A stretch of DNA of 64,000 bases from Candidatus Cybelea palsarum (GTDB lineage Bacteria; Vulcanimicrobiota; Vulcanimicrobiia; Vulcanimicrobiales; Vulcanimicrobiaceae), in contig PMUK01000204.1 of the NCBI GenBank assembly GCA_003166915.1, positions 18,556-82,555 on the forward strand. Direction: 5' to 3'. The notes beneath the pieces were generated by a model that searched no databases, was not told where the DNA came from, and worked only from the letters and a program-made list of their open reading frames with translations. A program made the translations under genes and the position numbers. Of the stretch, positions 1-64,000 are shown in pieces (positions within the stretch are counted from its first letter, which is position 1; each line of letters opens with the position of its first letter).

Positions 1-659
1 TGTGGAAACTCGACGACGCCACCATCACCTTCGGATTCGCCGGTCAAAAGCGCGACAAAGACGTTGCCGGCGGCGTCGCACGTTAGGAACGGGTTTCGGA
101 AGTCTGTCGCATAATCGAGGTTGCCCGTTGGCGTGGTACTGCCATGCGCGTAGACTTGGATGCTGGAGTGGTTGCTGCTACTGTTGTCATAAAGGTCAGC
201 TACATAGGCCGTGCCGTCCGCACAGACCGTTACGTCGGTCGGAAAACCAACCGAATCCGTGAGCGTCGTGCTCGGAGATAAACTGCCGCGTGGATACACC
301 AGGACGTTGCTCGTGTTTGCGACCCAGAGGCTCCCTTTCGCGTCGACGAATAGTCCCTGGGGCTCAACTAAGCCACTCGTGATCTGGCCGACCTGCCGCC
401 CCTTCATCGTTAAGACATCGACGACGGAAGCAGTGCCCCAACTGGACATGTACACGAGCTGCGTCCGAGCATCGATCTTCTGCATGAAACCGTGGCTTTT
501 GTTCGGCGTGAGCGGTCGAAGACTCGTCCCTTGCCGGGCAAAAGCCTGACCAAGCGAGTTTGCAGAGCCGGATAACGCTGGCGTTTGCGAGCTGCCGCCC
601 GAGCAGCCCGCGAGAAATGTTACGAGCGCCGCAACGCACAAGGCGTTGGGAGTTAGCAT
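1..659 (-). CDS. Secreted lipoprotein with NHL/YVTN-like propeller repeats (3' end outside window)
   Basis: The gene starts at the ATG complementary to 657-659 and stays open to the window edge, giving at least 219 codons. The N terminus is a lipoprotein signal ending in the lipobox LAGC, followed by a Ser/Gly linker. The rest carries propeller-type strands such as GLFVDAKGSLWVANT and DVTVCADGTAYVADLYD. It is a close structural paralogue of the gene immediately upstream (stop only 12 bases away), so the pair looks like a tandem duplication in one transcript. The function is unknown. Such proteins are presumed to be surface or periplasmic beta-propellers. Confidence 0.8.
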   Translation of the reverse strand, partial: MLTPNALCVAALVTFLAGCSGGSSQTPALSGSANSLGQAFARQGTSLRPLTPNKSHGFMQKIDARTQLVYMSSWGTASVVDVLTMKGRQVGQITSGLVEPQGLFVDAKGSLWVANTSNVLVYPRGSLSPSTTLTDSVGFPTDVTVCADGTAYVADLYDNSSSNHSSIQVYAHGSTTPTGNLDYATDFRNPFLTCDAAGNVFVALLTGESEGDGGVVEFP

Positions 660-671
660 TGAATGGCGCAC

Positions 672-1745
672 TTACTTGTTCTCCTTCGAGAGCGGTGGGG
701 TCACCGCGATGCCGATCGGCTGGCCGCCGACAGCGATGGTGTTTTCGGCCGCGCCGCCGGCTGTGTACTTGTACTCCTCCGCAAGTCCGGAGCCGCCGGG
801 GTCGGCAGCATAGAGATTCGTACCGGAAGCAAGTATTGCAATGCCCAATGGGAAGACCGATCCCGTCAGCGGCGTCGTCGACACCGGGTTTCCGAAAGTA
901 CTGTTTACGGGTGGGGCGAACGTATCGACGACTTGGTTGACCTGGTCGCAGAAGGCGATATTGCCCGCCTTGTCGATCTGAATGCCACCCGGGAAGCTAA
1001 CCGTATAGACGGGAACGATGTTCGTAATGCTCGTAGCGTTGCAACCGCCGGTGACGAGCCCGAACGACGTTTGGTATCCGCTGTTCATGCCGTCTATGTA
1101 GAGCACGCCCGTACTGTCGAACTCCGCGAACATGACGCGCGTGAAGTTGGACCCTGAATAGGAAACGGTGGCACAGCTCTTCGTACTACCCTTCGCGTAC
1201 AACACAACGTTGCCAGTGTTGAGGCGGCACTTCGGGGCATCGCAGATGTTCGTGATCGCGACGATGCCGGCACTTGAGACAGCGACATCAGCTGGAAACT
1301 CTTTGCTGTCGCTAATCGTCATCTTGGGGGCCCCAGTGTAGGGTGGCGCGTACACGAGCACATTCGAGCTGTTGGTATTTGCGACGTACAGGTTGCCCTT
1401 TTTGTCGGTCGTGATGCCCTGCGGCTGCGTCAGCCCCGTGATTTGGCCGACCATCTTCTGGTTCGTACCGGACTGGGGATAGATGTCGATGACTCCATCG
1501 GCCGCGTCAGATACGAAGATCAGCGGCTTGCCTGCGGCACGCGGATCCATGAAGCTCGCCGTCGCCACTGGTTTGCGCGAGATTCGCGCGATGGTCGGGG
1601 CGAGCAGGCTGTTGTCGGCGCGACCGGTGGACGCGACTTGCCGCGCAGAGAACGCTGCCGGCGAACTACCGCCGGAGCAGCCCGCTAGCATCGCCAGCGT
1701 GGCCGATGCGCCAAGCGCGGCACCGATTATGCGAAAAATAGCCAT
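672..1745 (-). CDS. Secreted lipoprotein with NHL/YVTN-like propeller repeats
   Basis: This encodes 357 residues. A signal peptide ends in LAGC at about residue 23, followed by SGGSSP, the usual start of a diacylglyceryl-lipoprotein. From about residue 65 there are propeller repeats of the form GNLYVANTNSSNVLVYAPP and GNIAFCDQ. It shares the phrase VGQIT-GL-PQG with the downstream neighbour, which supports a tandem duplication. Several cysteines lie in the middle (CDAPKC, GGCNATS). No catalytic motif is visible. The ligand or role is unknown; cell-envelope location is inferred from the lipobox. Confidence 0.8.
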   Translation of the reverse strand: MAIFRIIGAALGASATLAMLAGCSGGSSPAAFSARQVASTGRADNSLLAPTIARISRKPVATASFMDPRAAGKPLIFVSDAADGVIDIYPQSGTNQKMVGQITGLTQPQGITTDKKGNLYVANTNSSNVLVYAPPYTGAPKMTISDSKEFPADVAVSSAGIVAITNICDAPKCRLNTGNVVLYAKGSTKSCATVSYSGSNFTRVMFAEFDSTGVLYIDGMNSGYQTSFGLVTGGCNATSITNIVPVYTVSFPGGIQIDKAGNIAFCDQVNQVVDTFAPPVNSTFGNPVSTTPLTGSVFPLGIAILASGTNLYAADPGGSGLAEEYKYTAGGAAENTIAVGGQPIGIAVTPPLSKENK

Positions 1746-1995
1746 AAAGTCGGCCTACCATTTCTGCTCCCTTTGGTCTGCTCCCAGGAAAGTATCGGTC
1801 ATCCAACTGGTGAAGCATTCGCACAATCTAGCCTGCGATGATGTACGTCGCCGCGGCGACGATAAGGTCTACGAGGGTCGAAAACGAGGCATCAGCAGAA
1901 GAAACAAAGGTCTTGAGGGTCGCCTCCAACGAGATTCTAGCCCTGGAATTTTACCAGTCCCAGAGACATGCCACAATCGTGGAAACCCCTAGTCT

Positions 1996-3765
1996 TTACC
2001 GGCGTACCGATTCGAGCAGTTGGTGACGGGACCGTAGGCCCATTCGTCGTAAGATCGAGGTCATATGACACTCGACCGTTCGCGCCGAGATCGAGAGTCT
2101 TTCGCCGATCTCGCGATTCGACAGTCCGACGATCGCCAGCTGAGCGACGCTTTGCTCTCGTAGAGTCAGCTCAGAGGGGATCGACGCCGCCGGACCCGCT
2201 GATCCATTGGCCGCGCTACGGGTGCGGTGGGCTGAAGCGCCGAGCAGCGTCGCGGCTAACTCGTAACTCGTCCAGAGAAGCTTCCGAAACAAGGCGGCGG
2301 CTGTCTTTGCCTCGCGTACGCATCCTTCGGCATCGCCCTCGCGGTCTAAAACGAGGGCGTCGAAATAGTGTAAGTGCGCGGTCGCCACATCGGCGTTCGG
2401 CAGAAGCGTTCGGCTTCGCAGGACCTCGCGCGCTCGCCCGAAGTAACTACTGTCGCCAAACTGCGCGACCGCAAGCGGCAAATCGCAAGCCTGATCTGCG
2501 TTCTTCACATACTCTAGAGCTTTTGTGAGCAGCTCTCGAGCTTTTTGCAGTTGGCTCATTCGATGGAAGTAGCGGGCGAATGAGGAGGCGACGGGTCCGA
2601 GGCGCGGCGGTTCGCCCGACCTAAACGCGAACGTCAGCGCATCCTCGTTCGCGCACTGGCTGAGAAGATATGGATCGTTGCACTCGATGGCGATCGGTAT
2701 CCCGATTTCTGCCAACGCTTCGAGTAAGACCGGCGGAGGGTTCTCAAATGTGGCCGCTTGATTGACGTAGGCATGAGCCAGATGGCGGTTACCCTGGTGG
2801 CTCAGCACTCGCGCGTATTCGAGGGAAATACAGGCGACGTTCCACCCGAGATTCCGATCGCGCGCCGCGCTCAACGCCTGCAAAAACAAGCTGGCGGCGA
2901 GTTCGGTGCGGCCGAGCATACTGGCGGACATAGCATGCGACTGGAGTATGCTTGTGTACTCGTACGGATCTTGACCTTGCTCCGCGTAATGGAGCGCCTT
3001 CGCAAAGCTCTTGGAGGCCATTTCGGCGTTGCCGGAAGATGCGTATGCGAACCCGCATAGTCGGTGGTATATGGAAAGGACTTTGGGATCTGGGGGCAGC
3101 GCGTGTACGTCGATGGCCTGGAGGTAGCGCTCTGCTTCATGGTACCGCGACAACAAGTGAAGAACCGTTGCCAACGACAGCCGGGTCGAAAGGATCAGCT
3201 CGGTGTTGTTGGAAGCGGTTGCGAAATTGAGCAGACGTTCGGAAAGTGGTACGATGTCGGCAGTTCGCGAGTTTGACCACAGCGTCCGAATCTGCTGCAT
3301 GTGCAGCTGGGCGAGGCTGGCCGCAGTGCCCGGCACCGGCACCGTCTTTTCGAGGGGGATATTGAACCACCCATCGGCGTCGGTCGCGATTCCGCGATGG
3401 AATGCGGTGTCGCCGACCTTAACCGCGAGCCGCGCATGGGTTGAGACGTCGCCCGCCGAGAGATCAAAGGCCCGTTCATAGTTCTTCAGAGCCGTACGGT
3501 AATCGCCGTCTGAAGAATAAGCATCACCAAGCGTTTCCAGCGCAGAGACGCCGCGTACCATCTCGGTTTTCGTCCGAATTGCCCGTCGTCGACGTACGGT
3601 GCGCGCAGAAGCGTCTGCCGAACACTTCTGACACGTGGATCGGCCCGAGGCAACCTTGACGGCGCAGCACGTGTGGCACAGGCCATTTGCCGCAGCGTGC
3701 CGGCGCTGCTCCAGCTTGTACTCGGCCCCCGACCTCGCCACGCCTGTTTCTTTGGACAGAGACAC
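1996..3765 (-). CDS. LuxR-family regulator with TPR-like sensor region and N-terminal Cys4 motif
   Basis: This is a predicted DNA-binding transcription regulator of about 589 residues. The last 65 residues form a LuxR/GerE helix-turn-helix (LTLREQSVAQLAIVGLSNRE, then ARTVECHMTSILRRMGL). The long middle part is alpha-helical with TPR-like repeats (LGDAYSSDGDYRTALKNYER). Near the N terminus is a C-x2-C, 11 residues, C-x2-C pattern (CHTC, CQKC) followed by an Arg run, suggestive of a small zinc-binding knuckle. I chose the GTG at 3765 because AGAGG precedes it at good distance. An ATG at 3804 is in frame but lacks a ribosome binding site. There is no receiver domain, so the input signal is unknown. 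It is divergent from the propeller lipoprotein at 3961. Confidence 0.8.
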   Translation of the reverse strand: MSLSKETGVARSGAEYKLEQRRHAAANGLCHTCCAVKVASGRSTCQKCSADASARTVRRRRAIRTKTEMVRGVSALETLGDAYSSDGDYRTALKNYERAFDLSAGDVSTHARLAVKVGDTAFHRGIATDADGWFNIPLEKTVPVPGTAASLAQLHMQQIRTLWSNSRTADIVPLSERLLNFATASNNTELILSTRLSLATVLHLLSRYHEAERYLQAIDVHALPPDPKVLSIYHRLCGFAYASSGNAEMASKSFAKALHYAEQGQDPYEYTSILQSHAMSASMLGRTELAASLFLQALSAARDRNLGWNVACISLEYARVLSHQGNRHLAHAYVNQAATFENPPPVLLEALAEIGIPIAIECNDPYLLSQCANEDALTFAFRSGEPPRLGPVASSFARYFHRMSQLQKARELLTKALEYVKNADQACDLPLAVAQFGDSSYFGRAREVLRSRTLLPNADVATAHLHYFDALVLDREGDAEGCVREAKTAAALFRKLLWTSYELAATLLGASAHRTRSAANGSAGPAASIPSELTLREQSVAQLAIVGLSNREIGERLSISARTVECHMTSILRRMGLRSRHQLLESVRR

Positions 3766-3960
3766 GGCGCTACCTCTGTCAGGGGAGGCGGCGCACAAGC
3801 ACATCTGGCGCGAGGCAGTCGCAGGGCGCCCGTACGGCGACCGACGAATCGATCGAGTGCGCGCGGCATTTCTCTAGCGCTCACGCGCTCGCGCAAGCGC
3901 AGGCGTTGCTCACGCGGATTATGGACCAATAGCGGATTGACCGATAAAGGAGAGCTGGAA

Positions 3961-4983
3961 TTGCGCGCGTTGTTTGCCGTCGTTTTAGTGTTGTTCGTCG
4001 GGGGGTGCGCATCGACCCAAAGCCTTGCGCCGAAAATCGGCATGACACCCTCTGCGCTGCTTCAACTGCAACTGGAGGGAAGGCTGCAGGCTCCTATTCC
4101 ACCGGCGGCCTTGCGCTACGAGCTTGAGCATCGGGATCGCTCCCGGCCACGGTTGCCATTTCATCCGAGAGCCAAGGTGGCGCTGTGGGCGACCGACACC
4201 AACTTCAACTATTTGCTCGGCCAGGACGCGAGTGGCAAGAAGACCGTGACGGCGATCGATCTGTCGAAGAATAGCTGCTACGATCCGATTGCTCTCAAAG
4301 TGGATCGCGCGCAACACGTGTGGGTCGGCTGCGAGCTCACGTCGCTGAGCGGCACCAACGGTGCCGTGCAGGAGTACACCAACGCCGGCATGTTGCGCAA
4401 ACAGTATCTGCCCGCATGTCCAAGTCCGGTCTCTGAGTGCCAGTCCTTTAGCGGCTACGGCTACGACAGCGGAGTCGACGCCCATGGCAACGTTTTCGCT
4501 TCGCTGAACCTGTATTCCATCGAAACATGCAATCCAAGCTGCGTCAGCGTTCTCGGCGGCGGTTTCGAATGGTGGCCGAAGGGGAACCCGTCCGCCGCTC
4601 CTCGTTTGATCTCGCTGGGTACGAGTTGCAGTCCGCTCTGTGGAGTCGGCTACATGGACGTCGACGCTGCGGGTAATCTGTGGTTTACCTTCAGCGGCTA
4701 CAAACAGAGCACATATGGCTTTGGCCTCGGTGAGGTTACCAATCCCACGACGAACCCGCAGTTCACGATCGTCGAGCCGGTCGGCACGTATGGATTTTTC
4801 GGCGGCGTCTACGCGAGCAATGGTGGCGGGACGCTGAACGTGATCGATCAAAAGTCCCGGACGATCTCGCAGTATCATCTGCCACTCTCTCCGAGTGGAG
4901 CGCCGTTCAACGTGTTGGGTCCCACCCGTCAAAACGCGTTCGGCATCGGCGACCCGGTGTCGGGCGGCTTCAACAAAGCTTAG
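3961..4983 (+). CDS. Secreted propeller-like lipoprotein, apparently interrupted by in-frame TAG
   Basis: The TTG start at 3961 is preceded by AAAGGAG and gives a lipoprotein signal (ALFAVVLVLFVGGC) of the usual length. Longer in-frame starts upstream have no signal peptide. The mature part has propeller-like strands (VALWATDTNFNYLLG, DVDAAGNLWFTFSG) and many cysteines in pairs (CPSPVSEC, CNPSC, CSPLC), possibly disulphides. The frame ends at TAG 4981-4983 after 340 residues. It then stays open with coding-type codon use to a second TAG at 5116, so the natural protein may be about 385 residues. Function unknown. Confidence 0.75.
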   Translation: MRALFAVVLVLFVGGCASTQSLAPKIGMTPSALLQLQLEGRLQAPIPPAALRYELEHRDRSRPRLPFHPRAKVALWATDTNFNYLLGQDASGKKTVTAIDLSKNSCYDPIALKVDRAQHVWVGCELTSLSGTNGAVQEYTNAGMLRKQYLPACPSPVSECQSFSGYGYDSGVDAHGNVFASLNLYSIETCNPSCVSVLGGGFEWWPKGNPSAAPRLISLGTSCSPLCGVGYMDVDAAGNLWFTFSGYKQSTYGFGLGEVTNPTTNPQFTIVEPVGTYGFFGGVYASNGGGTLNVIDQKSRTISQYHLPLSPSGAPFNVLGPTRQNAFGIGDPVSGGFNKA

Positions 4984-5118
4984 AGCAAAATGGCGATCGG
5001 CGATACGGGCGGCTGGTTCGACATCGGCAAGGTTTCGTCCAACGCGTGGTCCGACGTGGCGAATCCGAACTTCTACAGCGGCATTGACGGCGCGGCCTAT
5101 ACGCCTTCCGACAAGTAG
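4984..5118 (+). other. In-frame coding-like extension beyond the TAG stop of the preceding gene
   Basis: The 44 codons that follow TAG 4981-4983 in the same frame encode a globular-looking segment (MAIGDTGGWFDIGKVSS, then WSDVANPNFYSGIDG) and end at another TAG (5116-5118). Codon third positions are mostly G or C, as in the upstream gene. There is no ribosome binding site of its own. I read it as the original C terminus cut off by a nonsense change or read through at low level. A sequencing error is also possible. Confidence 0.6.
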
Positions 5119-5251
5119 GCTTTGTGCCTCGAGCTTTCGCCTACTTACTTTTATTCCATTAAAACTTGCGAAAAATCAGTTATCTTGCACCCTTGGCGGG
5201 GAAAATGTGCGGCTACCGTATTTGCGATACATAGCAGGCGGTGGAGGGCGC

Positions 5252-6395
5252 ATGAAAACCCACTGGTCAATTCTCGCGATACTCTCGGCGATAGTCGTCG
5301 CAGCCGTACCCTTGGTGTCGCGTGCGCAGTTCGACCCGTGCGTCAGCGCAGCGGTAAGCGTGCCGCCCCCTGCCCTTCCCGAATACCAGCAGCAGCAGCA
5401 GCCGCCGGCGCCGGGACCGAACTACATGTGGAATCCCGGCTACTGGGCTTGGAATTCGTATGGGATACTATTGGGTTCCGGGCGTCTGGGTCGTTGCGCC
5501 CGTCGTCGGCCTCTATTGGACGCCAGGCTATTGGGGCTACACAGACTCGGGCTATGCATGGAACCAAGGTTACTGGGGCCCGAGCGTCGGTTTCTACGGT
5601 GGAATCAATTATGGTTTCGGCTATTTCGGTATCGGCTTCGTGGGCGGCTTTTGGGCTGGCGGGGCGTTCGATTACAATACGGCCGTCACGAACGTGAATC
5701 GGACCGTCATCCATAACGTGTACTCTAATCGGACCGTGATCAACAATCATTTCGTCACACACGGCCGCGTAAGCTATAACGGCGGTCACGGGGGAATATC
5801 CGCAAGGCCAACCCACGGCCAGATCGTTGCGGCTCGTGAAAGGCGTTTTGGTGCGACGCAAGTGCAAACGCGGCACGCCGCCGTAGCGGGCACTAATCGC
5901 AACAACCTCGTGGCGTTTAATCGTGGCAAGCCGCCGGTCACCGCGGTGCAGAAGCCGAGCGGTACGATACGCGGTCAGGCAGACTTTAAAGCGCTCTCGG
6001 CGCACGACCAAAACGTGGCACGAGGGCAGGCGATGAGCCGCGTGCGCGTGGCAAATGCTCCGATAACTCATGCGCAAGTCGCCAGTCGCGGAACCATAAG
6101 CTCGGCGTCGTCGCACGAACAATCCGCTCGTCACGGTACCACGAGCGCTCCGGCACACGGTTCGCAAGGTAGCTTCCACGGTTCGCCGCAAGGCGGCTTC
6201 CACGGATCGCCGCAAGGCGGCTTCCACGGTTCGCCGCAAGGCGGCTTCCACGGATCGCCGCAAGGCGGTCTCCACGGATCGCCGCAAGGCGGCTTCCACG
6301 GGCCGCCGCAAGGCGGCGGCTTCCACGGGGGAAGTCCTGGCCATGGGGACTCCGGATCGGGGCAAGGAGGGCGTCCGCCGCACGAGCGCCCCTAG
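5252..6395 (+). CDS. Secreted WXXGXW-repeat, Gly/His-rich protein with a frameshift near 5462
   Basis: The ATG at 5252 follows GGAGG and begins a signal peptide (WSILAILSAIVVAAVPLV, cleavage near SRA-Q). Aromatic YxWxPGYW-type repeats typical of the YXWGXW/WXXGXW family follow (MWNPGYWAWNSYG). The frame then breaks: removing one G from GGG at 5462-5464 restores YGYYWVPGVWV and joins it to the downstream frame, which runs to 6395. The rest has VNRTVIHNVYSNRTVI-type strands, a basic segment and a C-terminal tail of GSPQGGFH repeats. It is probably an envelope structural protein. As written, translation would stop early, or only a product from 5460 without a signal would be made. Confidence 0.7.
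6180..6329 (+). repeat. 24-bp tandem repeat encoding GSPQGGFH units
   Basis: Five nearly identical 24-base units start at 6180, 6204, 6228, 6252 and 6276. A 27-base variant (GPPQGGGFH) begins at 6300 and a shortened unit precedes the array at 6159. The units are in frame and all encode GSPQGG(F/L)H. The C-terminal tail is therefore a recently expanded, low-complexity Gly/His region. Confidence 0.9.
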
Positions 6396-6415
6396 CACCC
6401 TTTTGTCGATGCATC

Positions 6416-6617
6416 GGCGGCAAAGCAATGACGGCCTCGCGATTGCGAAGCCGTGTGCGGGGTAGCGAGGGAGTCGGTCCTCGCGTTGTCGTGTTGGATT
6501 AGTTTGGCTCTGCCGTGAGCGTTACTGCGTTACCCTAAGGCCCAGTGGGTTGGAGAGCTGCGTAGCGCTGCCGACGATCGTTTGGATTGGCGCAACGTTG
6601 CCGCTTGCAGTCGCTGC
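6416..6617. repeat. Copy A of a 202-bp duplicated segment (propeller-gene 3' end plus downstream hairpin)
   Basis: This aligns over its whole length, with no net gap and by eye at roughly 80 percent identity, to 24839-25040 in the same orientation. It covers the last 32 codons of a minus-strand propeller gene, its stop, and about 100 noncoding bases that include a hairpin. Conservation of the noncoding half shows that the unit moved or duplicated as DNA, not only as protein. Confidence 0.8.
6465..6484 (-). terminator. Hairpin downstream of propeller gene remnant
   Basis: GCGAGG and CCTCGC form a 6-bp stem around an 8-base loop, 38 bases past the minus-strand stop at 6522. The duplicate copy has a 7-bp version at 24887-24905. 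There is no clear U tract, so it may be a weak or factor-assisted terminator. Confidence 0.4.
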
Positions 6618-7075
6618 GAAAACAAGGATTGCATTCGAGGTTGGATTCGAGACGAAGATGCTACCGGTATTCTTGCTGACTGCAAGTGCGCAGTTGAATC
6701 CATCACCAATGGTGAGCCCGGTATTCGAACCGGCGATAGTCCGGATCGGAACGACATTGCCCGTCGCTCCGGCCGCGAACTCACTGATCGTCGCCGTCGT
6801 ATTGACGTAGACGTAGACGTAGACGTTGCGCGAAGCGTCGATGGCGACCGTGCCAGGGGCTACCAGCCCGGTATTGCTTCCGCCGATTTGCGTTTCCATC
6901 GTGCCTGATCCCGACGGGAAGATGTCGATCATTGCCGTCTTCGAATTCGCGACGTAGAGGAGGTTGTTGCTGTCGATGGCCAGGCCGCCCCCGTCGGAGA
7001 TGGTGCGCTTCGGTTTCTTGCAGCCGTTTGCTCCAGGCGCGAATAGGTCGACGGCCGACTCATCCACAGAAACGC
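6522..7075 (-). pseudogene. 5'-truncated NHL/YVTN propeller gene
   Basis: The reading frame holds clean propeller repeats (GGLAIDSNNLLYVANS, GTVAIDASRNVYVYVYV, NPLGLRVTQ at the end) but has no signal peptide. Its upstream boundary runs straight into the decayed cupredoxin frame at about 7064-7076. The 6-base repeat GACGTA at 6804-6827 adds a VYVYVY stretch inside one strand. The C-terminal 32 codons also occur as a fragment near 24.95 kb. I read it as the 3' part of a secreted propeller gene whose front was deleted. Confidence 0.7.
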
Positions 7076-7453
7076 GACGATCATCGCCTTCATATATGGA
7101 TGCAGCTCGCAAAAATAGCGGTAGGTTCCCGGCTTAGTGAAGGCGCGCTGCCACGCGCCGGCAGTGTCGAGTCCTTCGGAATCGAAGGACTTGTCATCGG
7201 CCGTCAAGGTGTGCGCTTCATCGTCGTCGTTGATGAATGTGACGCGGTCGCCTACGTGGACGGTGATGCGGACGGATTGAACTTGAAATCGTTGATGTGG
7301 AACCGTTGCGACGGACGGAAGAAGAGGTTGAACTGCGGCGTTCGCGCCGCGTTCAGGATGAGAGCGAGCTGCGTTACCGCAGGCCCTACTCATGTGGGTG
7401 CATATGCCGCCACGGGTATGCGCGGATGGGTCGAGCCATCCGAAACCGGCCAC
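7064..7453 (-). pseudogene. Decayed plastocyanin/amicyanin-like cupredoxin gene
   Basis: The frame encodes a type-1 copper fold core: VHVGDRVTFINDDDEAHTL with ligand His, then YRYFCELHPYMKAMIV with the Cys-His-Met ligands. The natural N-terminal strand (FHINDFKFNPS) sits in another frame, so a one-base loss near 7270 is likely. An in-frame TGA lies further upstream in that frame. No signal peptide can be read. The 3' side passes out of frame into a propeller fragment. The family normally acts as a small periplasmic electron carrier; this copy looks dead or badly sequenced. Confidence 0.65.
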
Positions 7454-7503
7454 GGCGGCATATCAAAGGTGTGAAAGACGCGAGGCCGTATGTCAAAAGG
7501 TAG

Positions 7504-8043
7504 ATGGACGAGCTCGTCGACGACTTTGTCGCGCGCAGGCCGTCGGGCCTCGAGCAAGCTTACGCGCTGTGGTCGCGTCTACTCTTCGGCGTTGCTCGCC
7601 ATGCCATCGCCGATCGCGGCTCGGCTGAAGATTGCGTGCACGATGCGCTCGTGCGCGTATGGCGTTCCCCCAACCGTTTTACCGGCAACCGAGAGATGTT
7701 GAAGGCATACTTGATTGCCTGCGTGCGCAACGAGTCACTCGGGATGATTCGACGTGAGGGCCGCCGAGACGCGCGGGAATTGAAAGCGGTCCGCCTTGCT
7801 CCCGTGTCATCGATCGATCCGCCGGTGGTTGACCCCGTCGAGACGCAACGGTTGCAGGCCGCCCTCGGGCGGCTTCCCGACGAACAGCGGACGGCGCTCA
7901 CGCTCGCGTACTATGGAAACAAGACGCATGTCGAGATCGCACGCGAGTTGGACGTTCCACTCGGCACCATCAAGAGCCGGATCTCGATGGCGATGCGTAA
8001 GCTGCAGACGGAGCTCGCCAGCACCGAAGGGGTCCGCTCGTGA
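7504..8043 (+). CDS. ECF RNA polymerase sigma factor
   Basis: This encodes 179 residues, normal for an ECF sigma factor. Region 2 spans about residues 20-85 (LFGVARHAIADRGSAEDCVH, AYLIACVRNESLGMIRREGR). Region 4 spans about 120-170 (LPDEQRTALTLAYYGNKTHV, then VPLGTIKSRISMAMRKLQ). It should direct RNA polymerase to a small regulon when released by the co-encoded anti-sigma factor, whose GTG start overlaps this stop by 4 bases. An AAAAGG sequence precedes the ATG. The target promoter is not evident. Confidence 0.9.
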   Translation: MDELVDDFVARRPSGLEQAYALWSRLLFGVARHAIADRGSAEDCVHDALVRVWRSPNRFTGNREMLKAYLIACVRNESLGMIRREGRRDARELKAVRLAPVSSIDPPVVDPVETQRLQAALGRLPDEQRTALTLAYYGNKTHVEIARELDVPLGTIKSRISMAMRKLQTELASTEGVRS

Positions 8044-8684
8044 CGGAACATCTCGGCGAAAACGCGGAACTCTATCCGCTGGGCCTGCTCGACGACGATG
8101 CCGTGCACGACGTCGAACGCCATATCGCACTCTGCTTCGCGTGCGCAGAGCGCGTCGCGCAGGCACAGAGCGTCGCGGCTGCGCTGGCAGCGGCGTTGCC
8201 GCAGGCCACGCCATCTCCGGCGTTGGAGCGTCGCCTGCGTGAGTCCGCACGGCCGCAGCCTGGCGCGGCTAAGGCCCGCGCGAGCATCTTTCCCTTCGGA
8301 CTCGCGGCGGCGATCGCGCTAATCTTCCTCGGTCTTGGGTGGCAAACGCTCGTTCTCCACCAACAACTGAAGGCCGACGACGTTGCACTCGTCACGATGG
8401 TCCACAGCCATTTCAACCATGTCTCCATGGCGCCGGAATCGGCAAACCCCGTCGCAGCGAAGATTCTCTATGCGCGAGACGGTTCGTGGATATACATCAT
8501 CGCCGATAAGCCCGGCGGCTCGTTGCACGCGATCGCAGAAACGGCGACGGGCACTATTGATCTCGGCGTCTTGCCCGGTACGGGCGAGACGGCGTCGCTT
8601 CTCTTGCATCCGCGCGAGCGCATTAGATCGGTGACCTTACAGCGCGCCGGCACGGACGTCGCCTCGGCTAGGCTAATGTATTAG
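8040..8684 (+). CDS. Membrane anti-sigma factor with HxxxCxxC zinc motif
   Basis: This encodes 214 residues. The N-terminal cytoplasmic domain has the zinc anti-sigma pattern (ERHIALCFACAE: His-x3-Cys-x2-Cys). A single membrane helix follows at about residues 81-100 (FPFGLAAAIALIFLGLGW). The extracytoplasmic domain resembles the RskA C-terminal region. It should sequester the sigma factor encoded just upstream (GTGA overlap) and release it on envelope signals. Confidence 0.85.
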   Translation: MTEHLGENAELYPLGLLDDDAVHDVERHIALCFACAERVAQAQSVAAALAAALPQATPSPALERRLRESARPQPGAAKARASIFPFGLAAAIALIFLGLGWQTLVLHQQLKADDVALVTMVHSHFNHVSMAPESANPVAAKILYARDGSWIYIIADKPGGSLHAIAETATGTIDLGVLPGTGETASLLLHPRERIRSVTLQRAGTDVASARLMY

Positions 8685-8697
8685 GATGGTGCTAACC

Positions 8698-8726
8698 GCG
8701 ACGAAAGTCGCATTTAGGATTTTTTC
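8698..8726 (+). terminator. Likely rho-independent terminator of sigma/anti-sigma operon
   Basis: GCGAC and GTCGC pair around a GAAA tetraloop, followed by ATTTAGGA and a run of six T. It lies 14 bases after the anti-sigma stop and before the next gene. The short stem makes it a moderate-strength call. Confidence 0.5.
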
Positions 8727-8750
8727 ATAAATGGCAGGCAGAATGCCCGA

Positions 8751-9953
8751 ATGAATCGCCTATTGATATTACCAAGCTCCTGTCTCGTATTGCTTGCGCT
8801 CTGCGCGTGCGCCGGGGCGACGACCCCGGCCGGAGGAGTTACTCCGGCTACGCATTTCACGGCCGTCCGTAACGGCGGCTCGCTCGGCCCCGTGCTGACG
8901 ACCTCCGACGGAGGCCAGATCTTCGGCTTCGACATCGATCAGAACGGAAACGACGGCGTTCTCGCTTCGGCAGGCAGCCAAATCTCCGTGCAGACGTTCG
9001 ACGAAACGACCGGCAAAATAACGAAAACCCTCGGCGCGATTACCGGGAAGAAGGTCGGAAAGGGCGACGATTACGTTGCCGACGGCATCTTTGCCGGCGA
9101 CGTCGGGCTCGTGGATTTTCAAAAGGCTGGGATACCCGGCCAGACGCCGACAAAAGACATGTACCACCTCTTGAATCCGGTGACGAAAAACCACCTCAAT
9201 GGCAAGTGGGTTCCACCGCTTAAACTCTTTAACGTCGTCGAGTGGGCGCCAAATCAAAGTATGGACACTAGCGTCGTGTTTGGATACCAGCGCGAAGGAT
9301 CCGATCCGTTGGACCTCATCGTCTCCGACGTCGGTAAGAATACGTTCGGTAAAGTCATCGGTCTAAACGAGACCGACTTCGCACTGGGCACGCAGCCGCA
9401 ACTGGCGGAGGATACCGTCAACAATCTCGCGGTGATGGCGACCTCGCCAAGCTTCGGCGCGGCCGGCGGACCGCCGCCGGTCATTTGGTCGATCGATCTC
9501 AAGTCCGGCAAGATGATGCATTTCTCCGGTGTTAACTGTCCCGGCTCGGTCGGGTGCGGCTACGCCAACGGCATCGGCTACGACTCGAGCACCGGCATTG
9601 CGTGCACGACCACCGAGCTGGATGCCGGTGTGGAGTTCTACAGCGTGGCCAAGCAGACGGGAATTCGCGTGCACCTGCCCGGCAACGCCGGCCAGCTCAA
9701 TGCAGGCGACTTCGTCGCGAACGACGCGGTCAACGGACTCTTTCTCGTCGCCCAGCCCGTCTCGAGTACGTCGGGTTCGGGCAGCAGCATCCAGGTCTAT
9801 AACGAGAGCGGAACGCTCGAAGAGTCCATCAATGGCTTCAGTTTCTCCGACGCCAGTAGCGTCATTCCGGTGCGCATCTCCATCAACCCCACATCACGCA
9901 CCGGCTGGGTAAATGGGCCGCAGGCCGACCAGCTCCAGGAGTTCTCTTACTAG
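8751..9953 (+). CDS. Secreted lipoprotein, propeller-like, unknown function
   Basis: This encodes 400 residues starting with a lipoprotein signal (LLILPSSCLVLLALCAC). Repeated elements such as GQIFGFDIDQNGNDGVLAS and NGIGYDSSTGIACTTTELD suggest a beta-propeller with about one blade per 50 residues. It lies 66 bases behind the sigma/anti-sigma pair with a probable terminator between. It may belong to the sigma regulon, but that is inference. It is less repetitive than the lipoproteins at 1-1745 and has no recognisable catalytic residues. Confidence 0.75.
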   Translation: MNRLLILPSSCLVLLALCACAGATTPAGGVTPATHFTAVRNGGSLGPVLTTSDGGQIFGFDIDQNGNDGVLASAGSQISVQTFDETTGKITKTLGAITGKKVGKGDDYVADGIFAGDVGLVDFQKAGIPGQTPTKDMYHLLNPVTKNHLNGKWVPPLKLFNVVEWAPNQSMDTSVVFGYQREGSDPLDLIVSDVGKNTFGKVIGLNETDFALGTQPQLAEDTVNNLAVMATSPSFGAAGGPPPVIWSIDLKSGKMMHFSGVNCPGSVGCGYANGIGYDSSTGIACTTTELDAGVEFYSVAKQTGIRVHLPGNAGQLNAGDFVANDAVNGLFLVAQPVSSTSGSGSSIQVYNESGTLEESINGFSFSDASSVIPVRISINPTSRTGWVNGPQADQLQEFSY

Positions 9954-10016
9954 GTATTCTCGAGGCTGCGCGCCGTCGGGAATCCGGTGGTCGCGCGGCT
10001 GACGGAGAAAGTTTCC

Positions 10017-10574
10017 TTAGGCCGTGACGTTTTGTGCAAGCACGGCCTCGACGTTTAACTCGATGCGAACCTCGTCGCCGACGACAACGCCCCCGGTCTC
10101 GAGCGCGGTGTTCCAAGTCAGGCCAAAGTCCTTGCGGTTAATCGTGCCATGCGCGGCGTAGCCGACACGCACACCGCCCCATGGATCGCTGGCGCGTCCT
10201 TCGAAGCTTCCGTTCAACCTCACGTCGCGCGTGACGCCGTGGATCGTTAGCTTGCCGTCCACCGTAAACCGCTCCGGCGTCCCTTCGATTCGTTCGCTTT
10301 CGAACGTTAGGTGCGGATACTTCTCGACTTCGAAGAAGTCGGCGGAACGCAGGTGGGCGTCACGTTGCTCTTCCCGAGTGTCGATGGAGCTGGCGTCGAT
10401 GGTGGCGGTAATCGCCATCGGAAGATCGCTGCGGGGCGCTAGCTCGATTTGCCCGTCAAACGCGGTGAAGCGGCCGCGCACTTTTGTGATCATGAGGTGG
10501 CGAACCACGAATTCGACGGTTGTGTGGGCGCGGTCGAGTGTGTAGATGGTATTCTCTTGCACTTGGGCGGTCAT
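10017..10574 (-). CDS. YceI-family lipid-binding-like protein (cytoplasmic form)
   Basis: This encodes 185 residues spanning the whole YceI domain (YTLDRAHTTVEFVVRHLMIT; HLRSADFFEVEKYPHLTFES; LTIHGVTRDVRL). The family forms an extended lipocalin-like barrel that binds isoprenoid or other amphipathic ligands. This member has no signal peptide, so it should stay in the cytoplasm. It is transcribed divergently from a truncated TetR gene, the arrangement expected of a regulator and its target. Confidence 0.9.
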   Translation of the reverse strand: MTAQVQENTIYTLDRAHTTVEFVVRHLMITKVRGRFTAFDGQIELAPRSDLPMAITATIDASSIDTREEQRDAHLRSADFFEVEKYPHLTFESERIEGTPERFTVDGKLTIHGVTRDVRLNGSFEGRASDPWGGVRVGYAAHGTINRKDFGLTWNTALETGGVVVGDEVRIELNVEAVLAQNVTA

Positions 10575-10593
10575 CGTTTCTCCTTTGCGGCCG

Positions 10594-10623
10594 TTGCTGC
10601 TTTAGCGACATCTGTTGTATAAT
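10594..10623 (+). promoter_or_regulatory. Sigma70-like promoter for the truncated TetR gene
   Basis: TTGCTG (10594-10599) and TATAAT (10618-10623) are separated by 18 bases on the plus strand, 92 bases before the ATG at 10716. The -10 box is perfect and the -35 box is partial. It sits in the divergent gap shared with the YceI gene. Confidence 0.5.
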
Positions 10624-10715
10624 CGTCCAGTGTCGCGTATCGTACGACTGTTGTGTGCCTCGGTCAACCGACAAATCGGCGAAAGTGTCGCTTTTCCGAC
10701 GAGAAGGAGAAACTG

Positions 10716-10910
10716 ATGGTTAACGGCGTTGCCGATCGCCCGCCGCGCGTGGATCGGCGCGTGATGCGAACGCGCAAGCTGATCGGCGACTCGCTCACGT
10801 CTCTGCTCGCGGGAAAGAGCTTCGAATCAATTAGCGTGCAAGACATCGCCGGGCGGGCGACCACTCGCGGTTGCGAAAACCAGCAACGTTGCCTCGAGGC
10901 CAGCTTATAG
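10716..10910 (+). pseudogene. Truncated TetR-family regulator (N-terminal HTH only)
   Basis: An ATG after AAGGAG opens a 64-codon frame. It matches the start of TetR regulators (RRVMRTRKLIGDSLTSLL, then FESISVQDIAGRAT). The match stops exactly where the recognition helix should begin, and unrelated residues lead to a stop. The ligand-binding domain (about 130 residues) is absent. A good ribosome binding site and promoter remain, so the loss is probably recent. The gene downstream starts 115 bases later. Confidence 0.75.
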
Positions 10911-10946
10911 GCGTCCCTCGACCCGAACGCAGGCGTTTCGGAGCTT

Positions 10947-10962
10947 AGACGCACAAGCGTCT
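10947..10962 (+). terminator. Small hairpin after truncated TetR gene
   Basis: AGACGC and GCGTCT form a perfect 6-bp stem with an ACAA loop, 37 bases past the stop. There is no T run, so termination activity is uncertain. Confidence 0.3.
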
Positions 10963-11025
10963 TCCAGCTGCCAATCCACTAACTTCCAGCTCTGAAATCT
11001 GCGACATAAGATCGGAGGAGACATC

Positions 11026-11601
11026 ATGCCGGATAACGGCGGCGTCATCGGGGTATCGGACCACGGCGGCTGGGCGGTGCTAGTGACGGTGGCGCGCGAT
11101 GGGACGCTGCTCGACCGCCGCCGCGTAGAGCTTGTGGACGAGTACCTGCCGGCGCTCCCCCATCACCACCAAGGCCAGGGGCTCCCGATGGACGAGGCCG
11201 TCGCTTTGGTAGAGCGCGTGCGTGTTTCGGCGGAGAGGCAGGCAGTGCTCGCGCTCGACGCCGTTGCGATGGCCGTGCCTGGTATCCTCGGCGTCGCCCT
11301 TCGTAACTGCCCAGAGCTTCCGCCTACCATTGCCGAACGAATCAAAGACTACCGTGCACGGAACCTCGCCGACTGGGTAATGTACCGCAAGGCCCTGGCC
11401 GCCGCCGCCGCCACGCGTGGTTGGCCCGTCCACTGGTACGACGCCAAGAAAGTATTGGGCGCGGCGAGCCACGCGTTGCGCGTCGAGAACTTCGACGCGC
11501 ACTTTCTCCATATGCGAAGGGCCGTCGGGCCGCCATGGAACAAAGATCACAAGCTCGCAATGGCGGCGGCCATAGTCACGGCAAAGGCGTTTGTGGATTG
11601 A
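11026..11601 (+). CDS. Conserved hypothetical protein, possible RNase H-like fold
   Basis: This encodes 191 residues with no signal peptide or membrane segment. GGAGGAG lies just before the ATG. The opening GVIGVSDHGGWAVLVTVARD followed by LLDRRRVELVD looks like the first beta-hairpin of an RNase H/actin-like fold. HWYDAKKVLG and PPWNKDHKLAMAAAI near the C terminus could supply charged residues. I do not recognise a named family and assign no function. Its stop directly adjoins the start of the PDZ-membrane protein. Confidence 0.65.
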   Translation: MPDNGGVIGVSDHGGWAVLVTVARDGTLLDRRRVELVDEYLPALPHHHQGQGLPMDEAVALVERVRVSAERQAVLALDAVAMAVPGILGVALRNCPELPPTIAERIKDYRARNLADWVMYRKALAAAAATRGWPVHWYDAKKVLGAASHALRVENFDAHFLHMRRAVGPPWNKDHKLAMAAAIVTAKAFVD

Positions 11602-13419
11602 GTGGCGGGACCTAGAACGGTAATCTCGAGACGGGTTGCATGGCGTCCCGTGCTTCTCACGATCTGCGCGCTCGCAGCGCTCGCCCAGGTAACGGATGTG
11701 CTTGACGCGACCGGAATGGGCGGCGCTCCGCCCTGGCAGGGCTCGTGGGGAGCCAACACCAGCGCCTCTTCGAAACCGTTTAATCTCGCGGTTGTGTCTG
11801 TCGATCCCAGCGGATCGGCTGCCCGCGCCGGCCTTCGTCGAGGCGATCTCATTGACATCCGTCCGAACACCCTTATCGAGCGTTACTTCCTTTTCGAAGC
11901 GCCGGTCAATGGACGAGCTTTCAATCTTTCGGTGCACAGCGGTGCGCTGCAAAAAGAGCTTACGGTCATTCCGCGCGCGTCAATACTTACGTGGAAATTC
12001 TGGCTCTTCACATTCGCAGTTCTCTGGCTGCTGCTGTTTGCAACTCTGATTGCGTGGCGTGGCGCCGATCTACGCCAGACGCGACTGTTATCGCTGTGGA
12101 TCGCGACCTTTGTTTTTACAGGCGCCTTGATCGGTTTCGCTACGCCCTGGGCTTGGGTGTATGTCCTCCAGAGCATCTCCGTGAGCGTAGTTGGCCCGTT
12201 GTCGGTCGCGTTGTTGGCGGCGTTCGCAAGCGGTTTCGCCCAGCCGCTCTCGCGGCCTCGTCGTCTCACACAATGGCTGTGTTACACGTTCCTCGCGATC
12301 TTCACCGCGATCTCTTTAGTTGGGACAGCCGGAGTTATCACGCTTCGGTTCAACCCGCTTCCGTTCGTCGAAGGGAACGCAGGGTTAGTTTTTGTTGCGG
12401 CGGCTGTCCTCATGGCAACGCTCTGCGGTCTCCTAGCAATCGCCGCCTCGCGCGGTGTCGAGCGTCAGCGAGCGGTATGGACGCTGGTACCACTTGCAGC
12501 CTTTTTTTGCTTCTTCATCCTAGGCTTGATCGCAACCTCGTCGTCATCGTACGCCGACACGATTGTCGTGGGCCTTGTGAGCACTCTGGTGTTGCTCACG
12601 ACACCAGTTGCCCTGACGTACGCGGCACTGAGCCGTCGGCTGATCGACGTCGGCTTCTTCTTGAACCGTGCCGCCGTCTTCACGATAGTTTCGGCAATCG
12701 TGATCGGCGCATTCATTCTGGCCGAATGGGCTGCAAGTGCCTGGCTCGCCAGCACCACCCACACGACCAGCGCCTTCATCGGCATGGTCGTTGCGCTCGG
12801 TCTCGGCATCTCGCTGCGGTACATTCACAGATACGTCGAGCGTTTCGTCGATGGTGTGCTTTTCCGCAAGCGGCACGAGGATGAGTCGGCGTTACGCCGC
12901 TTCGCGCACGAGGCGTCCTGTATTTCCGACCGATCCACCCTACTGGATCGGGCCGTGCAGACGGTCAAGGAGCACGCAAGCGCCGACGACGCGGCGATCC
13001 TAGTTCGCGACGGCACGGCGTCTTACGCTTTCGCCACTGATGGCCAGCAGGCGGAGGTCAGCGAAAACGATCCGGGCATTCTCGCGCTTCGTGCGTGGAA
13101 CAATCCGATCGACCTGCATGCGTTTTCTGATTCGCAGTTACGCGGCGAGTTTGCGTTCCCCATGATCTCACGTGGCGACCTTGTCGGCGTGCTCATCTGT
13201 GGGGCCAAGCGCGACGGAGAAGCGTATGCTCCCGATGAATCGGAGGCATTGCAAGCTCTCGCGCATGGGGTGGGGACGGCGCTAGACACCCTGTCGAGCC
13301 AAAGCAATGGTGTGATGGAGTCGATACGAGAGACGCAAGCGCTGATGCTGCAAGAGCTTCAGCGGCTTCCGGGTGCGATTGTGAGCGCGCTGCGCGAAAA
13401 GAGCGAAGAGGATAGCTAG
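11602..13419 (+). CDS. PDZ - multi-membrane-span - GAF-like sensor protein
   Basis: This encodes 605 residues from a GTG that touches the upstream stop. The order is an N-terminal membrane helix, then a PDZ domain at about residues 50-125 (VVSVDPSGSAARAGLRRGDL). About seven to nine membrane helices follow between 130 and 405, ending with RRLIDVGFFLNRAAVF. A soluble GAF-like region lies at about 430-575 (LDRAVQTVKEHASADDAAIL; EFAFPMISRGDLVGVLICG). No histidine kinase, HAMP or cyclase module follows, so the output is unclear. A paralogue with the same architecture is at 21874. Confidence 0.75.
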   Translation: MAGPRTVISRRVAWRPVLLTICALAALAQVTDVLDATGMGGAPPWQGSWGANTSASSKPFNLAVVSVDPSGSAARAGLRRGDLIDIRPNTLIERYFLFEAPVNGRAFNLSVHSGALQKELTVIPRASILTWKFWLFTFAVLWLLLFATLIAWRGADLRQTRLLSLWIATFVFTGALIGFATPWAWVYVLQSISVSVVGPLSVALLAAFASGFAQPLSRPRRLTQWLCYTFLAIFTAISLVGTAGVITLRFNPLPFVEGNAGLVFVAAAVLMATLCGLLAIAASRGVERQRAVWTLVPLAAFFCFFILGLIATSSSSYADTIVVGLVSTLVLLTTPVALTYAALSRRLIDVGFFLNRAAVFTIVSAIVIGAFILAEWAASAWLASTTHTTSAFIGMVVALGLGISLRYIHRYVERFVDGVLFRKRHEDESALRRFAHEASCISDRSTLLDRAVQTVKEHASADDAAILVRDGTASYAFATDGQQAEVSENDPGILALRAWNNPIDLHAFSDSQLRGEFAFPMISRGDLVGVLICGAKRDGEAYAPDESEALQALAHGVGTALDTLSSQSNGVMESIRETQALMLQELQRLPGAIVSALREKSEEDS

Positions 13420-13577
13420 GTCGCCCGATCCCCTCCCGTCGCATATTGCAATGCTCGTAGTCGCGGGATCGGCGGAACTCCGAGCGCCGCCTCAAGCCTG
13501 TGAGCGTAACGATTCCGCGCGCAACGGCACGCTAGAGCACCTAACCTTTCATCACTCACACGACCGGAGGCACTACA

Positions 13578-14432
13578 ATGAGTTTCGTTACTACCAACGA
13601 CGGCACGGAGATTTACTACAAAGACTGGGGATCTGGCGCACCGATCGTTTTCAGCCACGGTTGGCCGCTATCTGCAGATGACTGGGACACGCAAATGATG
13701 TTCTTTCTCAATCGCGGCTATCGCGTCATAGCGCATGACCGCCGCGGTCACGGGCGTTCATCGCAAACAACCGATGGCCACGACATGGATCACTATGCCG
13801 ACGACCTTGCGACCCTAACGGCGCATCTCGATCTGAAGAACGCCGTTCATGTCGGCCATTCGACCGGAGGAGGCGAGGTAGTCCGTTATCTGGCACGTCA
13901 TGGCGAGAGTCGCGTGGCGAAGGCGGTACTTATCAGCGCGGTGCCGCCGCTTATGGTCAAGACGGTGGCCAACCCCGGAGGCCTCCCCAAGGAAGTGTTC
14001 GATGGATTCCAAGCTCAGGTCGCGGCACATCGCTCCGAGTTCTATCGGGATTTGGCGGCCGGGCCGTTCTACGGCTTCAACCGGCCCGGCGTAAAAGCAT
14101 CGGAGGCGATCATCGAGAACTGGTGGCGCCAGGGCATGATGGGCGGCGCGAAGGCGCACTATGATGGCATCGTCGCCTTCTCCCAAACCGATTTCACCGA
14201 CGATCTCAAGAAAATCACGGTACCAGTGCTTGTGATGCACGGTGACGACGATCAGATCGTTCCGTACGCCGATGCCGGACCGTTGTCGGCAAAGCTGCTG
14301 AAGAACGCGACGCTGAAGACCTACAAAGGTTTCCCGCACGGCATGCCCACGACACAAGCCGACACGATCAATGCCGACCTGTTGGAATTTATCAGCTCCA
14401 ATCGGCCAACATCGTCTGACGCGTCCGAATGA
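13578..14432 (+). CDS. Alpha/beta hydrolase, non-heme chloroperoxidase-like
   Basis: This encodes 284 residues. The nucleophile elbow is GHSTGGGE (Ser), the acid is in HGDDDQIVP (Asp) and the catalytic His is in FPHGM, all correctly ordered. The oxyanion-hole HGW motif is in [12 protein letters not shown]. The overall match is to cofactor-free haloperoxidase/esterase enzymes. These hydrolyse esters and can carry out perhydrolysis; the physiological substrate is unknown. CCGGAGG lies before the ATG. Cytoplasmic. Confidence 0.88.
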
Positions 14433-14449
14433 ACCGTGTCGGTTCGCAC

Positions 14450-14821
14450 GCGCGTGTTCTAATGGGGTCGTCGAGCCGCCGGGAAAGATCGTGAGGCTGC
14501 CTGTGCGCGCGCTATCGACGCTGCCGACCACCGGGCACGCGAGAAAATCCACGCCGCGTTCCCCCGCAGCATGCGCCAGCGTTTGATACATCTGCGGCGA
14601 GAGCGTCGAGGATTTAACGATTAACTGACCTTCACTCGCTGATGGAATGATCCGGTCGAGCGTGATCTCGCGTGCAACCGCATAGTCCCAGAGCATCGCG
14701 ACGACCGCATCTACGCCAGCGATTAATGCTTCGGGAGTCTCGCAGACGATGGCGCCGGCGGCGAGTTCCGTGCAATCGCGCTTCCCATTTTACCTAACCC
14801 GGCGATTCCGACGTTCTTCAT
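14450..14821 (-). pseudogene. Broken 3-hydroxyisobutyrate-dehydrogenase-like gene
   Basis: The ATG overlaps the stop of the aldo/keto reductase (ATGA) and opens a perfect Rossmann start (MKNVGIAGLGKMGSAIAR). It then changes frame after about 18 codons. The other frame continues the family (CETPEALIAGVDAVVAMLWD; EGQLIVKSSTLSPQMYQTLA; FLACPVVGSVDSARTGSL). Compared with the usual protein, an internal piece of roughly 25 residues is missing, and everything after about residue 130 is lost at FPGG. A full-length relative is present at 28057-28941. Confidence 0.75.
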
Positions 14822-15810
14822 TCGCGGGCTGGGTCCGGAGGCGCCATGAACTCAGGACCGACGGGATCGACGACCTCGTCGGAAACGATCCTCAGAATCT
14901 CCGAACGCGTCTGCGCGTCGAGCGTAAATCCAAAGGCGCCGTCAACGGGGTCGAGTTGTGCGGGTCTGCGCGCACCCCAAAGCGCCACGCCGACGCCGGG
15001 CGTATCCAATACCCATCGAAGCGCGAGGTGGATCACGCGCCGCCCGAAGCGCTCGCGCGCGAAAACGTCAAGCCGGTCGACGGCACGAAGGTATTGCGCG
15101 AAACGCGGCGGACGAAACTTCGGATCGACACTGCGCAAGTCGTCGGAACCAAAGGTGGTCTTCTCGCTCATCGTTCCGCTCAATAGGCCGCGGCAAATCG
15201 CGCCATACGTCAATGCCGTCAAACCGTGTTCGCGCGCGAACGGAAGTGCGTCGAGCTCGGCGCCGCGCTCGAAGAGATTATACGGCGGCTGAACGACGTG
15301 CAGCGGCGCGTACTTCAAGAATTCCAGCATCTGCCGCGACGTGAAGTTGCTCACGCCAATGGCCTTAATTTTGCCGCTCCTGTGGAGCTCGGCCAACGCG
15401 CTCGCGGTCTCTTCCATTGGAACGTTCGGGTCGGGCCAATGGACCTGATAGATGTCGATGTAGTCGGTACGTAGACGCCGAAGCGAGTCTTCGATCTCCC
15501 TGCGAATGCGTGCCGCCGACGCGTTGCGCGACGGATCACCCCGCTCGTCCCATTCGAGCCCCACCTTCGTCGCGACGACCGCTTTCTCGCGTTTGCCCGT
15601 CAGCGCTCTTCCGACAACCTCTTCGGAGTGACCCTGGCCGTACTGCGGCGCCGTGTCGATGAGCGTGATGCCGGCATCGAGCGCCCGTTCGATGGTGGCG
15701 ATCGCGGCCTCGTCGTCCGGGCCACCCCACATCCACCCGCCGATCGCCCACGTTCCTAAACCAATACGTGACGGTTTGAGGTCGGTCTCGCGAATAGTCG
15801 TAAATTCCAT
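14818..15810 (-). CDS. Aldo/keto reductase
   Basis: This encodes 330 residues from an ATG preceded by GAGGA. It is an (alpha/beta)8 NADPH-dependent carbonyl reductase of the YajO/Tas-like branch. The start carries RIGLGTWAIGGWMWGG. Asp and Tyr of the catalytic tetrad are in LIDTAPQYGQGHSE, the Lys in VVATKVGLEW and the His in IYQVHWPDPN. GVSNFTSRQM is the usual strand-6 signature. It overlaps a decayed dehydrogenase by 4 bases, so the two were once co-expressed. The substrate is not predictable. Confidence 0.9.
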   Translation of the reverse strand: MEFTTIRETDLKPSRIGLGTWAIGGWMWGGPDDEAAIATIERALDAGITLIDTAPQYGQGHSEEVVGRALTGKREKAVVATKVGLEWDERGDPSRNASAARIRREIEDSLRRLRTDYIDIYQVHWPDPNVPMEETASALAELHRSGKIKAIGVSNFTSRQMLEFLKYAPLHVVQPPYNLFERGAELDALPFAREHGLTALTYGAICRGLLSGTMSEKTTFGSDDLRSVDPKFRPPRFAQYLRAVDRLDVFARERFGRRVIHLALRWVLDTPGVGVALWGARRPAQLDPVDGAFGFTLDAQTRSEILRIVSDEVVDPVGPEFMAPPDPARE

Positions 15811-15866
15811 GTTTCTACATTCCTCTAGCGTTACGGGACTTGAACTTGCACCGGAGCGCCAGTACG

Positions 15867-16151
15867 TTATGAGCGATGTGGCTGCGGATGCACGCGAAGC
15901 TGTTGGCACGACGTTTCAGAAAGGTCTACGCCGTAATAGTTCGCCGCTTTTTCGATGTTGGCGAAGGCGAGCGCGCGTTCTTCATCCGAGACGCCCATGA
16001 CTTGATCGAACCGAGCGACGGCGTTGCGCACGTGCTGCGCGTCGGTCAACGGCTCCTTGCGCTCCTTCGCAAAAGCGAAGACGCTGTCGGGCAGATCGCT
16101 CTTCGCCGTAAGATTGCCGTGCTTTTCATGCGGTTCCCAAGTGGCTTTCAT
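15867..16151 (-). CDS. Small conserved protein, DUF6582-like
   Basis: This encodes about 94 residues, charged, with no signal or membrane segment. The core LPDSVFAFAKERKEPLTDAQ, HVRNAVARFDQVMGVSDEER and KAANYYGVDLSE matches the small DUF6582-type proteins. The ATG at 16151 has CGGAG at workable distance; a GTG at 16163 is possible. It lies 56 bases upstream of the aldo/keto reductase on the same strand. The family has no established function. Confidence 0.75.
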   Translation of the reverse strand: MKATWEPHEKHGNLTAKSDLPDSVFAFAKERKEPLTDAQHVRNAVARFDQVMGVSDEERALAFANIEKAANYYGVDLSETSCQQLRVHPQPHRS

Positions 16152-16424
16152 TTTTTTGATCACTCCGTTTCAAGCATGGATTAGTCGGTGCCGATGCGCT
16201 CCGCCTCCTCGGGCGTGTAACCTACCAGGGCGTAAAAAACGCTTCTTTGCTACGCGGTCGTTCTGCAGCTCGGGCGATCATGGGCATGCATCATACTGCC
16301 GGCAGTTGGCACTCGCAACACACGGCCGCATGCTTGGATTCGCGCCGCCATCCGCGTTCGCGATGGTAAAGCCGACTGCAGTTTTTCGGAAAAGCGCCGC
16401 TTGGAGAACGTCGAATGAACGGGC

Positions 16425-17471
16425 ATGAAGGAAATGAAGGCCCTCTGGCTGGTCAAGCGCGGAAAGTGGGAGATTCGCGACACGCCGGTACCTCTGCCCA
16501 AACCTGGCGAGGTGCGTGTCGCGGTGCGGGTGTTTGGGCTCAATTTCGCCGAGCTAATGGCGAGTCAGGGGCTTTACCCAGACGCTCCCAAACTTCCCGC
16601 GATTCTCGGTTACGAAATCGCCGGGGAGATCGACGCAGTGGGTGAAGGCGTCGACGCTTCGAGAATCGGAGAGCGCGTCCTCGCGTTAACGCGCTTCGGC
16701 TCCCACGCGGAGGTTTGTTGCGTTCCGTCCCAGTTCGCGCTCGCCATTCCCCCGGCGATGAGTTTCGAGGCAGCCGCAGCGCTACCGGTGACCTACCTCA
16801 CCGCATACCACCTGTTGTTCTTTGTGGCAAATGTCCGTGCCGAAGAATCGGTGCTGGTGCACATGGCGGCGGGCGGCGTCGGAACGGCCGTGCTTCAGCT
16901 ATGCCGGACCGTTGCCGATGTTGTGACCTTCGGCACCGCTTCAGCCGGCAAGCACCGGGTGCTGCGCGACAACGGGTGCACGCATGCTATCGATTACCAC
17001 GCCGTCGATTACGAGTCCGAAGTACGGCGCTTAACCGAAGGGCGAGGCGTCGACGTCGTGCTCGATCCGCTGGGCGGTCGCGATACGCTCAAAGGCTACC
17101 GGTTGCTGCGAGCCGGAGGCCGAATCGTAGTCTATGGCTTTGCAAACCTGCAGCGGGGCCGTTTTAGCCCGCTGCACGTCGTCGGCCAGCTTGCGCGCAT
17201 GCCGCACTTTTCGCCCCTTCGACTTATGGCTGAGAACCGCGGCGTCATCGGCGTCAACATGGGACACCTTTTCGGACGCGCCGATCTGCTGTTGGGCGAG
17301 ATGCGAGCGTTGCTGGCGCTATACGAGCAAGGCAAGATCGCGCCGGTGATCGACTGCGTCCTGCCCCTCGAGAATGCGGCGGATGGTTATAGCCGTATTG
17401 CGTCGCGTCAAAACGTCGGCAAAGTTGTCGTCGCTACCGTTTCCTCGATCGAGTCCACGCGATCAGGATAG
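16425..17471 (+). CDS. MDR-family NADPH oxidoreductase (quinone reductase / VAT-1-like)
   Basis: This encodes 348 residues. The N-terminal GroES-like domain (GEVRVAVRVFGLNFAELMAS) is followed by a Rossmann domain with MAAGGVGTAVLQL near residue 145. The zinc-ligand cysteines of true alcohol dehydrogenases are absent, which places it with zeta-crystallin/VAT-1-type quinone reductases. The start could be ATG 16425 or 16434. Its last 64 bases overlap the convergent DUF427 gene. Confidence 0.88.
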   Translation: MKEMKALWLVKRGKWEIRDTPVPLPKPGEVRVAVRVFGLNFAELMASQGLYPDAPKLPAILGYEIAGEIDAVGEGVDASRIGERVLALTRFGSHAEVCCVPSQFALAIPPAMSFEAAAALPVTYLTAYHLLFFVANVRAEESVLVHMAAGGVGTAVLQLCRTVADVVTFGTASAGKHRVLRDNGCTHAIDYHAVDYESEVRRLTEGRGVDVVLDPLGGRDTLKGYRLLRAGGRIVVYGFANLQRGRFSPLHVVGQLARMPHFSPLRLMAENRGVIGVNMGHLFGRADLLLGEMRALLALYEQGKIAPVIDCVLPLENAADGYSRIASRQNVGKVVVATVSSIESTRSG

Positions 17472-17803
17472 AAGGCCAAGTGATCTTTGATATCGGCGAC
17501 GGCGTCGTACGGCGCCTCGTACGTCCACACCGCGTTCTTGGCGCGATCACCGCCAAGCGCGATGCTATAATAAGCGGCGTCGCCCTTGTACGGGCAGTAA
17601 CTTTGGTTCTCGCTTCGCTCCAGCAGCGACATATCCACGTCATCGCGCGGGACGTACAGGACGGGCGGATAGTCGCTCTCGCGCAGCGTCAAAGCGCGCG
17701 TCGTGTCGGCTACAACGCGCCCGGCGACGGTGACGCGAACGTGCGAACTGTTGCGTTCGACCGCAATGGGATGTTCCGAGTTCGGGATTTTAGCGGTTTT
17801 CAT
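17408..17803 (-). CDS. DUF427 domain protein
   Basis: This encodes 131 residues containing one DUF427 domain (LYVPRDDVDMSLLERS; SYCPYKGDAAYYSI; WTYEAPYDAVADIKDHLAFY). The family adopts a small beta-rich fold of unknown biochemical role. GGAGG within the end of the upstream SDR serves as ribosome binding site, and the ATGA overlap indicates translational coupling. It is predicted to be cytoplasmic. Confidence 0.9.
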   Translation of the reverse strand: MKTAKIPNSEHPIAVERNSSHVRVTVAGRVVADTTRALTLRESDYPPVLYVPRDDVDMSLLERSENQSYCPYKGDAAYYSIALGGDRAKNAVWTYEAPYDAVADIKDHLAFYPDRVDSIEETVATTTLPTF

Positions 17804-18546
17804 GATGCGGTAATTCCTCCGTTTACGTCGATAATCTGTCCGGTGATGAATGCGGCTTTGTCCGAAGCCAGGAACGTGATCGCGTCGGCAATCTCCTCAG
17901 CCTTTCCGGCACGCTTGAAGGGAACGCGAGCCACCAAAGCGGCTTTCCTAGCCTCGGAGCCGGCGAAGCGGGTGAGCAGCTCGGTGTCGACCGGACCCGG
18001 CGCCACCGCGTTTACGCGCACGCCAAACGCCGCAGCCTCAAGCGCAGCGGCTTTCGTCAAACCTTCGACGGCGTGTTTGCTGGCGGTGTAAACCGAGGCG
18101 CCCGGCGACCCGCGATGTCCGGTCGTCGACGAGATGTTGACGATACTGCCCGACTCCTGCGCCTCCATCACACGCAACTCGTGCTTCATGCTCAGCAGCG
18201 TTCCCAGGACGTTCGTATCGAATGTGGCTGCGTAGCTTTCCGCAGTTTGGTCGGTGACAGGCCCGGGTTGACCCTCGGTTCCGGCGCTGTTCACGGCGAC
18301 GTCGAGGCGACCGAAGCGGGCGACCGTTCGATCTACGAGATCGCGCACGGCGTCGTCGCTGCGGACGTCGACGCGGATGAATTCCGCATCGGCGTCGAGC
18401 GCGCGTAGCTCGTCGGCAAGCGCTTGACCCGCGTCGTCGCGGCGACCTGAAATGGCGATGCGGTAACCGGCTCTGGCAAATGCCTCCGCGGTCGCTTTGC
18501 CGATTCCGCTCAAGGCGCCGGTGACTAGGACGACTGGTGAGTTCAC
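17800..18546 (-). CDS. Short-chain dehydrogenase/reductase
   Basis: This encodes 248 residues, classical SDR length. The cofactor motif is TGALSGIG near residue 9. NSAG stands for the NNAG motif, and the catalytic triad is Ser in NISSTTGHRG and Tyr-x3-Lys in YTASK. The C terminus, FITGQIIDVNGGI, is typical. An Arg pair after strand 2 (SGRRDD) suggests NADP(H). The start is GTG. It is co-transcribed with DUF427. The substrate is unknown. Confidence 0.9.
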   Translation of the reverse strand: MNSPVVLVTGALSGIGKATAEAFARAGYRIAISGRRDDAGQALADELRALDADAEFIRVDVRSDDAVRDLVDRTVARFGRLDVAVNSAGTEGQPGPVTDQTAESYAATFDTNVLGTLLSMKHELRVMEAQESGSIVNISSTTGHRGSPGASVYTASKHAVEGLTKAAALEAAAFGVRVNAVAPGPVDTELLTRFAGSEARKAALVARVPFKRAGKAEEIADAITFLASDKAAFITGQIIDVNGGITAS

Positions 18547-18614
18547 GCGGCCATAAGACCCGCCGTTAAACCCGTGAAGTTGCGCCCGCCTCCCCGCTTT
18601 GCGCGCGGCGGCGT

Positions 18615-21020
18615 TTACGGCCTAAACCTCACACCCATGTTTAGCTCGCGGCCGGCCCCGAAATGAGTACCCTGTGCGTTGAGGAGCGTGACGTAGTAGC
18701 GGTCGTTGAGCAGATTCTGGATATCCAACGTTAATGCGGTTTTCGGCGATAGCGCGATTCCGTCTTCCACGTTGAAAATCGTGTGCGGCGTTTCTTTGCA
18801 GTATCCCGGCGTGCCGAGTGGACAGAAAGCCGATGAAAGCCCGCTGCCGTAGTAGGCATCGGCTGAAAACCAGCCGCCGCGCCGGTCGTTGAGCAAGATG
18901 CCGCTAGTGATGGTGTAGCGCTGCTCGTGGTCTGCTGGCGTAAAGCCGGCGGGCTGCCCAAAACATGGCGCGAGGAGCTGCGTCTCACAGCCGAGATTGA
19001 GCGAAACTACGTGAGCAACCGTAAAGTAGGCGCGGCTGTTTTGCGATAGCGGTTGGACGTAGTTGAGCGCCTCCTGCGACAGCCGGCCCAGCACGTAGTT
19101 GATGTCCTGGTGGAGGAGCGTCACGCCGACCTGCGTGTCGTCGATGAGATCGTTGGCGTTTTTCTGCCAGACCCGAAAGCCGAGGTCTCCGGAGCCGACC
19201 GGGATATGCCCGCCGAGCTCGAGCTGCGTATCGCGCTCGGGTTTGAGGTCGAACTGGGCTTCAGTCCGCTGCAATGGCAGGTTGAGCACGTAGGCGGCTT
19301 CCGGGCTCACGTTTTCAAACGAAAACGGTTCGAAGAATCGGCCGACATATCCGTACACGCTCGCACGTTTTCCGAAGAGGCGTGTGATCTTTAGCCTGGG
19401 GCTGAACGCGCCGAAGCCCTGTCCGAAAGCGGTCGACTTGATGGTAAAGAAGTCGTAGCGGAGTCCGTAGTCGGCCTGCCATAGGCTGCTCATTCGCCAA
19501 CTGTCCTGAATGTACGATTGATACGTATTCCCGAGATTCGGCGAATCGTCGATTACGGTATAGGGAGCGTTGGGGGTGCTTGGAGTTTCGATCGGTGAGA
19601 GATAGTTATTCGGCTGCAGCGTGAACGAATAGGATTTCAGGACGCGACTCAGATCGTAGTTAACGCCGGCGCCAAGCGTATGGTTACCGAAACTCTGAGT
19701 GTAATCACCCTGCATGATGTAGTCGAGCTCGGTCCGCGCATCGGCGAGCGATAAGCCGCACATCGTCGGGAATCCCGTCGGGTTTGTTGGGGCGACGACG
19801 AAGGCATTGGCGCAGTCGGTCGACGTGCCGCCGTTGCCAAAGGGGGGCGGCGTCTGGTTGAGGGACTCGCCGTAGATCCAGTCGTTCGTGGGATCGCCGA
19901 AGTCCTGGACTCTCGATTCGTTATATGCCGGACCCCAGCTGATCGCGCCCGTATTGCCGATCGCATGGTGAAACTGGACCGACAGAAACGTAGCGGCTTG
20001 GGTTTCGTTGTCGTCGGTATTGCCGGGTTCGCCGGACGCGATGTCGTTGGGAATCTCAAACGTGTCGTGGCTATTGAAGAACGTAATATTCGTGAAGTTG
20101 TTGCCACCGGCGGGGAGCGTGAAGCGAGCGAACTGACCGACCGAGCTCGCATCGTTGTGAGGCGAGTTGAAGTCGGGCGGATCGAGGTCCCGCGTGGTCG
20201 TCAGCCCGCTGAGCGCGACGTCGTAACCCCCGCCACCTTCGAGGGGCGCGTGATACCCGATGGTCGACGCAGCGTCGGTGTACGAACCGTACGACGCATA
20301 TCCGTCGAAGCCGGGCGGACCCGTACCGGCTCGCGTCGACATATTGAAAACTGCACCAAATTTCAGGCCGTATTGCGCGGGATACGCGCCCTCGATGAGG
20401 TCCACGAAGGAGAGATCGTTGAGGTTGATCTCGCTGCCGATATCCCGATTCAGCTCCTGCGGCAACGGCACTCCGTCGAGCATATAGTTGATGACACCGT
20501 GGTCGCCATTGATGTGGACGACCCCGTCGGCGCCTTGAGCGGCGCCGGGCATCTGGGTCTCCATCTGAGTAAAGCTGTTATCGAACGGAAGCCGGGTCAG
20601 GGCCGTGCTGTTGAGGACCACGTCGCTTCCGCTGCCGTGAACGGTGAGCGATTGCGATTGACTGGCGACGGCGTGCGCGATCTCCGTAAGCCTCTCAAGG
20701 GCGATGGATAGGCTCGCACCGCCGCTTCCAAGATCGACGCGCACTAATCCCCGTAGGCCACCGTTTCGCGCCTCGACGTCATAGCTCCCCAACGCGAGCG
20801 GCGGGAACGAAAAATGTCCTCTTGCATCAGTCGTCGTTTTGACGGTCAGATTATTTCCTGACGCCGTTACCGCAACGTGCGCTGCCGGCACGCCGTTGTT
20901 CGTCACCGTTCCGGTAATAAAGGCACTCGCATTGACGGCATACGAAGGTGCTGCGCGCGCGAAGGCCAGCGCGACGGCGATCAATGCGGCGGCAGGCGCA
21001 CGCCACCAGGGCAAGTTCAT
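18615..21020 (-). CDS. TonB-dependent outer-membrane receptor with N-terminal regulatory-like domain
   Basis: This encodes 801 residues from the ATG at 21020 preceded by GGAGAGG; an in-frame GTG/ATG 24 bases earlier is less likely. A signal peptide is followed by a carboxypeptidase-regulatory-like Ig domain (ITGTVTNNGVPAAHVAVTA) at about 30-110. The plug (PFDNSFTQMETQMPGAAQG; INYMLDGVPLPQ) and a long barrel follow, ending in an aromatic-type terminus (GVRFRP). It should import a metal chelate or other large ligand using TonB energy. A Fur-like box and a Fur-family gene lie directly upstream in divergent orientation, so metal control is likely. Confidence 0.9.
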   Translation of the reverse strand: MNLPWWRAPAAALIAVALAFARAAPSYAVNASAFITGTVTNNGVPAAHVAVTASGNNLTVKTTTDARGHFSFPPLALGSYDVEARNGGLRGLVRVDLGSGGASLSIALERLTEIAHAVASQSQSLTVHGSGSDVVLNSTALTRLPFDNSFTQMETQMPGAAQGADGVVHINGDHGVINYMLDGVPLPQELNRDIGSEINLNDLSFVDLIEGAYPAQYGLKFGAVFNMSTRAGTGPPGFDGYASYGSYTDAASTIGYHAPLEGGGGYDVALSGLTTTRDLDPPDFNSPHNDASSVGQFARFTLPAGGNNFTNITFFNSHDTFEIPNDIASGEPGNTDDNETQAATFLSVQFHHAIGNTGAISWGPAYNESRVQDFGDPTNDWIYGESLNQTPPPFGNGGTSTDCANAFVVAPTNPTGFPTMCGLSLADARTELDYIMQGDYTQSFGNHTLGAGVNYDLSRVLKSYSFTLQPNNYLSPIETPSTPNAPYTVIDDSPNLGNTYQSYIQDSWRMSSLWQADYGLRYDFFTIKSTAFGQGFGAFSPRLKITRLFGKRASVYGYVGRFFEPFSFENVSPEAAYVLNLPLQRTEAQFDLKPERDTQLELGGHIPVGSGDLGFRVWQKNANDLIDDTQVGVTLLHQDINYVLGRLSQEALNYVQPLSQNSRAYFTVAHVVSLNLGCETQLLAPCFGQPAGFTPADHEQRYTITSGILLNDRRGGWFSADAYYGSGLSSAFCPLGTPGYCKETPHTIFNVEDGIALSPKTALTLDIQNLLNDRYYVTLLNAQGTHFGAGRELNMGVRFRP

Positions 21021-21071
21021 AGTTACCTCTCCGGGTCGCAACAACAGGGAAAGCTGGGTTGCTTACGCAAA

Positions 21072-21093
21072 TGAGATTAGCGTATCATTATCA
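21072..21093. promoter_or_regulatory. Fur-like operator between TonB receptor and Fur-family gene
   Basis: TGAGATTAGCGTATCATTATCA resembles the 21-bp Fur consensus. The right half ATCATTATCA is perfect and the left half is weaker. It sits in the 159-base divergent gap, about 50 bases before the receptor start and 90 before the regulator start. It is AT-rich against a GC-rich background and could control both genes. Confidence 0.5.
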
Positions 21094-21179
21094 AATAGTC
21101 AAGGGCGTGCGGCAGGCACAAGTCTAGCCAGCCTAAAAAAGGCTCCTATGGTGAAGCATACTGAAGGTGGGGAGGGCAA

Positions 21180-21560
21180 GTGGTGATTCGCGCTAGGAAG
21201 ACAAAGCAGCGGGACGCCGTGCGCGCCGTATTGGAAGGCGCGCAACGTCCCCTCAGCGTGGATGAGTTGCTCAAAGCGGCGTCGAGGCGAGTCAAGGGCC
21301 TCGGCGTTGCGACCGTCTACCGCGCGGTTGGGGCGTTGGTGGCGGAGGGTTGGATCGAAACCGTCGAAATACCGGGAGAACCGGCTCGATACGAGCGCGC
21401 GGACAAAGGACATCACCATCATTTTCAGTGCGAGAAGTGCGATCGCGCTTTCGACGTTGCCGGATGCCTGGATAATCTTCGCAAGCTAGCGCCGCCGAGG
21501 TTTCGAGTTAAGCAACACTCCGTGACCCTGTATGGGCTATGCGCCGCGTGCGCGCCTTAG
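21180..21560 (+). CDS. Fur-family metal-responsive repressor
   Basis: This encodes 126 residues. The N-terminal winged helix (KQRDAVRAVLEGAQRPLSVD; GVATVYRAVGALVAEGWIE) is followed by the metal-binding dimerisation domain with HHHHFQCEKCDRAFDV and a second C-x2-C near the end (GLCAACAP). These give the structural zinc site and the regulatory His cluster. The metal cannot be decided (Fe, Zn or Mn). It is divergent from a TonB receptor with a Fur-like box between. Start is GTG after GGGGAGG. Confidence 0.88.
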   Translation: MVIRARKTKQRDAVRAVLEGAQRPLSVDELLKAASRRVKGLGVATVYRAVGALVAEGWIETVEIPGEPARYERADKGHHHHFQCEKCDRAFDVAGCLDNLRKLAPPRFRVKQHSVTLYGLCAACAP

Positions 21561-21873
21561 CTTAGCGCCGCGTTCCGCGCTTCTCGGTCAGCCGGGGCGA
21601 TGAGGAAGTGCCTTGACGTGGCGCGGCCAATACCCACCGATTGAGCCTTTTCGAGGCCCATTTTTCGTTTGCTAGTGCCCGCGCTTTCCGCCAGCTTCCG
21701 CTCGGCCAGGGCCATAACGGAGGCACGACTTCTGCGCCGCAACGCCTTGGCCTTATGCCGAGAAGCCTCGCTTCGAGGAACTACGAGCTCGAGTAGTCCA
21801 AATCGCAGGGGTAGGTAAAGTCCAAGGTCTACCGTACAAGGTCGCACCGGAATAATGGACTCGGAGGGTTTTA
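21561..21873. other. Gap with no confident gene
   Basis: These 313 bases lie between the Fur-family gene and the second PDZ protein. The minus strand keeps an open frame of about 100 codons ending at 21557 (SAGTSKRKMGLEKAQSVGIG, then RHFLIAPADREAR). It looks protein-like but matches nothing I know and has no good start. It may be a gene remnant. Confidence 0.35.
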
Positions 21874-23601
21874 GTGCGCCAGACGCTTGCGCGAGCGCTC
21901 CTGATAATCGTAACGCTGTTCGTCGTCGTGATCTATTACGTGCCGATCGGGCACGTCGATTTCGCGGAGAATTGGGGCGAAGGCACGTTTGGGATCGCGC
22001 TTCCCCCGCAGCGATTAATTGTTTCGGCCGTTGAGCCCGGTTCCGCCGCAGGTCGCGCGGGAGTGCGCGCCGGCGATCGTCTGGTCGCGCGCGATAACCT
22101 CGAACTTCCGACGCGCGTGCGGTCGGCGTATCCGGGCGAGCGTGAAACGCTGACATTCGAGCGCGGGGGCGTCGCGCGCACCGTAACCTTGACGGCAGTA
22201 CCCGATCGGAGCTTCAGCATTTTTGGGCGCGTCGGAGGCGTGCTCGCATATCTGCCGCCTACAGTCTTTCTCGTCGTGGCGTTCTTGCTCGTCTTCTTGC
22301 GGCCGTCGATAATGTCGTGGGCATTCTATCTTTTTGCCGTTGGCTACTTTGGTACGGCCCCTGCGTTCATGTATTGGTCGCACGTGTTGTCGCAATCCGC
22401 ATTTTTGGCGCTCAGCTTCGTATTGAGCACGGTCTTCGGACCGTGGAGCGTCCTGCCGCTGCTGCCATTCGTGCTGCGTTTTCCCAACGGTGACGTGCTC
22501 GGGTGGCGCCGCCGCATCGATCCTTTCGTGTGGGTGTTTCTCAGCCTGTCGTACGCGGTCTATGTCGTCGAGTGGCGAATGTTTTTCGTCACGGGATCGC
22601 TTCCGCGTTGGGACGTCGCTCCGAGCGCCATTATTCCGCTCGGCGCCTTTCTCCTCGCCGGATTGATCGTCGCAAAGAACGTCGCGATGGCAACGCCGAG
22701 CGACCGGCAGCGCTGGGGTTTTCTGGCAATCGGGACGATCGCGTCCTTCGTCGCATATGCGATCTACTTCGTCCCAGGCATACCGTTTGTCGTCGGGCAG
22801 GTCGTCGGCTTTGCCGTCGTCCTCATGCCGATCTGTATTGCGTACGCCGTCTTTAGGCTGCGCGTGATCGACGTAAATTTCGTGCTCAACCGGGCCGTCG
22901 TCTACGGCGTCTTGTCTCTCGGCGTCGTAGCGATGGTCTCGATTTTGGATTGGGTATTTTCGCGTGTGGTCGCGATAGGACGCCTAGCGATCGGTTTCGA
23001 GCTGCTTACCGCGATCGGCATCGGCTTTCTGCTGGATCGCATCAACCGCAGCGTCGAGAGCTTCGTCGAATCCGTCTTCTTTCGGCGACGGCGGCTCGCC
23101 GAGAGATACCTGCGGCGCGCAGCGTCGGCGCTCCCGTATGCAACCGACGAAGCTGCGATAGCGGACGGATTGGTGCAGGTGCCAGTTGACGCGATCGATC
23201 TCGCGGCCGCCGCGCTATACCGGCGGTCCGCTGGAGGAACCCGTTTCGAAGGCGTTGCGACCGCGAACCAAACGACGGTAGCGCCGGCAGGATTCGACGG
23301 GAACCATCTGCTCGTGCGAATGCTGCTCGCCGACGAAAAGGTGGTCTGGCTCGATGATCTGCGCGCGCAACTCGATACCGAAAATGCGGCGATCTACACC
23401 CTCGCGATGCCCGTGACGGTGCGTCACGAACTCGTCTCCTTTACGTTATACGGCGCGCACGCGAACGGCGCGCAACTCGACCCCGACGAAGTGGCCTTAC
23501 TGGAGGAACTTGCGCTTGAAGCCGCGCGAGCGTACGATCACGTCGAAGCGGTACGCGTGCGCGAGCGCTACGCGCAGTTTGCGGCGTCACCTCTGGGTTA
23601 A
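21874..23601 (+). CDS. PDZ - multi-membrane-span - GAF-like sensor protein (paralogue)
   Basis: This encodes 575 residues from GTG behind GGAGGG. A membrane helix at residues 7-25 leads into a PDZ domain at about 45-110 (VEPGSAAGRAGVRAGDRLVA). About eight membrane helices follow at 120-395, with FRLRVIDVNFVLNRAVVYG near the last. A C-terminal GAF-like domain lies at about 420-560 (YTLAMPVTVRHELVSFTLYG). The layout matches the protein at 11602. The FNRAVVYG-type motif also occurs in membrane histidine kinases, but no kinase domain is present. Role unknown. Confidence 0.75.
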   Translation: MRQTLARALLIIVTLFVVVIYYVPIGHVDFAENWGEGTFGIALPPQRLIVSAVEPGSAAGRAGVRAGDRLVARDNLELPTRVRSAYPGERETLTFERGGVARTVTLTAVPDRSFSIFGRVGGVLAYLPPTVFLVVAFLLVFLRPSIMSWAFYLFAVGYFGTAPAFMYWSHVLSQSAFLALSFVLSTVFGPWSVLPLLPFVLRFPNGDVLGWRRRIDPFVWVFLSLSYAVYVVEWRMFFVTGSLPRWDVAPSAIIPLGAFLLAGLIVAKNVAMATPSDRQRWGFLAIGTIASFVAYAIYFVPGIPFVVGQVVGFAVVLMPICIAYAVFRLRVIDVNFVLNRAVVYGVLSLGVVAMVSILDWVFSRVVAIGRLAIGFELLTAIGIGFLLDRINRSVESFVESVFFRRRRLAERYLRRAASALPYATDEAAIADGLVQVPVDAIDLAAAALYRRSAGGTRFEGVATANQTTVAPAGFDGNHLLVRMLLADEKVVWLDDLRAQLDTENAAIYTLAMPVTVRHELVSFTLYGAHANGAQLDPDEVALLEELALEAARAYDHVEAVRVRERYAQFAASPLG

Positions 23602-23653
23602 CTCGTACCAGCGCTTTGGACCGGCTAACGGGTCGGAAGAATTGAAGTACGCA

Positions 23654-24103
23654 TCAGCGCATGGTTTGGAAGAACGTGCGGTGCTTTCCGGCCGCAAGCG
23701 CCATGCACGTTTCCTTGATTCGCCGTTCTCGCGCCTTCGGTTCTTTGGCTGAGTTTATCCAACCGATAAAGTCCCTTCGCGCCATCGAGTCGAGAGCGCT
23801 CCATTGAGCCTTCGCCTTCGGCGTAGACGCGAGCGCTTTGTGCAGATCGAATGGTACGACAGAAAAGCAACACGGGCGTCGCTTTCCGGCAGCAAGCCTC
23901 GAAGGAAGACTCTCGACCCTGCGCTTTCGTGTCTCCGGTTGTTTCGCGGAATCTATCCAGCTAATGAAGTCCCGACGAGCTATAGGCGTAAGGTCCATCC
24001 ACTGCGCCTTCGCCATCGGAGCAGCGGCGAGGACCTCGCGAAGATCCGTTGGCACTCTGGGCTCCCCTTCTTTCCCAGCCGGCTTAGGATTTGTATTATT
24101 CAT
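23654..24103 (-). CDS. Protein with two tandem OmdA/YdeI-type domains
   Basis: This encodes 149 residues made of two similar units of about 60 residues. The first has VPTDLREVLAAAPMAKAQW and DFISWIDSAKQPETRKRR. The second has VPFDLHKALASTPKAKAQW and DFIGWINSAKEPKARERR. The unit matches the bacteriocin-protection (YdeI/OmpD-associated) domain, which normally occurs once as a C-terminal module. The protein thus looks like an internal duplication lacking the usual N-terminal DUF1801-type part. Basic and predicted cytoplasmic. Biochemical role unknown. Confidence 0.8.
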   Translation of the reverse strand: MNNTNPKPAGKEGEPRVPTDLREVLAAAPMAKAQWMDLTPIARRDFISWIDSAKQPETRKRRVESLPSRLAAGKRRPCCFSVVPFDLHKALASTPKAKAQWSALDSMARRDFIGWINSAKEPKARERRIKETCMALAAGKHRTFFQTMR

Positions 24104-24222
24104 CGATTGTGCATTTTCAATTGCGTGTGATCATTTGGTAGCGAGCGCATCGTGGCCCGATTTGAAACTGATCGTGGATGGTCGCGGATTAGACCATGGT
24201 GCAACCTGCTCGTTGCGACGAA

Positions 24223-24250
24223 GCGACCCGATCCGGAGGGATCGGGTCGC
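24223..24250 (-). terminator. Strong hairpin, likely terminator of the small secreted protein gene
   Basis: GCGACCCGAT and ATCGGGTCGC form a perfect 10-bp stem around an 8-base loop. It begins 30 bases downstream of the minus-strand stop at 24281 and is followed on that strand by TTCGT. There is no long T run. Confidence 0.6.
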
Positions 24251-24280
24251 TAATCAGACGGGAACTTCGTAAACGTGCCA

Positions 24281-24466
24281 TTACGCCTTGACGCAGAAGC
24301 ATCCGTATTGATTGCACCGATAGACGTATCCCGGCGGGCAAAGGATCATAGAGGTTTTCGAACTGAGCTTCGGCGCCGAGGCGCTGCTGGCCGATGCACC
24401 CGCGAGGAAGAACGACGATGCGAGAATCCCCGCGAAGGCGAGTATGTGGAACGACGCTTTAAGCAT
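24281..24466 (-). CDS. Small secreted Cys-rich peptide (61 residues)
   Basis: CGGAGG lies 9 bases before the ATG at 24466. The product has a clear signal peptide (HILAFAGILASSFFLAGASA) and a short mature part. That part ends in four cysteines within about 16 residues (CPPGYVYRCNQYGCFCVKA), enough for two disulphides. A strong hairpin follows. The gene stands alone between decayed fragments. I do not recognise a family; a secreted disulphide-rich peptide is the description the sequence supports. Confidence 0.7.
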   Translation of the reverse strand: MLKASFHILAFAGILASSFFLAGASASSASAPKLSSKTSMILCPPGYVYRCNQYGCFCVKA

Positions 24467-24546
24467 TTGACTGTACCTCCGTAGTTGAGCATTTTGGCGA
24501 AAGTCGTAGTCGCCCTTCAAGGCTGGCGGTGCGTTGCTTTCCGACG

Positions 24547-24714
24547 TCACGGGGACTCCGTTCTCGTAAAGAGCGCCACCATATTGCGCTCCCACGTTTT
24601 GCCGTTGTCGGCGGAGAAAGACCGAACGAATCGGCACGATCGCGCAGTAATCTCGTCAAAAACGTAACGAACGAGGATCGTCCGCCCAGCATACGTTTCG
24701 CGGTCATACAGCCG
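24547..24714 (-). pseudogene. 3' fragment of a DUF1579-like gene
   Basis: The last 54 codons before the stop read ETYAGRTILVRYVFDEITAR and FSADNGKTWERNMV. They resemble the C terminus of DUF1579-like proteins (NGKTWE-N signature). Upstream the frame turns into unrelated, repeat-derived sequence. No start or N-terminal part can be found. Confidence 0.5.
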
Positions 24715-24838
24715 CGGATTCCTCTTGGGCTTTGCCAACGGAAGCGATGCGGAGATCGAGCACGCCGCCGTGCGGGTGGCCACGCTGGTCGCGTCATCCG
24801 TAACATAAGACTGCGCTCGTCCGATGGCGCCTCGCGCG

Positions 24839-25040
24839 GGCGGCAAAGCAACAACGACCTCGTGATCGCGAAGCCGTGTGCGGGGTAGCGAGGCAGCTGG
24901 CCTCGCGTTGTGGGTCTTGTAGTGGCTTGGCTCCGCGCTAGACGTTACTCCGTTACCACAAGGCCCAGCGGGTCGCCAAGTCCCGTGGCGCTGCCGGCGA
25001 TCGTTTGGATCGGCGCAACGTTGCCGCTTGCAGTCGCTGC
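24839..25040. repeat. Copy B of the 202-bp duplicated segment
   Basis: This aligns end to end with 6416-6617. It keeps the last 32 codons of a propeller gene on the minus strand (GNVAPIQTIAGSATGLGDPL before the stop at 24951) and the downstream hairpin GCGAGGC/GCCTCGC at 24887-24905. The propeller part stops abruptly at 25040, next to unrelated sequence. Confidence 0.8.
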
Positions 25041-25046
25041 AAAGCC
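24951..25046 (-). pseudogene. 3' scrap of an NHL/YVTN propeller gene
   Basis: Only the last 32 codons survive, within repeat copy B. They match the end of the truncated propeller gene at 6522. No gene body is attached. Confidence 0.6.
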
Positions 25047-25097
25047 CCAAGTGGTCGATTCCGCCGTCGCGCAGCGTGGTGAAGGTGGCCATCGTGC

Positions 25098-25514
25098 TTA
25101 CGCGCGGCGAACGGTTCTGGCGAGGTACAACGCAACCGGCAACGCGTAAAACACGACGTTCGGAATCAAATCCGCAACGAAGCCCTTACTCCACGGCGCG
25201 CCGGTCTTCATCGTTATCATGAGATTCATCACAGTGTTCACGACGACCCCTAACGCGATCGCACCGACGATCCAGTTCTGCAGCTTACCGATCGCGTTGA
25301 AAACATACGCGTAGATCACGGCCCACACGATCGCAGTCACGAAATGGACGATGACGCCAAGTACTGGAGAGGCGCCTGGCCCGGCAGCTATCGCCGCATT
25401 GTGGGTCTCCAGGACGACCGGTGAGACGTGCAGCTCGATCGACAGAAACGCATCGACGATGATCCCGCCAATGATGCCGGCGATAGTGGCCTGGACGACG
25501 AGCGAGCGGCTCAT
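25098..25514 (-). CDS. Four-helix membrane protein, unknown function
   Basis: This encodes 138 residues with four predicted membrane helices (ATIAGIIGGIIVDAFLSIEL; LGVIVHFVTAIVWAVIYAYV; IVGAIALGVVVNTVMNLMI; ADLIPNVVFYALPVALYLAR). Its start overlaps the stop of the molybdoenzyme gene by 4 bases, so it is the last gene of that operon. It could be a membrane partner of that enzyme or a DUF1440/YagU-like protein. Neither is certain. Confidence 0.75.
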   Translation of the reverse strand: MSRSLVVQATIAGIIGGIIVDAFLSIELHVSPVVLETHNAAIAAGPGASPVLGVIVHFVTAIVWAVIYAYVFNAIGKLQNWIVGAIALGVVVNTVMNLMITMKTGAPWSKGFVADLIPNVVFYALPVALYLARTVRRA

Positions 25515-28039
25515 GTTGCCGTTGCCTTTTCAGGCATTTTACGCTTCAGATTGTACGTGATCGCGGATAGCGAGATGTGGACATCGCGCGGAGCGGCGTC
25601 CGGCGACGGCGCAAGTGTGATGCGGATACATTTATTGACGGGCTGATTGCTCTTATCGGCGACACTCCGGACCGGAACGAGAACGTTCGCCTCAGGGTAG
25701 TACGTCGCCGCACAATGGCGCGAAATCGTATACGGGACGACGAGAAAACTCGGGGCTATCCTCGTCTCGCCTTCAAAATGACTTCGAATGTCCACGAGCT
25801 GCCCAGCCTGAAGACCGGCCTCTCGCATGTCGTCTGCATTTAGGAAAATCACCCTCCGACCGCCATAGACGCCGCGATAGCGATCGTCGAGGCCATAGAT
25901 CGTCGAATTGAACTGATCGTGCGATCGTATGGTCATCATTAGGTACTCGCCCGGGCCAAGATCGTGCTTAGGAATTGGGGTGATCGAAAACTGCGCCTTG
26001 CCGGAAGCCGTTTCGAAACGTCGATCGCGAGCGCCGTTCGGAAGGTAGAAGGTCTTCTGGGTGCGGATCCGATCGTTGAAATTCTCAAAGCCGGGGACGA
26101 CCCGCGAAATCGCGTCTCGAATCAAGTCGTAGCTTCCGGCGAGGGCTGGCCAGGGAACCGGCGAGTCACCCAGCGTCGCATGAGCGATGCCGGCAACGAT
26201 TGCGACATCGCTTCGGAGGAGCGGAGATGCTGGAGGAAGCCGCCCTTGCGACGAGCCGATCTCACCCATCGCGTCTTCGACGGTGACGAACTGCTCGCGA
26301 CCATTTTGCACGTCGCGTTCCGAGCGCCCGATGCACGGCAGAATAAGGGCCTGTTCACCAGTTACGATGTGAGAGCGGTTCAACTTCGTGGAGACATACG
26401 CGGTCAAACGGCAGTGCTGTATCGCGTGCGCCGCGTAAGCCGTGTCCGGAACGTTCGAAATGAAATTGCCGCTGATCGCAAGGAACACCTTGATCTGCCT
26501 GTCGCACATCGCGTGAAGCGTTTCTACGGTATCTTTGCCCCAGTCAGTCGGTGGGACGAAATTGAACTCGCGTCCGAGCGCTTCGAGAAAGCGCTTTCCA
26601 GGCCGCTCCCAGATGCCCATCGTGCGATCGCCTTGGACGTTGGAGTGCCCACGCACGCAGCACGTTCCGGCGCCGGGCTTTCCCATGTGGCCGCCCAGTA
26701 ATAGAAGGTTCACGACCGCAGCAACGTTGTCGACGCCGTTCTTCTGCTGCGTCAAGCCCATCGCCCAAGCGCAAATCATCCGTTTCGATGAGGCGCACAA
26801 CCGGCCCGCAGTCACGATCTGTTCCTTTGTCAGTCCGCTTCCGGCGACGATTTCTTCCCAGGTTGTGCCCTTGAGGTCGTCTACCAACGACGCAAATCCC
26901 GAGGTGTACTCGCTGATGAAGGCGTGGTCCACGCCACCCAAGCGGCCGGCATCGTCCTCCTCAAGCATAAATTTCATGATTCCCTTGATGAGCGATACGT
27001 CGCCGTTGATCCGAACCGGAAGATAGAGGTCCGCGAGCGCAGTTCCATCCTCGACGAATGCCAATGGGAACTCGAGAGGATTCGGATAGTCTTGAGGGTT
27101 TGGGTTGGTTACCCGCATCAAGCCCGTTTCGGGGAGCGGGTTCACCGCGATGATCTTGGCGCCCTGACGTTTAGCCGCTTGGAGCGAGGTCAGCATGCGA
27201 GGATGATTTGTGCCTGGATTGTTGCCAAATATGACGATCAGGTCGCATTTCTCGAAATCGTTAACCGTTACGGTTCCCTTGCCGATGCCTAAGGTTTCCG
27301 TCAATCCGACGCCGGACGATTCGTGGCACATGTTCGAACAATCCGGAAGGTTATTGGTTCCAAACTGCCGCGCGAACAACTGAAGGAGAAAGGCCGGCTC
27401 GTTCGTCGTCTTTCCTGAAGTGTAGAAAGCGGCTTCGTCCGGCGACGCCAGCGCTTTCAACTCGTCCGCCACGAGTTGGAATGCCGCGTCCCACGAAATT
27501 GGTTCGTAATGCTCGGCGCCGCGTCGAAGGATCATCGGCTCGGTCAGGCGCCCTTGTTGATTTAGCCAGTAGTCTGACTTTTCGGCCAGGTCGAGAACCG
27601 AATGCTTCGCGAAAAACTCGCGGGCGATGCGCTTTTTCGTCGCTTCGTCCGAGAGAGCTTTTGCTCCGTTCTCGCAAAATTCGAAGACCTTTCGACGATC
27701 GGGATTGCCCCACGCGCAGCTTTGGCAATCAAATCCATCCCGCTGGTTTATTCGGGTGAAGGTCTCAGCGGTTCGAAGCGGCCCCATCTCTCCCAGGCCG
27801 AATTGGAACGACTTTAAAATAGCGGGAAGCCCGGCTGCCGTCATGTGCGCCTTACCGATCCGCGTGCCGGCGATCTCTTCAGGGTTCTGGGCCTGGCGAG
27901 CGATCGCGTCGTTCGCTGCGTTCAGTATCGCAGCTGCTTCGCGCCGAGCCGCCTCGCTTTGTCCGGCGGTTTCCTTGCTTCGATAGGATTCGAAACATTG
28001 TGTCGGGTTTGCGGTGTTTTCGCTGCTCGCATCGGACAT
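25511..28039 (-). CDS. FdhF/YdeP-family molybdopterin oxidoreductase
   Basis: This encodes 842 residues from the ATG at 28039 with GAGG upstream. The N-terminal signature is FDCQSCAWGNPDRRK and EFCENGAKALS. The molybdopterin domain is WDAAFQLVADELKALASPDE with SNMCHESSGVGLTETLG at the cofactor site. The MGD-binding C-terminal domain is EYLMMTIRSHDQFNSTIYG. No twin-arginine signal is visible, so it is cytoplasmic like YdeP. The family resembles formate dehydrogenase H, but for most members the substrate is unknown. It is co-transcribed with a dehydrogenase and a PPC protein upstream. Confidence 0.88.
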   Translation of the reverse strand: MSDASSENTANPTQCFESYRSKETAGQSEAARREAAAILNAANDAIARQAQNPEEIAGTRIGKAHMTAAGLPAILKSFQFGLGEMGPLRTAETFTRINQRDGFDCQSCAWGNPDRRKVFEFCENGAKALSDEATKKRIAREFFAKHSVLDLAEKSDYWLNQQGRLTEPMILRRGAEHYEPISWDAAFQLVADELKALASPDEAAFYTSGKTTNEPAFLLQLFARQFGTNNLPDCSNMCHESSGVGLTETLGIGKGTVTVNDFEKCDLIVIFGNNPGTNHPRMLTSLQAAKRQGAKIIAVNPLPETGLMRVTNPNPQDYPNPLEFPLAFVEDGTALADLYLPVRINGDVSLIKGIMKFMLEEDDAGRLGGVDHAFISEYTSGFASLVDDLKGTTWEEIVAGSGLTKEQIVTAGRLCASSKRMICAWAMGLTQQKNGVDNVAAVVNLLLLGGHMGKPGAGTCCVRGHSNVQGDRTMGIWERPGKRFLEALGREFNFVPPTDWGKDTVETLHAMCDRQIKVFLAISGNFISNVPDTAYAAHAIQHCRLTAYVSTKLNRSHIVTGEQALILPCIGRSERDVQNGREQFVTVEDAMGEIGSSQGRLPPASPLLRSDVAIVAGIAHATLGDSPVPWPALAGSYDLIRDAISRVVPGFENFNDRIRTQKTFYLPNGARDRRFETASGKAQFSITPIPKHDLGPGEYLMMTIRSHDQFNSTIYGLDDRYRGVYGGRRVIFLNADDMREAGLQAGQLVDIRSHFEGETRIAPSFLVVPYTISRHCAATYYPEANVLVPVRSVADKSNQPVNKCIRITLAPSPDAAPRDVHISLSAITYNLKRKMPEKATAT

Positions 28040-28056
28040 GTCGCCGTCCTCGCTAT

Positions 28057-28941
28057 TTAATTTGAGGTTGTGAGCGCCAGATACGCGCCGATAACGTCGC
28101 GATCGCCCAAACCCGTTTGGAGGGCACTTTCCCATTGCGTCGCAATCGATTGTGCCATTGGTAGCCGTCGGTGCGCGCGGTTCGCGGCATCGAGGGCGAG
28201 GTGAAGATCCTTCGACGCCAGGGCGAGTGAAAAGTCAGGATCGAACGCGCCGCGCTCGATCTTGTCAAGCTTGGAAAGCGCCCACGGCGCATCGAGCGCG
28301 GTAGACCCTATACACGTCGAGACGTCGTTGAGGGAAACGCCGAGCGACTGTGCGAGCACGGCCGTCTCGGCAATTCCTTCGCCAAGCACGGCGAGCCACG
28401 TGTTGAGAACAAGCTTCATTCGCGAGCCGGTCCCGGCGCGCTCCCAACGGATCGTCTTCTGGCCGAGCGCGGAGAAGACCGGCGCTAGCGCGTCAAGCGC
28501 CCCGGCAGGCCCTGAAGCAAGGATCAGGAGCTTCCCCTCTTCCGCGGGCGTCTTTGAGCCGGAGACCGGCGCGTCGACGAACACGACGTCGGGCCGACGC
28601 TCCTTTGCGAGCGCGATGGCGCGCTCGGTCCCGTCGGCACCGATCGTGCTCATCTGAAGCCAGATGGCGCCGTGAGGAAGGGCTGCCAGCGCCTGCGGCA
28701 TCGTCTCCTCGATCGCGGCGATCGTTGGGACCATCGTGATCACGACGCCGGCGTCGCGCACCGCTTCCTCCGGGATCGCTGCGACCACGGCACCAGCCTC
28801 CGCGAGCCGCGCTGCCACGGCGGGGGTACGGTCCCATACGCTCACTTGCATTCCGGCACCGAGCAGTCGCCGTGCAAACGCTGAACCCATCGTACCGACG
28901 CCAAGGACGGCAACATTTTGAATAGGTTCCACTTGAATCAC
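28057..28941 (-). CDS. NAD(P)-dependent 3-hydroxyisobutyrate-dehydrogenase-like enzyme
   Basis: This encodes about 294 residues. The Rossmann start is VAVLGVGTMGSAFARRLLGA. The catalytic region has FVDAPVSGSKTPAEEGKL and a Lys in GSRMKLVLNTWLA, as in beta-hydroxyacid dehydrogenases and glyoxylate/succinic semialdehyde reductases. The start is not certain: GTG 28941 or GTG 28932, both after AAGGA. It lies 13 bases behind the PPC gene and 17 before the molybdoenzyme. The substrate is unknown. Confidence 0.85.
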   Translation of the reverse strand: MIQVEPIQNVAVLGVGTMGSAFARRLLGAGMQVSVWDRTPAVAARLAEAGAVVAAIPEEAVRDAGVVITMVPTIAAIEETMPQALAALPHGAIWLQMSTIGADGTERAIALAKERRPDVVFVDAPVSGSKTPAEEGKLLILASGPAGALDALAPVFSALGQKTIRWERAGTGSRMKLVLNTWLAVLGEGIAETAVLAQSLGVSLNDVSTCIGSTALDAPWALSKLDKIERGAFDPDFSLALASKDLHLALDAANRAHRRLPMAQSIATQWESALQTGLGDRDVIGAYLALTTSN

Positions 28942-28954
28942 ATCCTTTTCGGGA

Positions 28955-29398
28955 TCAAAGCAATGGGTCGATAAGTGACAATCCACTTGATGGGTCAAAG
29001 CTGCGACGCAAATAGGCGGGAGATTCAGAAATGATCGCTTCGAATGTTGGACGAACGTGCGCTTCGAGCAAATGCCCACCGCGCGTCGTTCCATCGGAAC
29101 GGCCAACGACAACGTGTGCGTGAAGTTGCGGCTCCCCCTCCGGCGTAACGGAGAAATCGCCGATGCAAGAAAGCATCTCCACCTGCTCGTCTATTGAGAT
29201 AGGCCGATATTTCTTACGCTGAATATCGAACCAGCTTACGGTAGCGCGTTCGAATGCACCGATCGCTGTGAAGCTCGCCGCCGTGATGTGCTCCGCTTTC
29301 GCGAAGTGGGTCAACGCATCTTTGACTTCATCTCCAGGTTGCAGGATCACGGCGAAGATTTTCTGGCCATTGCTCTCGTCCACTAACTTGCTACGCAT
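28955..29398 (-). CDS. PPC (DUF296) domain protein
   Basis: This encodes 147 residues from an ATG after GGGAGAAGGG. The whole protein is one PPC domain (GDEVKDALTHFAKAEHITAA; LSCIGDFSVTPEGEPQLHAH; GGHLLEAHVRPTFEAII). His residues in QLHAHVVV and GGHLLEAHV match the metal- or ligand-binding positions of the family. In bacteria these are small trimeric cytoplasmic proteins of unclear role. It is the first gene of the dehydrogenase/molybdoenzyme operon. Confidence 0.88.
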   Translation of the reverse strand: MRSKLVDESNGQKIFAVILQPGDEVKDALTHFAKAEHITAASFTAIGAFERATVSWFDIQRKKYRPISIDEQVEMLSCIGDFSVTPEGEPQLHAHVVVGRSDGTTRGGHLLEAHVRPTFEAIISESPAYLRRSFDPSSGLSLIDPLL

Positions 29399-29497
29399 GT
29401 CCCTTCTCCCAATCGTCTGGCGGCCGCCCTTCACCATCGAGTACGGTAGAGGCACAGGGCTGGCCTCCCGAACCGTCACTTACCCGCTGGCGAAAGC

Positions 29498-29689
29498 TTA
29501 ATGGTGGAAGAAGCGGGATGCAAGAAACGGCCAAAGCCGTTGACCTGTAAATATTCCAAGCAGTCCGATAAGGCCGAGAAATGGCGGCGCTGGCGACGGC
29601 AATTTCACCAGGCTAAAAACAACACCGACGGCAAGACCAGTACCAAATGCGAGGAGCACCGCGCTGGACGAAACGACTTGATCACTCAT
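29498..29689 (-). CDS. XapX-domain small membrane protein
   Basis: This encodes 63 residues with two membrane helices (SAVLLAFGTGLAVGVVFSLV; FLGLIGLLGIFTGQRLWPFL) and the conserved SPAPPFLGLIGLLGI, which is diagnostic of XapX/DUF1427. No catalytic function is known. The start codon is the ATG at 29689; the ribosome binding site is weak. Confidence 0.75.
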   Translation of the reverse strand: MSDQVVSSSAVLLAFGTGLAVGVVFSLVKLPSPAPPFLGLIGLLGIFTGQRLWPFLASRFFHH

Positions 29690-29727
29690 GCGGGGAGTCT
29701 CGCGGCGCTGCTCGCCTTTTTCCTTCC

Positions 29728-29815
29728 CTAACACGGATCGCCCATCTCGGATCGGCCTCGGCACGTGGGTTATTGGCGGATGGAAGTGGGGCGGCGCCGA
29801 CGAGTCCCATCGTGT
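29728..29815 (+). pseudogene. N-terminal scrap of an aldo/keto reductase gene
   Basis: On the plus strand the frame reads NTDRPSRIGLGTWVIGGWKW followed by GGADE, then stops matching. This is nearly the same as the start of the intact reductase at 14818 (SRIGLGTWAIGGWMWGGPDDE). About 290 residues of the family are missing, and no start codon is attached. Confidence 0.7.
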
Positions 29816-29947
29816 ACCGTCACGAATGTAGCGGCGAGCTACTGTGACACTCTTATGACCCAAGGGGCCGCGTGGGACGCGCACCCACTCAAGATGTTGT
29901 TCGAGCGCGAGAGGTGCCCGTGGGCTGTGCCACAGTGTCGGCTCGCC

Positions 29948-30820
29948 TTATCGCAGTTGCACGACCATGCCCGCGCCGATGTAGCTAAATCTCAACGCCG
30001 GAATACCCGTAAGCGCGTGTCCGTACTCGACGTCGACCTCAGTACGGGTTCCTAGGAGCTTCTGTATACCAAAATCCGTGAATGCTCGGTCTCCCCGGTT
30101 CAATGCAACCTTAGACACAAGAACGTATTCGGCATAAAACTGGTAGTAATTTGGAATCTGTGTCGTCAGCACAACGGAAGGCGTCGTCGTGCCATATTGG
30201 CCATGGATATGATCCGCATAACCACCGGTGGATGATATCGCCACTGTCGTAGCGATGCTCGTCGCTGGGCTTAAGGAATACGACGCGTCGAAGTTACCGG
30301 TCAACGTGGCATTGCCAGCCGTAAGAAACGTCGAGCCGTTTGGACCCGTGTACAACCCGTCAAAGGCGACCGTCCATTTCCCGGCTGGCGGCAGCTCCCA
30401 CTTGAAGCCGAGGCCGGAGTCGGCTGCTCCGTTCGTTAGCGTGTCCGGGTGGCCACTCGCGTATGTACGCGTGGCTTCATAATTTGGCCCGATGACGTCG
30501 ATTTCAAAGCGCGGTATAATGCCAAGCCTAAGGAAGTTTTGGGGAACCTGGCTTAGGATCGAGCCCGAGCTGGCAGTGCCGTTTACTTGGTTTTGATAGC
30601 CAAGCTCAAAGACGGCAGTGTGCTCTTTGACGGCGCAAGCACTGTATCCGATTGTTGGCCGATTAGCGGTTGCTAACAGGCGCCCAGGTCCGCCGCACGG
30701 ATCTGAAGCCTCGGGACTCGGCGACGGTCGGGGCGCGCGGGATTGCTGGTTGTGAGCACTCGCAGAAACACAGAAAGTTATGCTTACGAGCGCTAGGGCG
30801 ACTGCGATAGCGTACTTCAC
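29948..30820 (-). CDS. Outer-membrane beta-barrel protein (transporter/MetA-pathway-like)
   Basis: This encodes 290 residues from a GTG that overlaps the transporter stop by 4 bases. A signal peptide (YAIAVALALVSITFCVSASA) and a Pro-rich linker lead into alternating beta strands (HTAVFELGYQNQVNG; GLGFKWELPPAGKWTVAFDG; TEVDVEYGHALTGIP). It resembles the small transporter-like barrel group used in envelope proteins of unknown substrate. Coupling to an Nramp-type transporter suggests a shared transport task, but this is inference. Confidence 0.7.
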   Translation of the reverse strand: MKYAIAVALALVSITFCVSASAHNQQSRAPRPSPSPEASDPCGGPGRLLATANRPTIGYSACAVKEHTAVFELGYQNQVNGTASSGSILSQVPQNFLRLGIIPRFEIDVIGPNYEATRTYASGHPDTLTNGAADSGLGFKWELPPAGKWTVAFDGLYTGPNGSTFLTAGNATLTGNFDASYSLSPATSIATTVAISSTGGYADHIHGQYGTTTPSVVLTTQIPNYYQFYAEYVLVSKVALNRGDRAFTDFGIQKLLGTRTEVDVEYGHALTGIPALRFSYIGAGMVVQLR

Positions 30821-32118
30821 GATCCCTTCGCCATGAAGTAGAACATGCCGATGGCAGCCCCACCCATGAGCGCGACGGTAGCCCATCCCCAAGCGCGCGC
30901 GAGTACTGAACTTTTCCAGGCGCCCATAATCGAAGAATTGGAAGCCAACCATACGATTGCAGCTAGAAGTGGAACTGCTGCAACGCCGTTAAGGACCGCT
31001 GACCAGAACAATGCCTTAATAGCGTCGACCCGAAGCAGATTCATTGCTATGCCTATGATAATGCCCACCGCGATAACACCGTAGAACTTTGGGGCACGAT
31101 GGTGTGGTTCGTTGAGGCCCTCGCGAAATTTAAACGTTTGGGCGGCAACGTAAGCTGACGATCCGGCCATAACCGGAACGGCTAGCACGCCAGTGCCAAC
31201 CATTCCTAACGTAAATAGCAGTTCGGCAAATCGTCCCGCCAGCGGTCTCAACGCTTCTGCAGCTTGCTGGGCAGTTGCGATGTTGTGTTTTCCATGAAGG
31301 CCGAGTGTGGTGGCTGTCGTTACAATTATGAAGAAGGCGACGATATTAGAAAAGATCATGCCTGCATTGACGTCCGCATGCATGTCCTTGACCGCGGCTT
31401 CGTGCGTCCCGCGCCGAGACGCGAGGGTCGTATTCCCCGATTGCTTTTCTTCTTCTACCATAAGCGATGCTTGCCAGAAGAACAGATACGGCGTGATGGT
31501 AGTGCCGAGGACGCCAACCATAGTTGAAAGCCAACCACTATCGAAATGGAATTGAGGAACGATGAACTGCCTCAGCACAAGTGGCCAGGGTGGGTGCACG
31601 ACGAAAGCCGCGATGATGTACGCAAACAGCGAGAGCGTTAGCCATTTGAAAAAGCGGGCGATCAAAGCATAGGGCAGCCAAACTTGAGCAGCGATGAGTC
31701 CGACGCCAAAGAAGAACACCCATGCGTCCACGGGCAGCGGCAGAACGAGATGAGCAGCAGCCGCCATTCCGCCGAGATCCGCACCGACGTTGAACGTATT
31801 TGCAACAATGACGACGGAGGCTAAACCGTACGCTAGCAGTAGGGGTAAGCGCTTTCGCATGACCGCTGCCAGCCCTTCGCCCGTCACCATTGCAATGCGT
31901 GCGCACATTCCTTGGATAACCGCCATCATCGGCGTCGACACAAGGGTTAGCCATAGCATTGAAAAGCCGGTTGCCGCACCGGCTACTGAATAGGTGGAAA
32001 TCCCCGACGGATCGTCGTCTGCAGCGCCTGTGATGAGGCCAGGCCCCAAAATTCGGAAAAAATGGACGAATCGCTGCCCAATGGTCGCCTGATGTCCCGC
32101 GCCTGTTCGGATAGTCAC
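30817..32118 (-). CDS. Nramp-family divalent cation transporter, divergent branch
   Basis: This encodes 433 residues and about eleven membrane helices. TM1 has GPGLITGAADDDPSGISTYS in place of the DPGN signature. TM6 has VLGTTITPYLFFWQ in place of the MPH motif, so both metal-site helices differ from MntH. This matches the Nramp-related branch, some of whose members carry other ions such as Mg2+. The metal carried here cannot be stated. The start is GTG. The downstream barrel gene overlaps by 4 bases. Confidence 0.85.
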   Translation of the reverse strand: MTIRTGAGHQATIGQRFVHFFRILGPGLITGAADDDPSGISTYSVAGAATGFSMLWLTLVSTPMMAVIQGMCARIAMVTGEGLAAVMRKRLPLLLAYGLASVVIVANTFNVGADLGGMAAAAHLVLPLPVDAWVFFFGVGLIAAQVWLPYALIARFFKWLTLSLFAYIIAAFVVHPPWPLVLRQFIVPQFHFDSGWLSTMVGVLGTTITPYLFFWQASLMVEEEKQSGNTTLASRRGTHEAAVKDMHADVNAGMIFSNIVAFFIIVTTATTLGLHGKHNIATAQQAAEALRPLAGRFAELLFTLGMVGTGVLAVPVMAGSSAYVAAQTFKFREGLNEPHHRAPKFYGVIAVGIIIGIAMNLLRVDAIKALFWSAVLNGVAAVPLLAAIVWLASNSSIMGAWKSSVLARAWGWATVALMGGAAIGMFYFMAKGS

Positions 32119-32620
32119 CCCTTAAATATGGTTTCTTATTATAAATTTCGAATAGTATTCCCCTGGTCGCACGAGCGAAACCACGGCTTATTATGCTGAC
32201 CCGGCAAGTTCATGCCTTGCTGAAGCTTGGACGGCCGGCACCGGACACTGGAACTCGAAGCGCTATGCGGTTTCCGGAAGATAAGGTTTCCTGCGATCAT
32301 TTCTTACGTCATTTTTCTTAAGCAGAATACCGCCAATGACGCGAACATCGAGCAGGCAGCCAGAAAACGTTGGCGCGCCGTTGAGCACCATTACGTCGAC
32401 GGATCGCGGTCATCCCCCAGTGTTTGGGGAATGAAGCCGTAATCGGTAGGGCCACATTGAGCCCTTCCCTGAGCGTCATCTTCAGCCGCATGATTCCGTA
32501 CTTGGGCCCGAACGCGAACTTGTGGTGAATGCCGGCGGGCGCGTCGAGTTGCCGGATACCTCGTCGAGAGCGGCGCGTGCCGCAGCCGGGAAAAAAACGG
32601 TACGCGCGGTAATATAAAGC
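32119..32620. other. Intergenic region without a supported gene
   Basis: These 502 bases between the divergent Nramp and NTF2-like genes hold only short frames. A minus-strand TATAAT (32138-32143) lies 20 bases before the transporter GTG and is a likely -10 box with a very short leader. A plus-strand AT-rich AATATAAAG lies directly before the NTF2-like ATG. The minus-strand piece near 32500 (APAGIHHKFAFGPKYGIMRL) may be a gene relic, but I cannot assign it. Confidence 0.5.
32138..32143 (-). promoter_or_regulatory. Putative -10 element for the Nramp-like transporter
   Basis: A perfect TATAAT on the minus strand lies 20 bases upstream of the GTG in a locally AT-rich patch. No clear -35 hexamer is seen. 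This predicts a leader of only about a dozen bases. Confidence 0.35.
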
Positions 32621-33022
32621 ATGACTACACAAGAATTGATCTCTCAGGCTTATTATGCTTTTAACCAGCGAGACGTTGACGCCTCACTCATGCTGATGAG
32701 TGAGAATGTCAGTTGGCCCAAGGCCTCCGAGGGCGGTCGAGTCGTCGGGAAACAAGAAATACGAGATTATTGGACGCGTCAGTGGGCGGAGTTCGATCCT
32801 CGCGTCGACGTACTTGAAGTGGTCGAACGTGAAGCGGGCAAGACCGATGTCAAGGTTCATCAGCTCGTAAAGAATTTGAAAGGCGACGTCTTGTCAGACA
32901 CGGAGCTATGGCACGTCTATGCCATTGCGAACGGCCTCATTGAGCGCATGGACATCGAGGAAGGGGAAGGTGTTTTAGAAGGGTCGTCCGCTGCTTTTTC
33001 GGAGAGCATTCACCCGAAATGA
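32621..33022 (+). CDS. SnoaL/NTF2-like protein
   Basis: This encodes 133 residues with the cone-shaped NTF2-like pattern: an N-terminal helix (QELISQAYYAFNQRDVDASL), the strand MLMSENVSWPKASEGGRVVG, the segment DYWTRQWAEFDP, and the final strand ELWHVYAIANGLIERMDI. Such proteins bind small ligands or act as isomerases or scaffolds. The substrate is unknown. The gene is isolated, with no operon partner. Confidence 0.8.
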   Translation: MTTQELISQAYYAFNQRDVDASLMLMSENVSWPKASEGGRVVGKQEIRDYWTRQWAEFDPRVDVLEVVEREAGKTDVKVHQLVKNLKGDVLSDTELWHVYAIANGLIERMDIEEGEGVLEGSSAAFSESIHPK

Positions 33023-33023
33023 T

Positions 33024-33360
33024 CCCGCGAGCGCGGCGGTCTTGAAACTCGCTAATGCCATCACGATACGTCCCGATTGGTTGGACGCTTTCCTGACTCG
33101 AAGCGAGCTTGAAAGAGAAAACCGTGCCGTCGCCAAGACCTCCGAAGAACGTAGTGCCGTAAAGCGTGCCATTGAGAGCAACTACGCCAGCCAGCGGATC
33201 ATAGCCGTCGCTGTGCCCGTTCCCGTGCCCCTGGAAAGAATAGAGCACGCGCTCCTGTCCCGACGAAGCATTGAGTGCGAAAATCGTGCCGCATCCCTCG
33301 GCGCCGCAGTTACCACTTGGGCCATTTCCGCTGCCTTTCGTAGTGCCGTAGAGAGCCATT
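33024..33360 (-). pseudogene. Fragment of a GloVer-repeat secreted protein
   Basis: The frame contains two LYGTT-type repeats (ALYGTTKGSGNGPSGN; GTIFALNASSGQERVLYSFQ; NGTLYGTTFFGGLGDGTVF), characteristic of choice-of-anchor tandem-repeat GloVer proteins. There is no signal peptide and no further repeats. Full-length members are several hundred residues long. The C-terminal part drifts into non-homologous sequence overlapping the NTF2-like gene. It is a remnant. Confidence 0.65.
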
Positions 33361-33476
33361 AATAGCGATTAAACCCGCATGCGGATTCACACCATGTCCA
33401 AGCTGCAAATCAAGCTACAGTAACGGCGCTCGAAACGCACCACTTATGAAAGAGGTCAACTTTCAGGCGCGGTTTT

Positions 33477-33552
33477 TGGTGGAGATGTGGGGACTCGAAC
33501 CCCAGACCCCTTACATGCGAAGCAAGTGCTCTACCAGCTGAGCTACATCCCC
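33477..33552 (-). tRNA. tRNA-Ala, anticodon CGC
   Basis: This is a 76-nt cloverleaf with encoded CCA. The acceptor stem GGGGATG/CATCTCC has one G-T pair. The D arm is GCTC..GAGC. The anticodon stem is CTTGC/GTAAG with loop TTCGCAT, so the anticodon is CGC reading GCG codons. The T arm contains GGTTCGAGTCC. GCG is a favoured alanine codon in the surrounding genes. Confidence 0.93.
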
Positions 33553-33612
33553 ACGGTACCTGACGGCGACGTGGAGGATTGTACGCGCTGGAGTAGGCAC
33601 CTGTCAAAGCAA

Positions 33613-34260
33613 ATGAGGAAACGCTCGCGTATTTCCGGCGCTGCGCTGCTTGTGTGTGTGGCGCTCGTCGGCGCGGCCGCACCGCTTCGAGCCGCGACTC
33701 CCGTACAGGTAGCGGTGAACCGCTGCAACAGCCAGACCGTCGACGACGCGTACGCACGCGTTCGCGATTTCGACCGGCATGCACCCAGCGGCAACTCCGG
33801 TGATCTGCTGCAGCGGATCGGTGCCATTACCGGCCTGCTCGGGACGCTGCGGGAGGAGCGGGAAATACTCGACAGCATGTGCGCCAGCGACGCGGCGCGA
33901 GCACCGCTTTTCGCGCAAATTGCGGCGACAACTGCGTGGGCCCTCACGCTCGAATCCGATGTCGCCGCCCGCTTGAACGCGTCGTGCCCGGCCGCCGCCC
34001 AGGCGTTCCCGAAGATGATGCTCTCCGATGCCTGGCTCGCGATGGCCAACGTCGTCAACGATTCGGGCGGTCCCGTGCCGGCGATCTTTACCGACGTGAT
34101 CGCGAAGGTGCAAAGCCGCGCGCAGGCGGTCGGCCTGACGCTGCCGCCCTGGGCAGATACGTCCGCGTACTGGCGCGACCGAGTCCACGATCGGGCAAAG
34201 GCCGACGTGGCGACCTGTCCCTCGCCCAGCCCCGCACCCCCTTCGACAAGCTCAGGGTGA
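33613..34260 (+). CDS. Secreted hypothetical protein ending in a repeat-derived tail
   Basis: This encodes 215 residues. A signal peptide (SGAALLVCVALVGAAAPLRA) precedes a helical mature domain with four or more cysteines (VNRCNSQTVDD; LDSMCASDAA; LNASCPAAAQAFP). The last residues (PAPPSTSSG) and the stop codon come from a copy of the dispersed CCTTCGACAAGCTCAGG repeat. The original C terminus may have been replaced. Family and function are not recognised. Confidence 0.65.
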   Translation: MRKRSRISGAALLVCVALVGAAAPLRAATPVQVAVNRCNSQTVDDAYARVRDFDRHAPSGNSGDLLQRIGAITGLLGTLREEREILDSMCASDAARAPLFAQIAATTAWALTLESDVAARLNASCPAAAQAFPKMMLSDAWLAMANVVNDSGGPVPAIFTDVIAKVQSRAQAVGLTLPPWADTSAYWRDRVHDRAKADVATCPSPSPAPPSTSSG

Positions 34261-34300
34261 CACGGAACAAGCTGAGGGTGACACGGAACAGGCTGAAGGC
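34237..34300. repeat. Dispersed CCTTCGACAAGCTCAGG repeat with internal 21-bp tandem copies
   Basis: The core CCTTCGACAAGCTCAGGGTG overlaps the end of the preceding gene. It is followed by a second copy of AAGCTSAGGGTGACACGGAAC (34248-34268 and 34269-34289) and a partial third. It supplies the TGA stop of the secreted protein. Confidence 0.8.
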
Positions 34301-34310
34301 AATGCGGGAT

Positions 34311-34329
34311 TTTGCGAATAGTTCGCAAA
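34311..34329. promoter_or_regulatory. Perfect 19-bp palindrome, candidate Zur operator
   Basis: TTTGCGAATAGTTCGCAAA is an exact 8-3-8 inverted repeat. It ends 12 bases before the first ATG of the zinc-uptake operon and just before the GAGG ribosome binding site. The regulator is the first gene behind it. Position and symmetry fit autoregulation by a dimeric Fur-family repressor. The motif itself is not one of the Zur boxes I know. Confidence 0.65.
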
Positions 34330-34341
34330 TGAGGTAGCCCC

Positions 34342-34734
34342 ATGGGACTCCGTGCCGATTATGTGACGCGGCCGCGAGAGTGGATCGCATCGATCCTCGC
34401 GCGCGAGCCCCGCTTTCTTTCGGCCGCACAAATCCATCAGGGGCTCGAGCGTGACGGCGCACGCGTCTCGCTTTCGACCGTCTATCGCACGCTCGATCAT
34501 TTGCAGGGAAAGGGCGACATCACGGCGCGCCCCGACGCCGACGGCGAGGTGACGTACATGCTCTGCGAACCGAGCCGTCATCATCATCACGCGATCTGCC
34601 GCACGTGCGGACGCGTCGAAGACGTCGATTGTGCTGCAATGGAGCAGTTCGCGGAGTCGCTCCGCGCGCGCAACGGATTTGAGCTCGATGGACACGCGAT
34701 CGAGTTTTTCGGAAAATGCGGCGCCTGCCGGTAG
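34342..34734 (+). CDS. zur: Fur-family regulator, probable Zur
   Basis: This encodes 130 residues. The winged helix (ILAREPRFLSAAQIHQGLER; VSLSTVYRTLDHLQGKGDIT) is followed by the metal domain with SRHHHHAICRTCGRVEDVDC and a terminal C-x2-C (FGKCGACR), the structural zinc site. It is the first gene of an operon with a zinc-type ABC importer and overlaps the binding-protein gene by 19 bases. Zinc is therefore the probable corepressor. A 19-bp palindrome lies immediately upstream. Confidence 0.88.
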   Translation: MGLRADYVTRPREWIASILAREPRFLSAAQIHQGLERDGARVSLSTVYRTLDHLQGKGDITARPDADGEVTYMLCEPSRHHHHAICRTCGRVEDVDCAAMEQFAESLRARNGFELDGHAIEFFGKCGACR

Positions 34735-35588
34735 TCGCGGGTGCGCTTGCGCTCCTCTTGTCGGCGTGCGCGCACAAGGCAGACGTAAACACGGGAGGCA
34801 AGGTTCGCGTAGCGACCACGATTTCGACGCTCAACTCGTTCGTGCAGGGCGTCGGCGGCGAGTACGTGAGCGTGAAGAACATCGTACCGATCGGCGCGTC
34901 GCCGGAAACCTTCGCGCCCGCGCCGCAGGACGTCGCGACCGTCGCCGATGCCGACGTATTGGTCGAAAACGGAGCCGGCCTCGAAACGTGGCTCGATAAT
35001 CTTCTCCGTGACTCCGGCAAGCGCACTTTACACGTCGTCGTCTGCGCGCAAGGCTTGCCGGTCAAGAATCTCAACCCGCATCTGTGGATGGACCCGGTAT
35101 TCGCCAAACACTACGTTGCGAAGATCCGCGATGCACTTATTGCCGCCGATCCGGCACATAGCGTCGCCTATCGCCGCAACGCGGCCAGCTACGACCGGCG
35201 GCTCGACCATCTGATCGGCCAGATCCGACAGCAGATCGCCACCGTCCCGCCGTCGCATCGCTACATGATCGTCTTCCATAATGCTTGGCAGTACTATAAC
35301 GACCGTTTTGGAATCACGACGCTGGGTTTCGTCGAGCGAAATCCGGGCCAGGAGCCCAATCCGCAGCAGGTCGCGCAGTTAATCGATCTGGCCAAGCAGC
35401 ATCACGTTCACGGCGTCTTTAGCGAACCCGAGTATAGCCCCAAGATTTTGTACGCCATCGCACAAGGCGCCGGGATTACGGTCGTCGAGGACCTCTACGA
35501 CGATTCCGTCGGCACCGATCCGCGCGTCGCAAACTATATTGCGATGTTGACCTACGACACAAACGTCATCGTGCATGCGCTAAAGTGA
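34716..35588 (+). CDS. znuA: Zinc/manganese ABC transporter substrate-binding lipoprotein
   Basis: This encodes 290 residues with signal and lipobox (VAGALALLLSAC). It has the cluster-A-I metal-binding fold. The first His is probably in LNPHLWMDP, a second in IVFHNAWQYYNDRFGI, an acidic residue in GVFSEPEYSPK and Asp in EDLYDDSVGTD. The His-rich loop of classical ZnuA is absent. It delivers metal to the permease encoded two genes downstream. Zinc is inferred from the regulator. Confidence 0.88.
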   Translation: MRRLPVVAGALALLLSACAHKADVNTGGKVRVATTISTLNSFVQGVGGEYVSVKNIVPIGASPETFAPAPQDVATVADADVLVENGAGLETWLDNLLRDSGKRTLHVVVCAQGLPVKNLNPHLWMDPVFAKHYVAKIRDALIAADPAHSVAYRRNAASYDRRLDHLIGQIRQQIATVPPSHRYMIVFHNAWQYYNDRFGITTLGFVERNPGQEPNPQQVAQLIDLAKQHHVHGVFSEPEYSPKILYAIAQGAGITVVEDLYDDSVGTDPRVANYIAMLTYDTNVIVHALK

Positions 35589-36388
35589 CCCTTCGACAGG
35601 CTCAGGGTGAAGCCGTCGTGGCGCGCGACCTGGTCGTGCGTTACGAGGACTTCACGGCACTGGTCGGCGCGACGCTCGCAGTGCATTACGGAGAAGCGCT
35701 GGGCATCGTCGGCCCCAACGGCTCGGGAAAATCGACGCTGCTCAAGACGATCGCGGGCCTTTTACTGCCGTCGAGCGGCGAGTTACGCGTTCTCGGGCAG
35801 CAGCCGCGCAAGCTTTCTCCCGGAACGATCGCCTACGTGCCCCAGGTCGAGGCTGTCGACTGGTCCTTTCCCGCCACCGTGTGGGACGTCGTCGCAATGG
35901 GTCGCTTCGCCCGGCTGCACTTCTGGCAACATTTTGGTCCCAACGATCGCGAGGTCGTTCATCATGCGCTTGATGTTGTGAGTATGGCCGATCTTGCCGG
36001 ACGGCGGATCTCGAATCTCTCCGGCGGTCAACAGCAACGCGCTTTCGTCGCGCGCGCGCTAGCCCAAGAACCCAAGCTGCTGCTGCTCGACGAGCCGACG
36101 ACCGGCGTCGATGCGGCGACGGAAGAAGCGCTGCGCGAAATCGTTCGCAAGCTCGTCGCCGATGGGCTTCCGGTGCTCATGGCGACGCACGATCTCGACC
36201 GGGTCGACGATTGGTTCGATCGTTTGCTCGTAATCGATCGTCGCGTCCTTGCTCTTGGAACGCCGCGCGAGGTCGTCGAGTCCGGCGCCTATAGCGCCAT
36301 TCGCGAGCATACCCACACGCACGGGCACTTGCGCCACGATCACGAGCCGCACGCCGCCCACGCCGCCCACCCCGAAATACGAGCCTGA
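35585..36388 (+). CDS. znuC: Zinc/manganese ABC transporter ATP-binding protein
   Basis: This encodes 267 residues. Walker A is GPNGSGKST, the Q loop is in YVPQVEAVDW, the signature is LSGGQQQRAF, Walker B is LLLLDEPTTG and the switch is ATHD. The C-terminal tail is His-rich (HTHTHGHLRHDHEPHAAHAA), often seen in zinc-handling proteins. The first residues after the GTG (TLRQAQGEA) are encoded by a dispersed repeat. The start overlaps the znuA stop by 4 bases. Confidence 0.92.
   Translation: MTLRQAQGEAVVARDLVVRYEDFTALVGATLAVHYGEALGIVGPNGSGKSTLLKTIAGLLLPSSGELRVLGQQPRKLSPGTIAYVPQVEAVDWSFPATVWDVVAMGRFARLHFWQHFGPNDREVVHHALDVVSMADLAGRRISNLSGGQQQRAFVARALAQEPKLLLLDEPTTGVDAATEEALREIVRKLVADGLPVLMATHDLDRVDDWFDRLLVIDRRVLALGTPREVVESGAYSAIREHTHTHGHLRHDHEPHAAHAAHPEIRA
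35588..35612. repeat. Dispersed repeat at the znuA/znuC junction
   Basis: CCCTTCGACAGGCTCAGGGTG follows the znuC GTG directly. It is in frame and encodes the first residues of the ATPase, ahead of its conserved domain. Confidence 0.75.
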
Positions 36389-36389
36389 G

Positions 36390-37205
36390 TTGGAGCTTCT
36401 AACCGAGCCCTTTCATTATGCGTTTATGCAGCGAGCCTTCGTTGCGGCGCTGGCGGTTGGCCTGATCTGCTCGACGATGGGCACGTACGTTATTTTGCGT
36501 AAGCTATCGTTCATCGGTGACGGCATCGCGCACGCGTCGTTCGCGGGAATCGTCATCGCGTATCTACGCGGCGCGAACTTCTACCTCGGTGCGGGCATCG
36601 TTGCCGTGCTAACCGCCGTTGGGATCGGATTCGTCCATCGCCGCGGCCGCATATCGCTCGATACGACGATCGGCGTGCTCTTTACCGGCATGTTTGCCTT
36701 GGGCGTTTTTTTGATGAGCCAGCAGCGCAGCTATGCCGTCGATCTCCAGAGTTTTCTCTTCGGCGACATCCTGGCCGTACAGCCGCAGGATTTGTGGTTG
36801 ATTCTCGGTTTGAGCGTCGTGGTCGGCGTTACCGTTGCCGTGCTTTTCCGGGGCCTACTCTACACGACGTTCGATCCGGTCGTCGCACAGGCCAGCGGCA
36901 TCAATTCGCCGGCCTACGAATATGCGCTGCTCGTGATGCTGGCGCTGACAATCGTCGTCGCTCTGCAGGCGGTTGGCATCGTACTAGTCGCGGCGCTGCT
37001 GGTCACTCCGGCGGCCGCCGCCTACCAACTGACGTCGCGGTTTTCGCCGATGATGGTCCTGGCTGCGCTCTTCGGCGCGGCGAGTACCGAGGGCGGACTC
37101 TATCTCTCCTATTACGTTCGCGCTTCGAGTGGCGCGACGATCGTATTGCTCGCGACGCTGCTGTTTTTCTCGGCGGTCGGGCTCAAGTATCTGCGCCGCG
37201 CGTAA
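36390..37205 (+). CDS. znuB: Zinc/manganese ABC transporter permease
   Basis: This encodes about 271 residues from a TTG at 36390, one base past the znuC stop. Starting at the ATG at 36426 would lose the conserved LLTEPFHYAFMQRAF. It has seven to nine membrane helices with the ABC-3 family signatures (GTYVILRKLSFIGDGIAHAS; FAGIVIAYL; ALLVTPAAAAYQL). It forms the membrane channel with the ATPase and binding protein encoded upstream. Its end overlaps the convergent SDR gene by 23 bases. Confidence 0.9.
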   Translation: MELLTEPFHYAFMQRAFVAALAVGLICSTMGTYVILRKLSFIGDGIAHASFAGIVIAYLRGANFYLGAGIVAVLTAVGIGFVHRRGRISLDTTIGVLFTGMFALGVFLMSQQRSYAVDLQSFLFGDILAVQPQDLWLILGLSVVVGVTVAVLFRGLLYTTFDPVVAQASGINSPAYEYALLVMLALTIVVALQAVGIVLVAALLVTPAAAAYQLTSRFSPMMVLAALFGAASTEGGLYLSYYVRASSGATIVLLATLLFFSAVGLKYLRRA

Positions 37206-38280
37206 CTTTCCAGGTCTCGTCCGCTAACGGTTCCAAATAACCGCCGGCCGTAAGCGCGTCGAGCGCCCCTCGCAGCGCCCCACGCTCATTTTTATTCGGC
37301 ATTCCCGCCCATTGCATCGCCAGCGCGTTAAGCTCGATCGTCGCGCCGGGCACGAGCGCGTCGCGCAAGAACTGCGCCGGCAGTTTGACGCGCTCCATTC
37401 GCCGCGCCACCGGCTCGAGCACCTCATCGAAGGATCCAGCCGTAGCCTTGTCATCCAGACCCTTCGACTCCCCTTCGACAAGCTCAGCGTCGCTCAGGAC
37501 TGCGCTTCGCGCTTGTGGGGAGAGTCGCGAAATGACGAATGCATCGGCGAGCGTTCCGAACCATTCGCCGAGTAGGGCCCCGGCGGTCTGCCACGGCACG
37601 GCGTTGACCACCGCGGAGCGGCGTGCGATGCCGCGCAAGATCGCGCGCGCGATGCGCTCGGGCGAAGCGGCGGAAACTTGGCCCCCGCGTTCGATTCCCG
37701 CAGCTTCGTGAAACTCGGTGGCGACGAGTCCGGGATCGACGTAGGTGACGGCAACTCCGCGGTCGCGCAGCTCACGCCGCAACTGGGTCGCCGCGGCTCG
37801 AACGGCAGCCTTGGCGAGGGCGTAGGCGCCGTAGTTAGGGAGCGGAACGCGGGCGATTCCCGAGCCGAGAAAGACGAGTTGTCCGCAAGCGGCCTCGAGA
37901 TGCGGCAATGCAGCGCGAGAGAGTTTCAGCGGAGCGATGACATGAAGCCGCCACTGCGCCTCGATAGCGGCGTCGGTTTGCTCGAGCAGTGCGCCGAAAG
38001 CACCGCGGCCCGCGTTGTTGACGACGGCGTCAATTCGCCCGAACGAACTCAGCGCCGTCGTGACGATTCGCCCCGGCATATCGCTGGCGGTAACGTCGCC
38101 GGCGACGGAAACGACCGTACCGCCGGCGTCGCGAATCGCACGCGCTACCTCCTCGAGCCGTTCGGCGCGGCGCGCGACGATCGCGACGCGATAACCGGCG
38201 TCCGCGGCGGTGCGTGCGAGCGCGGCGCCGATGCCGGAGCTGGCGCCGGTAACGATGAGAACGCGCTCGTTGTCAGGCAT
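37183..38280 (-). CDS. Short-chain dehydrogenase with extended C terminus carrying a repeat-derived insert
   Basis: This encodes 365 residues, about 110 longer than a classical SDR. TGASSGIG near the start, NNAG, Ser in VFLGSGIARV and Tyr-x3-Lys in YALAK are intact. After the core (about residue 255) comes a segment ending VLSDAELVEGESKGLDD, whose DNA is a copy of the dispersed repeat. A final domain follows (FLRDALVPGATIELNALAMQ; LTAGGYLEPLADETWKVT), which looks like a winged-helix or PqqD-like piece. The substrate is unknown. It overlaps the glycosidase stop by 8 bases. Confidence 0.82.
   Translation of the reverse strand: MPDNERVLIVTGASSGIGAALARTAADAGYRVAIVARRAERLEEVARAIRDAGGTVVSVAGDVTASDMPGRIVTTALSSFGRIDAVVNNAGRGAFGALLEQTDAAIEAQWRLHVIAPLKLSRAALPHLEAACGQLVFLGSGIARVPLPNYGAYALAKAAVRAAATQLRRELRDRGVAVTYVDPGLVATEFHEAAGIERGGQVSAASPERIARAILRGIARRSAVVNAVPWQTAGALLGEWFGTLADAFVISRLSPQARSAVLSDAELVEGESKGLDDKATAGSFDEVLEPVARRMERVKLPAQFLRDALVPGATIELNALAMQWAGMPNKNERGALRGALDALTAGGYLEPLADETWKVTRGADT
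37459..37498. repeat. Dispersed repeat inserted in frame inside the SDR gene
   Basis: Two CCTTCGAC starts (37461 and 37472) and CGACAAGCTCAGCGTCGCTC mark the element. The frame stays open through it and adds about 14 residues to the protein. Confidence 0.7.
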
Positions 38281-39442
38281 GCGCGTCGCAATAGTCGCGA
38301 TATTCGCGCTCGATGCTCTGCGGAAGGCCCGCATAATGCTCGGCTTCACCGGCGATCGCCGGCGGCATGTCGACAACGTCGCGAGCTTCGGCGGCGAACT
38401 GTGAGAGCATTTGCGCGACCGGTTTAGCCGAACTGTCGCTGCGCACGATGCCGAACCGCAGCTCGTGCGGCGCGCGATCGAATGGCGGCATGTGCGCCAA
38501 GGCGAGATCGTAGTCGGCCCAGCACCACCAAAACGCGCCCAGCGCGCCGCGTGCGTGTAGCCTGTCGATCGTGCCTTGTCCGTAGAGGGTCATCTCGGTC
38601 TCATCCAAACAGGCGAAGCCATCGACGCGCGAGTTGCGCGGCGGGCATTGCGGATTGCCCAACTCGCTAAAGAGCACGGCGTTGCCGCTGAACGATGCTT
38701 GCAGCTGGCAGAGAAACGGCACGACATTCGTATCGAGACGGTCGCGTGCGAACGAGCTGTAGACCGAATAACCATGCATCGTCGGAAAGGCCCACGGACG
38801 CGCGATGCTCGAAGGCCGGATGTTGCGATCTCGCTCGAGGTCTTCACCGTGCATTCCGCCAGTCACGCGGCCACCCGAGGCCTCGAGCAGCGTGTTGCTC
38901 AGCCGCAGGCTCCAGTCAGCCGCGTCTTGCGGTCGAACCGGTTCGCGTAGATTTGAAAACTCGTTGCCGAGGTCCCAGGCGAAGAGGGCCGGATGCTCGC
39001 GAACCCGTTCGCCGATGCGCTGCGCAAAGAGCACTTGTGCTCGCAGCAACTCGGGGTTGGCATAGAAATCGCCGATTGACCGATCGACCACGGCGCCGCG
39101 ACTAATCGTTCGGAAACGCCCTTGGCTCGTTTGGGGTTCGAGCGTCCACGGCGGCAACCAATTCACTCCGCTCATGTGACCGCAGAAAAGCGTCGGCATC
39201 GCCTGCAGCCCGGTACCGGCGATGATGTCCATGACCGCATCGAAGTGACGCAACGCGCCGGCATCCATCGCGTTGTGCTCCGGCTGGAATGCCTCCCACA
39301 TCAAGAAAAAGCGCACGATGTCGAGGCCGAGCGCCTTGATCCGCGCCATGTCTTCGCCGATCTCGTCCAGATCGAATTGCTGCCACATGTACATCGCGCT
39401 GCGGCGCGGCCAGTAGTTGATGCCGAGAAGAAAGCGCGACAT
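38273..39442 (-). CDS. Clan GH-A glycoside hydrolase (cellulase/mannanase-like)
   Basis: This encodes 389 residues and a TIM-barrel sequence. The proposed acid/base Glu is in [12 protein letters not shown] at the end of strand 4, and the nucleophile Glu is in [13 protein letters not shown] at the end of strand 7. The start [20 protein letters not shown] is typical of GH5/GH2-type cytoplasmic glycosidases. There is no signal peptide, so it likely acts on imported oligosaccharides or glycosides. Specificity cannot be predicted. Confidence 0.8.
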
Positions 39443-39448
39443 GGCGGG

Positions 39449-39507
39449 TCATCCTTCGACAAGCTCAGGATGACAACCCGGAGCCTGCCATGAGCTTGTC
39501 GAAGGGC
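39449..39507. repeat. Inverted pair of dispersed repeats forming a hairpin before purE
   Basis: CCTTCGACAAGCTCA (39453-39467) and TGAGCTTGTCGAAGG (39491-39505) are exact inverted copies, giving a 15-bp stem with a 23-base loop. The purE Shine-Dalgarno AAGGG (39502-39506) lies in and just past the right arm. Confidence 0.85.
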
Positions 39508-39513
39508 CTCGTA

Positions 39514-40005
39514 ATGGCGCAAGCAGGCAAAGAGCCAATTGTCGGAGTCATTATGGGCAGCCGTTCGGATTGGGAGACGATGTCGGCGGCGCGCGATACG
39601 CTCGACGAGCTCGAGATTCCCTGCGAGGTTCGTGTGGTATCGGCACATCGCATGCCCGACGAAATGTTCGAATACGCTGCATCCGCGTCGCAACGCGGAT
39701 TGAGAGCGATTATCGCGGGGGCCGGCGGTGCCGCGCATTTGCCGGGCATGACGGCTGCGAAGACGCTCGTTCCGGTAATCGGCGTTCCGATTCAGTCGTC
39801 TCGCGCCGGAGGCCTTGACGCGATGCTCTCGATCGTCCAGATGCCGCCCGGCGTGCCGGTGGCAACGATGGCCATCGGAGGCGCGGTGAACGCCGCGTTG
39901 TTTGCGGCGCGCATCGTGGCGCTCAACGATGTCGCCGTCGCGCAGCGGCTTGCCGCCTACGTCGTCCGCATGCATGATGCTGCGGCTTCCAGCACGCTCG
40001 ATTGA
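39514..40005 (+). CDS. purE: N5-carboxyaminoimidazole ribonucleotide mutase
   Basis: This encodes 163 residues, class I PurE size. [16 protein letters not shown] is the nucleotide-binding start, [13 protein letters not shown] carries the catalytic His and [14 protein letters not shown] completes the site. It rearranges N5-CAIR to CAIR in purine synthesis. I prefer the ATG at 39514, with AAGGG 7 bases upstream. An ATG at 39490 would add residues encoded only by the repeat. It is translationally coupled to purK (4-base overlap). Confidence 0.93.
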
Positions 40006-41144
40006 AACCAAATCAAACCATCGGCGTGATCGGCGGCGGCCAGCTCGGCCGCATGTTCGCGCTCGATGCGAAGCGGATGGGATACGACGTCGTAACGCTC
40101 GATCCGCACGAGCACTCTCCATGCGGGCAGGTTGCCGACGATCAGATCGTCGCAGCCTACGACGACCTTTCGGCGATCGAGGAGCTGGGGCGTCGCAGCG
40201 ACGTCATCACCTACGAGTTCGAGAACGTCGATATCGACTCGGTCCGTCACCTGGAGGCGCTCTCGTACCGCGTACTGCCAGGCAGCAGCGTGCTGCACGT
40301 CACGCAGAACCGGCTGCTCGAGAAAGAGTTCGCACGCGAAGCCGGACTCGCCACGACGGAGTTTGCGCGGGTGCAAAGCTTCGACGACCTAGCGCGCGCC
40401 GCCGAGCAGATTGGATTTCCAGCCGTGCTCAAGACCGTGCGCGGAGGCTACGACGGCAAGGGGCAGTGGGAGGCAGCTTCGATCGAGCAGGCCCGCGCGG
40501 CGCTGGATCAATCCGACGGCGCGGAACTTATCTTCGAGGCAATGGTTCCGCTTGCGTGCGAGTTGAGCGTGATCGCGACTCGCAACGCGCGCGACGAGCT
40601 CGTTGCCTATCCGGTCGCCGAAAACACGCACGATCGGGGCATCCTCGCGATGACGATCGCGCCGGGCCGCGTTAGCGCGGCGACCGCGACCCGGGCGACC
40701 GAGATGGCCGCGGTCGTCGGACGCAAGCTTCGGATCGTCGGCACGTATTGCGTTGAGTTCTTCCTTTCCACGACCGGCGAGCTACTGGTCAACGAGATCG
40801 CGCCGCGTCCGCACAACAGCGGCCATTACACGATCGACGTGACGCCGTGCTCTCAGTTCGAACAGCAGGTGCGTGCGATTTGCGATCTGCCGCTTTCGCC
40901 GCCGCGGCTGCTTGCCAACGCGATCATGGTCAACGTGCTCGGCGACGGCACGGGCGATCGCTTGACGGGTATCGCGACGCTGCTTGCCGATCCGTCGATC
41001 GTGCTTCACGTCTACGGTAAACGCCACGCGGTCGCGCGCCGAAAGATGGGGCATTTCACGATGTTGGTCGACGGACCGGTAGACGCGGCAGCGGTTGTGC
41101 GCGCCAAGGCCGCCCACGCAAAACTGAGCTGGTCCCAATGCTGA
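40002..41144 (+). CDS. purK: 5-(carboxyamino)imidazole ribonucleotide synthase
   Basis: This encodes 380 residues and an ATP-grasp enzyme. [20 protein letters not shown] is the PurK N terminus, [12 protein letters not shown] the ATP-grasp loop and [16 protein letters not shown] the metal-binding end. It converts AIR, bicarbonate and ATP to N5-CAIR, the substrate of PurE. The start is TTG at 40002 overlapping the purE stop. MarC follows with a 7-base overlap. Confidence 0.93.
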
Positions 41145-41782
41145 CCGGACCGTTCGGCGAGGCCTTCTACGTGTTTGTCACCTTGGTCGCCATGCTCAAC
41201 CCGATCGAAGCGGCCGCGGCGTTCGCTACGTTGACAGAAGGGCGCTCTTCGGAAGATCAGGCCCGCATCGCGTTCCGATCGTCGATCGTCGCCGGCGTGA
41301 CGCTGATCGTTTTTGCTTTCATCGGAGAGGCGTTGCTCAAGGCGCTTGGCGTGGAGATCGGCGCCTTCAAGATCGCCGGCGGGCTGCTGCTGCTCAAGGT
41401 TGGATTCAACATGGTCTTCGCAGAGAAGACCGATCGTCAGACCGCGGGCGAAGCAAAGGCCGCGGCTCCTGCCAGCGATCCGTCGGTCTTTCCGCTGGCG
41501 ATCCCAATCATTACGGGTCCCGGCGCTCTGACGGCGAGCGTCGCGTTAGTCTTCCCGACGCCGGCGCACCGGTTTCTTAATGGTGGCATCTTTATCGCCG
41601 TCGCCGTTATCGTGGTGCTGATCACCTATCTATTCATGCGCGCCTCCGAACGCCTAACGGCGTGGTTTGGGGAAACCGGGATTGACGCGGTCAGCCGAAT
41701 CGTCGGGATCATCGTTGCCTCCATCGCCGTGCAGCTGGTCATCAACGGCATTAGCGGGCTGACGAACTTCACGATTCGCTAG
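41138..41782 (+). CDS. MarC-family integral membrane protein
   Basis: This encodes 214 residues with six membrane helices. The MarC signatures are LVAMLNPIEAAAAFATLT, GAFKIAGGLLLLKVGF and PLAIPIITGPGALTASV. The family is conserved and has no proven transport activity; the old link to multiple antibiotic resistance was not upheld. It overlaps the end of purK by 7 bases. Confidence 0.9.
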   Translation: MLTGPFGEAFYVFVTLVAMLNPIEAAAAFATLTEGRSSEDQARIAFRSSIVAGVTLIVFAFIGEALLKALGVEIGAFKIAGGLLLLKVGFNMVFAEKTDRQTAGEAKAAAPASDPSVFPLAIPIITGPGALTASVALVFPTPAHRFLNGGIFIAVAVIVVLITYLFMRASERLTAWFGETGIDAVSRIVGIIVASIAVQLVINGISGLTNFTIR

Positions 41783-41818
41783 AGGACTCGCGTCGAGGCG
41801 ACTTGGAATAACCGGCGC

Positions 41819-42967
41819 ATGATCGTTCGCGCGGGGATTCTTTACGACGGGACGCTGGAGCCGCCAAAGCGCAACGTCGATCTGATCGTAAACGACGGAC
41901 GCATCGAGGAGTTTCGTGCGGCAAGCGGCGAGTGCGATCTCGAGGGCGCGTGCGTTACGCCGGGGCTGGTCAACGCGCACGCGCATCTCGAAGCAAGCGG
42001 CGAGCCCGACATGATGGGCATGATCTCGACGACGACGCGCAATCAGCGACTGCTGCGTGCCGTGGAGAACGCTCGTAAGTCGGTCAAGGCCGGGGTCACG
42101 ACCATTCGCGACGTCGGCAGCTCCAATGCGATTGCGCAAGACATTCGCGATGCGATCGAAGAGGGACGCATTCCCGGGCCGCGTATGCGTGCTGCCGGCG
42201 CCGTGCTCTGCATGACGGGTGGGCACGGCTGGCCGATCGGGCGCGCCGTAGATTCGCCTTGGGATGCGCGCAAGGCCGTGCGCGAACAGATGTGGGCCGG
42301 CGCGGATTGCATCAAGCTGATCGCGACCGGCGGCGTACTTACCAAGGGCGCCGTACCCGGCAACGCGCAGCTTACGCCCGACGAGCTGAGCTCCGCCATC
42401 GAAGAGGCTCATCGTCATGGCCTGCGCGTCGCGGCGCACGCAATCGGCACGCAGGGCATTAAGAATGCATTGCGCGCCGGGGTCGATTCGATCGAGCACG
42501 GAACCCTGCTCGATGACGAAGCGATCGAGCTTTTCAAGCAGCGCAACGTGTACCTCGTCCCGACGCTGAGCGCGCCGACCTGCATCCTGGCGCATCTCGA
42601 AGACGGCCGGCAGCCGGAGTACGTTCAGAAGAAGGCACGCAGCTTGGGCGGCGTGATGGCGCAGAATCTTCGCAAGGCGTACGAAAGCGGCGTGCGGTTT
42701 GCAGGCGGCTCGGATGCCGGCACGCCGTACAACTATCACGAGGACTACGCGCAAGAAGTCGAGTTGATGTGCTCGTTGCTCGGCATGACGCCGCAACAAG
42801 CCTTGCACGCGGCGACGAGCGTCGCCGCGGAGCTAGTCGGTTTGCATAATGGTCTCCTCGCCGCTGGCGAGCCGGCCGATCTGTTGCTCTTGCGCGCCGA
42901 TGCCGGCCAAGACGTGCGCGCGCTGCGCGAGCCGCAGCTCGTCCTCAAAGGCGGGTTGATCCAATGA
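41819..42967 (+). CDS. Amidohydrolase-superfamily enzyme (imidazolonepropionase/prolidase-like)
   Basis: This encodes 382 residues. Metal ligands are visible in order: VNAHAHLE (HxH), KLIATGG (Lys, possibly carboxylated), VAAHAIGTQG (His), SIEHGTLLDD (His) and FAGGSDAGTPYNYHED (Asp). The N- and C-terminal strands make the usual composite beta-sandwich. Relatives hydrolyse peptide-like or cyclic amide bonds. The substrate is unknown. It overlaps the secreted phosphoesterase start by 4 bases. Confidence 0.88.
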   Translation: MIVRAGILYDGTLEPPKRNVDLIVNDGRIEEFRAASGECDLEGACVTPGLVNAHAHLEASGEPDMMGMISTTTRNQRLLRAVENARKSVKAGVTTIRDVGSSNAIAQDIRDAIEEGRIPGPRMRAAGAVLCMTGGHGWPIGRAVDSPWDARKAVREQMWAGADCIKLIATGGVLTKGAVPGNAQLTPDELSSAIEEAHRHGLRVAAHAIGTQGIKNALRAGVDSIEHGTLLDDEAIELFKQRNVYLVPTLSAPTCILAHLEDGRQPEYVQKKARSLGGVMAQNLRKAYESGVRFAGGSDAGTPYNYHEDYAQEVELMCSLLGMTPQQALHAATSVAAELVGLHNGLLAAGEPADLLLLRADAGQDVRALREPQLVLKGGLIQ

Positions 42968-44361
42968 TGAAGAAATTGATCGCCGTGGTCGCGCTGCTCG
43001 GCTTGAGCGGTGTCACGAGTGCATCGACTTCGAATCCGACGCTGCTCGGGCAGGCCATACCGGGAAGTCCCATCCGCCATGTGATCGTGATGGTGCAAGA
43101 GAATCGAACGTTCGACAATCTCTTTGCGTCCTCGATTCTGGCGCACGGCGGTCCGTATCCCGGCGCCGATACGTCGCAGACGGCGATGGTTGACGGCGAG
43201 CGAGTCTCTTTGAAGCCCGTGCCCCTGGAGAACCCGTCCGATCCGAGTCACAGCCATCTCTCGCTCTTGGGCGAGTGGGATCGGGGCAGAATGGACGGTT
43301 TCGCGAATGACCGCATCTCGACGATACCCGGCTTTCCCAAGCCGGGACCCGGCTTTGCATACGGGTACGTGCCGGACGCCGAGATGACGATCTATCACTT
43401 GCTGGCGGCGCACTACACGCTTGCCGATGAGAACTTTGCGCCACGTTTGGTGCCGACGCTTCCCAGTCACTACACGATGGCGACGGCGCAGAGCCGAATC
43501 GCCGGCAACCCGAACAGCGAGATTTGGGGCTGCGACGCTCCGCCGAGCACGACCGTACCGATTTTCGGTAGAGGGGAATCGATAGTCACGCCGGGCGTCT
43601 TTCCGTGTTTTGACGAGCCGACGATCGGCGATTTGCTCGACGCGGCGCACGTCACGTGGAAGTACTATACCGGCCGGTACGACGATACCGTCAATCAAAC
43701 CGTCAATGTCTACGAGGCCTTCCGCAAGATTCGCTACGGTCCGGACTGGCAGCGCAACGTCATTACGCCTTCGGGCACAATCTTGAGCGACATTGCGGAC
43801 TGCCGGCTGCCGCAGGTTTCGTTCGTAATGCCGAACGCACTGGACAGCGATCATGCCGCGACGTTAAGCGGCGCAGGCCCCGGATGGGTTGGCTCCATTT
43901 ACCTCGCCGTCGTGCAGAGCATGCATGCCGCGGCCCAGTGTAACTATTACAAGGATACGGCAATGATCGTCACCTGGGACGACTCGGGAGGCTGGTACGA
44001 CCACGTCGCGCCGCCGCCCGGACCGGACGGCACAACCTGGGGCTTTCGCATTCCGATCATCGTAATGTCGGCCTGGGCTCGCTCTAACTACGATCCGGCC
44101 AATCCGAATGCAACGCCGTACGTGTCGCATAAACTCCGCGAGTCGACGGCCATCACGAAGTTCATCGAAGTGAACTGGGGCCTTGGGAACATGGGACAGC
44201 GAGACGTTACCGACGACGATCTCGGCGATATGTTCGACTATACGCGCGCGTCGCCGGTACCTGCGTACTCCGTGCTCTCGATGAAACGCCTGATCCGCAA
44301 AACGCGCTTCAACCTTGCCGCCGCGGATCGCGACAATCGCATCGTCGACAACGACCAGTAG
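42964..44361 (+). CDS. Secreted phosphoesterase (phospholipase C / acid phosphatase family)
   Basis: This encodes 465 residues with a signal peptide (KLIAVVALLGLSGVTSA). HVIVMVQENRTFDNLF is the family start, with the metal-binding Glu-Asn and the Thr in place of the usual Ser. Later motifs are APRLVPTLPSHYTMATAQS and ETAMIVTWDDSGGWYDHVAP-like residues around 43969-44010, containing Asp and His ligands. It should hydrolyse phosphodiesters or monoesters outside the cytoplasm. The C terminus is short, with no extra domain. Confidence 0.87.
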   Translation: MMKKLIAVVALLGLSGVTSASTSNPTLLGQAIPGSPIRHVIVMVQENRTFDNLFASSILAHGGPYPGADTSQTAMVDGERVSLKPVPLENPSDPSHSHLSLLGEWDRGRMDGFANDRISTIPGFPKPGPGFAYGYVPDAEMTIYHLLAAHYTLADENFAPRLVPTLPSHYTMATAQSRIAGNPNSEIWGCDAPPSTTVPIFGRGESIVTPGVFPCFDEPTIGDLLDAAHVTWKYYTGRYDDTVNQTVNVYEAFRKIRYGPDWQRNVITPSGTILSDIADCRLPQVSFVMPNALDSDHAATLSGAGPGWVGSIYLAVVQSMHAAAQCNYYKDTAMIVTWDDSGGWYDHVAPPPGPDGTTWGFRIPIIVMSAWARSNYDPANPNATPYVSHKLRESTAITKFIEVNWGLGNMGQRDVTDDDLGDMFDYTRASPVPAYSVLSMKRLIRKTRFNLAAADRDNRIVDNDQ

Positions 44362-44364
44362 CTG

Positions 44365-45507
44365 GTGGACTTGACGGGTCTGCGGCTTGCGGTGCTCGGC
44401 GCAATTTCGTGGCCGACGCCGCCGCCCGGCTACGGCCCGTGGGAGCAGATCGCGTTCAACGTGGCCGACGGCATGCGGCGGCGCGGCCTGGACGTTACGC
44501 TCTTTGCGACGGGCAACTCGCGCTTCGACGGCAAGCTCGCCTCGGTCGTCCCGGTTGGATTGAACGAGGACCCGGCGCTCAACGGTGAGATTTTCACTGC
44601 GCTGCACATCGCGGAGCTTTTTGCGCGCGCACGAGAGTTCGATCTGATTCACAATCACTTGGACTGGAAGCCCCTGACCTACGCGCTGGCTACGGATTCC
44701 CCGCCGCTGGTCACGACGATTCACGGCTTCTCGTCACCGCAGATTCTTGCGGCCTATTATGCCGGTGCGGCGCGCAGCTTCTACTGCTCGATCTCCAATG
44801 CAGATCGCGATCCGGGCCTCGAGTATCTCGCAACCACGTACAACGGCATCGATCCGGCGCAGTTTACATTCAGCAATAAACCAGGAGATTATCTCTGCTT
44901 TCTCGGCCGTTTTCATCCCGAGAAGGGGACGCATCTCGCGATCGAGATCGCCCGGCGCGCTGGCGTGCGTTTGAAGATGGCGGCGATCCCGCACGACGAG
45001 GCCTACTTTCGCGAACAGGTCGCACCCCACATCGACGGCGATCGCGTGCAGTTCCTCGGCGCGATCGAGCGCGAGGCACGCAACGAGCTGCTCTCGGAGG
45101 CGCTGGGGCTCATCCACATGACCACGCGGCCGGAGCGTTTCGGCATGACGCTGATCGAAGCGATGGCCTGCGGCACGCCGGTGCTAGGGGCGCGCATGGG
45201 TTCGCTTCCCGAGATCGTCGTGGACGGGGTGACCGGCTTCTTATGCGATACGGTCGACGATGCGGTCGAACGCGTGCCGCACCTAGCGGCGCTCGAGCGT
45301 CGCGCGTGCAGGACGCGCGTCGAACGGGAGTTCAGCGTCGAGCGAATGATCGATCGTTACCTTGCAGCGTATGGGCGCGCGCTCGAGTTGCGTTTGCCGC
45401 CGCCGCCGAGCGAGCACCTAAAAGAGATCCGCCGCCACGATTGGTGGGACCGGCCGATGGCGTACACGGAGATTCCGCCGAAGCCAAAGAACCTCGGCTT
45501 CATATGA
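44365..45507 (+). CDS. Glycosyltransferase family 4
   Basis: This encodes 380 residues and a GT-B fold. PPPGYGPWEQIAFNVADGMR is the acceptor-side start. FLGRFHPEKGTHLAIEIARR and RPERFGMTLIEAMACGTPVL hold the E-x7-E nucleotide-sugar site. GARMGSLPEIVVDGVTGFL is the usual ending of the catalytic domain. The start is GTG, 3 bases past the phosphoesterase stop, so the genes are probably co-transcribed. Donor and acceptor sugars are unknown. Confidence 0.9.
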   Translation: MDLTGLRLAVLGAISWPTPPPGYGPWEQIAFNVADGMRRRGLDVTLFATGNSRFDGKLASVVPVGLNEDPALNGEIFTALHIAELFARAREFDLIHNHLDWKPLTYALATDSPPLVTTIHGFSSPQILAAYYAGAARSFYCSISNADRDPGLEYLATTYNGIDPAQFTFSNKPGDYLCFLGRFHPEKGTHLAIEIARRAGVRLKMAAIPHDEAYFREQVAPHIDGDRVQFLGAIEREARNELLSEALGLIHMTTRPERFGMTLIEAMACGTPVLGARMGSLPEIVVDGVTGFLCDTVDDAVERVPHLAALERRACRTRVEREFSVERMIDRYLAAYGRALELRLPPPPSEHLKEIRRHDWWDRPMAYTEIPPKPKNLGFI

Positions 45508-45938
45508 AAACGCGCGAGGAACGCGACTACTCCGGGCGCTCGCTTTTGGAAAAACTCGGCGTGTTCGCCGAGGCGCACGTCGCGCTGGTTGGGCCGCACG
45601 ACGACCCTTTCGTTACGGGGCTAAATGCGTCGCTGGCAAAGTCGGCGTCGCAAGCACTGAGGACTCGCTACGATCTGATCTTCGTGCGCGTTGACGCCCT
45701 GCGCGATCTTGCCCGCATCAAGCGTGCCGCGGCGCACCTGAAGGCGGACGGTGCGCTGTGGGTCTTTCACCCCAAGGGCGGCGGCTCATCGCCGACCGAT
45801 GCGCAAGTGCGTTCCGCTGGGATCGCGACGGGTCTCGTCGACAATAAAATCAGCGCCTATACCGATTCACACACCGCGACACGCTTCGTCATCCCGCTTG
45901 CCCGCCGCGTGTCATCGGGAGACGTATTGTCATTCTGA
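45504..45938 (+). CDS. DUF3052-like protein
   Basis: This encodes 144 residues from the ATG at 45504, overlapping the GT4 stop by 4 bases. The start YSGRSLLEKLGVFAEAHVAL and the strand-helix pair DLIFVRVDALRDLARIKRAA, followed by DGALWVFHPKGGGS, match the DUF3052 pattern. A Lys after HP and an early GRSLLEKLG loop are conserved in that family. No enzymatic role is established. No signal peptide. Confidence 0.75.
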   Translation: MKTREERDYSGRSLLEKLGVFAEAHVALVGPHDDPFVTGLNASLAKSASQALRTRYDLIFVRVDALRDLARIKRAAAHLKADGALWVFHPKGGGSSPTDAQVRSAGIATGLVDNKISAYTDSHTATRFVIPLARRVSSGDVLSF

Positions 45939-45946
45939 CCGCGCAT

Positions 45947-46008
45947 TGTCATCATGAGTGCAGTCGAAGGACGGATAAGCGTGTCATCCTGGCCCAGTCG
46001 AAGGACGG
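45947..46008. repeat. Two diverged copies of the dispersed repeat (opposite orientation)
   Basis: TGTCATCATGAGTGCAGTCG plus AAGGACGG (45947-45974) and TGTCATCCTGGCCCAGTCG plus AAGGACGG (45982-46008) are direct repeats of each other. They are diverged reverse complements of the CCTTCGAC..CTCAGGATGAC core. They lie between the DUF3052-like stop and the convergent small gene. Confidence 0.7.
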
Positions 46009-46045
46009 CATGGCTACGTCACTACACCGCGGCGGAGGGGCAACC

Positions 46046-46282
46046 CTAAGCGCTCTCCCTCGTTGTCAGCTCCGTGAGCGTCTTAAAGTACCGCGAGTGG
46101 GTTTGTTTGAGCGTTGCCAGCGAGGGTGCTTCGAAGAAGGCGACCTCGACGTGATCCAGATCGGCGATAAGCTCTTCCTGGGTGACGCGCAAGGATTTCA
46201 TCGCTTTCGCGCGGCTACTCTCATCGTATTCCTTGATCGTCCGAAGCGCCAACTTCGTGTCATAAACAACCAGGAATATCAT
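46046..46282 (-). CDS. Small protein co-translated with RelA/SpoT-type synthetase
   Basis: This encodes 78 residues, alpha/beta with a charged middle (MIFLVVYDTKLALRTIKEYD; DLDHVEVAFFEAPSLATLKQ; THSRYFKTLTELTTR). The ATGA overlap with the synthetase stop implies coupled translation. I have an impression that similar small proteins follow single-domain synthetases in other bacteria, but I cannot name a family. It could be a regulator, partner or antitoxin; nothing in the sequence decides this. Confidence 0.65.
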   Translation of the reverse strand: MIFLVVYDTKLALRTIKEYDESSRAKAMKSLRVTQEELIADLDHVEVAFFEAPSLATLKQTHSRYFKTLTELTTRESA

Positions 46283-47028
46283 GGTAGCAAGGCTCGCAAT
46301 TCTGCCATCAAATCGAGAATTTCGTCATCTCGGTTGAAATACGCTTCTCGCATTTTGTGGAATCGTTCTACCACGGCTTTGCCGCCCTGAAAGGCGACTC
46401 GACGATAGGCGTAGTTAAACCCGGTAAACCCCTCCCAGTCTCCGTCGACTGACCGTTCCTCGTCAACAGTCGCTTGCTCGATCGGGCCGTCCGTTCCGCC
46501 TATCAGGATATCTGAATCCTGTGGGATCCGTCGTGAGCTGTAGAGTATAACGTCGGGGCCGATGAACTCGTCGAGCCTCATGGCGAAGTTTCCCGATTCA
46601 GGTGGATTCTTTAGTCGTACCTGCCAATTCGCCTCAAAGGCTTCCTGTGCGACCATCGATGCGGAAACCTCTAATAACGGCCGCCGAACGGCTTCAGGTC
46701 CGCCGCCGTACTTTACCTCAAGCCCAAGTCGATCTGCGACTTTTTCAACGACGGTCGCCCATTCGTCTTGATAACGTGTTCGTATTTGGATTTCGAATCG
46801 TTGAACGCCGGACCGGACGATCACGTGCACCGCACGATAACCGTGTTGAGGCGTCTGCCTACGATCAACAACTTGGGCTTTCGGGAACAGGCGCTGCAGG
46901 GTCTCTAGCCACTCGATTTGATCGATTACGTCCGGTACGACGAGCCGGCAGCCCACGAGATCTTGGATTTGAACAAGCTTGGTTGACTGTCGCCGAAGTT
47001 TGGCCACGACCGAGCGAATTGTTTTCAC
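46279..47028 (-). CDS. RelA/SpoT-domain (p)ppGpp synthetase, intact C-terminal part
   Basis: The open frame of 249 residues begins at GTG 47028 and covers most of a synthetase domain. The nucleotide helix is MKTIRSVVAKLRR (Lys, Ser, Lys). It continues with VQIQDLVGCRLVVPDVIDQI, QHGYRAVHVIVR, FEIQIRTRYQDEWATVVEKV and a long C-terminal extension (DSDILIGGTDGPIEQATVDE). It should transfer pyrophosphate from ATP to GTP or a related acceptor. No hydrolase, TGS or ACT domain is present. The usual N terminus lies upstream in two other frames. Confidence 0.75.
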   Translation of the reverse strand: MKTIRSVVAKLRRQSTKLVQIQDLVGCRLVVPDVIDQIEWLETLQRLFPKAQVVDRRQTPQHGYRAVHVIVRSGVQRFEIQIRTRYQDEWATVVEKVADRLGLEVKYGGGPEAVRRPLLEVSASMVAQEAFEANWQVRLKNPPESGNFAMRLDEFIGPDVILYSSRRIPQDSDILIGGTDGPIEQATVDEERSVDGDWEGFTGFNYAYRRVAFQGGKAVVERFHKMREAYFNRDDEILDLMAELRALLP

Positions 47029-47226
47029 ATTGCGCCTAGCGATCTGCGCGGGGCGCCGGCAGCCTCGGCGTCGAGATCGCGAATGTTAGCAAACGTCGTC
47101 TCTGCGAATGGCTCTAGAGTCTCCAAAAAGCGCCGCAGTTGCTGGATCGGCTAATGTCAAAGGCCCTGTGCGTAGCCTGTCGCCCAGCTTTTCCAGTTGC
47201 GACCCCGACAGCGCGTCGTACGGCAT
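47029..47226 (-). pseudogene. Out-of-frame N terminus of the synthetase gene
   Basis: From the ATG at 47226 one frame reads MPYDALSGSQLEKLGDRLR, the normal start of this synthetase family. A second frame then continues QLRRFLETLEPFAETTF. A third frame (RPAQIARRNVKTIRSVV) joins the intact part. Two small indels within about 150 bases are needed to reconnect them. Either the gene is decaying or the assembly has errors here. Confidence 0.65.
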
Positions 47227-47251
47227 TGCAACGTTCAGCGAAGGTCTGCGC

Positions 47252-48175
47252 TTACGGCGACGAGACCGGTGCGGCGGCGGCGGCTTCCATTGCCTGATAG
47301 GCTTTGCTTGTGAGCGTATGGTCAACGGCGCCGGCGATAAAGCGCGATGCTGCGCGCACCTTCGCGATGTCGACGCCCGTCTCGATGCTCATCCGTTCGA
47401 GCATGTAGAGCACGTCCTCCGTGCCGACATTGCCGGTGGCGCCGGGCGCATAGGGACACCCGCCGAGGCCGCCCGACGACGAATCAAACTTCGAAATGCC
47501 GTTGAGCAGCGCTGCGTACACGTTCGCAAGTGCGGTGCCGCGCGTGTCGTGAAAGTGCATCGCGATGAGAGCGAGCGGAATCCGCGCTGCAAGTAATGGC
47601 ACGAGGTCGTCGACCTGGTTCGGTACGCCCACGCCGATCGTGTCGCCGATCGACAGCTCGTCGCAGCCCATGTCCATCAGCTTGGATGCGACGTCGACTA
47701 CCATCTGCGGCGTCACCTCGTCGCCGAAGGGCGATCCGAAAGCGGTCGAGATATAGCCGCGCACCCAGCAGCCGTCGCGCTTAGCGGTGCTCACGACGTC
47801 GCCAAAGGTTGCGAGCGATTCGTCGATCGTCATGTTGATGTTGCGCTTCGTGAAGCGTTCGGAAGCAGCCGTAAAAACCGCGACCGCGTCGGCGCCGGCC
47901 GCCCGGGCGCGCTCGTAGCCCTTGAGATTTGGAACGAGCACCGGATAGCGTACGCCTGGCGCCTTACGAATGCGCGCAAACACCTCGGTAGCGTCGGCGA
48001 GCTGCGGAATCGCTTTGGGGCTGACGAACGAGGTCGCTTCGATCCACTTCAAGCCCGTCTCCGAGAGCAGATCGATGAACCGCACCTTGTCGTCGGCCGC
48101 AATGAGCGCGTTCTCGTTCTGCAGCCCATCGCGGGCGCCCATCTCAAAAATTGTAACGTGTTTGGGTAAGGTCAT
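47252..48175 (-). CDS. Hydroxymethylglutaryl-CoA lyase
   Basis: This encodes 307 residues. It is an HMGL-type TIM barrel: FEMGARDGLQNENALI binds metal and substrate, ATSFVSPKAIPQLADA follows, FHDTRGTALANV carries the metal His, and GGLGGCPYAPGATGNV holds the catalytic Cys loop. It cleaves HMG-CoA to acetoacetate and acetyl-CoA, the last step of leucine breakdown. I use the ATG at 48175. The in-frame ATG at 48196 lies against the dispersed repeat with no room for a ribosome binding site. Confidence 0.92.
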   Translation of the reverse strand: MTLPKHVTIFEMGARDGLQNENALIAADDKVRFIDLLSETGLKWIEATSFVSPKAIPQLADATEVFARIRKAPGVRYPVLVPNLKGYERARAAGADAVAVFTAASERFTKRNINMTIDESLATFGDVVSTAKRDGCWVRGYISTAFGSPFGDEVTPQMVVDVASKLMDMGCDELSIGDTIGVGVPNQVDDLVPLLAARIPLALIAMHFHDTRGTALANVYAALLNGISKFDSSSGGLGGCPYAPGATGNVGTEDVLYMLERMSIETGVDIAKVRAASRFIAGAVDHTLTSKAYQAMEAAAAAPVSSP

Positions 48176-48191
48176 GCCGTCGTTATCTCTC

Positions 48192-48262
48192 GTCATCCTT
48201 CGACAAGCTCAGGATGACACCGAGAGCGTCGTCCTTCGATCCTTCAGGCTCAGGATGACAAG
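48192..48262. repeat. Two copies of the dispersed repeat between leucine-catabolic genes
   Basis: GTCATCCTTCGACAAGCTCA plus GGATGAC (48192-48218) is internally palindromic (GTCATCCT/AGGATGAC). A second, slightly diverged copy (GTCCTTCGATCCTTCAGGCT plus CAGGATGAC) follows at 48230-48258. They fill the gap between the carboxylase alpha stop and the lyase start. Confidence 0.85.
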
Positions 48263-48288
48263 CTCCGGTTAGCACGACACGCCGGGGG

Positions 48289-50235
48289 TCACGCGAGTTC
48301 CACCAATGTCGTGCCGCTGCTGACGATCTGCCCTTCTTTGACGAGGACGGATTTGACGCTCGCGGCGGCCGTGGCTTCTATGCGGTGCTCCATCTTCATC
48401 GCCTCGAGCACGATGAGAAGCGCATGCTCCTCGACCTCGTCGCCTTCGCGGACTGCGACCTTGACGATCTTTCCCGGCATGGGCGCAGCGACGAGTGCGC
48501 CGGCGACGCCCCCGTGGCTATGTTCGGCTGACTTCACAGATGGCGGCGAGGCAAACGAAAAGCACCACGTGCGACCGTCGAGATGGACGTCAAACGCGTC
48601 GCCGGCGTACGTTACTGCGCCCGAGATCGCCGTGCCGTCGAACCCGGCCTGCACGCGCTCGCCTCGCCGTTGAGCATGGAGTTCGACGGAATACGCACCC
48701 GATAAACGCCATGCCCCCAGAGCGCCAAGTGCATCTGCGACGATTTCGACGACGCTCTCGCCGTGTTGCAAGCGTAGCGGCACGCCGATCTCACCGATGC
48801 GCCAGGGCGCGCGACCGTCGACGAGCAGGGCCGCGGCACAGAGCAAGACCGCTTCGCGTGGCACTGCCACTGCCGAAAAGAACGATGCGTCGAAACGTTG
48901 ATCCAGAAAGCTCGTCGTCGTTTCGCCGGCGCGGAACGCATCGTCACGCGCGATCCAAAGCAGGAGCGGCAGGTTCGTGCGCACGCCGTCAACCCTGAAG
49001 TCGAGCAATGCTCGTTCAAGCCGCGCGATCGCGGCGCTGCGATCGCTGCCGGAGACTATCAGCTTAGCGAGCATCGGATCGTAGTAGTGGCTCACTTCGC
49101 TACCCGTTGTAACGCCAGAATCGACGCGAATCCCCGGCCCCTCCGGTGGCGACCAGCGCGCAATGAGGCCGGTCGACGGGAGCAAGTCGTTCGCAGGATC
49201 TTCAGCATAGAGACGGGCTTCGATCGCCCAGCCTCGCGCACGGATCTCGTCTTGCGCGAACGTAAGCGGTTCGCCCGAAGCAATGCGAAGCTGCCATTGC
49301 ACCAGGTCGATGCCGTAAACCAGCTCGGTCACCGGATGCTCGACCTGCAGACGCGCGTTCATTTCGAGAAAGTAAAACGCGCCGTCGGAATCCAGCATAA
49401 ACTCGGCGGTACCGGCATTGACGTAGCCGACCGATTCGGACGCGCGCACCGCCGCGGCGCCCATCTCCGCGCGCAGGTTCGGCGTCAACGCCACCGATGG
49501 CGCCTCTTCGATAATCTTCTGATGGCGCCGTTGAATCGAGCATTCGCGTTCCCCAAAGTGCAGCGTCGTGCCGTGCGAGTCGGCAAGGATTTGGAACTCG
49601 ATGTGACGCGGGTCGCGAAGGTAGCGCTCGAGCAAAATGGCATCGTCGCCAAAGGCTGCGAGCGCTTCGCGCTTTGCCGCCTCGAGCGCTTCGTCAAAGC
49701 GTTCGACCGAATCGACGACGCGCATGCCGCGGCCGCCGCCGCCCGCGCTCGCTTTAATCAGCAGCGGAAACCCGACTCGTTGCGCTTCCCGGCGCAACGT
49801 CGCGAGCGATTGGTCGTCGCCGTCATAGCCGGGAACGGTGGGCACGCCGGAAGCTCGCACGCGGCGTTTGGCTTCGATCTTGCTGCCCATGGCCGCCATC
49901 GCTTCGGGCGCCGGTCCGACGAAGATGAGTCCGGCATCGCGCACGGCGGCCGCAAACGGCGCGCGCTCGGAGAGAAATCCATATCCCGGGTGGACCGCGT
50001 CCGCCTTCATCGCGAGCGCCGCCGCGATGATTGCCTCGGCGTTGAGGTACGATTGCGCTGCCGCCGCCGGACCGACGCATCGCGCCTCGTCGACGAACTG
50101 CAAATGATAAGCGTTTGCGTCGGCTTCCGAGTAGATGCCGAGCGGCACGATCGCCATTTCGCGTGCCGCGCGCGCGATCCGCACCGCGATCTCGCCGCGA
50201 TTGGCGATCAGGAGTCGCGTGATTAGGGTGTTCAG
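48289..50235 (-). CDS. Methylcrotonyl-CoA carboxylase alpha subunit (biotin carboxylase + BCCP)
   Basis: This encodes about 648 residues. The biotin carboxylase domain starts LLIANRGEIAVRIARAA and includes GGGGRGMRVV, HIEFQILADSHGTTLHFGER and EMNARLQVEHPVTELV. A linker leads to the C-terminal carrier domain with the biotinylated Lys in LEAMKMEHRIEA. With the beta subunit at 53769 it carboxylates 3-methylcrotonyl-CoA in leucine catabolism; the context supports this over acetyl- or propionyl-CoA. No ATG, GTG or TTG lies near the domain start. The CTG at 50235, overlapping the upstream stop (CTGA) with GAGGA 9 bases before it, is the best start. Confidence 0.88.
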   Translation of the reverse strand: MNTLITRLLIANRGEIAVRIARAAREMAIVPLGIYSEADANAYHLQFVDEARCVGPAAAAQSYLNAEAIIAAALAMKADAVHPGYGFLSERAPFAAAVRDAGLIFVGPAPEAMAAMGSKIEAKRRVRASGVPTVPGYDGDDQSLATLRREAQRVGFPLLIKASAGGGGRGMRVVDSVERFDEALEAAKREALAAFGDDAILLERYLRDPRHIEFQILADSHGTTLHFGERECSIQRRHQKIIEEAPSVALTPNLRAEMGAAAVRASESVGYVNAGTAEFMLDSDGAFYFLEMNARLQVEHPVTELVYGIDLVQWQLRIASGEPLTFAQDEIRARGWAIEARLYAEDPANDLLPSTGLIARWSPPEGPGIRVDSGVTTGSEVSHYYDPMLAKLIVSGSDRSAAIARLERALLDFRVDGVRTNLPLLLWIARDDAFRAGETTTSFLDQRFDASFFSAVAVPREAVLLCAAALLVDGRAPWRIGEIGVPLRLQHGESVVEIVADALGALGAWRLSGAYSVELHAQRRGERVQAGFDGTAISGAVTYAGDAFDVHLDGRTWCFSFASPPSVKSAEHSHGGVAGALVAAPMPGKIVKVAVREGDEVEEHALLIVLEAMKMEHRIEATAAASVKSVLVKEGQIVSSGTTLVELA

Positions 50236-51038
50236 ACTGACGGGTCCTCGCGCTCTAGATCTTTTACAAACGAAGCCTGCCGGCGTTCGAGGAAGGCTCG
50301 CAACCCTTCTTGGCCTTCGGTGCCGATGCGCTGCTGCGCGATCGCGCGCGCGGTAATCGCACGCGAATCGTCGTAATCGTTGTCGATCACGCGGCGGATC
50401 AGCAGTTTCGCGGCGCGTACGGCCGCGGGGCCCGCCGTGAAGAGTTCTTCCAGGCAATGCTCGACGGCGGCGCCGAGCTCGACCGTGGGGACGACTTTGT
50501 GGACGAGCCCGATGTGCTTGGCCCGCTGCGCGTCGAAACGTTCTCCCGTCAGGAAGAGCGCTCGCGCGTGCGACGCGCCGATCTTTGCGAGAACGAACGG
50601 AGAGATCACCGCCGGAATGATGCCGAGCTTGACCTCGGTGAATCCGAAGACCGCATCGTCCGCCGCGATGGCGATGTCGCAGACGGCCGCGAGGCCGGCG
50701 CCTCCTCCGAGTGCGGCGCCGTGGATTTGGCCGATCACCGGCTTGGGACAGTTATCGATTGTGCGAAACATGTCGCTCATGCGCTCGGCGTCGGCGACGT
50801 TGGCATCGAAGCTCAGCTCGAGCGACTCGCGCATCCACTTGATATCGGCGCCCCCGCAGAAGACTTTGCCCTCGCCGGCCAGCACGACCGCGCGCACGTC
50901 GTCTGCCGCCGTGATCCTCGCAAAAACGTCGTGCAGACGCTCGATTGTCTCGGCATTGAAGGCGTTGCGGGCCTCGGGCCGTGACAGGGTGACGTGGGCT
51001 ATGCCCTCAGAGACGACGAGGCGAATGCTCTCGGCCAT
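50232..51038 (-). CDS. Enoyl-CoA hydratase/isomerase (probable methylglutaconyl-CoA hydratase)
   Basis: This encodes 268 residues and the crotonase fold. The oxyanion-hole segments are KVFCGGADIKWMRES and IHGAALGGGAGLAAVCDIAI. A Glu is in VFGFTEVKLGIIPAVISPFV. Between genes for methylcrotonyl-CoA carboxylase and HMG-CoA lyase, the expected substrate is 3-methylglutaconyl-CoA. The ATG at 51038 fits the family start. It is divergent from the cytochrome b gene and coupled to the carboxylase gene. Confidence 0.88.
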   Translation of the reverse strand: MAESIRLVVSEGIAHVTLSRPEARNAFNAETIERLHDVFARITAADDVRAVVLAGEGKVFCGGADIKWMRESLELSFDANVADAERMSDMFRTIDNCPKPVIGQIHGAALGGGAGLAAVCDIAIAADDAVFGFTEVKLGIIPAVISPFVLAKIGASHARALFLTGERFDAQRAKHIGLVHKVVPTVELGAAVEHCLEELFTAGPAAVRAAKLLIRRVIDNDYDDSRAITARAIAQQRIGTEGQEGLRAFLERRQASFVKDLEREDPSV

Positions 51039-51096
51039 GGGCGCCGGGGTTCGAGGCGTCATCCGAGCGGGCCTCGCGCGCGTTATACTTACAGGA

Positions 51097-51885
51097 ATGA
51101 AGGTTGCAGGCCGCCAGGCCATCTATCGCTATCCGCTGCTGACGCGCGCCAGCCACTGGCTTTGGGTGCTCGCGTTTGTGGTGCTGATCGGAAGCGGTCT
51201 CCAAATCTTCAACGCATCGCCGAATTTGGACGCCTCCGACAAGAGCGACGCGGCACGGCGTGTGCTGGCGATCGGTTCGCCGGCCGATGGCGTTGGAACG
51301 ACCACGCTCTTCGGTCATACGTTCGTTACGACGGGTTGGCTCGGTTGGACCGACGACGGCATGGGCGAGAAGAGCGCGCACGCATTTCCGGCACCGATCA
51401 TCATCCCGGGCTATCAGGACCTCGCCGCCGGGCGCCGCTGGCACTTGTTTTTTTCCTGGATCGCGGCAATCTGCTGGCTGGCTTGGCTGATTTCCAGCGC
51501 AATCAAAGGGAACTTGCGCGAGATGGTGTTACGGCCGAGTGACGTGCCGAAGCTTTGGCCGATGCAAGCCTACTACTTAAAGTTGCGCAAGCAGCCGCCG
51601 CCCCACGGCATCTATAATCCATTGCAAAAGGCCGCGTACACGACGGTGCTCTTCGTCCTCGCGCCGCTCGTCGTGCTGACGGGCCTGGCGCTCTCGCCGG
51701 GAATCGATGCGATCGCCAACCCGCTGACCGTTGCGTTCGGCGGGCGTCAGTTCGCGCGGTTGTGGCACTTCGTCGGTATGGGGTTGCTCGTGGGTTTCTT
51801 CGTCATCCACACGTTCCAGGTTGCGACGCAAGGCGTCGTTAACCAGATGCGATCCATGATCAGCGGCTGGTATCAACCGGAATGA
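51097..51885 (+). CDS. Di-heme cytochrome b561-type membrane subunit
   Basis: This encodes 262 residues and four or five membrane helices. Candidate axial His residues are in LLTRASHWLWVLAF, GRRWHLFFSW, FARLWHFVGMG and FFVIHTFQV, enough for two b hemes. It overlaps the next gene (a molybdopterin-domain protein) by 4 bases. The pair therefore looks like a membrane anchor/quinol-cytochrome b plus catalytic subunit. TATACT lies 7 bases before the ATG region, suggesting a very short leader. Confidence 0.85.
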   Translation: MKVAGRQAIYRYPLLTRASHWLWVLAFVVLIGSGLQIFNASPNLDASDKSDAARRVLAIGSPADGVGTTTLFGHTFVTTGWLGWTDDGMGEKSAHAFPAPIIIPGYQDLAAGRRWHLFFSWIAAICWLAWLISSAIKGNLREMVLRPSDVPKLWPMQAYYLKLRKQPPPHGIYNPLQKAAYTTVLFVLAPLVVLTGLALSPGIDAIANPLTVAFGGRQFARLWHFVGMGLLVGFFVIHTFQVATQGVVNQMRSMISGWYQPE

Positions 51886-52619
51886 GGCGACGGCTTTTTC
51901 TCGCCTCGGCCGCGTCGGCGCTCGCGGGTTGCGGGCCGATCGGTTCGGCACTCAACAACAACGACAGCGTTCGGCGCATCCTCGCCTCGGCTGAGGGACT
52001 CAACCACTTTTTGATCGGAACCCGCGGCTTGGCTCGCGAATACCGCGATAACGACGTCGATCGCCATTTTCGAGTGAACGGATTCGCTACGCCGCCGGAC
52101 ACGCGCTACACCGATCTCGTTGCACGTAACTTCGCTCCGTATCGTTTGATCGTCGAGGGCGCCGTCGAGCGCCCTCAAACCTTTTCGCTCGCGCAACTGC
52201 AGCGCATGCCGCAGCAGACGCAAATCACGCGCCACGATTGCGTCGAAGGCTGGAGCGCAATTGGAAAGTGGAGCGGCGTGCCGCTCGGAGGACTGCTCGA
52301 TACGGTTGGCCTCCGTAACGACGCTCGCTACGTCGTTTTTCGCTGCATGGACAACGACGGTTCGGGCAACCTTTACTACGAGAGCCTGGATATCCATCAA
52401 GCCCGCCATCCGCAGGCGCTGCTCGCACTGCGGCTTAACGACGCGCCCCTCGATCCCGATCATGGCGCCCCCGTACGGCTTCGGGTGCCGACGCAACTGG
52501 GCTACAAGAGCGCAAAGTGGATCGGGCAAATCGAAGTCGTCGGGAGTTTTGCGACCATCGCCGGCGGACACGGAGGCTACTGGGAAGACCAGGGCTACGA
52601 ATGGTACGCGGGGATTTAA
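51882..52619 (+). CDS. Sulfite-oxidase-type molybdopterin protein, lipoprotein-like signal
   Basis: This encodes 245 residues. The N terminus RRRLFLASAASALAGC combines Arg residues with a lipobox. The molybdopterin domain has Cys ligand motif TRHDCVEGWSAIGKWSGVPL, followed by RLRVPTQLGYKSAKWIGQIE. It is related to sulfite oxidase and MsrP (YedY) catalytic subunits. The physiological substrate is unknown. Electrons probably exchange with the cytochrome b encoded just upstream. No C-terminal dimerisation domain is present. Confidence 0.88.
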   Translation: MRRRLFLASAASALAGCGPIGSALNNNDSVRRILASAEGLNHFLIGTRGLAREYRDNDVDRHFRVNGFATPPDTRYTDLVARNFAPYRLIVEGAVERPQTFSLAQLQRMPQQTQITRHDCVEGWSAIGKWSGVPLGGLLDTVGLRNDARYVVFRCMDNDGSGNLYYESLDIHQARHPQALLALRLNDAPLDPDHGAPVRLRVPTQLGYKSAKWIGQIEVVGSFATIAGGHGGYWEDQGYEWYAGI

Positions 52620-53767
52620 AGCGGGCCTGCATCGCGGCATGCGCAATCGTGCTCGCGTTTACCGCTGCGAGCCCGGCTGAGCCGTTGGCCTACGGGGCAC
52701 CTGCCGGAGCCTCATTGGAGAAACTTCTGCGCGATGTCGTCACGTGGAAGCTCACGCCGAGCATTTCGTTGGCGATCGTCGAGAACGGCAAGGTCGTGTA
52801 CGCTGGAGCTCGAGGGAGCGCCGATCTCGAAAAGAACGTGCCGGCAACCGCGCAGACTCGGTACCCGATTGGCTCGATCGCCACGCTCTTCTTGGCCGTC
52901 GCCGTAATGCAGCTCGCTGCAAAAGGCAAACTCCATCTCGACGATGCGGTGGAACGCTATTTTCCCGCGGCGCTGGGATCGAGCGAGACGGTGCGCCAAC
53001 TGCTCTCGCCTCGAGAGGACGATGCAAACTACGACGTGCTCGGCGCAGTCATCGAACGCGTCACGGAAGTGCCCCTCGTCAGCTACCTATACGACCACGT
53101 CTTTGCGCCGGCCGGGATGGATCACACGTGGTTCGGGGAACCGCCCGACTGGGCACCGCTCGCATCGGGATACTATGAGTGGCGCGATGTCTTTGGCCTA
53201 GCTGCGTTGCAGACGGACGCCTGGAACCGTAAGTGCTGCAGCTTCATCTCAACTGCCACCGACTTAGCGCGGTTCGATAGCGCGCTCTTCCGGGGCATGC
53301 TGCTTCCGGCCGCATCGCTGCGCGCAATGCAGCAGGCCTTTCAGTCAAGCCGGCAAGCCGGCATGTTGATGATCGGCCGCCAGGGAACGCCCTCGGGCTA
53401 CGTTGCGGGGAACGCACTCTTCATGAACGACCGGTTTGCGATCGTTGCCCTGGCAAACTGCGCCGGCTTTCCGGCCCAAGCCGTGCTCGATCCCGTGCTG
53501 GCGCTCTTCTATCCCAAGGCAATAGCGGCGAATGCGCCCTCAAGTCGCGCGGCCGCTGTAGATCCGGCAATCGCCGATCTCTTGCGCCCATACTTGGCGA
53601 CGCAACCCGAAGTGCTTGGAAGCGTTCGAGCGATGACGCTGCTGAGCTCCTCCGCATCGGAAGGGTTTACGGAGTACCGGTACTTAGTCGACTTTAGCGG
53701 CGGAACGAAGACCGCGTTCATTGTCGTGGGTTCCGACGGAAAGGCCGATGGGTTCTGGTTACACTGA
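52601..53767 (+). CDS. Degenerate beta-lactamase/serine-hydrolase homologue
   Basis: This encodes 388 residues with a signal peptide (CIAACAIVLAFTAASPAEP). It aligns with class C beta-lactamase-like hydrolases (TPSISLAIVENGKVVYAGAR; VMQLAAKGKLHLDDAVERYF; VFAPAGMDHTWFGEPPDW). All key motifs are altered: the Ser-x2-Lys position reads SIAT, and the YxN region is deleted (VRQLLSPREDDANYDVLG joins directly). The HxG motif is not seen. It is likely a non-catalytic relative. It overlaps the molybdopterin gene by 19 bases. Confidence 0.78.
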   Translation: MVRGDLKRACIAACAIVLAFTAASPAEPLAYGAPAGASLEKLLRDVVTWKLTPSISLAIVENGKVVYAGARGSADLEKNVPATAQTRYPIGSIATLFLAVAVMQLAAKGKLHLDDAVERYFPAALGSSETVRQLLSPREDDANYDVLGAVIERVTEVPLVSYLYDHVFAPAGMDHTWFGEPPDWAPLASGYYEWRDVFGLAALQTDAWNRKCCSFISTATDLARFDSALFRGMLLPAASLRAMQQAFQSSRQAGMLMIGRQGTPSGYVAGNALFMNDRFAIVALANCAGFPAQAVLDPVLALFYPKAIAANAPSSRAAAVDPAIADLLRPYLATQPEVLGSVRAMTLLSSSASEGFTEYRYLVDFSGGTKTAFIVVGSDGKADGFWLH

Positions 53768-53768
53768 C

Positions 53769-55319
53769 CTACATCCGGAACACGCCGTATTGCGTGCGCG
53801 GCTGCGGCGCATGCGCGGCGGCGTCGAGACCGATCGCGATCGCACGGCGCGTATCGAGTGGATCGATGATCCCGTCGTCCCAAAGGCGCGCGGTCGAGTA
53901 ATAGGGACTCCCTTCGCGCTCGTATTTTTCGAGAATCGGCGCCTCAAAAGCGGTTCGTTCTTCCGGCGTCATGTCGCCCTTGACGGTGGAAAGGACGCTC
54001 GCAGCTTGCGCGCCGCCCATCACGCTGATGCGCGCGTTTGGCCACATCCAAAGCTGGCGCGGCGCGTATGCGCGGCCGCACATGCCGTAGTTTCCCGCGC
54101 CGAAGCTGCCGCCGATCACGACGGTGAACTTTGGCACTTCGGCACACGCCACGGCCATCACGAGTTTCGCGCCGTCTTTGGCGATGCCGCGGTTCTCGTA
54201 CTCGCGGCCGACCATAAAGCCGGTGATGTTCTGTAAGAAGAGCAGCGGCGTGCCGCGTTGCGTGCACAGCTCGATGAAATGCGCTCCCTTAAGCGCGCTC
54301 TCGCTAAAGAGAATGCCGTTGTTGGCAAGGATACCGATCGGATGCCCCTCGATGCGCGCGAAACCGCAGACGAGCGTCGCGCCGTAGCGCGATTTGAACT
54401 CGTGGAACTCCGAGGCGTCGACCAACCGCACGATGATTTCGCGAACGTCGTAACCCGTGCGGCTGTCCGCCGGAATGATGCCGTAGATTTCGCGGGCGTC
54501 GTGCTTGGGCGGCGCGGGTTCGATGCGATCCCATTGCCTCGGCCGTTCCAGATGAAGGTTGCGCACGATTTCGCGGATGAGCGCAAGCGCGTGCGCGTCG
54601 TCCTCGGCAAAGTGGTCGGCAACGCCCGAGATGCGCGTATGAACGTCGGCGCCTCCCAAGTCTTCGGCGGTCACAACCTCGCCGGTGGCAGCCTTTACCA
54701 GCGGCGGTCCACCGAGAAAGATCGTGCCTTGGCCTTTGACGATGACGGTCTCGTCGCTCATCGCCGGCACGTAGGCACCCCCTGCGGTGCAGGAGCCCAT
54801 AACCGCTGCGATTTGCGGGATGCGTAGGCTCGACATCCGCGCTTGGTTGTAGAAGATGCGCCCAAAGTGATCGCGATCGGGAAAGACCTCGGCTTGCAAC
54901 GGCAAGAACGCGCCGCCGGAATCGACGAGATAGATGCACGGAAGATGATTTTGCTGAGCGATTTCTTGTGCGCGCAGATGCTTCTTGACCGTGATCGGAT
55001 AGTACGTACCGCCTTTAACGGTCGCATCGTTCGCGACGATCGCGCAGTGCTGTCCCTCCACGACGCCGATCCCGGTAAGGATGCCCCCGCTGGGCGAATC
55101 GTTGTCGTACATTCCAGAGGCGGCAAGCGCCGAGAGCTCGAGAAAATCGGAACCCGGATCGAGCAGGCGTTCGACGCGCTCTCGGGCGGGGAGCTTATTG
55201 CGCCGGCGGTGTTTCTCGACCGCTTCGGCGCCGCCGCCGGCTCGAACCGCGACGAGCCGCTCGCGCAACTCCGCGACTAACCGCTCCATCCGTTCGGCGT
55301 TTGCCTGAAAATCTGCCAT
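53769..55319 (-). CDS. Methylcrotonyl-CoA carboxylase beta subunit (carboxyltransferase)
   Basis: This encodes 516 residues. The carboxyltransferase domains include [60 protein letters not shown], then [16 protein letters not shown] and [19 protein letters not shown], which are typical of MCC beta. It moves carboxyl from biotin to 3-methylcrotonyl-CoA. The gene is separated from its alpha partner by about 3.5 kb of redox genes on the opposite strand. The ATG at 55319 gives the usual N terminus. Confidence 0.92.
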
Positions 55320-55414
55320 CGCGCCGCCATTCGGCGTTCGTCGGCTTAGAGCCCGGTTAGACGTCCGTGTGCGCCGAGGGCGATTGCGGCGGCAATGCGG
55401 AAAACTATGCGGCA

Positions 55415-56890
55415 ATGACGGCCCAGCAGACTCCGGTCGACGTCGGCGGCATCGCACGCCCGGCGGGCCGGCTCGATCTGTCAACGGCGCTGCAGCCACA
55501 TGTCGGACGGCTGGGCGAACGCTCCGCCGCGCATTTGCTCCGTCGCGCCGGCTTCGGCGGCACGCCCGATCAGGTGCGGCGTTACGCCGCAATGACCGCC
55601 CGCGATGCGGTGGCATCGCTGCTGACGGTTCCGCCGGTTTCTTCGTTTACACCGCCGCAAGAGCTCGAGGACGTGGGCCGGCCCGTTTCGATGGCAACGG
55701 ACCCGCTGCAACGCTCGATGCTCGGTCAAGAAATGACGACGCGCCGAGAGAAGGCGCGCGCGGGCAAGGACGCGATCCTCGCGTTGCAGCTTTGGTGGTT
55801 GAACCGGATGCTGACGACGCCGGCTCCTCTGCAAGAGAAGATGACGCTGTACTTCCACGGCCACTTCACGTCACGCGCGACGCCGATGTATCCGTGGATT
55901 ACCTACAATCAGAACGCGCTCTTCCGCCGCTACGCTCTGGGGAATCTGCGCGACCTGACGCTTGAAGTCTCCAAAGACGCCGCGATGCTCCTCTATCTCA
56001 ACGGCGCGCAAAACGTTGCGGCGCACCCCAACGAGAACTACGCGCGCGAGTTGATGGAGCTCTTTACGCTGGGCGTGGACAACTATAGCGAAGAGGATGT
56101 GCGAGAATCGGCCCGCGCGTGGACCGGCTGGCGCGTCGACCGGCGTACGGATACCGTCACGTTCGATGCGGCACAGCACGACTCGGGGGTCAAAACGTTT
56201 CTCGGTCGTACGGGCAATTTTACCGGCGACGATATCATCGGTATCATTTTCGCACAGCCGCAGTGCGCGAAGTGTTTTGCCGCCAGCCTGCTCAACCTGT
56301 TCGTGTACAACGACCCGGAGCCGCGGCTCGTCGACGACGTCGCTACGCTCTTGCGGCAGCACGAATTCGAGCTAACGCCGATCCTCGGGACGATCCTAGC
56401 CAGCAATCTCTTCTACAGCCCGCGAGCCTACCGCGCGCTGGTGAAGAGTCCGGTCGAATTCGTTGTGGGAACGTACGCTGCACTGGGAGTACAGGCAATC
56501 GATCCGCTCGCGCTGACTGCGCTTACGCAGATGGGGCAACGTCTCTTCTTTCCTCCCAACGTTGCGGGCTGGCCGGGCGCGAAAAACTGGCTGACCAGCG
56601 GCACGATGATCGCACGGCAAAACTTCCTTACGCGGCTCCTCAACTCGCAAACGCTGGCGGATTCGTCCTGGCTGCAAGGGCTGCCGGTGGCTTCGAGCGC
56701 GGCGGCTCGGGGGCTGGAGCAAACGATCCTGCAGGGCGATGCCGCACCCGAGGCGCTCTTCGAACTGGAGGGCTATCTGAGCGGGACGGGCACCGCCGCC
56801 CTCGCACCGCTTTCAGTGGAGAACTACGACCAGCGAGTGCGCGGTGCCGCTTATCTCGCGATGTCGACGCCGGCGTACCAGTTAAATTAA
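55415..56890 (+). CDS. DUF1800 domain protein
   Basis: This encodes about 491 residues. The DUF1800 signatures are [82 protein letters not shown], and [15 protein letters not shown] near the end. The family occurs almost always beside DUF1501 genes and is thought to act in the envelope. No signal peptide is clear here. The start is uncertain: ATG 55415 or GTG 55367. Confidence 0.88.
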
Positions 56891-56893
56891 TCT

Positions 56894-58114
56894 ATGAAAC
56901 GACGCAGCTTTCTACTCGGCAGCACCTCCGGATTGGCGGTCGTCGCCAACGCCGACCACGTCTTTGCCCGCGCCCTTGCGCAGACGCCCCTCCCCGGACT
57001 GCCGGGAGGCGCCGACCGGTGCCTCGTGTTGATCAATCTCGCCGGCGGAAACGACGGGCTCAACTGTGTCGTTCCCCACGGAAACGATCGGTACTATCAG
57101 CTGCGTCCAGCGCTTGCAATCGACCGCAACGATGTGCTTGCGATCGACGCAAACGTGGGGCTCAATCCCGGGATGCAATCCGTCAAAGCACTCTACGATA
57201 AAGGCATGGTCGGGATCGTTCAAGGCGTCGGATATCCCGATCCGGATCACTCACACTTTCGCTCGACGGAGATTTGGCAGACTGCGGCGCCGGATCGTTA
57301 CGAACACACGGGTTGGCTTGGGCGCTACTTCGACCAAGCCGCGCCCGGGCGCGAGAATTTGTTCAAAGGCGTGGCCGTTTCAAAAGTACTGCCCGAAGTG
57401 CTGGTCTCGGACCGCACCGATATTCCAGCCGTTCCGGGCCTCGGCGAATACGTGATGATGGCCGACCGCAACGTCGCGGCGCGCGGCGCCTTTTCGCGTG
57501 AGGCAACCGATTCCCACCTGCCGTTTGCATCGCCGTACCTCGCCCACGTAATGGAGATCGAGGCAAACGCGCAGCGTAGCTCTGAGGAGCTTCCGAGGCT
57601 CGTGGCGGGATATAAGACGCAGGCCTCGTATCCCGCGACCGGTCTGGGTCGCAGCCTGGCGCTGGCCGCGCAAATCGTCGGCAGCAATCTCGGAACGAAG
57701 GTAATCTATGTCGAACATGGTTCGTTCGACACGCACGTCAGCCAAAAAATGACGCAGAACACGCTCCTAATGCAGTTCTCGAATGCTATCGGTGCTTTCT
57801 ACGACGACCTCGGCGCACACGGAAACGAGCGCCGCGTGCTTACCCTCACCTTTAGCGAGTTCGGGCGACGTATTGAAGAGAACGGCAGCCACGGAACGGA
57901 CCACGGTGAGGCCTCCCCGCTCTTCCTGATTGGCGGCGGCGTCAAGGGCGGTCTGTACGGGACGCTTCCCGATTTAAGCGCGACGAACATGGGCAACGTG
58001 CGTTACACGACCGACTTTCGCAGTGTTTACGCCACGGTGCTCGAGCGCTGGCTCGGCCGTTCGTCTGCCGCGCTCCTGCGCGGCTCTTTCACGCAGCTTC
58101 CAGTTTTAAGCTAA
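56894..58114 (+). CDS. DUF1501 domain protein (exported, sulfatase-like fold)
   Basis: This encodes 406 residues. The start MKRRSFLLGSTSGLAVVANA is a Tat-type or Arg-rich signal. CLVLINLAGGNDGLNCVVPH, GVGYPDPDHSHFRSTEIWQT and FDTHVSQKMTQNTLLMQF match DUF1501, followed by FSEFGRRIEENGSHGTDHGE with its metal-like His/Asp cluster. The protein is distantly related to alkaline-phosphatase superfamily enzymes. Its partner DUF1800 gene ends 3 bases upstream. The role of the pair is unknown. Confidence 0.88.
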   Translation: MKRRSFLLGSTSGLAVVANADHVFARALAQTPLPGLPGGADRCLVLINLAGGNDGLNCVVPHGNDRYYQLRPALAIDRNDVLAIDANVGLNPGMQSVKALYDKGMVGIVQGVGYPDPDHSHFRSTEIWQTAAPDRYEHTGWLGRYFDQAAPGRENLFKGVAVSKVLPEVLVSDRTDIPAVPGLGEYVMMADRNVAARGAFSREATDSHLPFASPYLAHVMEIEANAQRSSEELPRLVAGYKTQASYPATGLGRSLALAAQIVGSNLGTKVIYVEHGSFDTHVSQKMTQNTLLMQFSNAIGAFYDDLGAHGNERRVLTLTFSEFGRRIEENGSHGTDHGEASPLFLIGGGVKGGLYGTLPDLSATNMGNVRYTTDFRSVYATVLERWLGRSSAALLRGSFTQLPVLS

Positions 58115-58909
58115 GTGGGTTCCTCGATAATCTTTCTCGGTAGCGGCGGAGCTCGCTTCGTCGTCGCCCGCCAGTTGCGCGCATCGGGGGGAATGTGGTT
58201 CCGTTTTGGCTCGACGCAGATTCACGTGGATCCGGGCCCGGGTGCGCTGGTTCGAGCGCTCTCGCACGTACCGCCCTGCAATCCGCGCGAGCTCGACGCG
58301 ATTGCGCTCTCGCACAAGCATCTCGACCATTCGGGCGACGTCAACGCATTGATCGAGGCGATGACTTCAGGGGGATTCCGCCGGCGTGGCACGCTGCTGG
58401 CGCCGGCCGATGCGTTCGACGACGAGCACGTCGTCTTGCCCTACACGCTACGCTTCGTCGAGCGCGTCGAGCGCTTGACCGCGAGCAGCGGTCCGTATCG
58501 GGTCGGTGCAATCGAGGTCTTCACGTCGATGCGGCATGTGCACGCGGTCGAAACCTACGGACTGCACTTTGTCTACGACGGACTGCGCGTGAGCTATCTT
58601 CCATGCGGGCGCTACTTTGATGGTCTGGCCGCCGACTACGCCGCGCATCGTCCCGACGTGCTCGTCGTTAACGTCTTGCGCTTTGCGGATCAGATGAACG
58701 CCGATCATTTGACGTGGCAGGATGCCCGGCGCGTCGTGGCCGAGGTGCGTCCGAAGGTCGCCGTGTTTTCGCATTTCGGGACGAAGATGCTCGAGGCCGA
58801 TCCACCGCGGCTGGCCGAACAGTTGGAAGACGAGCTCGGCCTGCGAGTCATCGCCGCGTACGACGACTATGTCTTGGATATCGATACAGAAGTGGCAGCA
58901 GCGCTTTAG
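58115..58909 (+). CDS. Metallo-beta-lactamase-fold hydrolase
   Basis: This encodes 264 residues from a GTG directly after the DUF1501 stop. The di-metal motif is ALSHKHLDHSGDVN (HxHxDH). Further ligands are probably His in TSMRHVHAVETYG and in FSHFGTKMLE, and Asp in NADHLTWQD. The fold start IIFLGSGGARFVVARQ is typical of RNase Z/PhnP-like hydrolases. The substrate is unknown. The stop codon TAG lies inside the left inverted arm of the 180-bp element. Confidence 0.87.
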   Translation: MGSSIIFLGSGGARFVVARQLRASGGMWFRFGSTQIHVDPGPGALVRALSHVPPCNPRELDAIALSHKHLDHSGDVNALIEAMTSGGFRRRGTLLAPADAFDDEHVVLPYTLRFVERVERLTASSGPYRVGAIEVFTSMRHVHAVETYGLHFVYDGLRVSYLPCGRYFDGLAADYAAHRPDVLVVNVLRFADQMNADHLTWQDARRVVAEVRPKVAVFSHFGTKMLEADPPRLAEQLEDELGLRVIAAYDDYVLDIDTEVAAAL

Positions 58910-59082
58910 GAACCTCTGATTACTCCGACGTTGTGCATGATGCGTCGGAGCCGCTCGTCGCTCCGCCATCCTGGCTGCGCTCCTGCTGCCTGCCTCCTCG
59001 CTCCGCCATCCGGGCTCCGCTCGTCGTGCAGAGCCTCCTCAGCATCACGCACAACGTCGGACTAATCAGAGGTTCCTAAAGC
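58903..59082. mobile_element. 180-bp element with 41-bp terminal inverted repeats (MITE-like)
   Basis: Left arm 58903-58943 begins GCTTTAGGAACCTCTGATTA. The right arm 59042-59082 is its reverse complement with 39 of 41 positions identical. The 98-base core carries two direct copies of CGCTCCGCCATCC and can pair further. There is no open reading frame. It sits between two convergent genes and its ends supply both stop codons. I see no certain target-site duplication. It could also work as a large two-way terminator hairpin. Confidence 0.75.
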
Positions 59083-60121
59083 TGCGATGCCTTCGTCCGT
59101 GTGGTGGGCGCGGAGCGCGAACGGGTAACTGCGTGCTGCCGCTGAGCTCTTGGCGAACGCTGGGATGGTCGTTCATAGAACCGCTGTACAAATAGACCGA
59201 TCCATTCTTCGAGGTGGCCGTAACGATGGGTCCGCCCCCGCCAACCGTCGCTTGTTGCGTGTTTGGGTTTCCGCGTATCTGCGTGTCGTTGGGAAAGCTC
59301 GAAAGGACATGTCCGGAGCCGCTGTAGGCGCCGATCTGCGCGCCGCCGCGTACGCCGAGTGCCACATTTCCGTGCTCGGAATCAAAGCGCGCGAGACCCG
59401 GTTGAAATTGCCCGTTGTCGTAGACGATCGAGCCGTACACGCTGCTCGCCTGAATCTGACGTGAGGTACAGCCCTGGAAGAAGATGTTTCCGGTGGCCGT
59501 TCGTACGCGTAGCCGGTCGAACGTCGAGTTCGTTGCGGCGATACGCCCGCGCATCGATTCTAGGAATCCGGTGCCGCCGACGCGGTCGAGCGAGATACCG
59601 CCCGATCGAACGTGGGCGACGAATACGCCGTGGTAGTTATCGAGCGTCAGATGACCGGCGCGCACGTGCGCGATTACGATGGCGGTGTTGCGGGGAATCA
59701 TGATGGTCATCGTGCCGCTCCCTCGTGCCACGACGGCGTCGTGCTCTCCGGGCAGTTCGGGGAGTACAAACGACTCGGCTGGAAGCGCGACGGGCCCGTA
59801 CTCGGTTTGGATCCGCTGCCACGAGATTTGCAACTGCTTTGGAATGCGGGGATCCACGTCCGACGGAGCTATATGGCGCACGTTTACGGGCTCGTTGGAT
59901 GAGATTTGCACTTGAGACCGGTCCCACGTCGAAATCGTCACCTTGCCATGGGTGAGATGGACGTTGAGAATGGGCGACGGGCCGACATCGATCGATTGGT
60001 CGGCGCGCACGGGCTGCGCGAAAGCCAGACAACACAATGAGGCGAGAAGCGCCACGAGCGCTCCCCGCCGAGAACCTCCGTACACGAGTCCATTGTATCG
60101 GCGGAGCGGGCCCTCCATCAT
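59066..60121 (-). CDS. Secreted DUF4097-type beta-helix protein
   Basis: This encodes 351 residues with a signal peptide (GALVALLASLCCLAFAQPVRA). The mature part has rung-like repeats typical of DUF4097 (VNLTHGKVTISTWDRSQ-like; HLTLDNYHGVFVAHVRSGGI; VRTATGNIFFQGCTSRQI; FDSEHGNVALGVRGG). The tail is basic (PRPPHGRRHRSFRNL), and its last residues lie in the inverted arm of the adjacent element. It is the last gene of the sigma/two-component operon; the histidine kinase stop overlaps its start by 4 bases. Confidence 0.78.
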   Translation of the reverse strand: MMEGPLRRYNGLVYGGSRRGALVALLASLCCLAFAQPVRADQSIDVGPSPILNVHLTHGKVTISTWDRSQVQISSNEPVNVRHIAPSDVDPRIPKQLQISWQRIQTEYGPVALPAESFVLPELPGEHDAVVARGSGTMTIMIPRNTAIVIAHVRAGHLTLDNYHGVFVAHVRSGGISLDRVGGTGFLESMRGRIAATNSTFDRLRVRTATGNIFFQGCTSRQIQASSVYGSIVYDNGQFQPGLARFDSEHGNVALGVRGGAQIGAYSGSGHVLSSFPNDTQIRGNPNTQQATVGGGGPIVTATSKNGSVYLYSGSMNDHPSVRQELSGSTQLPVRAPRPPHGRRHRSFRNL

Positions 60122-61581
60122 GAATTCCCGGTGAACGGAAGCTCCATGAGCGGAAGATCTACTCTGAAAATCGCGCCCCCTGCCGGGGATCTGGCAGCGG
60201 TTGCCTCGCCGCCGTGCACTCTGGCAATTGAGCGAACGATGGCGAGACCGAGGCCAGTTCCGGGGACTTCTCGGGAACGCGCTTTGTCAGCCCGGTAGAA
60301 GCGCTGGAACAGGTTTGAAAGCTCCTCCGGCGGGACGCCGGGCCCCGAATCGGCTACTTCGACCCAGGCCAACGCTCCCGCACTTCCCACGCGTACGTCC
60401 ACGCGCCCGCGTTCGGTGAACTTGATGGCGTTATCAACCAGGTTGGCGATCATTTGACGCAAGAGATTCGGATCGCCCCAGACGGTCGGAGTGGAGGTGT
60501 GGCTGAAATGAAGCTCGATCTCTTTTTCGGCCGCTCGAGGCGCGGCGTTCTGCGTGACTTCGGTCGCGATTTGCGCGAGGGAGAGCGGTTCCTTTGGAAT
60601 CTCATCGCCACGATCGGCTTTCGCCAGCGTCAGCATGCCGTTGACCATCGCTGCCAGATCTGCACTCTCGCGCACGATCGTCTCCAAACTCTCGCGGAGA
60701 ATCGTCTGATCTCGCTCGCCCCAGCGCAACAGCATCTGCGCGTTGGAATTGATGGAAGTCAACGGCGTTTTGAGCTCGTGGGAAGCATCCGAGATGAACT
60801 GCCGTTCTCGCGCGAAGGCTTCACCCAGCCGCGACAGCAGATCGTTGAAGCTCTGTGCGAGCCGTCCGATCTCGTCGCGGCGACGCTGCCCTTGCAGCGG
60901 GGGAGCGTCATCGAAGGCGCCCGTTCCCGCGGCGACCGCCAGACGATCGGAGCTGATCTCACGCATCTCACGCGAAAGCTCGTTGATCGGTGTTGTGGCT
61001 TGTGCTGCGAGGATGATCGAAAGAATGATGACCGCCGCCGCCGTCGTTCCCAAAACGAGTACGATTGCTTCGCGAGCACGCGCGAACGTGCGCTGCAACG
61101 TATCCAGCGGCTCGGCCACGTGAATGATCGCGGCGTTCGCGCCTTCAAGCAGATAGCGATCTTCGACCAAAAAAGAGCGACCGCCCAGCGTAAGATGCCG
61201 AAAAAGTACGTCGCGGCCGGGCGAAAGACTGGGGTTTGGCGGGATCGTGAGCGCGCCGAGATTTTCGGTCTTCGCTAACGGATACCCCTCGCTCGAATCC
61301 ACCTGCACGAAGCTATTGGCCGAGTTCCACGTCGCCAGGTTGCTGCTATTGAAGAGAAACTGCAACGTCCCCAGCGAAGAATCTTCAAGCGAGAACGGGG
61401 TCGCGGATTGCTGCGCGAACTGCACGATCGTCCGCATCGTCGCGCTCACGGTCGCCTCTGCCTGGTCGTCCAAGATCTGTTGGAAGCGCCAAACGATCAG
61501 GCCGCTCATCACCGTCAGTGCGACGATCAGCAGCACCGAATATCCCAGCGCTATGCGCCATCTGAGCGACATGCCCCTCAA
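60118..61581 (-). CDS. Membrane sensor histidine kinase
   Basis: This encodes 487 residues. TM1 (IALGYSVLLIVALTVMSGLI), a periplasmic sensor of about 130 residues and TM2 (EAIVLVLGTTAAAVIILSII) lead to HAMP (ATTPINELSREMREISSDRL). The H box is ISDASHELKTPLTSI, the N box MIANLVDNAIKF, the G1 box ADSGPGVP and the G2 box GTGLGLAIV. It is paired with the OmpR-type regulator upstream (4-base overlap). The signal is probably envelope-related, judging by the DUF4097 neighbour. Confidence 0.93.
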   Translation of the reverse strand: MRGMSLRWRIALGYSVLLIVALTVMSGLIVWRFQQILDDQAEATVSATMRTIVQFAQQSATPFSLEDSSLGTLQFLFNSSNLATWNSANSFVQVDSSEGYPLAKTENLGALTIPPNPSLSPGRDVLFRHLTLGGRSFLVEDRYLLEGANAAIIHVAEPLDTLQRTFARAREAIVLVLGTTAAAVIILSIILAAQATTPINELSREMREISSDRLAVAAGTGAFDDAPPLQGQRRRDEIGRLAQSFNDLLSRLGEAFARERQFISDASHELKTPLTSINSNAQMLLRWGERDQTILRESLETIVRESADLAAMVNGMLTLAKADRGDEIPKEPLSLAQIATEVTQNAAPRAAEKEIELHFSHTSTPTVWGDPNLLRQMIANLVDNAIKFTERGRVDVRVGSAGALAWVEVADSGPGVPPEELSNLFQRFYRADKARSREVPGTGLGLAIVRSIARVHGGEATAARSPAGGAIFRVDLPLMELPFTGNS

Positions 61582-62270
61582 TCTTTGATCGTATAGCCGA
61601 CGCCCCGTACGGTCGTGATGAGCTTGTCGTCGAAGCCGTCATCGATCTTGCCGCGCAAATAGCGGATGTAAACGTCGATGAGATTGGAGTCGCCGAGAAA
61701 GTCGCTTCCCCAGACGCCGTTGAAAAGCTCGTCGCGCGTATGCACCTTGTTGCGGTGCAAGAGCAAGTACTCCAGCAGAGCGTACTCTTTGGCGGTAAGT
61801 GCGATCGCTTTTCCGGCGCGGTGCACTTCGTGGCGATCGCGATCCATCACGACGTCGCGGTATTCGACGACGTTACCCTGCGGAGAACGCTCGCGCAAAC
61901 GGGCACGCACGCGGGCCAGCAGCTCGTCGGTCGAGAACGGCTTGGTGACATAATCGTCGGCGCCGACGTCGAGCCCAGCGACGCGGTCCGGCACGCGATC
62001 GCGCGCGGTAAGCATAATGATCGGCACGCGGCTCTTGGCGCGAATCCGTTTACAGACTTCGATGCCGTCCATCCGGGGAAGCATCAGGTCGAGCACGACG
62101 AGGTCGGGTTCTTTGAGGGCCTTTTCCAGACCCGATAAACCGTCCCGCGCGACGTCTACCTCATATCCTTCGTGTTCCAGCTCGAGTTGTAAGACGCGGT
62201 TAATAGCCGCATCGTCCTCGATGATGAGGATCCTATATTGGCGCTTCTGCGGCGCTGAGCGATTCTCCAT
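61578..62270 (-). CDS. OmpR/PhoB-family response regulator
   Basis: This encodes 230 residues. The receiver has acidic pocket IIEDDAAI, phospho-acceptor Asp in LVVLDLMLPRMDG, Thr in IMLTARD and Lys in YVTKPF. The C-terminal winged helix is LTAKEYALLEYLLLHRNKV with NLIDVYIRYLRGKID and TVRGVGYTI. It partners with the kinase encoded downstream. It begins 9 bases after the small membrane protein gene and is thus in one operon with the sigma factor. Confidence 0.94.
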   Translation of the reverse strand: MENRSAPQKRQYRILIIEDDAAINRVLQLELEHEGYEVDVARDGLSGLEKALKEPDLVVLDLMLPRMDGIEVCKRIRAKSRVPIIMLTARDRVPDRVAGLDVGADDYVTKPFSTDELLARVRARLRERSPQGNVVEYRDVVMDRDRHEVHRAGKAIALTAKEYALLEYLLLHRNKVHTRDELFNGVWGSDFLGDSNLIDVYIRYLRGKIDDGFDDKLITTVRGVGYTIKD

Positions 62271-62279
62271 GAAGGTAGA

Positions 62280-62684
62280 TTATGGGACGTTCCTCGGCCC
62301 GGACCTGTGAGAAGCGTGCGCGACGGGTTGGGAAACGGTGAAAAGTGAGAGCCACAACGCCGTCGCGCCTCCCGCCGCCAGCCATGCCAGCGTCGCACCG
62401 TTCGAGAGCGCCGAGCTCGCCACGGTGGCGATCGTCGTCACGGTATGGACAAAGAGCGAGGCACCGCCAAGGATGAGCAACGCGGCAAACCAGACGGCGA
62501 CGGCGCCCAGAGCCCCCAGCAGCGCCAACTCTAAGAACGAGAACGGCGGTGCCGGACGATAGGCCGGATAGACGGTTGCGAGCAAAATCGAGGAACGCAG
62601 GCCGGAGGGCGGCTCCTCCAGCGCAAGGCCGAGAATGGCGCGATCCAGGCTGTCCAGCGGGCGATCCGCGTCGTGCATAGTCAT
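62280..62684 (-). CDS. Small membrane protein coupled to ECF sigma factor (possible anti-sigma)
   Basis: This encodes 134 residues. The N-terminal cytoplasmic part (LDRAILGLALEEPPSGLRSS) is followed by two membrane helices (LELALLGALGAVAVWFAALL; ATLAWLAAGGATALWLSLF). The PPSGLRSSIL segment resembles the juxtamembrane piece of anti-sigma factors, and the start overlaps the sigma gene stop by 4 bases. There is no zinc motif. A role in holding the sigma factor is inferred from position only. Confidence 0.65.
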   Translation of the reverse strand: MTMHDADRPLDSLDRAILGLALEEPPSGLRSSILLATVYPAYRPAPPFSFLELALLGALGAVAVWFAALLILGGASLFVHTVTTIATVASSALSNGATLAWLAAGGATALWLSLFTVSQPVAHASHRSGPRNVP

Positions 62685-63232
62685 GATTCCGTTACCTCCA
62701 TCCCGTCCAGAAGCCTGCGCAACTGCTCCTTCGCGCGAAACAAGTGTGTTTTTACTGTACCCAGCGGCAGGCCCAGAACGCTGGCTATCTCCTCATATTG
62801 CCGCCCTTGGAGATGAAAGAGTGTGATGACTGCCCGGTACTTTTCCGGAAGCGCGTCAATCGCCCGGCGTAAGCGCGACGCTTCATCGAGGGCGATCGCC
62901 TGCTGCTCCGGTCCCTGGACGGGATCGGCCCGATCGGGGAGCTCGTCGTTTGCGTCATGCTTGCGCCGTGCCAGGCGGTCGCAGCAGGCATGATAGGAGA
63001 TCGCAAAGATCCAGGTTGAGAATTTGGCGCCCGCTCGAAAGGTCCGCAGACTCCGAAACGCCTTGAAAAACGCTTCTTGCGTCGCATCGCGCGCGTCCTC
63101 GACGTTGTGGAGCATCCGGTACGAAAGGTGATAAACGGCTCGGTCGTATCGCTCGACGAGCATTGCGAAGGCTTCGGAGTTGCCTTGCAAGGTCATTGCG
63201 ACCAAGTCGCCGTCTTCCGGCGCAGCTTTCAT
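62681..63232 (-). CDS. ECF RNA polymerase sigma factor
   Basis: This encodes about 183 residues from the ATG at 63232; longer in-frame starts exist up to 63379. Region 2 has AFAMLVERYDRAVYHLSYRM, RDATQEAFFKAFRSLRTF and FSTWIFAISYHACCDRLARR. Region 4 has LPEKYRAVITLFHLQGRQYE and VLGLPLGTVKTHLFRAKEQL. It is the first gene of the operon with a membrane protein, two-component pair and DUF4097 protein. It is divergent from a second DUF4097 gene, which could be a target. Confidence 0.9.
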   Translation of the reverse strand: MKAAPEDGDLVAMTLQGNSEAFAMLVERYDRAVYHLSYRMLHNVEDARDATQEAFFKAFRSLRTFRAGAKFSTWIFAISYHACCDRLARRKHDANDELPDRADPVQGPEQQAIALDEASRLRRAIDALPEKYRAVITLFHLQGRQYEEIASVLGLPLGTVKTHLFRAKEQLRRLLDGMEVTES

Positions 63233-63400
63233 GCGGATGCGCGGGAGCTCCGCCAAGAGTGCCGACACGCCAGTCGTACGCGTGCGAGACGGGGATTGTT
63301 TCGCGCCGCCGGCGGCCGCCGCTGCCGGGCCTGCCTGCGAAACATGCGGCGCGCCGGGCCGTAAGTAGAGCAGCAACAATCACGGAGGTTCCACCTAAAA

Positions 63401-63535
63401 ATGACCACAATCCCGAACACGACCCTTCCCGGCGGCACTTGGACCGGCCGGAAGCATCCCGCGCTACCAACCGACGAGCGGAACTCCGCTCAGTCGCTCC
63501 GTCCCACCTTTGACGGTTGGGGCCCGCGGATCTAA
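63401..63535 (+). CDS. Small ORF (44 residues) directly before the DUF4097 gene
   Basis: ACGGAGGTT lies 12 bases before the ATG, the strongest ribosome binding site in this part of the window. The peptide is MTTIPNTTLPGGTWTGRKHP and onward to GWGPRI, polar, with no signal or membrane segment. Its stop TAA is immediately followed by the ATG of the next gene, which has no ribosome binding site of its own. Translation of the DUF4097 gene therefore probably depends on it. No family is recognised. Confidence 0.55.
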   Translation: MTTIPNTTLPGGTWTGRKHPALPTDERNSAQSLRPTFDGWGPRI

Positions 63536-64000
63536 ATGTCTCGCGTCTCGGTCGTGGCGACGCTCGTCGCCGCCGAGCTCCTGATCGTCGGCATGGCGGT
63601 CTATGCCCTTGGCGGCGGCCCAGCGGCGTTCGCAGGCAGCCAGCACCACGTGGATTTCGCTGCCGCGCCCGTCGAGCCGCTAGCTGCCGGCGAAACCCCG
63701 CAGGTAGCAATCGACGACGCAGCCTCGCGGGTTAGCGTCGGTGTTTCGAACGACGGGCTCGTCCACGTTCGCGATCTGACGCAGATGCGCGGCGCCATCT
63801 TCTCGACTTCGAGCTATCCGCAGCTGCGCGTCACACGAACTGCCGACGGTGTGCGGATCGAACGCTCCGCACGGCGACATTTTTCCGTCGAGCTATTTGA
63901 TTTTAGCGCCGAAGCCATCCAAGTGGACGTTCCCAGCGGATCGCACGTCCAGATCGCCCATTGCTCGGGCGCGGACGTCAAGGGCATCACCGGCGGCGTG
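63536..64000 (+). CDS. Exported DUF4097-type protein (3' end outside window)
   Basis: At least 155 residues are present. A signal anchor or signal peptide (SVVATLVAAELLIVGMAVYA) is followed by strands AIFSTSSYPQLRVTRTADGV, EAIQVDVPSGSHVQIAHCSG and ADVKGITGG, the start of the DUF4097 repeat pattern. It is related to the protein at 59066. The gene is divergent from the ECF sigma factor and coupled to the 44-residue ORF upstream. Confidence 0.7.
   Translation, partial: MSRVSVVATLVAAELLIVGMAVYALGGGPAAFAGSQHHVDFAAAPVEPLAAGETPQVAIDDAASRVSVGVSNDGLVHVRDLTQMRGAIFSTSSYPQLRVTRTADGVRIERSARRHFSVELFDFSAEAIQVDVPSGSHVQIAHCSGADVKGITGGV

Follow-up and report, generated by a model that had tools for sequence, protein, structure and literature searches.

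A predicted Zur operator before zur-znuACB in Eremiobacterota and its relation to a receptor gene under two types of box

In the 64-kb window (the whole stretch of DNA analysed here, 64,000 nucleotides), a perfect 19-bp palindrome stands immediately before a cluster that encodes a Fur-family regulator and a metal importer, zur-znuA-znuC-znuB (Table 1). The question raised by this locus is whether the palindrome is the site at which the regulator controls its own cluster, and if so, which metal is sensed and whether the site belongs to a known kind. From the comparison of sequences, we consider it very probable that the Zur encoded 12 bases downstream has its operator in this palindrome, and that the site would serve to repress zur-znuACB under zinc. 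Among the literature searched there was none on how Eremiobacterota take up zinc, and the box offers a usable motif for the annotation of zinc-responsive genes in this phylum.

Table 1. Features of the window at and around the two Fur-family genes
Feature	Position	Strand	Remarks
TonB-dependent receptor	18615..21020	-	orthologues elsewhere carry a Zur box
Operator of the other type (predicted), TGATAATGATACGCTAATCTCA	21072..21093		letters as read on the - strand; the AT-rich box of the first-pass annotation
fur2, second Fur-family gene	21183..21560	+	Pfam FUR 4.2e-18
CTTCGACAAGCTCAGGGTGA repeat	34241-34260, 35591-35610, 39454-39473, 48198-48217		degenerate copy at 37473-37492
Zur operator (predicted)	34310..34330		19-bp palindrome 34311-34329 and one conserved A/T on either side
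zur, Fur-family zinc-type repressor	34342..34734	+	130 aa; Pfam FUR 8.7e-25
znuA-type substrate-binding lipoprotein	34716..35588	+	start overlaps the end of zur; Pfam ZnuA 7.3e-70
znuC-type ATPase	35585..36388	+	His-rich C-terminal tail
znuB-type permease	36390..37205	+	Pfam ABC-3 4.9e-79; AztB 5.3e-70, below cut-off

The palindrome before zur and its conservation

The palindrome, TTTGCGAATAGTTCGCAAA, is an exact 8-3-8 inverted repeat (TTTGCGAA-TAG-TTCGCAAA) with the 7-1-7 core TGCGAAT-A-GTTCGCA at 34313-34327, and it ends 12 bases upstream of the zur ATG at 34342, as the first-pass annotation had described. A bare palindrome of this form is unremarkable, occurring as often as chance predicts: 2 perfect 8-3-8 repeats are present in the window, and 2.35 per 64 kb are expected when the window is modelled as a first-order Markov chain. 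The significance of this one thus lies in its position and conservation rather than in palindromy per se. Genome-wide scans used patterns and a sequence-only covariance model; within the 3.36 Mb genome, the palindrome at 34311-34329 alone has 0-2 mismatches in its arms, and no second box within 3 mismatches was found elsewhere in the window. At 3 mismatches in the arms there were 25 further sites, compared with 15 for a reversed-pattern control. No further target of the Zur box was found in the window's own genome; the sole other near match (C122:13438, 1 mismatch in 17) stood at the same level as the reversed control and was rejected. Matches had been anticipated before ribosomal-protein paralogues and other zinc genes, and the search of this genome yielded none there.

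Zur homologues at E <= 1e-20 were found in 48 genomes including the window's own; those related genomes that have named records were assembled from metagenomes (Candidatus Eremiobacterota MAGs). Gene order defined 26 homologous zur-znuA loci and 17 znuB-zur loci. In all 24 zur orthologues with at least 55% identity (55-98%, or the window's own), which come from the window's own genus and family, the box stands 22-32 bases upstream of the start. Same-family genomes with zur directly before znuA number 26, and include, besides these 24, one (G041) with a symmetrically altered perfect palindrome, TTTTGAGAC-TCT-GTCTCAAAA, at the same position and one (L047 in G043) that has no such box although znuA comes after zur. 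Information content is high only within a 21-bp island, with the columns of the flanks nearly unconserved. The consensus of the family box is TTTGCGAAYNRTTCGCAAA, with the 7-1-7 consensus TGCGAAYNRTTCGCA, in which the two innermost positions, Y and R, frequently deviate from exact complementarity, as in the T-A-G of the window. The exact string TTGCGAANNNTTCGCAA occurred 16 times in 78 genomes: 13 times before zur, once before a receptor gene and twice within coding sequence. The box is neither absent before zur in related genomes nor scattered at random along the chromosome, the two outcomes that had been named as grounds for giving up the idea, and its conservation in relatives and near-uniqueness in the chromosome support the proposal of a candidate Zur operator for zur-znuACB.

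The first-pass annotation had also called the operator a new type, resembling none of the known Zur boxes, and this part does not hold. The Zur consensus of S. coelicolor is TGAAAATGATTTTCA, and the Zur boxes of Corynebacterium and Mycobacterium are described as 10-1-10 (PMC2823685). The box here shares with actinobacterial Zur boxes a 7-1-7 core within about 21 bp, the outer TG..CA, the inner AAT-N-ATT and a place before zur/znu genes; it differs from that of S. coelicolor at two positions per half-site, positions 3-4 being CG here and AA there. Unlike the actinobacterial regulons, the window's own genome showed no sites before ribosomal-protein paralogues. A literature search for the half-site returned one relevant match, the footprinted feoAB1 operator of Magnetospirillum gryphiswaldense Fur (TTAATCGCAACTCATTCGCAATTGC, crystallised as TTGCAAATCATTTGCAA in 25 bp; PMC4506495), which has the half-site ATTCGCAA and the same single-dimer layout. 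The crystallised form is close to variants of the box in relatives such as TTGCAAACCATTCGCAA. The Magnetospirillum protein, in contrast, is an iron regulator of an iron importer, and the operator as found in nature has less symmetry. Variation of Zur boxes between phyla has been described (PMC6103462). Judged by its layout and letters, the box is a family-specific spelling of the known Fur-family 7-1-7 kind.

The dispersed repeat CTTCGACAAGCTCAGGGTGA has 34 copies in the genome within 2 mismatches, and none for the reversed control. One of them stands in the gap between the Zur box and the preceding gene, and another at the znuC start. The box was considered as a part of this repeat and rejected as such, the repeat match ending at 34260.

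The regulator, its metal and its mode of action

The solved structures closest to the regulator are the Zur proteins of S. coelicolor (1.1e-25) and M. tuberculosis (4e-21). By alignment, it retains nearly all zinc ligands of actinobacterial Zur: the structural Cys4 site is kept (Cys86, 89, 126 and 129), as are Cys75, His81 and His83 of site 2, in Zur a sulfur-containing N2OS sensory site, and the His/Glu ligands of site 3, while the equivalent of the fourth site-2 ligand, Asp62 of M. tuberculosis, aligns to Thr, with no acid. Cys75 is kept in 48 of the 48 aligned homologues, and the site-3 ligands too in the close ones. In S. coelicolor Zur the equivalent of this site-2 Cys is C79, and its mutation left almost no DNA binding (PMC6103462).

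The importer itself says less about the metal. Since ZnuA and ZnuC score about equally well with manganese-transporter and zinc models, HMM matches do not settle zinc versus manganese; against NCBIfam, the znuA product matched both AztC and MntC below cut-off. A regulator that senses manganese or iron, that is, a Mur- or Fur-like repressor of a manganese or iron importer with the box as its operator, would account for this, and it would also agree with the closest footprinted half-site being that of Magnetospirillum Fur. We regard this as improbable, as Zur proteins are the closest solved relatives by a wide margin, the Cys needed in S. coelicolor Zur is kept throughout the homologues, and the ATPase bears a His-rich tail.

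For this locus we infer that Zur binds the box, that zinc is its effector and that the outcome is repression. With enough zinc, a Zn-loaded Zur dimer would occupy TTTGCGAAY-N-RTTCGCAAA with one helix-turn-helix per half-site and block initiation at zur-znuACB, whereas zinc starvation would release Zur and allow the importer to be made. As Zur would block initiation of the operon that encodes it, we propose that repressor and importer are negatively autoregulated.

Box spelling in families with flipped gene order

In two other families (f2 and f3), zur is the last gene, behind znuACB, and the palindrome stands before znuA. In f3, a sister family of the same class, it reads TTATCGAGAATNATTCTCGATAA and is present within 3 mismatches in 12 of the 14 genomes, with the variant CAAGTGAGAATGATTCTCGGTAA in one of the family (G060); in f2 it reads AATTTGACGANGAATCGCAAATT and is less symmetric. 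The types of box follow the topology of the Zur protein tree, on which all 13 f3 rows were given their box label by family. A TTGACA-N18-TANNNT promoter ends at the operator, with the -10 directly abutting it, in four of the seven f3 loci read directly, an arrangement that would fit repression through covering of the start. As to the first-pass idea that the palindrome overlaps the start region, the operator abuts the -10 in these f3 loci, and near the box in the window there was no sigma-70 promoter match.

The f3 promoters also bear on whether the palindrome could act as RNA, forming a hairpin in the zur leader for translation control or attenuation. Folded as a single strand, the region can form the eight pairs immediately ahead of the start codon. 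The folding energy of the region is, however, no better than that of shuffles (z 0.21), there is no terminator match, and relatives have the box before other genes, as tandem pairs and, in one case, about 230 bases before a receptor start. In f3 the box follows right after the -10, and the transcript would therefore be without much of one arm. Together these points leave such a hairpin very little credence. Equally little is left for the operator of another regulator or for a chance palindrome or repeat element, for which the chance-level frequency of perfect 8-3-8 palindromes in the window and the dispersed repeat a short way upstream would speak, but the box is near-unique in the genome and strictly zur-linked across many genera, and a palindrome is found at znuA instead once the gene order flips.

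A TonB-dependent receptor as a predicted second target

The position, dyad symmetry and conservation of the predicted Zur operator go together with a linkage to zur, to znu genes and, in relatives, to a TonB-dependent receptor. A sequence-only model of the box, run through 40 genomes, identified receptor genes (by Pfam) with a Zur box in G009, G011, G020, G026 and G028, where the box is repeated in tandem in several cases. Further matches within secF-like, sucD-like and GntR-like genes (L116, L117 and L095) were treated as chance. In f3 a membrane protein of some 200 aa is encoded ahead of the receptor, and in eight genomes the pair has f3-type boxes upstream, whether exact or degenerate; the GAGAATNATTCTC core at >=11/12 was present in five f3 upstream regions of the pair versus 1 of 840 shuffled regions. 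In both families, the same two targets (znu/zur and, in some species, the TonB-dependent receptor) bear the family's own box. TonB-dependent outer-membrane receptors are likewise under Zur in Caulobacter, by experiment there and by prediction here, although the Caulobacter Zur box, GTTA-N5-TAAC, is unrelated (PMC4176598).

The receptor gene in the window is not under a Zur box. It is divergent from fur2, and the box between them, TGATAATGATACGCTAATCTCA, overlaps the receptor promoter TTGACT-N17-TAATCT. The fur2 product is without the site-2 Cys of Zur in the alignment, and its best NCBIfam match, below cut-off, is PerR-type. A box of the TGATAATGATACGCTAATCTCA kind was found in 11 of 11 receptor loci that have a close fur2 neighbour, and in two genomes of the window's genus (G009 and G011), where the receptor has no fur2 neighbour, the Zur box stands at this gene. 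On the receptor tree the Zur-box label requires three changes, so an exchange of regulator at this gene between Zur and fur2 is likely from these sequences. The distinctness of the palindrome from the AT-rich box, pointed out in the first-pass annotation, stands; its corollary that the two regulators would not cross-talk is plausible within the window's genome; across the relatives, however, this receptor gene is seen with either box.

We think it rather likely, with less assurance than for the operator itself, that in this Eremiobacterota class the operators of the whole small Zur regulon (the znu operon and the TonB-dependent receptor) went from the TTTGCGAA type of spelling to the TATCGAGAA type, or the reverse, as Zur itself changed, and that within one genus the receptor stands under Zur or fur2, each with its own box, the regulator having been exchanged while the transport gene stayed almost the same. 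These relatives make a clean case for comparison, in which a repressor changes along with its sites and a single receptor gene stands under one or the other of two metalloregulators in species that are closely related.

Several smaller observations concern the receptor and its neighbours. The f3 membrane protein ends in ..NRPPP.. (L166, L168, L162 and L144), is apparently co-transcribed with the Zur-linked receptor and had no Pfam match. In one genome (L129 in G022), distant znuA- and znuC-like genes come after the receptor on its strand, and a Zur-like gene (44% identity) is divergent from it, an arrangement in keeping with a role of the receptor in metal uptake. In another (L154 in G038), a palindrome that comes close to the Zur box of Streptomyces, TTGAAAATGCATTTTCAA, lies about 30 bases before a receptor match and adjoins a fur2-like gene (42% identity). 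Finally, a box-like TTTGCGAAACGGTCGCAAA (L105, ~1517, in G044) lies some 33 bases upstream of a gene whose product, a membrane protein, matches DsbD_2 weakly; this gene is possibly a further Zur target.

What the first reader, a model, noticed from the sequence alone, without database searches (positions are those of the whole stretch)
46046..47226. Alarmone synthetase with a coupled 78-residue partner and a frameshifted N terminus
A single-domain RelA/SpoT-type synthetase overlaps a small gene by ATGA. Co-translation suggests a regulator or antitoxin-like partner. The N-terminal 70 codons occupy two other frames, needing two indels. If real, the decay might remove control of the catalytic part; if not, the assembly is wrong here.
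Basis: partly seen in the sequence, partly recalled or inferred. Interest (0 to 1): 0.55.

Follow-up and report, generated by a model that had tools for sequence, protein, structure and literature searches.

The report
Broken phage-defence toxin, intact antitoxin
Two overlapping genes are the toxin and antitoxin of a known kind of bacterial phage-defence module, here with the toxin gene apparently decaying while its antitoxin stays intact.

Summary
The pair is real. It is a two-gene (unfused) toxSAS toxin-antitoxin module of the PhRel/CapRel kind. The 78-aa partner is the antitoxin: it falls in the PHROG family of Phrann gp30 (E 1.3e-7), is homologous to the C-terminal antitoxin domain of fused CapRel, and its model best matches ATfaRel2 and CapRel. 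Toxin and partner co-occur in all 10 unfused carriers among 149 genomes of the phylum and lie side by side in 78 of 80 related loci from 17 named phyla. Most likely action, inferred from relatives: the synthetase pyrophosphorylates tRNA; the partner blocks its ATP site. Here the toxin gene is broken. Its start (47226) and body share one frame; only about 30 middle codons are shifted, and an in-frame TAA stands at 47088-47086. The body's first usable start lies after an arginine present in all 48 other toxins aligned. So decay most likely disarms the toxin rather than freeing it. Assembly error is not excluded without reads. New member of a known kind. Side find: nine relatives sit inside type I restriction operons.

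The parts
46279..47028 (-). toxSYNTH (RelA_SpoT) toxin body, open from GTG 47028; no ATG/GTG/TTG between it and the TAA upstream
   Evidence: of 21 columns invariant in 48 other toxins it keeps the 19 that lie after the GTG
47089..47226 (-). N-terminal piece of the toxin gene in the body's frame (ATG 47226), ended by the TAA at 47088-47086; its last third reads out of the homologous frame
   Evidence: profile positions from 2; E 0.022 on its own
47050..47126 (-). middle segment that fits the relative L013 only in another frame (approximate limits)
   Evidence: local score 34 against L013, 24 of 2000 shuffles as high; only -0.9 bits against the general profile
47032..47034 (-). codon of the arginine equivalent to the ATP-binding beta-1 Arg, two codons before the first usable start
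   Evidence: frame print; this Arg column is invariant in 48 other toxins and a gap in the window ORF; role of the CapRel residue R79 from PMC9712102; the register R79 versus its neighbour R78 is my alignment
46046..46282 (-). antitoxin, 78 aa, ATphRel/CapRel C-terminal-domain type, motif THSRYF
46279..46282 (-). ATGA overlap of toxin stop and antitoxin start
   Evidence: 4-nt overlap also in 24 of 77 related loci
47252..48196 (-). HMG-CoA lyase gene directly upstream; the unit follows the same gene in G069, G118 and G123
45916..47259 (.). stretch present in the window and absent at the same place in G010 (contiguous there) and G003 (Ns at that point)

Best explanation
This is an unfused PhRel/CapRel-type toxSAS toxin-antitoxin module of a Vulcanimicrobiota (Candidatus Eremiobacterota) genome. 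[quoted passage not shown] the small antitoxin, probably made by coupled translation, is expected to push its conserved His-x-x-Tyr turn (the YXXY site of fused CapRel) into the ATP site, and a phage trigger to release it. Shown here: descent of both genes, strict linkage, predicted fold, and the break in the toxin reading frame as assembled. Inferred from relatives: chemistry, neutralisation, trigger. In the window the toxin gene carries an in-frame stop and a shifted middle segment, so the module is most likely being lost from the toxin side while the antitoxin is still intact.
For: Window partner in phrog_22117 (E 1.3e-7), the family of Phrann gp30 (3.1e-38); window toxin in phrog_4773 (2.2e-19), the family of Phrann gp29 (8.3e-73). 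Both match one PADLOC profile, PDC-S33, in order (72-216 and 265-333 of 349; the second weak, E 0.0065); that profile also covers CapRel-SJ46 end to end (7e-87). Partner profile (window included) finds gp30 (6e-14) and the C-termini of fused Nostoc (7e-8), L009 (5e-6), L010 (5e-4) and SJ46 (0.005) proteins. Partner model: VIA ranks 1-4 are 8pu1 and 8pu3 (ATfaRel2, Z 5.0 and 4.8, rmsd 1.9), 7ztb and 9erv (CapRel, Z 4.4 and 4.2), others 3.8 or less. Toxin model: best hit 7ztb, E 6.1e-6. Partner found in 12 of 149 genomes at E 0.01: ten next to an unfused toxin, one as the C-terminus of a fused one (G099), one with two weak hits only (G007). Decay: TAA in frame, invariant Arg outside the usable ORF, toxin found in 0 of 17 same-genus genomes, no frame change in recognisable neighbouring genes against G003 and G010.
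Against: No activity, toxicity or expression was measured. Foldseek alone gave the partner no significant match (rank 1 is 7ztb_B at E 0.95), and a Z of 5 is low. The partner lacks the literal YXXY. The tree does not settle whether this branch is PhRel, CapRel or a third group. Both indels could be local assembly errors. The body keeps all 19 invariant positions after its GTG, so decay, if real, is recent. The middle-segment evidence rests on one relative.
Confidence: 0.85

Rival explanations
1. Intact toxin-antitoxin module; the frame changes are assembly or consensus errors in a draft genome.
For: The first shift lies at a run of T. The genome is in 249 contigs. The toxin body keeps its invariant residues.
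Against: Neighbouring genes (41819-42964, 42964-44358, 44362-45504, 47303-48175, 48292-50445, 50235-51062) match G003 and G010 in one frame each at 91.8-97.4% identity. Two errors within about 80 bases would be needed. The toxin is also broken in other genomes: G034, L131, L136, L139, probably L103.
Confidence: 0.2
2. The shortened protein from GTG 47028 is expressed and active, freed of N-terminal control.
For: The body is open for 249 codons and its core is predicted with high confidence (residues 31-130).
Against: It starts after an Arg that is invariant in 48 other toxins and without the N-terminal part; inhibition in this family comes from the antitoxin, which is intact (PMC9712102, PMC11782079, passages).
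Confidence: 0.04
3. Housekeeping small alarmone synthetase (RelQ/RelP type) with a regulatory partner.
For: Same enzyme fold; RelP and RelQ structures follow CapRel in the fold search. Some copies sit between metabolic genes, here beside HMG-CoA lyase.
Against: Scores 25.6 against the 320-bit cut-off of the YjbM model (the ORF is truncated, which lowers it). The genome has its own long Rel (L001). The partner is an antitoxin homologue. Patchy: 10 of 149 genomes.
Confidence: 0.04

Closest known systems
PhRel-ATphRel (gp29-gp30) of Mycobacterium phage Phrann
   Same: Two genes in the same order, toxin then small antitoxin; both proteins in the same PHROG families as the window's; antitoxin motif THSRYF.
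   Different: Phage-borne, with a short gap between the genes instead of ATGA; the window toxin is broken and sits beside HMG-CoA lyase.
Unfused CapRel-ATcapRel of Actinobacteria
   Same: [quoted passage not shown] Arthrobacter and Pseudarthrobacter plasmid pairs found here have this build.
   Different: The actinobacterial and phage rows form their own clade (97/97) apart from the window.
CapRel-SJ46 (fused; PDB 7ztb, 9erv)
   Same: toxSYNTH and the following antitoxin domain, collinear.
   Different: One protein; YXXY (AYPNYF) instead of HxRY; fused rows are a separate clade (98/97).
FaRel2-ATfaRel2 (PDB 8pu1, 8pu3)
   Same: Best structural match of the partner (Z 5.0, rmsd 1.9 over 56 residues).
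   Different: 9% identity, no sequence match of the partner profile; the paper calls ATfaRel2 a circular permutation relative to CapRel (PMC11782079, passage).

Membership tests
PhRel/CapRel toxSAS module, by descent | toxSYNTH (RelA_SpoT) domain of the toxSAS kind | tested here: met
PhRel/CapRel toxSAS module, by descent | adjacent antitoxin homologous to gp30 or the CapRel C-terminus | tested here: met
PhRel/CapRel toxSAS module, by descent | subfamily placement (PhRel, unfused CapRel or another) | tested here: inconclusive
   25 of 51 inner branches open; window groups with L013 at 90/84, not starred
Functional (active) PhRel/CapRel toxin | unbroken toxin gene with a complete ATP site | tested here: not met
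   TAA in frame, invariant Arg outside the usable ORF; relies on the assembly being right
Functional (active) PhRel/CapRel toxin | toxic alone, neutralised by the partner; tRNA 3'-CCA pyrophosphorylation | not testable with these tools
   known for relatives (PMC9712102, PMC11559606, PMC11782079; passages read)
Fused CapRel | toxin and antitoxin in one open reading frame | tested here: not met
Fused CapRel | YXXY neutralisation motif | tested here: not met
   HSRY in the window; H.[RK]YF in 74 of 77 related partners
RelQ/RelP small alarmone synthetase | NCBIfam YjbM model above cut-off | tested here: not met
   25.6 bits, cut-off 320; the ORF is truncated, which lowers the score

The most novel reading that the evidence does not exclude
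The window holds one decaying copy of a large unfused branch of PhRel/CapRel-like modules, spread over at least 17 phyla and marked by a His-x-Arg-Tyr neutralising motif; one sub-branch has become part of type I restriction operons (hsdM, toxin, membrane-tailed antitoxin, hsdS), where a tRNA-modifying toxin would guard restriction against phage anti-restriction, as the anticodon nuclease PrrC does (PrrC comparison recalled).
Probability: 0.35. Interest if true: 0.6.

Novelty: new member of a known kind. Interest (0 to 1): 0.33.

Why it matters
It replaces an open question (what is the partner?) with a testable answer and gives the phylum Vulcanimicrobiota a named defence module. It indicates that the unfused form, described in print as the rule in Actinobacteria and in PhRel (PMC9712102), is common in many other phyla. 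The site looks like a toxin-antitoxin pair caught losing its toxin first. The restriction-embedded copies found on the way are the part most worth a follow-up.

Tried and rejected
Idea that the 78-aa ORF is a C-terminal piece split off by a frameshift: raised by the shared PDC-S33 profile, rejected because separate partner genes recur in nine other genomes of the phylum and in 78 of 80 loci elsewhere.

Idea that toxins break more often than partners, as a sign of cost: broken toxins are L131, L136, L139, probably L103 (of 80), plus the window and G034; no broken partner was seen. The toxin is about three times longer, so 6 to 0 is expected about one time in six (my arithmetic); not significant, and the loci were found through the toxin. 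No orphan partner was found in 149 genomes, two weak G007 hits aside.

Defence-island context: of 145 nearest neighbours 87 were scanned; few matched PADLOC (14 families, at most 3 members each) and the Pfam hits listed (25 of 84 families) were mostly ordinary metabolism. The R-M neighbours had been left out of these 87 and were found, so the tally understates defence genes.

First genome-contig scan with the window toxin alone found nothing. A search of solved-structure sequences with partner profile A2 found nothing meaningful. One partner against plasmids gave no match. PDC-S33 is named in no paper of the library. One search (hsdS + alarmone synthetase) listed one paper, on E. coli RelA, not read; one search listed restriction papers, not read. 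One search (ATphRel, PhRel, unfused) brought no further toxSAS paper beyond three already seen. PMC13423816 was searched for five terms, none present. The partner's weak Pfam hit to Peptidase_M13 (E 0.056) was taken as chance.

Rows dropped: L093 (contig end) from the partner profiles; A4 used 68 of 77 partners (ATG start, at most 100 aa); A5 used 48 of the 71 toxins listed; the tree used 37 of 80 loci plus 18 other rows. The 80 loci are the best 80 of 135 confirmed.

A first, looser count of the conserved Arg (35 of 36 rows with a motif pattern, 13 of 49 rows not judged) was replaced by the column count.

Full report
What is there. On the minus strand, 46279-47028 is a 249-codon ORF from GTG with a RelA_SpoT domain (E 1.7e-14), and 46046-46282 is a 78-codon ORF that overlaps it by ATGA. 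The genome (3.36 Mb, 249 contigs, 94.8% complete) has one other RelA_SpoT hit, a long Rel (L001). Three loci of named Candidatus Eremiobacterota records (L075, L144, L154; Vulcanimicrobiota by NCBI rank) carry the same pairs as genomes of the window's family (G129, G118, G117), which places the window in that phylum.

What the partner is. The first clue was that both ORFs match one PADLOC profile in order (PDC-S33; toxin 72-216, partner 265-333 of 349, the latter weak). CapRel-SJ46 fills that profile nearly end to end, and the fused relative L010 aligns with solved CapRel (7ztb, 9erv) over its length (E 1.4e-42). The partner is not a split-off fragment: separate partner genes stand just downstream of the toxin in nine other genomes of the phylum. 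Independently, the window partner belongs to phrog_22117 with Phrann gp30, and the toxin to phrog_4773 with Phrann gp29. A partner profile built without the window finds the window ORF as the only match among 952 window frames (E 1.4e-17); the version that includes it finds gp30 and the C-termini of fused CapRels. A predicted structure of the window partner (mean pLDDT 82) was compared with the PDB: Foldseek rank 1 is CapRel but not significant (E 0.95); the VIA second look puts ATfaRel2 and CapRel entries in its first four places (Z 5.0, 4.8, 4.4, 4.2; next 3.8). The toxin model's best hit is CapRel (E 6.1e-6).

Linkage. Among 149 genomes of the phylum the partner is found at E 0.01 in 12: ten beside an unfused toxin, one as the end of a fused protein (G099), one with two weak hits only (G007). 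In genome contigs, 80 loci were kept; 77 have the partner downstream on the same strand, L141 has it convergent on the other strand, and L092 and L145 end at the contig edge. 76 of 77 lie within -17 to +23 bases of the toxin stop, 24 with a 4-base overlap (start codons chosen by rule). The exception, L103, has a shortened toxin. The loci come from 17 named phyla, six of the 80 without a rank. The partner motif is H.[RK]YF in 74 of 77; exceptions are a contig end (L093), THRRFF (L130) and YYDRYF (L146). In CapRel the same place reads AYPNYF, the YXXY motif that blocks the adenine site between R79 and R116 (PMC9712102, passages). Phrann gp30 has the histidine form, so that form is compatible with a working system: Phrann gp29/gp30 defends against phages (PMC9262239, passage).

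The broken N-terminus. The middle segment fits its nearest relative L013 in another frame (FLETLEPFAETTF / FLLSFRDFAENTF; 24 of 2000 shuffles), though not two other relatives. In the body frame a TAA stands at 47088-47086, and no start codon lies between it and GTG 47028. In an alignment with 48 other toxins, 21 columns are invariant in the others; the window ORF keeps the 19 that lie after its GTG and lacks two upstream, one of them the arginine before the K...SI..K motif, whose codon lies two codons before that GTG. Third-position GC of the body is 0.56 against 0.72-0.79 in the partner and neighbours.

Error or decay. Against G003 and G010 the flanking blocks (about 89-95% identity) have few gaps, and the recognisable genes on both sides match in one frame each. 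About ten shadow or end-extended frames matched in two pieces; I did not resolve each. None of the 17 same-genus genomes has the toxin or, two weak G007 hits aside, the partner. G010 shows the site without the unit; in G003 Ns stand at that point. In G069, G118 and G123 the unit follows the same HMG-CoA lyase gene, and the window toxin groups with that of G069 (90/84). This favours an old residence with repeated loss, but independent insertion is not excluded.

How it most likely works. [quoted passage not shown] passages). For the window pair this is inference. With the toxin broken, the antitoxin may be a bystander, a remnant, or a protection against related toxins; nothing here tells these apart.

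Novelty. Unfused CapRel and PhRel pairs are in print (PMC9712102, passages: fused form predominant except in Actinobacteria, unfused the commonest form in PhRel; PMC11782079: a model of an unfused M. tuberculosis CapRel). The tree keeps fused rows (98/97) and actinobacterial and phage rows (97/97) as groups and leaves the many-phylum rows unresolved. I therefore file it as a new member of a known kind. The restriction-embedded sub-branch is noted as a separate lead; two paper searches listed no title that names it.

Noticed in passing
L137, L138, L142, L143, L147, L148, L149, L150, L152: Nine of 80 related pairs (Rhodocyclales, Burkholderiales, Oceanospirillales and others) lie inside a type I restriction operon, hsdM - toxin - antitoxin - hsdS (hsdS not matched in L152), all on one strand; their antitoxins end in a hydrophobic, membrane-like tail. 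Possible restriction guard.
   Followed up: partly
L007 (G034:C21): A second Vulcanimicrobiota toxin is broken across frames while its partner ORF with an ATGA overlap is intact.
   Followed up: no
window 46282-46695: The window toxin has 138 residues after KYGGGP, against a median of 69 and a maximum of 110 in 23 relatives with that motif; part of it (159-197) is predicted with very low confidence.
   Followed up: no
L141:3844-4077 (-): Only locus with the partner convergent on the other strand instead of in an operon with the toxin.
   Followed up: no
L083, L115, L119: One Syntrophobacter genome (SbD2) carries three such pairs, two on the same contig about 11 kb apart.
   Followed up: no
window 45930-46035: Short repeats of the kind TCCTTCGACTG..GATGACA between the unit and the next gene; similar letters recur near the same gene in relatives.
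   Followed up: no
L113: A MAG labelled Klebsiella pneumoniae carries a pair closest to Acidobacteriota and Nitrospirota copies; the bin may be mislabelled.
   Followed up: no
window 41825-47259 and L013, L016: The amidohydrolase and glycosyltransferase that follow the unit on its own strand in G069 and G118 lie in the opposite orientation in the window, which points to a local inversion.
   Followed up: no
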